From assembly GCA_030611945.1 (NCBI GenBank), contig JAUWOV010000025.1, positions 1 through 20,995 on the forward strand: a stretch of 20,995 bases of DNA, written 5' to 3'. Positions 1 to 20,995 of the stretch are shown one piece after another. Made by a program: the position numbers and the translations under genes. Source of the DNA: a bacterium (GTDB lineage: Bacteria; JAHJDO01). The notes under the pieces are model-generated. The model was not told the DNA's origin. It saw nothing but the letters and a program-made list of their open reading frames with translations, and did no database searches. Every line of letters starts with the position of its first letter. Position 1 is the first letter of the stretch.

Positions 1-1904
1 TGGAGAGGCGGATCAAGCAATCTTATTGTAACCGGCAGACCATTCATTGCCTTAAATATACCTAAAAAATCATCTCTCTGCATTGGAAGAAGCTTTGCAA
101 GCGCATTTTCCCTGCCGCTTACATCGTCTGCGAGTATCATCTCCCGGACAGCCTTAATCCTGTCTCCTTCAAAGAACATGTGTTCCGTCCTGCATAGACC
201 GATGCCTTTTGCACCAAATTTTCGCGCTACTTCGGCATCTTGAGGAGTGTCAGCATTAGTTCTTACCCCAAGTTTTTTGATCTCATCAACCCATTTCATT
301 AATGTATCAAAGTCGCCTGAAAGGTCCGGTTGAATTGTTGGAACCTGCCCAAGCATAACCTCTCCTGTTGAACCGTCAAGAGAAATCCAATCTCCTTTTT
401 TAACAATAGCATCGCCTACAACAAACTCTTTCTTTTGATAGTTTACTTTAATTGCTCCGCAACCGGCTACACAACATTTCCCCATACCGCGCGCAACTAC
501 TGCCGCATGAGAGGTCATGCCGCCTCTGGCAGTAAGTATACCTTGCGCCGCATTCATCCCTCCAATATCTTCAGGAGATGTTTCAATACGAACAAGTATT
601 GTCTTTTCTTCACTCACGGCTTCTGCATCATCAGCATGAAAAACAACTTTTCCGCTAGCAGCTCCCGGAGAAGCAGGCAATCCTTTTGCCAATATTTTTT
701 TCTCCGCTTTGGGATCAAACATCGGATGAAGAAGTTGGTCCAATTGCGCAGGCTCAACTCTGGAAACAGCCGTCTTCTCATCAATCAGTCCCTCTTTAAC
801 CATTTCAACAGCAATCCTTATTGCCGCCATTGCCGTTCTCTTGCCTGTTCTTGTCTGAAGCATCCATAACTTATCCTTCTGGATAGTAAACTCAATATCC
901 TGCATATCCTTATAGTGGTCTTCCAGCTTATTATAAATACCCTCTAACGTCTTGTATGCATCCGGCATCACTTCCTGAAGTGTCTTTTGCTCAGAACTGG
1001 TTTTTGTGGACTCGTTTACAGGCTGTGGAGTCCTGGTACCTGCAACAACATCTTCACCCTGTGCATTTATCAGATACTCTCCATAAAACTTGTTTTCTCC
1101 TGTTGCAGGATCTCTTGTAAAAGCTACGCCTGTTCCGGAATCATCACCCATATTCCCAAATACCATTACCTGAACATTAACCGCTGTGCCCCAATCCCCC
1201 GGAATATTATTCATTTTCCTGTATTTTACTGCCCTTTCAGTATCCCATGAGCCAAAAACTGCATCAATAGCTCCCCGTAACTGTTTCCAAGGATCATCGG
1301 GAAAATCCATGCCTCTTTTCTCTTTAACCATTGCTTTAAACCTTGCTACAAGATCCTTTAAGTCGTCTGCATTAAGCTCAGTATCAAAATTAATATTCTT
1401 CTCTTCAATTATTACCTCAAACGGGTCTTCATCTTCTTTCGTCTCTGGCTTCATTCCAAGAACAACGTCCCCGTACATCTGAACAAACCGTCTGTATGCA
1501 TCCCATACAAAACGGGCATTACCAGACCGAGCAACTAATCCTTCTATAGTTGTGTCATTAAGCCCAAGGTTGAGTATTGTATCCATCATGCCTGGCATCG
1601 AGACACGCGCCCCTGAACGCACTGATACAAGCAGAGGATTGCTGGAATCGCCAAATTTAGCTCCCATTATCCCTTCAACCCCGCTCATTGCCTCCTTCAT
1701 CTGCTCCTCAAGCTCTGAAGGATAACTGCGATTATTCTTATAATAGGCATCACACACATCTGTAGTAATTGTAAATCCGGGAGGAACCGGTATGCCAAGA
1801 TTACTCATCTCAGCCAGATTTGCTCCTTTACCGCCCAAAAGATTCTTCATTCCGGTATTTCCTTCAGCTTTTCCATCTCCAAAAAAGTATACGCACTTGC
1901 TCAT
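1..1904 (-). CDS. ppdK: Pyruvate, phosphate dikinase (3' end outside the window)
   Basis: Reversible cytosolic conversion of pyruvate, ATP and Pi to PEP, AMP and PPi. The reading frame starts at ATG 1904 with a strong AAGAAAGGGG ribosome site upstream and stays open to base 1, giving about 634 of the roughly 880 residues usual for the family. Visible in order are the N-terminal ATP-grasp start ([10 protein letters not shown], near residue 24), [16 protein letters not shown] (near 95), the ATP-grasp end ([10 protein letters not shown], near 348) and the swivelling phosphohistidine domain with [16 protein letters not shown], whose catalytic His is codon 466 (bases 507-509). The partial C-terminal TIM barrel ends at [10 protein letters not shown], where the window stops. 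About 245 residues are missing only because of the window edge. It lies 80 bases downstream of murA on the same strand. The gap has no clear terminator, only a weak promoter-like pair (TTGAAA, 17 bases, TAGTTT), so co-transcription with murA is possible. Confidence 0.97.
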
Positions 1905-1984
1905 ATATTACCCCTTTCTTAATTTAAAAAATTTTCCCGCTAAAACTAACATAAACACTGGTGACTTTCAACAGCTAAAACTAA

Positions 1985-3268
1985 TTATCCAACTCTCACA
2001 ATATCCGCTCCTAAAGAACACAGCCTTTGTTCTATTCTTTCATATCCTCTGTCTATCTGCCGAATATTGTGTATCGTGCTTTTACCCCTTGCGCACAGAG
2101 CTGCTATAATGAGCGCCATTCCAGCTCTGATATCAGGACTTATAATCTCACATCCATGTAAATCGGAAGGACCGACAATCACTGCTCTGTGAGGATCGCA
2201 CAAAACAATCTTTGCTCCCATACTAATCAATTCATCAACAAAGTATAGGCGGCTTTCAAACATCTTCTCAAATATTAGAACCGTGCCCTCCGCCTGAGTA
2301 GCGCTAACAAGCGCTATGCTTACAAGATCTGCCGGAAATCCCGGCCATGGAGCATCGTCTATTTTATGTATTGCTCCGCCAATATCCGTAACAATTTTTA
2401 TATTTTTCTGTGCGGGAACAAAAACATCGCTTTTATCTATCTCCAATCTTATCCCGAGTTTTTCAAAGACCAAGAAGATTGCTCTCATGTGTTCTACCGG
2501 CGCATTTTTTATTAACAATTCACTATGTGTAGCCGCGGCAAGTCCTATAAAGCTTCCTGCCTCAATGTGATCCTGAGATATTTGGTACTCTCCACCATTT
2601 AAACGCTTCACTCCTTCTATCGTTAAGATATTACTGCCTATGCCTGATATTTTTGCGCCAAGAGAATTAAGGAACTTACATAAACCCTGCACATGAGGCT
2701 CTGAAGCTGCATTAACTATCGTGGTTTTTCCTTTTGCAAACACGGCTGCCATTATTGTGTTTTCCGTTGCCATAACACTTGCCTCATCCAGAAAAATATC
2801 CGCGCCGTGAAAACCTGTTTCAATTTTTAAATCATAATCATCTCCAACATTTATGTGAGCACCCAGAGCCTCCAGAGCAAGCAGATGTGTATCAACTCTG
2901 CGCCGCCCTATTCTATCTCCTCCGGGCTTTGGCAATTTCACTCTGCCGCATCTTATCAGAATAGGCGCCGCAAACAGAAATGAGCCTCTTATTCGATGGC
3001 ACAACTCAGGATTCAGCTCCACTTTTTCTATAGATAACGCCTTAATTAAATACTCATGCTCTTCTGGTTTTTCTACCTCCACTCCAATGTCACGCATAAT
3101 CTCAACCATGTCCCGAACATCACCAATATCAGGTACATTCTTGAGCCTGACAGCTTCCTCTGTCAGAAGAGCCGCTGCCAGTATTGCTAACGCTTCATTC
3201 TTATTTCCGGCAGGGGTTATTTCTCCTTTTAACCGTCTCCCCCCTTGTATAATCAGCTCTTCCTGCAT
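1985..3268 (-). CDS. murA: UDP-N-acetylglucosamine 1-carboxyvinyltransferase, Asp-type active site
   Basis: First committed step of peptidoglycan synthesis: transfers enolpyruvate from PEP to UDP-GlcNAc in the cytosol. At 427 residues it is close to the family norm of about 420. Conserved features include the substrate-binding Lys-Asn pair ([11 protein letters not shown]23-N24), the flexible loop [13 protein letters not shown] (116-128), [13 protein letters not shown] (168-180), the catalytic-Asp motif WPGFPADL (D314), R381 in DIRAGMAL, and DRGYERIE (R407). The position equivalent to E. coli Cys115 is Asp118 (codon at 2915-2917). This is the substitution known to make MurA insensitive to fosfomycin in Mycobacterium and Chlamydia. 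The start at 3268 has an AGAGGAAAGAG ribosome site and a good promoter upstream. The neighbour ppdK also handles PEP, but a functional link is inference. Confidence 0.96.
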
Positions 3269-3304
3269 ATCTCTTTCCTCTCATTTCTATTGCTTGCCGA
3301 TTCT

Positions 3305-3333
3305 ATCATAAGAGATTTCCTTATGCCAGCCAA
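3305..3333 (-). promoter_or_regulatory. Predicted sigma-70-type promoter of murA
   Basis: On the minus strand TTGGCT (3333-3328) and TATGAT (3310-3305) are separated by exactly 17 bases, with the murA ATG about 37 bases beyond the -10. It lies in the divergent murA/mntA spacer. Prediction by eye only. Confidence 0.5.
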
Positions 3334-3388
3334 TTTCTTGACATTTCCGATGTTATACAAAATAAATAGCACAAAAAAATAAAAATTT

Positions 3389-3397
3389 GTTATAATA
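3389..3397 (+). promoter_or_regulatory. Predicted extended -10 promoter of the mntA-hepT cassette
   Basis: TGTTATAAT gives an extended -10 element (TG, one base, TATAAT) about 28 bases before the mntA ATG. No good -35 is present at the usual spacing (AGCACA). The ribosome site AAGGAAG follows at 3416-3422. A TTGACA at 3338-3343 is too far upstream to pair with this -10. Confidence 0.45.
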
Positions 3398-3425
3398 ATG
3401 GACAGAAATAATTTAAGGAAAGAAA

Positions 3426-3722
3426 ATGGTTAGAGATCGTAATCAAGTTATAAGTTATTTAAAAAAATTTAAAGAAGAAAAAACTTCTAAGTATCATATT
3501 GAACGCATTGGTGTTTTTGGATCAGTTGCAAAAGAAACTGCTACCGAAAAGAGTGATTTAGATATCGTGGTAAAGCTTAGAAAACAAGATCTATTTGATA
3601 TTATTGGAATAAAACAAGATTTAGAAGAAGGTTTAAATGTTTCTGTAGATATAGTTAGTTATAGAGAGCAAATGAATGCCTTTTTGAAAAAAAGAATTGA
3701 TGAGGATGCGATTTATGTATGA
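3426..3722 (+). CDS. mntA: MNT-type nucleotidyltransferase antitoxin (MntA-like)
   Basis: A 98-residue minimal nucleotidyltransferase. The signature GS-x10-DxD is present as G32-S33 ... D44-L-D46, with a third acidic residue at D75 (VDIV), so the catalytic triad looks complete. In the characterised MntA/HepT systems this protein AMPylates a tyrosine of the HEPN toxin and silences it. The start at 3426 is supported by an AAGGAAG ribosome site and the upstream extended -10. The stop overlaps the start of the downstream HEPN gene by 8 bases, the usual arrangement for such pairs. Base composition is AT-richer than the flanking murA and pabB, and the gene runs opposite to both, consistent with acquisition. 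The function is inferred from family and pairing. Confidence 0.9.
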   Translation: MVRDRNQVISYLKKFKEEKTSKYHIERIGVFGSVAKETATEKSDLDIVVKLRKQDLFDIIGIKQDLEEGLNVSVDIVSYREQMNAFLKKRIDEDAIYV

Positions 3723-4086
3723 CAAAAATCTTGCCAAGGAAATATTGAATCAAATATGCAATAGTGCAAAACTTGTTTTAGAAAGATTTGAACCAATCAA
3801 ATCAGTAAATGACTTTACAAATAATATTGTTGGCATGGAAAAACTTGATTCTATTTGCATGCAACTAATTGTTATTGGAGAAGGACTAAAAAATTTAGAT
3901 AAAGTTACCGACAATGCTCTCTTGCCAAAATATCCTCAAGTTGAATGGAAAAAAGCAAAAGGTCTTCGTGATATTATTAGTCATCATTATGTTGATATTA
4001 ATGCTGAAGCTATCTACGATATATGTGAAAATAAAATTAAGACATTAAAAGATACTCTTGAATTGATTCTATCTGATTTAAAATAA
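3715..4086 (+). CDS. hepT: HEPN-domain RNase toxin (HepT-like, DUF86 family)
   Basis: A 123-residue all-helical HEPN protein. The active-site motif RX4HXY is R85-DIIS-H90-H-Y92; Y92 is the position AMPylated by MntA in characterised systems, and R and H form the RNase site. I chose ATG 3715 because GAGGA lies 8 bases upstream and the protein then begins MYDKNLAKEI. In-frame TTG 3697, ATG 3700 and ATG 3706 lie further inside mntA and would only add MMRMRF-like residues. It is translationally coupled to mntA. The toxin motif is intact, so the system may be active. RNase targets in this organism are unknown. Confidence 0.9.
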   Translation: MYDKNLAKEILNQICNSAKLVLERFEPIKSVNDFTNNIVGMEKLDSICMQLIVIGEGLKNLDKVTDNALLPKYPQVEWKKAKGLRDIISHHYVDINAEAIYDICENKIKTLKDTLELILSDLK

Positions 4087-4112
4087 AAGCAATACATGGT
4101 GTTTAAAAAATC

Positions 4113-4835
4113 ATGAATAAAAAATATATTATTGAAGAGATAATTAGAACAGCAAAAGAAAACAATGGGCTTTCTTTAGGACAAGCCAGATTTGAAAAAG
4201 AAACAGGTATTAAAATAACTGATTGGTATGGAAAGCATTGGGCTAAATGGAGTGATGCAATCAAAGAAGCTGGTTTTAAACCAAACAAATTACAATCTGC
4301 TTATACTGAGGAGTATATCATTGGATATGTGGTATCTCTGATAAAAGAAATAAATCGTTTCCCCACAGAGGGTGATTTTCGATTGAAAGCATATAACACA
4401 AAAGGTTTCCCCTCACACAATACAATCAGCCGATTAGGTAGAAAATCTATCCTAATAAAAAAGGTTTTCAATTATTGTCAAAATAAACCTAAATATAAAA
4501 ATATAATTAAAATTTGCAAAACATCCATGCCTTCCGAAGAAAAACAAAATAAAAATATCGTAGAAGAAATCAATATATCATTTGGCTTTATATACTTAAT
4601 GAAATCGGGGCGTTTCTATAAAATAGGCAAATCTGGTTGTGTTGAAAAAAGAAATTATGAAATCGGAATAAAATTACCAGAAGATTTAGAGATAATACAT
4701 AAAATAAAAACGGATGATCCTAATGGAATAGAAACCTATTGGCATAAGAGATTTGCTGACAAAAGGAAAAAAGGTGAGTGGTTTGACTTATCGTCTGGCG
4801 ACATTAAAGCATTTAAAAGAAGAAAATTTATGTAA
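4113..4835 (+). CDS. GIY-YIG family protein (Mug113/T5orf172 type) with N-terminal homing-endonuclease-associated repeats
   Basis: A 240-residue protein. Residues 1-58 and about 62-125 look like two helical repeats of the homing-endonuclease-associated (HNH_repeat-like) type. The first ends in KWSDAIKEAGFKPN; the second has the pattern YVVSLIKEINRFPTEGDFR followed by TISRLGRKS. Residues 157-232 match the degenerate GIY-YIG fold seen in Mug113/T5orf172 proteins: FGFIYLMKSG, YKIGKS (169-174), R180, E207 in IETYWHKRF, and KGEWFDLS (220-227). Such a pairing suggests a DNA-binding or DNA-nicking protein, possibly derived from a phage or homing element; this is inference. It starts 26 bases after hepT without a clear ribosome site and ends 5 bases before the convergent pabB stop, so it probably entered together with mntA-hepT. 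No substrate can be assigned. Confidence 0.75.
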   Translation: MNKKYIIEEIIRTAKENNGLSLGQARFEKETGIKITDWYGKHWAKWSDAIKEAGFKPNKLQSAYTEEYIIGYVVSLIKEINRFPTEGDFRLKAYNTKGFPSHNTISRLGRKSILIKKVFNYCQNKPKYKNIIKICKTSMPSEEKQNKNIVEEINISFGFIYLMKSGRFYKIGKSGCVEKRNYEIGIKLPEDLEIIHKIKTDDPNGIETYWHKRFADKRKKGEWFDLSSGDIKAFKRRKFM

Positions 4836-4840
4836 AATAG

Positions 4841-6259
4841 CTATCCCTGCTTATAACCTAAAGCACCAAAGAGAGCCCTTGCCTTATCCAATGTTTCCTG
4901 ATATTCACTTTCAGGATCAGAATCAGCAACAATCCCTCCTCCTACTTGAAAACAAATTTCATTCTTTTTGGCAACTAATGTACGAATAAGTATATTCAAA
5001 TCCATCTCACCGGAAAAACTTAAATATCCAAGAGACCCGGTATATATTCCTCTTCTTGTTGGCTCAAGCTCCTCGATTATTTCCATAGCCCTGATCTTTG
5101 GCGCGCCGGTAATAGATCCTCCGGGAAAACATGCTCTTAACAGGTCAATCCTATCTTTTCCCTTACTTAACCTGCCTCTAACAGTAGATGTTGTCTGAAA
5201 GACTGTAGAATATTCCTCAATATCTCTTTTACGTTCCAGACATACGGATCCGTATTCGCATACCCGACCTATGTCATTTCTCTCAAGATCAACAATCATC
5301 ATAAGCTCCGCCTTGTCTTTCTCGCTCTTTAACAAATCATTCTTCAATCTCTCATCCTCTTCTTGTGTCTTTCCTCTTGGTCTGGTCCCTTTCATTGGCC
5401 TTGTTCTGACAACACCATCCTTCAAATAAAGGAATCTTTCAGGAGATGCGCTTATAATAGATTCTTCTCCAAAATTCAGAAAGCCTCCAAAAGGAGCAGG
5501 ATTTATTTTAGTAAGACGCTTATATAACTCAAAACTGTCCATGCATAAATCACAGGTAAATCGTTGAGATAAATTCACCTGATATATATCGCCTGCAGCA
5601 ATATACTCTTTTATCTTATCTACAATGTTTAGATAAGAAGCTTTTGTAAAATTGGAAAGGATATCTTCTCCATTAATAATAGAAGAAGAAACAATGGAGT
5701 TATTGGACTGTTTGCCTTTTAATTCCTTCAACCTGCCTAAAACCAGTTTTAACCTTTCTTCTGCTCTCTTCTCTCTTTTAAGCCCTTTCTCAGGAAAGCC
5801 TGTTGATACTACGTAAAACCGGTCTTTACTATAGCTATATGCAATTGTCAAATCATAAAAAGCCAAACAACAATCAGGAACACCACTATCATTCTTAGCT
5901 TTATTTGGTATTTTCTCCAGTGTTCTTCCAAGATCGTACGAGAAATACCCTACGCACCCTCCGCAAAAAGGCACTGGAGAAATAGCATTTTCTATTTGAT
6001 AATCAGACAATATTCTTTTTATAACTTCTAATACATCTGCATTTTTTAATACGTCTGACGAATCTTTACGCGCAATCTTAACATCTGATCCCTCTGCCCT
6101 TACCAACAGGAAAGGATCGCTTCCTATAAAAGCGTATTCGCCAAGCCCATATTCATGCGTTCCGCTATCCAGAATAAACGAACAAGCAGATGTTCTAAAT
6201 ATCTCATATACTTGAATAGGATAAAAATCTAATCTTATCTCTTCAATTAAGGGAATCAT
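4841..6259 (-). CDS. pabB: Aminodeoxychorismate synthase component I (PabB type)
   Basis: Chorismate-utilising enzyme that makes 4-amino-4-deoxychorismate for folate synthesis, normally with a glutaminase partner (PabA/TrpG) not present here. At 472 residues it contains the N-terminal anthranilate-synthase-I type domain (1-150) and the chorismate-binding domain (about 205-470). Motifs: IAAGDIYQVNLSQRF (220-234), ASPERFL (271-277), RPMKGTRPRG with K290, DLERNDIGRV (324-333), CFPGGSITGAPK, and VGGGIVADSDPE near the end. The KGTRPRG lysine is typical of PabB, whereas TrpE has AGTRPRG, so PabB is preferred. The N-terminus FYPIQVYEIF and SGTHEYGLGEYAFIG also fit PabB. No clear ribosome site precedes ATG 6259. 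The 3' end nearly touches the convergent GIY-YIG gene. Confidence 0.92.
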   Translation of the reverse strand: MIPLIEEIRLDFYPIQVYEIFRTSACSFILDSGTHEYGLGEYAFIGSDPFLLVRAEGSDVKIARKDSSDVLKNADVLEVIKRILSDYQIENAISPVPFCGGCVGYFSYDLGRTLEKIPNKAKNDSGVPDCCLAFYDLTIAYSYSKDRFYVVSTGFPEKGLKREKRAEERLKLVLGRLKELKGKQSNNSIVSSSIINGEDILSNFTKASYLNIVDKIKEYIAAGDIYQVNLSQRFTCDLCMDSFELYKRLTKINPAPFGGFLNFGEESIISASPERFLYLKDGVVRTRPMKGTRPRGKTQEEDERLKNDLLKSEKDKAELMMIVDLERNDIGRVCEYGSVCLERKRDIEEYSTVFQTTSTVRGRLSKGKDRIDLLRACFPGGSITGAPKIRAMEIIEELEPTRRGIYTGSLGYLSFSGEMDLNILIRTLVAKKNEICFQVGGGIVADSDPESEYQETLDKARALFGALGYKQG

Positions 6260-6304
6260 AAAATAACTCTAACATAGCCATTATTTAGTAGCTCTAGCAG
6301 TAAC

Positions 6305-6333
6305 AAATCAAGAAGATTAATACTAGATGTCAA
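6305..6333 (-). promoter_or_regulatory. Possible pabB promoter
   Basis: In the 86-base gap between lpxD and pabB the minus strand has a consensus TTGACA (6333-6328), 17 bases, then TGATTT (6310-6305), which is a weak -10. It would give a leader of about 40 bases. The perfect -35 is the main support. Confidence 0.3.
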
Positions 6334-6345
6334 GCTAAGAATTTT

Positions 6346-7392
6346 TTAACCAAGTTTCTTCTCTAATTTTCTTACTTTTTGAGAAAGTTCTTGAATGGTC
6401 TTGTATATTTCCGGCAGGCGATTTCGATACGCTTTAATCTTTTGCTCTTCTTTGAGCGGTATAGCGGGATAACCGGATACGCACATGTTGGGACTGATGT
6501 TTTTAGTTACTGCCGATTTGGCGGTTATTATTGCATTATCACCAATTTTTATATGTCCTGCAAGTCCGGCTTGTCCTGCAATAGTAACTTTATTCCCCAA
6601 TGTTGTAGATCCTGATATACCAACCTGCGCAACAATCACACAATGCTCGCCAATTTCTACGTTATGCGCAATTTGAACAAGATTATCAATCTTAGTCCCT
6701 TTGCCGATTCGCGTTTTTCCAGCTGTAGCTCTATCAATAGTAACATTAGCTCCAATTTCAACATCGTCTTCAATAGTTACTGTGCCAAGCTGTGGAACCT
6801 TCTTATGACAGGTTCCTTTGATTGGTGTAAAGCCGAATCCATCACTTCCAATTACTGCACCATTGTGGATTATTACATTATTCCCTATTATTATTCTTTC
6901 CCTTATGCTTACATTTGCGTAGATTAATGTATTAGCGCCTATCCTGGTGCCGTTACCTATGAAGACTCCAGGGCAAATAACAGAATTGTCTCCTATTTGT
7001 ACATCATTGCCTAAAACAACATGCGCGTCTATGGTAATATTCTTTCCTAGCTTAGTATTCTTTCCTATAACAGCAGTCTTGTGAATACCAGGCAAAGGCA
7101 TTTCCTTGTTTATCTGTAGATATTCCATTATCTTAACAAACCCAATATACGGATTGTCTGTACGTATTACAGGTCTCCCATTTTTATCCGTCTTTTTATC
7201 AACAATGATTGCTGAGGCTTTGGTAGTTCTCAAGAGAGGATAATAACGAGCATTTGCCAGAAATGTTATATCTCCCTTTTTCGCTTCTTTTATACCTGAA
7301 ACGCCTGTTATAACCATACTGGTATCCCCTTCAACCTTCCCGTCTATAAGCCGGGCAATTTGCGCAAGGGTCATGTTTAATATATTAGTCAT
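6346..7392 (-). CDS. lpxD: UDP-3-O-acylglucosamine N-acyltransferase
   Basis: Third step of lipid A synthesis: adds the N-linked 3-hydroxyacyl chain to UDP-3-O-acylglucosamine. After an N-terminal uridine-binding domain ([34 protein letters not shown]) comes a long left-handed beta-helix of hexapeptide repeats from about residue 100 ([29 protein letters not shown]). Then come IGSDGFGF and the catalytic-His segment [14 protein letters not shown] (H243, equivalent to E. coli H239), with a C-terminal helix ([15 protein letters not shown]). I place the start at ATG 7392, 10 bases after the response-regulator stop, giving 348 residues against about 340 normally. ATG 7374 is an alternative. The frame extends to TTG 7428 inside the upstream gene, but that adds nothing family-like. 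It is the last gene of the kinase-regulator-lpxD run. The rest of the lipid A gene set is not in the window. Confidence 0.95.
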
Positions 7393-7402
7393 AGATTGTA
7401 TT

Positions 7403-8659
7403 CTACACTTTCCCAAAGTCGTCAACAACTTCTTTTTTTATTTCAATATATGTAGTTTTGTTTTCTGGTTGGGATGTTTTTTCTTCATAAGCTGCGATAT
7501 AAAACGGCAAATTTTTTTGTCCAATTATGGAACTTGCTTCAAGGACAACAGCTCTTTCAATGATATTCCTGAGCTCGCGCACGTTCCCCGGCCAACTGTA
7601 ATTTAGAAGCGCATTCATTGCAGCATGAGAAACGCCGTCAATTCTTTTCCCAGTAGATTGAGAAAATTTCCGGATGAAATACTGAACCAAGAATGGGATA
7701 TCTGCCTTTCTTTCAAGCAGTGGCGGCGTAGTTATATAGGAATCGGACAATTTGTTGTAGAAAGCTTTGCCAAATCCAGCTTCCTTTACGGCTACAGGCA
7801 GGTTTCTATTTGTTGCGGCAATGATCCTTACATCAACTGTTACTGTTTTTGTTCCTCCCTCTCTCTCAAATGTCTCTTTTTCAAGCACACTGAGAAGTCT
7901 CTCTTGAACTTGTTCGGACAGAACTCCTGCTTCATCAAGAAAGAGTGTTCCATTATTAGCCAACTCAAGTCTCCCAATCTTTCTCACTTCTGCTTCTGAT
8001 GGAGCTTGCTTTTCATGTCCAAACAGTTCGCTTTCTAAGAGTTTTTCAGAGAGCGAAATGCAATTGGCAACGATAAAAGGACCGTCTTTTCTAGGGCTAC
8101 AGTTATGAATTGTTCTGGCTATAAGTTCTTTTCCCGTGCCGCTTTCTCCATATATTAATACCGCGTCCTTTGTCTTGGAAACTTGTTTTATTAACTTATA
8201 TACCTTCTCCATTTTCTTGGTTTTTCCAATTATTTTATCTGAATGTTTGCGTTCCAGCTCTTCCTTTAAATATTCATTCTCTCTCTCTAAAAATGTAAGT
8301 CTATATGCCTTATCAACCGTGATCTTCATTTCTTCTAAGTCAAATGGCTTAAGAATATAATCATACGCTCCCTTTTTCATTGCTTCTACAGCAGTCTGAA
8401 TTGTACCATATGCTGTCATCATGATTACTGGTACGGTGTTATCTCTTTTCTGTATTTGTTCTAACAGTTCAATGCCGTTCATATTGGGCATCTTCATATC
8501 TGTAATAATGAGATCAAAGTCTGCGGTTTCCATTTTTTTTAGAGCTTCCACTCCATCCTTGGCCTGCTCCGTTTTATAATTCTCGCTTTCAAGCATAATT
8601 TGCAGAATTCTACGTATTTTTAGCTCATCATCTACAATTAACACGCTTGCTTTATTCAT
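7403..8659 (-). CDS. NtrC-like response regulator lacking sigma-54 contact loop, arginine fingers and HTH
   Basis: A 418-residue receiver-AAA+ protein. The receiver domain (1-120) is complete: D10-D11, phospho-acceptor D54 (ITDMKMP), T82 region MMTAYGT and K104 (LKPFD). The AAA+ domain has Walker A GESGTGK (171-177), Walker B LFLDE (240-243 region), sensor I ATNRNL (282-287) and sensor II NVREL (359-363). Three expected parts are missing. The GAFTGA loop that touches sigma-54 reads QAPSEA (218-223, bases 7991-8008). The arginine-finger segment, usually FREDLYYRL, reads FGKAFYNKL (296-304). The protein also stops at [11 protein letters not shown], where the linker to the Fis-type HTH should begin. 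The frame is otherwise clean, with an AAGGGA ribosome site 12 bases after the kinase stop. It probably receives phosphate from the adjacent kinase but is unlikely to activate sigma-54 transcription or bind DNA in the usual way. Its real output is unknown. Confidence 0.92.
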
Positions 8660-8671
8660 ATCTGTCCCTTT

Positions 8672-10408
8672 TTATGCAGAATAAATGGGAATATATACGG
8701 AAAAAATACTTCCCTTACCCTCTTGACTTTCTATTTTAATAGTTCCATTATGATTCTCAATTATTTTATGCGCAATAGCCAATCCTAAACCAGTACCCTC
8801 CGATTTTGTTGTAAAGAAAGGATTAAACACCTTGTCTATTGCGTCCTTGGAAATGCCGCATCCTGTATCTCTAAATGATATCTCAATTAATTTCGTACCA
8901 TTGCTATCATCTCTACTGATGGCAGTTTTTATCTCCAGCCTTCCGCCGTCAGGCATTGCCCCAATAGCATTAAGAATAAGATTAAGAAATACCTGATGCA
9001 TTTGTTCGTTATCGACTCTCGCCTGAGGTAAGTTTTTTTGAAAACTCTTATCTACTTCAATGTGTTTTTTTGATATCTCCATATTTGTCATTTGCAAGGT
9101 TCTATCTATAATAGGCGCAATTTGATTAATTTCAAGATTGGATTTTTGAGGGCGCGCAAAATCAAGAAACGATGTTACTACCTTGTTCAGCCTGTCAGTC
9201 TCTTCAATTATATATTGGGTCAGCTCCTTATTATCGTTCTGCCCATGGAATCTGTCTCCCAGTATTTGTGCAGAGTTTTTAATAATAACCAGAGGATTTC
9301 TTATCTCGTGAGCTACTCCGGCAGCAAGTTCGCCAAGCGCCGCAAGACGGTCTTTTCTGCGAAGCTCTTCCTCCAGATGCCTGAGTCTGCGTAATTGTTG
9401 TATCATCTCATTAAATGCATTTGCCAGATCTTTTATTTCTCCTTTTGCCTTGATCTTTATCTGATGTTCAAGATCTCCTCTTGCTACAGCCCTTATTCCC
9501 AATGTAAACTTGCGCAAAGGATGAGAAATACTTCGCGCTATCAGAACTCCTATTACTGCGGATAATAATACTCCAAGAAATATCAATATTATAAGAAACT
9601 GTCCAACAGCAGTTTGAAAAGCGTATGTTTTTTGTATGCCTACAAACACAACTCCAGAGACCTTTTTGTCCGGGCTCATAAGCGGGGAGCACAATCCATA
9701 AAAATGTAGCTTATTATGATAAATATCCCTTTTATATTCGGAAGTGCCTTGCGCATATATTTTATTGATAAGTTCTTCTATGCTAAGCACTGCTCTCCCT
9801 CTGTCCTTCATACCTTTTGGATATTGAGGCGCTTTATAAAACAGGTCTATGTCAACCCCCATTTTCTTCTCTATATCCTGAAAGATTTCTTTTTTAACAG
9901 TATAGCCTGCCACTATTTTCCCTACTACTTTATCATTTTCCCTGATCTCTAACCCTACACCGGCAATTAATTTTTTTATGTTATCCTTTTCCAAAAGCAC
10001 AAGCATTCTTTTTTTATCCGGTTGTTTCATTACGTTTGGAGAAATACTCCCTGAAGAGAACTTGAGTTCTCCTTTTTCATTTGTAATGAGCAAAGTGTCA
10101 ATCTGCATTTCCTTCTCCAGCATATTCAGAAGCTTTACTATCTGCTCCTCATCCTGCTGTTTAAATGCCTGCATAAACACGAAGTTGCTGAGTATAATTT
10201 CTCCAATTAGAGCAGCTCTGTTTTCCATGTTATCTATTTTGTCTGCAATTAAATCCGCTGCGCTATGGGTTTTTCTTTTTATATCCTTTTCTAATTGCAC
10301 AGATATAACCCTTGTAGCTACAAAGGTTGAAATTAAAATAGGCACAAGCGCCATTAACATAAAGGAAAAGATAAGCTTGTTCTGAATATTTGGTTTAAAA
10401 AAAGACAT
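8672..10408 (-). CDS. Membrane sensor histidine kinase (extracytoplasmic sensor-HAMP-HisKA-HATPase)
   Basis: A 578-residue inner-membrane kinase. TM1 is about residues 12-34 (FSFMLMALVPILISTFVA). Residues 35-268 form an extracytoplasmic sensor region, possibly Cache-like, with the pattern DTLLITNEKGELKFSSG near 104-120. TM2 is about 270-291 (FLIILIFLGVLLSAVIGVLI). A HAMP domain follows (292-345), then HisKA with LAAGVAHEIRNPL (phospho-His H367). The ATPase domain has the N box NLILNAIGAMP (476-486), G1 DTGCGI (514-519), F box NPFFTTK and G2 GTGLGL (538-543). All kinase motifs are intact, so phosphotransfer to the downstream regulator (12 bases away) is expected. No ribosome site precedes ATG 10408; instead a near-consensus promoter ends 6 bases upstream, suggesting a leaderless mRNA. 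The sensed ligand is unknown. The link to lpxD suggests envelope sensing, which is inference. Confidence 0.94.
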   Translation of the reverse strand: MSFFKPNIQNKLIFSFMLMALVPILISTFVATRVISVQLEKDIKRKTHSAADLIADKIDNMENRAALIGEIILSNFVFMQAFKQQDEEQIVKLLNMLEKEMQIDTLLITNEKGELKFSSGSISPNVMKQPDKKRMLVLLEKDNIKKLIAGVGLEIRENDKVVGKIVAGYTVKKEIFQDIEKKMGVDIDLFYKAPQYPKGMKDRGRAVLSIEELINKIYAQGTSEYKRDIYHNKLHFYGLCSPLMSPDKKVSGVVFVGIQKTYAFQTAVGQFLIILIFLGVLLSAVIGVLIARSISHPLRKFTLGIRAVARGDLEHQIKIKAKGEIKDLANAFNEMIQQLRRLRHLEEELRRKDRLAALGELAAGVAHEIRNPLVIIKNSAQILGDRFHGQNDNKELTQYIIEETDRLNKVVTSFLDFARPQKSNLEINQIAPIIDRTLQMTNMEISKKHIEVDKSFQKNLPQARVDNEQMHQVFLNLILNAIGAMPDGGRLEIKTAISRDDSNGTKLIEISFRDTGCGISKDAIDKVFNPFFTTKSEGTGLGLAIAHKIIENHNGTIKIESQEGKGSIFSVYIPIYSA

Positions 10409-10414
10409 ATCTAG

Positions 10415-10443
10415 ATTATACTCAAATTGGAGTTTAAATGCAA
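10415..10443 (-). promoter_or_regulatory. Predicted strong promoter giving a leaderless kinase mRNA
   Basis: Minus strand: TTGCAT (10443-10438), a 17-base spacer, then consensus TATAAT (10420-10415). Six bases (CTAGAT) separate the -10 from the kinase ATG, so transcription would start at about the A of the ATG. The -35 hexamer covers the start codon of the small plus-strand ORF. Predicted by eye. Confidence 0.6.
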
Positions 10444-10584
10444 AATATAGGAAAAAGAATGTTTGGAGACTTAAAAGACGGTTGGAAATATACGAAAGCG
10501 AAGTATAAAATTAAGGGATGGGATATTTGGGCTATCCTGGCTACAGTTGCTATGATAACACTTCTTGCCCTTCTCTATTGGTAA
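10438..10584 (+). CDS. Small single-pass membrane protein, 48 residues
   Basis: Short ORF starting MQNIGKRMFGDLKDG and ending in one hydrophobic segment, roughly residues 30-48 (IWAILATVAMITLLALLYW). The N-terminal half is basic (many Lys), so the topology is probably N-terminus in the cytosol with a C-terminal membrane anchor. A GGAG ribosome site sits 5 bases before the ATG, which is good support for translation. It is divergent from the histidine kinase (start codons 30 bases apart) and convergent with priA (17 bases between stops). The sequence TCTCTTAGAGA followed by ATTTTTA at 10587-10606 could be a weak terminator. I do not recognise the family. Its position suggests, without proof, a partner or modulator of the kinase. 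Confidence 0.6.
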   Translation: MQNIGKRMFGDLKDGWKYTKAKYKIKGWDIWAILATVAMITLLALLYW

Positions 10585-10601
10585 GCTCTCTTAGAGAATT
10601 T

Positions 10602-12842
10602 TTATAGCGTATTCATCGGGTCAATATCCACTATTATATTAGTTTTGCCCATTTGTAATTTGCTGTTTTTTAGTCCCTTCATAGACCTTTCAATAAACAC
10701 GTTTATTTTTCCCGGCATCTTATGCTTTATAAGAATATGCCAGCGATACTGATTCTTTATTTTTGCCATAGGAGCTGGCGCCGGACCAAGAAGCTTGCAA
10801 TCCTGACCTCCTAATTCTTTCTTTAACAGGAAAGCCAAACCGTTAGACACTCTTATAACCTTTGCACTGTCATGTCCTTTGACAGTTATGAGAACTATGT
10901 GTCTAAAAGGCGGGTAGTTAAGACTTTTTCTAAAAAGCATTTCCTTTTTGTAGAAATCATTATAATTATAGGTGCTTGAAGCAATAATACTGTAATGCTT
11001 CGGATTATAGGTTTGAACAATAACCTCGCCTGGAGCGGTTCCTCTACCTGAACGACCTGCAATCTGCGTTAAAAGCTGGAATGTTCTTTCTCCTGAGCGA
11101 AAGTCAGGAAAATAAAGGCTTGTATCTGCAGAAATAACACCTACCAAAGTAACTCGTGGGAAATCCAGCCCTTTTGCTATCATCTGTGTTCCTATAAGTA
11201 TGTCAAATTCATGATGCTTGAATCCTTTTAATATTCTTTGATGAGAATTCTTTCTAGTTGTAGTATCTGTATCCATTCTCTGATACTTTGCATCAGGAAA
11301 TAGATTTGAGATTTCTTCCTCTATCTTTTCTGTTCCATATCCGCCGTATTTCACATAGAAAGCCTGGCAATCAGGACATATACTTGGAGGTTTATCCTCA
11401 AAATTGCAATAATGGCACCTAACTTTGTCCTGCTGTGAATGATAAACCAGTGCAACATTACACTCCGGACATCTTGCAACGTATCCACATTTATAGCACA
11501 TAATGAACGTTGAAAAGCCGCGTCTGTTTAGGAATAATATTATTTGCTCTTTCTTTAGAAGTTTATCCTTAATAGCCAGCAGTAATGGTCTTGAGAAAAC
11601 CTGAGACTCAGGAAGCCTGACACTACGGTCCTGCATATCAACAATCCTGACATCAGGCAGCTTTCTTTTATCTATTCGCTCTTTTAACTCAATAAGTTCG
11701 TACTTCCCCACTTCTATATTATAATACGTCTCAAGGGAAGGAGTGGCTGTTCCAAGCAGAACCGTTATATTAGCGAGTTTCCCGCGCATTATAGCCACAT
11801 CTCTGCCATTATATCTGGGTGTCTCTCCTTGTTTATATGCAGGTTCATGTGATTCATCCACTATTATCAGTCCGGGATTAGTGAACGGCGCAAATATTGC
11901 TGATCTTGCGCCAACAACAATATCTACTTTTCCTTTCTTAATTTTCTCCCATTCGTCGTATCTTTCCCCTTTGGACAAACGGCTATGCAATACAGCAACT
12001 CTATCTCCAAACCGCGATTTAAATATTTGAATAATTTGTGAAGCCAAAGATATTTCAGGAACAAGCATAATTGCCTGTTTTTTGTTTTTTATGCAAAAAT
12101 CAATTGCCTGAAGATATATCTCCGTTTTTCCGCTGCCTGTAATACCATGCAGCAAAAAGGTATTGAACCTCCCTTTTTTAATAGAACTTATCACCTTGTT
12201 AAAAACTCTACCTTGTTCACTGGTCAGAGAAAGGTGCTGAGTGTTCATAACATTCTCTTTAGCAAACGGGTCTCTGTAAAGAATCTCGTGATTTAGAACA
12301 ACATATTCTTTCCTTTTCAATGATTTCACAACAGCTTCTGTCACACCTGCGATATTACATAACGCCTTACATTCCATACAAAGCCCTTTAGCAGATAATA
12401 ATGTCTTTAGAACTTTTATCTGTTTAGCAGACTTTATTTTTTTGGAATCAATATCGGAACAGATTTCTTCTTGAGGTTTTGCTATAGATACAATTCTCCG
12501 CTTTTTACGTGAAATGACTTCTTTTTTCATACCCGGCGGCAAGGCTGTTTCAAGCACCATTCCCCAGCTGCAGAAATAATACCTGCTTATCCACTTTGTC
12601 AACTCAAGCATGCTTTCATCAAACACCGCAAAATTATCCAGCAATCTGCTGATGCTTTTTAGATTTTTATAAACAGGTTTATCCGTAAGGCTTACCACAT
12701 ATCCAATGCTCTTACGCCTGCCGAACGGCACAGACACCCGCATACCAACCTCAATACTATACCCAATGCTCTCAGGTATTTCATATTGAAATTCCTTATC
12801 AACCGATATTGGAAACACAACATTTGCAAATTTCTTATTCAT
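10602..12842 (-). CDS. priA: Primosomal replication restart helicase PriA
   Basis: A 746-residue 3'-to-5' DNA helicase that recognises stalled forks and reloads the replisome. The N-terminal 3'-flap binding domain covers about 1-110 (VSVPFGRRKSIGYVV). The helicase core has Walker A GITGSGKT (233-240), VPEISLA (261-267), Walker B-type DESH (329-332), GTATPSLE (364-371), QMIAKGLDFPRV and QIAGRSGRG. Eight cysteines of the two zinc sites are all present (C449, C452, C458, C461, C476, C479, C489, C492). Length is typical. ATG 12842 has no clear ribosome site. It stands alone between the small membrane protein (convergent) and the purine operon (divergent). Confidence 0.97.
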   Translation of the reverse strand: MNKKFANVVFPISVDKEFQYEIPESIGYSIEVGMRVSVPFGRRKSIGYVVSLTDKPVYKNLKSISRLLDNFAVFDESMLELTKWISRYYFCSWGMVLETALPPGMKKEVISRKKRRIVSIAKPQEEICSDIDSKKIKSAKQIKVLKTLLSAKGLCMECKALCNIAGVTEAVVKSLKRKEYVVLNHEILYRDPFAKENVMNTQHLSLTSEQGRVFNKVISSIKKGRFNTFLLHGITGSGKTEIYLQAIDFCIKNKKQAIMLVPEISLASQIIQIFKSRFGDRVAVLHSRLSKGERYDEWEKIKKGKVDIVVGARSAIFAPFTNPGLIIVDESHEPAYKQGETPRYNGRDVAIMRGKLANITVLLGTATPSLETYYNIEVGKYELIELKERIDKRKLPDVRIVDMQDRSVRLPESQVFSRPLLLAIKDKLLKKEQIILFLNRRGFSTFIMCYKCGYVARCPECNVALVYHSQQDKVRCHYCNFEDKPPSICPDCQAFYVKYGGYGTEKIEEEISNLFPDAKYQRMDTDTTTRKNSHQRILKGFKHHEFDILIGTQMIAKGLDFPRVTLVGVISADTSLYFPDFRSGERTFQLLTQIAGRSGRGTAPGEVIVQTYNPKHYSIIASSTYNYNDFYKKEMLFRKSLNYPPFRHIVLITVKGHDSAKVIRVSNGLAFLLKKELGGQDCKLLGPAPAPMAKIKNQYRWHILIKHKMPGKINVFIERSMKGLKNSKLQMGKTNIIVDIDPMNTL

Positions 12843-12849
12843 TTATTGC

Positions 12850-12878
12850 ATGATAACCCAATTTTGCTACACTATAAA
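12850..12878 (-). promoter_or_regulatory. Possible priA promoter close to the start codon
   Basis: Minus strand TTTATA (12878-12873), 17 bases, TATCAT (12855-12850), with 7 bases to the priA ATG. As with the kinase gene, the -10 lies where a leaderless transcript would start and no ribosome site is visible. The hexamers are weak. Confidence 0.3.
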
Positions 12879-12943
12879 GAATTTTAATTCCATGCACATA
12901 TCATTCTTCATTTATTTTACTGATTTTAATTTCCATAAGAAAA

Positions 12944-12952
12944 TGGTAATAT
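12944..12952 (+). promoter_or_regulatory. Possible extended -10 promoter of the pur operon
   Basis: TGGTAATAT fits TG, one base, TAATAT about 42 bases before the purS ATG; the -35 region (TTTTAA) is poor. The 151-base priA/purS spacer shows no purine-riboswitch-like fold that I can recognise. The purS ribosome site is a strong GGAGG (GGTGGAGGTATAATG). Confidence 0.3.
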
Positions 12953-12993
12953 TCTGAGCATGGATAAAGAACTATAAAATTGGTGGAGGTATA

Positions 12994-13257
12994 ATGTTAA
13001 AAGCAAAGGTATATGTAAGTCTAAAGAAGACAGTAGTTGATCCACAGGGTTTGGCTGTGAAGAATGCGTTAAAGTCGCTTAATTATGAGCAGGAAGTAGA
13101 AGAGGTACGAGTTGGCAAACTAATAGATATTAAATTGAATATATCTGATAAAGAAAAAGCAAAGCAAATAATTGACCAGATGTGTAAAAAACTTCTTTCT
13201 AATCCTGTTATTGAAGACTATAGCTTTACTTTAGAAGAAGTAAAGGAATCAAATTAA
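12994..13257 (+). CDS. purS: Phosphoribosylformylglycinamidine synthase subunit PurS
   Basis: An 87-residue small subunit that bridges PurL and PurQ in the three-part FGAM synthase (fourth step of purine synthesis). It has the typical PurS pattern: [19 protein letters not shown], then A-x-KSL and [14 protein letters not shown], and a C-terminal [15 protein letters not shown] strong GGAGG ribosome site fixes the start. Its stop overlaps the purQ start by one base. Confidence 0.97.
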
Positions 13258-13964
13258 TGAGATTTGGAGTTGTTGTATTTCCAGGTTCTAATTGTGATCA
13301 CGACTGCTTTTATGTTCTGAATAATGTGCTAAAACAAGATGTTAAATATATCTGGCATAAAGACACAGAAGTAGGGAATGTAGATTGCATTGTTCTGCCC
13401 GGAGGATTTAGTTACGGAGATTATTTAAGAACAGGCGCAATCGCGCGATTTTCTCCGGTAATGCAGAGCGTTATTGACTTTTCTAAGAAAGGTAGACTTG
13501 TTATTGGTATATGCAACGGGTTTCAAATACTTCTTGAAGCAGGTCTTCTGCCTGGAGCAATGCTGCGCAATAAGAATGTGCACTTTATCTGCAAACATGT
13601 TCATATAAAATTATTGAATAATAACACTCCATTTACAAACCTGTATAAAAAAGACGATGTCTTGAAAATACCTATTGCTCATAATGAAGGGAATTACTAT
13701 ATTGACGAAAAGGGATTAAAAACCCTAAAAGAGAACAATCAGATAGTATTTCAGTACTGCGCCAATCCTAACGGAGCAGTGGATAATATAGCAGGTATTG
13801 TGAACAAAGAAGGAAACGTGCTTGGCATGATGCCTCATCCTGAAAGAAGTTCGGAAACAGAACTCGGCTCACAAGATGGGTTTCTTATATTTAAATCAAT
13901 AGTTGAGTGGGTGGAGAGAAAGGTTGGAATAAGCAGATTAGAGGATAGAGAGGCTCTACTATGA
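13257..13964 (+). CDS. purQ: FGAM synthase glutaminase subunit PurQ
   Basis: Class I glutamine amidotransferase that supplies ammonia to PurL. At 235 residues it has the oxyanion region [20 protein letters not shown] (47-66), nucleophile C86 in GICNGFQIL, and H194 and E196 in MMPHPERS. All catalytic residues are present. The last ~15 residues ([13 protein letters not shown]) extend a little past the usual end and run straight into the overlapping radC start (ATGA). In most genomes purL follows directly; here the partner purL lies 3.1 kb downstream, behind an accessory block. Confidence 0.97.
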
Positions 13965-14647
13965 CAGGCAAGATTGGAAAAACAATTAAACAACTACCAA
14001 AAGTAGAAAGGCCTAGAGAAAAATTTGAGAAAAAAGGTGCTCAGGCACTGCGCAAAAAAGAACTTTTAGCTATTATTCTGCGAACCGGAATAGAGGGTAA
14101 AAATGTCCTGCAAGTCGCCCAAGATATTCTTTCAAAATACGGCGATAAAAAACTTATTGATGTTTCTTATAAAGAACTGCGTAATATGCGCGGAGTTGGT
14201 CCGAGTAAAGCCGCTCAAGTAATTGCCGCTATTGAATTAGGAAAGCGGCTCTACAAAGAAAAAGTTGAAAAAGAAATTTTTATTAACTCTTCTGAAGATG
14301 TTTTAAAAGAAGTAAGTCATATCAGAGAAAACAAGAAAGAGAATTTTATTGTTTTGTATCTTGATGCCAGAAACAAATTAAGCCACAAAGAAACAGTTTC
14401 TATCGGAACGCTCAATGCTAATTTAGCCCATCCTAGAGAAGTTTTTGAACCGGCGATTAGAAACTTGGCAGCCCAAATTATCTTAGTCCACAACCATCCC
14501 TCAGGCGATCCCGAACCATCGGAAGATGATTTAGAGCTCACGAAAAGACTGGTAGAGGCAGGGAAGATTTTAGGGATAGAAGTAATGGATCATATAGTTG
14601 TTACTAAAAATGGGTTTTTTAGTTTTAAGGAGAAGGAGTTAATATAA
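13961..14647 (+). CDS. radC: RadC family JAB/MPN-domain protein
   Basis: A 228-residue protein with an N-terminal helix-hairpin-helix region ([31 protein letters not shown] at 76-86). A C-terminal JAB metalloprotease-like domain follows, whose metal motif is intact: [14 protein letters not shown] (H177, H179, D190). The family is widespread in mobile and defence regions; despite the name, a DNA-repair role is not established and the biochemical activity is unclear. The start overlaps the purQ stop as ATGA, with AGAGAGG 7 bases upstream, so it is translated as part of the pur transcript. It is the first gene of the block that splits purQ from purL. It appears complete and functional. Confidence 0.93.
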
Positions 14648-14651
14648 AATT

Positions 14652-14792
14652 ATGAGCAAAATAAATTACAAGCCACTAGAAGAAAAAATTAAAAGCGAAC
14701 CAGAAGAGAAAAAAGGTTATGTCCGAGATTTTATTACTAATACTTGGGTCAAGGCGACCCCAGAAGAAATTGATAGTTATTTCGAAATTTAA
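14652..14792 (+). pseudogene. N-terminal remnant resembling a type I restriction (HsdR N-terminal type) protein
   Basis: A 46-residue ORF starting MSKINYKPLEEKIKSEPEEK and containing GYVRDFITNTWVKATPEEI. From memory this pattern resembles the N-terminus of type I restriction HsdR-N-type proteins in uncultured bacteria, in which a nuclease domain of several hundred residues follows. Here the frame goes DSYFEI and stops at 14790-14792, exactly where a different remnant begins. I read it as a deletion scar. It could still be translated as a short peptide, since it follows radC by 4 bases. The family call rests on recall. Confidence 0.5.
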
Positions 14793-14863
14793 AAAATGGC
14801 AAAATTACTTCTACAGTTTGGAAAGTAAAACCGCATACTGAAGCAAAGCAAAAAGTAGAATAG
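14792..14863 (+). pseudogene. Fragment resembling the N-terminus of a three-Cys-motif partner protein (TcmP)
   Basis: An open stretch without a start codon reads KNGKITSTVWKVKPHTEAKQ and ends at TAG. The W-K-x-x-PHTEAK pattern is what I recall from the beginning of TcmP proteins, which accompany three-Cys-motif genes in mobile regions. Only 23 codons remain. It directly abuts the preceding fragment. Assigned from memory; short matches can mislead. Confidence 0.4.
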
Positions 14864-14873
14864 ATAATTTTGA

Positions 14874-14930
14874 GAGAAAAAGCTTGAAAAAATCAAAGAT
14901 AAAATTCAAGAAGTTTTGGGAGAGCAATGA
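14874..14930 (+). pseudogene. C-terminal remnant of an unidentified gene
   Basis: After an in-frame stop (14871-14873) the frame reads EKKLEKIKDKIQEVLGEQ and ends in TGA that overlaps the next gene's ATG as ATGA. A charged helical tail with a coupled stop/start suggests the 3' end of a gene that once preceded the cyclase-like gene, most of it deleted. The parent family cannot be told. Confidence 0.35.
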
Positions 14931-15844
14931 AAAACACAATAGTTTATGATCGTTATGTTGTTGCCTTCATTGATGTTCTTGGTCAAAAGGAAGCATTCAA
15001 AGAAAAAGGCAAATACATTGATCGAATACCTGAATATCTAAACAATCATAGTGAAATGAACAAAAAATTGTATAAAGCACATAAGAAAACTGTTGAAGCT
15101 ATTCAAGATATAAGAGGCTTATCAGAAACATTATTTAAAGGAATGGTTTCCCAGACTAACAATCCTAAAGTAAACGTTTCTCCTGAAAAAAAAGGGCAAT
15201 ATAATAAATTAAGACAACTTAAATTATATTCCTATCATTTTTCTGATAGTCTCGTTGCTTATACCCCCGTCTCAATAAATTCTGATTATTTTGCGTCAAA
15301 TATATCCAACTCAATATATGGTTTACTTTTTTATTGCGGAACAATGATGGTGTTATCCTTTATGGGAGAGAAACCTGTCCGAGGAGCGGTTGAAATTGGC
15401 TTAGGAACAAAAATTGCTAAAAATGAAATCTATGGTCCGGCGTTATATAGAGCATATGAAATAGAAAGCAAAATTGCACAATATCCAAGAATTGTCATTG
15501 GAGAATCTATAGTAGAATATCTTAACTCTACAGTAAAAGAAAAATCTTTTGTTCCGAATCAAACGATGGAAGATTCTAATATTTCCAAGGGTATAGCAAA
15601 ACAGTGTCTAAGAATGATGGTTCAAGCCCCGGATGGATGCACGGAAATAGATTATTTGGGTGAAGAATTCATCAGAATATTTAGTAGAAGCCCAGAAATA
15701 AATTATAAAGAAGATTTTCAAAATGCCTTTAAATTTGTTGAAAAAGAATATCTAAGGTTTAGAAAAGAAAGAAATCAATTGTTAGCATCAAGGTATTATA
15801 TGCTTTGCAATTATTTTAATGCTAGAAAAAAATATTTCTCATAA
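14927..15844 (+). CDS. Protein with a class III nucleotide-cyclase-like motif pattern, function unknown
   Basis: A 305-residue soluble protein. The order of conserved segments mirrors a class III cyclase fold. YVVAFIDVLGQK (10-21) has an acidic residue D16 followed by a glycine; YHFSDSLVAY (103-112) carries D107 at the second metal position. Next come VRGAVEIGLGTKI (151-163), then YGPALYRAYEIES (169-181) and YPRIVIG (186-192). The transition-state Asn and Arg of classical cyclases (VN-x-AxR) are replaced (LYRAYE), so it may be an unusual or inactive cyclase. Such proteins occur in anti-phage settings, but no cNMP-dependent effector gene is next to it. The start overlaps the remnant upstream as ATGA, with GGGAGAG as a ribosome site. 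No signal peptide is seen; residues 130-146 are hydrophobic but probably core. Functional reading is tentative. Confidence 0.45.
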   Translation: MKNTIVYDRYVVAFIDVLGQKEAFKEKGKYIDRIPEYLNNHSEMNKKLYKAHKKTVEAIQDIRGLSETLFKGMVSQTNNPKVNVSPEKKGQYNKLRQLKLYSYHFSDSLVAYTPVSINSDYFASNISNSIYGLLFYCGTMMVLSFMGEKPVRGAVEIGLGTKIAKNEIYGPALYRAYEIESKIAQYPRIVIGESIVEYLNSTVKEKSFVPNQTMEDSNISKGIAKQCLRMMVQAPDGCTEIDYLGEEFIRIFSRSPEINYKEDFQNAFKFVEKEYLRFRKERNQLLASRYYMLCNYFNARKKYFS

Positions 15845-15916
15845 CCTCATAAAAGAAAAAGGAAGAAAAAGGTCACAGCGACTTTAAAAAAACGATGTCA
15901 AACCTTAACCACCCGG

Positions 15917-15939
15917 ATTCCCCGATTAAATCGGAGAAT
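15917..15939. repeat. Hairpin repeat 1
   Basis: ATTCCCCGAT and ATCGGAGAAT form a 10-base stem (one G-T type mismatch) around TAA, followed by GACGAACG. This resembles the gattcCC...GGgaatgac type of interspersed repeat common in environmental bacterial genomes (recalled). Confidence 0.5.
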
Positions 15940-15955
15940 GACGAACGAGCGGATT

Positions 15956-15975
15956 GGGCTCAAAATATTGAGCCC
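15956..15975. repeat. Hairpin repeat 2
   Basis: GGGCTCAA and TTGAGCCC form a perfect 8-base stem with a 4-base loop (AATA), followed by CCTACAAT. It lies in the 222-base gap after the cyclase-like gene, which has no coding potential before 16067. Confidence 0.55.
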
Positions 15976-15996
15976 CTACAATGCTTTTACAGACAG

Positions 15997-16016
15997 CCGC
16001 CAGCTAAAGCAGGCGG
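15997..16016. repeat. Hairpin repeat 3
   Basis: CCGCC-A-GCT and AGC-A-GGCGG are inverted around AA, a compact GC-rich dyad in an AT-rich setting. Together with the two previous hairpins it forms a cluster; a further GGGTTCGCAATGACAG stretch follows at 16036-16051 and looks like the end of another repeat unit. Confidence 0.5.
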
Positions 16017-16066
16017 TTGAGAAGAATAGGATTTGGGGTTCGCAATGACAGAAAGGATATTTTAAC

Positions 16067-16171
16067 ATGAAAAATAATTCCCTTAAAAATTATGCGTTTA
16101 TAGATAGCCAAAACCTAAATTTGGGTATTCGTGCTCAGGGATGGGTTCTTGATTCTGGAAGGGGAAAATGA
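16067..16171 (+). pseudogene. N-terminal fragment of a NYN/LabA-like (DUF88) nuclease
   Basis: A 34-codon ORF. YAFIDSQNLNLGIRAQGW is the typical first strand and helix of NYN-domain RNases, including the first catalytic Asp (D13). After VLD the sequence diverges (SGRGK) and stops at TGA 16169-16171, which overlaps the ATG of the ORF6N gene. The remaining ~120-200 residues of a NYN protein are absent. It is probably a remnant truncated when the ORF6N gene arrived or by a deletion. Confidence 0.7.
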
Positions 16172-17070
16172 CGGATATTGTCAAACAAGATATTATCGAG
16201 AAAAAGATATTCTTAATTAGAAACAAGAAAGTGATGCTTGATAGTGATTTGGCATTGCTTTATGAAGTGTCTACTGGGAGATTCAATGAGCAAGTAAAAA
16301 GGAATGTTAAACGATTTCCAGACGATTTTATGGTTCAATTGTCTAAAGAGGAATACCATTCTTTAAGATCGCAATTTGCGACCTTAAAACGCGGACAACA
16401 TCGTAAATATCTTCCTTACGCCTTCACAGAGCAGGGGGTAGCTATGCTTTCCTCTGTGCTAAATAGTGAAAGAGCAATTCAAGTAAATATCGGTATAATG
16501 CGGGTATTCGTCAATATAAGAAAAGTGGTTTCTGCAAATAAAGAAATGCTTAACAGATTGAATCAATTGGAAGATAAGTTTGACAAGGGAATAAAAACGA
16601 TATTTGAAATTATTCGCAAACCATTAGGGTCAAAATTACTATCTCCGAAAGAACCATTTTCAAATAAAAAAACAATTAGGGATATTATTTGTTCCTGCGA
16701 GGAGTATGTTTACTGGATAGATAAATACTTCTCAAAGGCAGGCATGGATTGGCTTTTAGAATTACTTAATACTAAAAAAGTGAAACTTGTTAAAATCCTG
16801 ATAACACCAGAAAAAGCAGATGAAAAGTTTATCTCGTTGTATAACGATTTGAAGGAAGAATTCAAAAACAATGGCATAAAATGTGATTTGCGGTTTATAA
16901 CCGATAAAAATCTGAAAGCAGATATTCATGATAGATGGATTATTTCAAAAGATTTATGCTATAACATTCCTTCAACTGATACAGTTATGAGAGGGCAATA
17001 TAGTGAGGTAAAAAGAACGACAAATTTTCCACCGTTCAACGATTGGTGGAGAAAAAGCAAAGATGTCTAA
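16168..17070 (+). CDS. ORF6N-domain protein with C-terminal PLD-like region
   Basis: A 300-residue protein. Residues 9-95 form an ORF6N (KilA-N/Bro-associated) DNA-binding-type domain, with IRNKKVMLDSDLALLYEV, FNEQVKRNVKRFPDDFM and LPYAFTEQGVAMLSSVL as clear signatures. A likely coiled coil follows (120-150). Residues 168-292 resemble a phospholipase-D-like fold: YVYWIDKYFSKAGMDWL, VKLVKILITP, then ADIHDRWIIS (251-260). The classical HxK is replaced by H-D-R, so PLD catalysis is doubtful. AAGGGG lies just before ATG 16168, which overlaps the stop of the NYN fragment as ATGA. ORF6N proteins are phage- and mobile-associated, often as antirepressor-like factors. It is the last accessory gene before purL, 32 bases away. 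The PLD-like call is by pattern only. Confidence 0.75.
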   Translation: MTDIVKQDIIEKKIFLIRNKKVMLDSDLALLYEVSTGRFNEQVKRNVKRFPDDFMVQLSKEEYHSLRSQFATLKRGQHRKYLPYAFTEQGVAMLSSVLNSERAIQVNIGIMRVFVNIRKVVSANKEMLNRLNQLEDKFDKGIKTIFEIIRKPLGSKLLSPKEPFSNKKTIRDIICSCEEYVYWIDKYFSKAGMDWLLELLNTKKVKLVKILITPEKADEKFISLYNDLKEEFKNNGIKCDLRFITDKNLKADIHDRWIISKDLCYNIPSTDTVMRGQYSEVKRTTNFPPFNDWWRKSKDV

Positions 17071-17102
17071 GTAAAATAGAAGATTCAAAAAGAAGAAATA
17101 AT

Positions 17103-19316
17103 ATGATCACTCCTGAAATGTACAGATCTCTTGGATTAACTGACAAAGAATATCAGAAGATATTGAGTCTTTTAAAGAGGGAGCCTACGGTTACCGAGCT
17201 TGCAATGTTTGCTGCGGAATGGTCAGAGCACTGCGGGTATGTAAGTTCCCGAAATCTGCTTAAAATCCTGCCAAAAACAGGGAAATATAAAACTCTGATA
17301 GGTGAGGATTCAGGAGGAATCATTATTGATGATTTAGCCATTATTTTTAAGATGGAAAGTCATAATCATCCTTCACAGGTTGAGCCAAAGCAAGGGGCTG
17401 CTACAGGAGTAGGTGGAATTATAAGGGATATATTTACTGCAGGCGCAAGACCTATTGCAAGTTTAAATTCCCTTAGGTTCGGGCCTCTTTCAGAAGCGTA
17501 TAACAGGTATCTCCTTCAGGGAGTAGTGGACGGCATACAGTTTTACGGGAACTGTTTGGGAGTGCCTACAATTGGAGGAGAAATATATTTTGATGAGAGT
17601 TATAACGGGAATTGTCTTGTTAATGCAATGAGTATTGGAATAGCAAAAAAGGATGAGCTGGCAAGAGCATGCGCTTTTGGAGAAAGCAACTCCATTATGT
17701 ATGTTGGGGCCAGTACAGGAAGGGATGGTATTGGAGGATGCAGTGTTCTTGCATCTCATGAATTCAAAGAGGGAGATGCAAAGAGACCAACTGTTCAAAT
17801 TGGAGATCCCTTTATGGAAAAATGTCTGATTGAGGCAACATTGGAGATTCTTTCTACAGGCTATGTTTTAGGAATTAAGGACATGGGCGCAGCAGGTCTT
17901 ACATGCGCAGTCAGCGAAATGGCATCAGATGGGAAATCAGGAATTGATATGGAACTGCGCAATATTCCGCTCAGAGAAAAAAATATGGAGCCATGGGAGA
18001 TAATGGTGTCTGAATCGCAGGAAAGAATGCTTGTGTGTGTTAAAGCAGGAAAAGAAAAGGAAATTAAAGATATATTCTCTAAGTGGGATTTGAACGCCGT
18101 AACCATTGGCAAGGTTACAAAGGACAAGATGGTTCGTATTCGGGATAATGGCAAAATATTAGTTGAGGTGAAAGCGGATATATTAACAAAAGCCCCTATC
18201 TATGATATGCCATATAAAGAACCGGAGCATATGAAGGAATTGAACAGCCTGAATCTAAATACTATCCAAGAACAAGAAGATTACAATATTGTTTTGCTCA
18301 ATCTTCTTAAAAGCCCATCCATTGCGAGCAAGGAATGGGTGTATGAACAGTATGACCACATGGTCCAGCTAAATACTATTGTCTTACCCGGTTCAGATGC
18401 CGCTGTAATTAGATTAAAGGGAACTAACAAAGCTATTGCGGCTACAACTGACTGCAATAGCCGTTACTGTTACTTAAATCCTTATAGAGGAGCTCAAATT
18501 GCAGTCGCAGAAGCAGCAAGAAACCTAGTTTGTTCAGGAGCTGAACCGGCATCTGTTACTGATTGTCTTAATTTTGGAAATCCTAAAAAACCGGATAGAT
18601 ATTGGCAGTTTAAAAATTGCGTGCAAGGTATTACGGATACCTGTAAATTTTTTGATGTTTCAGTAGCGAGCGGGAATGTATCCTTTTATAATGAGAATCC
18701 AAAAGGAGCGATTTATCCTACTCCTACAATCGGAATGATAGGTATTATAGAGGATATAAATAGAGTCTGTACTCAATATTTTAAAAACAAAGATGACTTA
18801 ATTATTCTTCTTGGAATTTCGCTGGAAGAATTAGGAGGAAGTGAATACCTGAAACTAGTTCACGGACTGGTTAGGGGGGATGCTCCTGAACTGGATTTAA
18901 AAAAGGAAAGGGCTGTTCAGCTTGCAACGCTTGAAGCGATCAGGAATGAGCTTGTCAATTCTGCTCATGATCTCTCAGAGGGAGGGCTTGCAGTTGGTCT
19001 GGCAGAATGCTGTATGTCAAATAAAGAGAGGATGATAGGAGCTGTTATAAATAATCTGAATTTTGATATTAGAACAGATGCTCTATTGTTCGGAGAATCT
19101 CAGTCAAGGATAATACTCAGCTGCGAAGAGAAATCTCTCAATCAGATCAAAAAAATTGCAAAGAGGCACAAAGCAAATTTACAGGTAATTGGCAGTACAG
19201 GTGGAAACAGGTTTGTTATTTCGGATAATGGGAACAAATTAATAGACGTATCATTAGAGGAATTACAAGACGTATGGTCTAATGCATTGGAGAGAGAGAT
19301 TGATAGCAATAGTTGA
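17103..19316 (+). CDS. purL: Phosphoribosylformylglycinamidine synthase subunit PurL (small type)
   Basis: ATP-dependent FGAM synthase subunit working with PurS and PurQ. 737 residues from ATG 17103; the frame is open back to 17043, but the 20 extra codons overlap the ORF6N gene and do not look like PurL, which starts ITPEMYRSLGLTDKEY. Motifs: WSEHC (40-44), FKMESHNHPS with the catalytic His region (82-91), QGAATGVGGIIRDIF, DMGAAGLTCAVSEMAS, SESQERM, CLNFGNP, NVSFYNEN, PTPTIGMIG and AHDLSEGGLAVG. No frameshift is seen. The usual CSYKxS is CGYVSS here. The ribosome site is poor (AAGAAGAAATAAT), fitting a start that lost its native upstream neighbour. The 3' end overlaps hisH. Confidence 0.97.
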   Translation: MITPEMYRSLGLTDKEYQKILSLLKREPTVTELAMFAAEWSEHCGYVSSRNLLKILPKTGKYKTLIGEDSGGIIIDDLAIIFKMESHNHPSQVEPKQGAATGVGGIIRDIFTAGARPIASLNSLRFGPLSEAYNRYLLQGVVDGIQFYGNCLGVPTIGGEIYFDESYNGNCLVNAMSIGIAKKDELARACAFGESNSIMYVGASTGRDGIGGCSVLASHEFKEGDAKRPTVQIGDPFMEKCLIEATLEILSTGYVLGIKDMGAAGLTCAVSEMASDGKSGIDMELRNIPLREKNMEPWEIMVSESQERMLVCVKAGKEKEIKDIFSKWDLNAVTIGKVTKDKMVRIRDNGKILVEVKADILTKAPIYDMPYKEPEHMKELNSLNLNTIQEQEDYNIVLLNLLKSPSIASKEWVYEQYDHMVQLNTIVLPGSDAAVIRLKGTNKAIAATTDCNSRYCYLNPYRGAQIAVAEAARNLVCSGAEPASVTDCLNFGNPKKPDRYWQFKNCVQGITDTCKFFDVSVASGNVSFYNENPKGAIYPTPTIGMIGIIEDINRVCTQYFKNKDDLIILLGISLEELGGSEYLKLVHGLVRGDAPELDLKKERAVQLATLEAIRNELVNSAHDLSEGGLAVGLAECCMSNKERMIGAVINNLNFDIRTDALLFGESQSRIILSCEEKSLNQIKKIAKRHKANLQVIGSTGGNRFVISDNGNKLIDVSLEELQDVWSNALEREIDSNS

Positions 19317-19917
19317 TTATGGATTGGGCAATCTGAGAAGTGTAAGCAAGTCTGTAGAGAAGTTAGACGCAAAAGCAGAGGTTACTGATAATCCAAAGAG
19401 AATAGAAAAAGCAGACGGTATAATACTTCCCGGTGTAGGCGCATTTCATATTGGCATGCAAAATCTCAAGAGATTAAATCTTCTGCCTGTTCTCCATGAA
19501 GCAATATCAAAGGGCACGCCTTTTTTGGGTATTTGTCTTGGATTTCAGATATTATTCACTCAAAGCGAAGAACACGGAATTTGCAGTGGTATGAACATAA
19601 TTAAGGGTAAAGTAAAAAGATTTACTCACGAATTAAAAATACCTCATATGGGCTGGAATCAGGTGAGACAGACCATAGACCATAGACCACGGACCACGGA
19701 TTTGTTTGATGGGGTTTCTGATAATTCCTATTTTTACTTTGTGCATTCATATTATGCTGAGCCTGAAGACAGAAATGTTATAATAGCTGAAACAGAATAT
19801 GGACATGAATTTACATCAGCCATAAACAAAGACAATGTCTGGGGAGTACAGTTTCATCCTGAGAAGAGTGGGGATATAGGACTAAAAGTTTTGAGGAACT
19901 TTTTATCATTATGTTAG
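19300..19917 (+). CDS. hisH: Imidazole glycerol phosphate synthase glutaminase subunit HisH
   Basis: Supplies ammonia to HisF in histidine synthesis. I choose TTG 19300, which gives [15 protein letters not shown], the normal HisH N-terminus, with GGAGAGAGA 8 bases upstream; ATG 19282 would add MHWRER inside purL. At 205 residues it has [11 protein letters not shown] (43-53), nucleophile C79 in LGICLGFQ, and H186 and E188 in FHPEKS. Between MGWNQV and [17 protein letters not shown] there are about 12 extra residues ([12 protein letters not shown]) encoded by a 4 x 7-base tandem repeat. The catalytic triad is unaffected. It overlaps purL by 17 bases and hisF by 7, so translation is coupled. Confidence 0.95.
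19671..19700 (+). repeat. In-frame 7-base tandem repeat inside hisH
   Basis: Four 7-base units, GACCATA twice then GACCACG twice, plus GA, occupy 30 bases and keep the reading frame. The encoded segment has no counterpart in typical HisH, where only a few residues separate MGWN from the next strand. Confidence 0.8.
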
Positions 19918-20693
19918 CAAAAAGAATAATTCCATGTTTAGATGTAAAGGACGGAAGAGTTGTTAAGGGTATAAACTTCCTGAATCTTGTGGATGCAGGA
20001 GACCCTGTTGAGGTAGCCTCAATTTATTCCGGAGAAAATGCTGATGAGATAGTTTTTTTGGATATTACTGCAAGTGTTGAGAAACGCAGTACAATCCTGA
20101 ATGTAGTAAAGAAAACCGCAGAACAGGTTTTTATTCCTCTCACAGTTGGAGGAGGGATTAGAAGCATAGAGGATATAAGGCTGCTGCTTAAATCCGGAGC
20201 TGATAAGGTTTCGCTGAACACAGCAGCTGTAGAGAATAAAAACTTGATTGAGGAAGCATCTGAGCAATTTGGCAGCCAGTGTATTGTTGTGGCAATAGAT
20301 GCAAAAAGAAGGCACAAAGGCACAGAGGCACAGAGAAAAAACTTGGAGTGGGAGGTTTATATCTATGGCGGAAGAAAGCCTGTAGGACTGGATGTAATAG
20401 AATGGGCAGAAGAAGTTGTGAGAATGGGCGCAGGGGAGATTCTGCTTACCAGCATGGATGCTGACGGGACAAAGGACGGGTATGACATAGAGCTGACCAG
20501 GGCAGTTTCAGAGGCAGTGAATATTCCTGTAATCGCTTCCGGCGGAGCAGGTACTCCCGAGCATCTTTGCCTGGCTTTAACAGAGGGGAAAGCTGATGCT
20601 GTTCTTGCGGCGTCTATTTTTCATTACGATGAATACTCAATTAAAGAGACAAAAAAATATCTAAAGGAAAGAGGTATAGCGGTCAGAATATAA
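19911..20693 (+). CDS. hisF: Imidazole glycerol phosphate synthase cyclase subunit HisF
   Basis: TIM-barrel enzyme that closes the imidazole ring, giving IGP and AICAR; AICAR feeds back into purine synthesis, a plausible reason for the pur-his neighbourhood. At 260 residues it has catalytic D11 ([15 protein letters not shown]) and D130 (VVAIDAKRR), phosphate-binding LTVGGGIRS (77-85), and ITS-type [15 protein letters not shown] and [11 protein letters not shown]. The loop after D130 is about 9 residues longer than usual ([12 protein letters not shown]) because of a 3 x 8-base tandem repeat. ATG 19911 overlaps the hisH stop; GAGGAA is 12 bases upstream. It is otherwise intact. Confidence 0.97.
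20311..20335 (+). repeat. In-frame 8-base tandem repeat inside hisF
   Basis: Three 8-base units (GGCACAAA, GGCACAGA, GGCACAGA) plus G, a string type that recurs widely in environmental bacterial genomes as far as I recall. It lies in the loop following catalytic D130 and preserves the frame (surrounding insert length a multiple of three). Confidence 0.8.
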
Positions 20694-20727
20694 ATATTCT
20701 TAGAAGCTCTCTTTCCAGATAGTTTGA

Positions 20728-20836
<109 letters not shown>

Positions 20837-20908
20837 AGAGAAGCTCTTGCAAAGATCCCAAAAACCTAGATAGAAGCCTAAAAAAAGGTAGAAAGAAGCA
20901 GGCTCTGC

Positions 20909-20917
20909 TGGTATAAT
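20909..20917 (+). promoter_or_regulatory. Predicted extended -10 promoter
   Basis: TGGTATAAT gives TG, one base, consensus TATAAT. The -35 position (TAGAAA) is poor. Expected transcription start is near 20924, about 40 bases before the ATG at 20963. Confidence 0.5.
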
Positions 20918-20932
20918 AGCAAAAACAGAGCA

Positions 20933-20947
20933 TCACCCAATGGGTGA
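20933..20947. promoter_or_regulatory. Operator-like palindrome
   Basis: TCACCCA, one A, TGGGTGA: a perfect 7-base dyad just downstream of the predicted start of transcription and 15 bases before the ATG. The position fits a repressor site. Confidence 0.45.
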
Positions 20948-20962
20948 AAAACGGAGATAAAG

Positions 20963-20995
20963 ATGCTATTAACAAAAAAGATGTCACAAGTCAGA
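20963..20995 (+). CDS. Start of an unidentified gene (cut by the window end)
   Basis: Eleven codons, MLLTKKMSQVR, open to the window end. GGAG lies 6 bases before the ATG, and an extended -10 promoter and a palindrome precede it, so a real gene start is likely. Too short for family assignment; a self-regulating transcription factor is one guess from the operator. Confidence 0.5.
   Translation, partial: MLLTKKMSQVR

Follow-up and report, generated by a model that had tools for sequence, protein, structure and literature searches.

When an NtrC-type response regulator no longer carries the elements by which such proteins act on transcription, the question arises of what it is still kept for. 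This question is raised by a locus in the window, i.e. the whole stretch of 20,995 nucleotides that was analysed, in which such a response regulator (RR) is encoded between a sensor histidine kinase (HK) and lpxD. The features of the locus are:

8672–10408, minus strand: sensor HK, intact and cognate to the RR, with HAMP, HisKA and HATPase_c domains and a weak dCache-like N-terminal sensor (domain search, genus alignment)
7403–8659, minus strand: RR of 418 amino acids, with receiver, degenerate σ54-type AAA+ domain and lid, without helix-turn-helix (HTH) (open reading frame, Pfam)
8306–8659, minus strand: receiver domain, residues 1–118, D54 kept (Pfam, genus alignment, dN/dS)
8126–8149, minus strand: Walker A, GESGTGKE, residues 171–178, present in every genus sequence covering the site
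7991–8008, minus strand: L1 loop, QAPSEA, residues 218–223, where GAFTGA is expected (homologue alignment)
7931–7948, minus strand: Walker B, TLFLDE, residues 238–243 (alignment); D242 is N in genomes G004 and G002 and in one G001 sequence
7748–7774, minus strand: FGKAFYNKL, residues 296–304, where the arginine-finger segment FREDLYYRL is expected (alignment)
7406–7504, minus strand: C-terminal tail of 33 amino acids, its last part a linker helix (alignment; helix 404–417 in the AlphaFold model)
7393–7402, minus strand: RR-lpxD junction of 10 nt; the same place in most canonical cassettes holds a predicted enhancer palindrome, σ54 promoter and hairpin RNA
6346–7392, minus strand: lpxD, third gene of a conserved cassette (domain search, synteny)

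Translation and alignment bear out what the initial annotation had reported of this reading frame, namely its extent and strand, the two replaced motifs and a stop ahead of the HTH. The L1 loop, with its GAFTGA motif, is the contact to σ54. Both arginine-finger positions are changed as well (R297 to G, the relatives having S, and R303 to K), and the stop codon (7403–7405) sits where the linker helix ends, directly ahead of the position of the Fis-type HTH; this helix aligns with SYQEAKKEVLQSFEKRFL of canonical relatives, in which the Fis-type HTH comes next. The Pfam scan recognizes Response_reg (6–114), Sigma54_activat (143–307) and AAA_lid_14 (316–398) and finds no HTH, of the Fis type or otherwise, and matches of the AtoC/NtrC/ZraR type span the receiver and AAA+ domains, but with scores far under the curated cut-offs. 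D54, Walker A, Walker B and NVREL are all kept in the window copy. The AlphaFold (AF2) model has a mean pLDDT of 80, with low confidence for the L1 loop (residues 217–224), and matches NtrC1 in its fold (1NY5, Foldseek E 1e-39, with 43% identity across 380 columns). As for invariant positions, 20/22 are kept in the receiver and 44/64 in the AAA+ domain, versus 53–60/64 in distant canonical paralogues; in more than 75 homologues of other phyla, the loop is GAFTGA-like and the arginine-finger segment of FRxDLY/FYR form, and the HTH tail is present in nearly every case.

The state of the RR can be followed in five species, each with one genome (the window genome G000 and G001–G004), which form the only genus of their phylum in the genome set and together provide six RR sequences. 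The gene is present in 5/5 genomes, and so is the order HK-RR-lpxD, once the contig breaks of G001 and G003 are taken into account, with lpxD at a similarly short distance behind the RR. The complete proteins of G004 and G002 are 91 and 89% identical to that of the window, the remaining sequences being partial: one in G003 and two discordant copies in G001. These two copies (L122 and L123, on contigs C154 and C64 of a single metagenome-assembled genome, MAG) differ with a dS of 0.38 over their overlap and represent either two gene copies or mixed strains. The arginine-finger segment reads FSKxLYNKL throughout the genus (FGKAFYNKL in the window) and never FREDLYYRL, and tail and stop position are identical in all sequences that reach the end of the RR. 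Neither chance nor a frameshift explains the missing HTH, given this shared end and an lpxD start 10 nt downstream. The L1 loop itself varies (QAPSEA, QAFSEV, QAFSEA or QASPEA), with an 11-residue insertion in one G001 copy and a deletion in G003. Further changes affect the ATPase: Walker B reads LFLNEL (D242N) in 3/6 sequences, the G001 copy with this change also has its sensor-II R replaced by G and is 12 residues shorter ahead of sensor I, and in-frame indels are found in both AAA+ pore loops. The reading frames are nevertheless open throughout the five species, with dS reaching 0.7.

Loss of σ54 from the genus does not account for this state, since rpoN is found in 5/5 genomes and, as several canonical NtrC-type activators also coexist with the window-type RR, the genus did not lose σ54 itself. 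A split gene with its HTH encoded elsewhere was likewise rejected, because the HTH_8 search gave only two short free-standing reading frames, both in G000, and no stand-alone HTH_8 gene conserved in the genus. These two Fis-type HTH frames lie at G000:C88:15779-15904 and G000:C70:3546-3671 and are absent from the congeners.

Selection acts unevenly along the protein. In the genus, dN/dS is 0.035 for the receiver (range 0.02–0.05), which is its most constrained part, 0.171 for the AAA+ domain and 0.206 for the lid, so that AAA+, lid and tail are still under purifying selection (about 0.2). Canonical paralogues of the same genomes display the reverse pattern, with 0.07–0.35 for the receiver and 0.04–0.09 for the AAA+ domain, the latter thus being two to four times less constrained in the window-type RR; compared with four control orthologue pairs, the inversion is significant (z = 3.8, p = 1.5e-4, on independent pairs). 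The catalytic domains of the kinase are kept, at a dN/dS of 0.13–0.17.

Set against these data, most of the initial annotation stands at the level of the genus. A changed loop and a short C-terminus beside lpxD are conserved under purifying selection, even though the loop sequence varies, and the loss of transcription activation is common to the genus; neither normal orthologues in close relatives nor a sequencing error, either of which had been named as speaking against the proposal, turned up when looked for in the genus. The proposal that selection has kept phosphorylation agrees with the constraint on the receiver and the intact kinase. An intact ATP site, as it had been described, is a property of the window copy and not of the genus, given the Walker-B and sensor-II changes, and the related claim that nucleotide binding and hydrolysis are selectively kept is not supported: half of the sequences have a changed Walker B, there are indels in both pore loops, and the AAA+ domain is less constrained than that of canonical paralogues.

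Outside the genus, the order HK-RR-lpxD with a canonical RR occurs in 11 genomes, the cassettes having been traced via the kinase sensor region, except for two that a genome scan added and one met when searching around G210. The aligned RRs of these cassettes have GAFTGA or GTFTGA, FREDLYYR or FREDLYFR, and the HTH tail. In a tree of 48 RRs, the three full-length genus proteins and 12 cassette-type RRs (those of the 11 genomes plus L215, which has no lpxD behind its RR) form one clade with support of 97/89, whereas the canonical paralogues from the genus's own genomes fall outside it; the stem leading to the window group is long (0.67). On this evidence, normal orthologues of the window RR are found only in other lineages. 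Identity between the window genus and the cassette RRs is 50% for both domains, versus 68% among the cassette RRs themselves for the AAA+ domain and 53% for the receiver, so that the older divergence agrees with dN/dS in that the AAA+ domain has diverged and the receiver has not. The conserved unit consists of kinase, regulator and lpxD; the genes on either side of it are not the same in the window as in the other cassettes. Elsewhere in the window, a nucleotidyltransferase and a HepT-like gene (3426–4086) make up an MNT/HepT-type toxin-antitoxin module, and radC, an orphan frame of 305 amino acids and an ORF6N-domain gene lie between purS-purQ and purL (12994–19316).

What the ancestral regulator may have controlled is suggested by the gap between RR and lpxD, which measures about 62–377 nt in canonical cassettes versus 10 nt in the window. 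Seven gaps (L193, L194, L058, L048, L197, L200 and L214) contain, in fixed order, an enhancer-like palindrome, a σ54 site and a hairpin, all of them predictions, and the same predicted elements follow in the same order behind the RR of L215, where lpxD does not follow. In all eight, the palindrome (18 bp, TGTGGTA-N4-TACCACA) lies close 3' of the RR stop and may serve as enhancer for the cassette RR. The predicted σ54 site is near-perfect in L200 and L214 (TGGCACGGAAATTGCT) and in L197 (TGGCCCGAAAATTGCT), and in L197, L200, L214, L058, L194 and L215 it is the top sense-strand site of the whole locus. σ54 site and hairpin together span:

L200, 4690–4886, minus strand
L214, 3860–4006, minus strand
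L197, 7372–7490, minus strand
L058, 2831–2970
L193, 5795–5930
L194, 6130–6265
L048, 2135–2265
L215, 3012–3150

The hairpin (GGCAGAG...CUCUGCC, with the invariant loop UUCCUUCUU) scores 57–63 bits against its own model in 8 gaps, other matches in the 385 genomes searched reaching at most 28 bits; it folds better than shuffled sequences in most copies, its core stem is invariant and two outer pairs show compensatory change. A search of Rfam gave no match, and the element is possibly a new small RNA or an lpxD leader; in L215, a strong intrinsic terminator stands 3' of the hairpin, and a free small RNA is therefore predicted there. The arrangement is not universal, as three cassettes of family f25 have no hairpin and no σ54 site was found in their gaps, and the L187 gap has a weak σ54 site and no hairpin. 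Most likely, the canonical cassette RR of other lineages switches on a σ54 promoter beside lpxD.

In the window's genus, the RR codons past the linker helix, the palindrome, the promoter and the hairpin are all missing. The hairpin model detected no copy in any of the five genomes; the best match in G000 (21 bits, E 0.1, versus 57–63 bits for real copies) lacks the conserved loop and has no σ54-like site in front, and retention of the RNA elsewhere in the genus was rejected. No convincing σ54 site was found upstream of the window's kinase gene. Since HTH, enhancer, promoter and RNA adjoin one another in canonical cassettes, a single deletion could remove them all, and probably did so. The link to lpxD that had been suggested for the window RR is thus real, but ancestral: the σ54 site that precedes lpxD in most canonical relatives is gone here, and the adjacency of lpxD is explained by the ancestral circuit. 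LpxD is a candidate partner of the RR by gene order alone.

Taken together, the RR is probably a decommissioned σ54 activator of a conserved kinase-RR-lpxD cassette, retained as a receiver protein that is gated by phosphorylation and does not act on transcription. Most likely, the RR of other lineages bound the palindrome behind its stop codon as an enhancer and activated a σ54 promoter from which the hairpin RNA was made and lpxD read. In this genus, HTH, enhancer, promoter and RNA element were lost, probably by one deletion, lpxD being left 10 nt behind the RR, and the AAA+ domain, once released from σ54 work, lost the GAFTGA loop and the two arginine fingers, several species having lost the Walker-B aspartate too. 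Kinase and receiver are the part still under strong selection. Orthology, synteny, the losses and the pattern of selection can be read from the sequences; we infer that the kinase still phosphorylates the RR and that the phosphorylated RR acts by protein contact, as had plausibly been proposed, with the AAA+ domain as a non-motor scaffold. The AAA+ domain may do more than that, however, its dN/dS (0.17) being far below 1; this residual function is read from dN/dS in five species, including the MAG with two discordant RR copies. The fuller account, in which an NtrC-type activator became such a protein by excision of its entire output arm (HTH, enhancer, σ54 promoter and a hairpin RNA outside Rfam), with kinase and receiver under strong selection and an intact circuit elsewhere driving both hairpin RNA and lpxD, is put forward more tentatively, at somewhat less than even chances. 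If so, the circuit can be seen before and after: several lineages have the complete kinase-activator-promoter-RNA-lpxD module, and one genus has kept the input without the output. Whether an RR can remain useful once all its transcription features are gone thereby becomes a testable question. A likely new σ54-driven hairpin RNA of uncultured bacteria, next to a lipid A gene, is also indicated.

The main rival to a protein-contact role, in our view unlikely but still to be taken seriously, is that the RR acts on nothing downstream and persists as cognate phosphate acceptor, preventing cross-phosphorylation of canonical activators or setting the kinase/phosphatase balance. This would fit a receiver more constrained than in paralogues, a conserved kinase and the several canonical RRs of the same genomes, but a pure sink does not need the AAA+ domain, lid and tail that remain under purifying selection. 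Next comes slow decay, in which a jobless RR is on its way out and its frame stays open partly as leader cistron of a tightly coupled lpxD; the pore-loop indels, the Walker-B and sensor-II changes and the 10 nt junction are what one would expect, yet the low dN/dS of receiver and AAA+ and five open frames at such dS make it improbable, as a leader cistron does not require its amino acids. We regard as equally improbable that the RR still regulates transcription from solution, either at σ70 promoters or as a dead, dominant-negative subunit in rings of canonical activators. The fold and Walker A are kept, GAFTGA-less regulators of σ70 promoters are known (PMC10274813) and an HTH-less regulator retains ATPase activity (PMC7482065); however, the σ70 case studied in detail binds DNA, and the known HTH-less case keeps its σ54 ATPase function, while the window RR lacks HTH and GAFTGA alike. 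A sequencing or assembly error truncating a normal NtrC gene, for which no support was found, can practically be dismissed, as relatives refute it with the same tail and stop in four other assemblies and lpxD similarly close.

Compared with NtrC-type bacterial enhancer binding proteins (AtoC/NtrC1; PDB 1NY5, 4L4U), the window RR shares the receiver-AAA+-lid order, the fold, Walker A and sensor I, and by its D54 receiver and its descent it belongs to the family, but it has no GAFTGA, arginine fingers or Fis HTH, and some species of its genus have lost Walker B. Loss of the σ54-contact loop, which in G003 is likewise deleted, is shared with the GAFTGA-less Caulobacter NtrC, Rhodobacter capsulatus NtrC and Vibrio cholerae VspR, which are reported to regulate σ70 promoters (PMC10274813). 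Caulobacter NtrC does so by DNA binding (PMC10274813), and the window RR, having no HTH, differs from this type. Chlamydia CtcC consists of receiver and AAA+ without a DNA-binding domain and keeps its σ54 ATPase function (PMC7482065). The window RR has no DNA-binding domain either, but additionally lacks the loop and the arginine fingers, and thus the functional σ54 AAA+ motifs of HTH-less regulators. Helicobacter pylori FlgR is also built of receiver and AAA+ without a DNA-binding domain. Another HTH-less NtrC-type RR, L015 (G019:C39), with GAFTGA and FREDLYYRL intact, lies between a kinase gene and an rpoN-like frame, an arrangement that looks CtcC/FlgR-like. No report of a regulator lacking both GAFTGA and HTH was found in the open-access literature searched. 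In QseE/QseF (GlrK/GlrR)-glmY and LuxO-Qrr, an NtrC-type RR fires a σ54 promoter for a small RNA. It is these circuits, the first of which is linked to envelope control (PMC6075780), that the canonical cassettes, and not the window RR, resemble in plan, with the difference that the cassette RNA is another one, is linked to lpxD and has been deleted in the window's genus.
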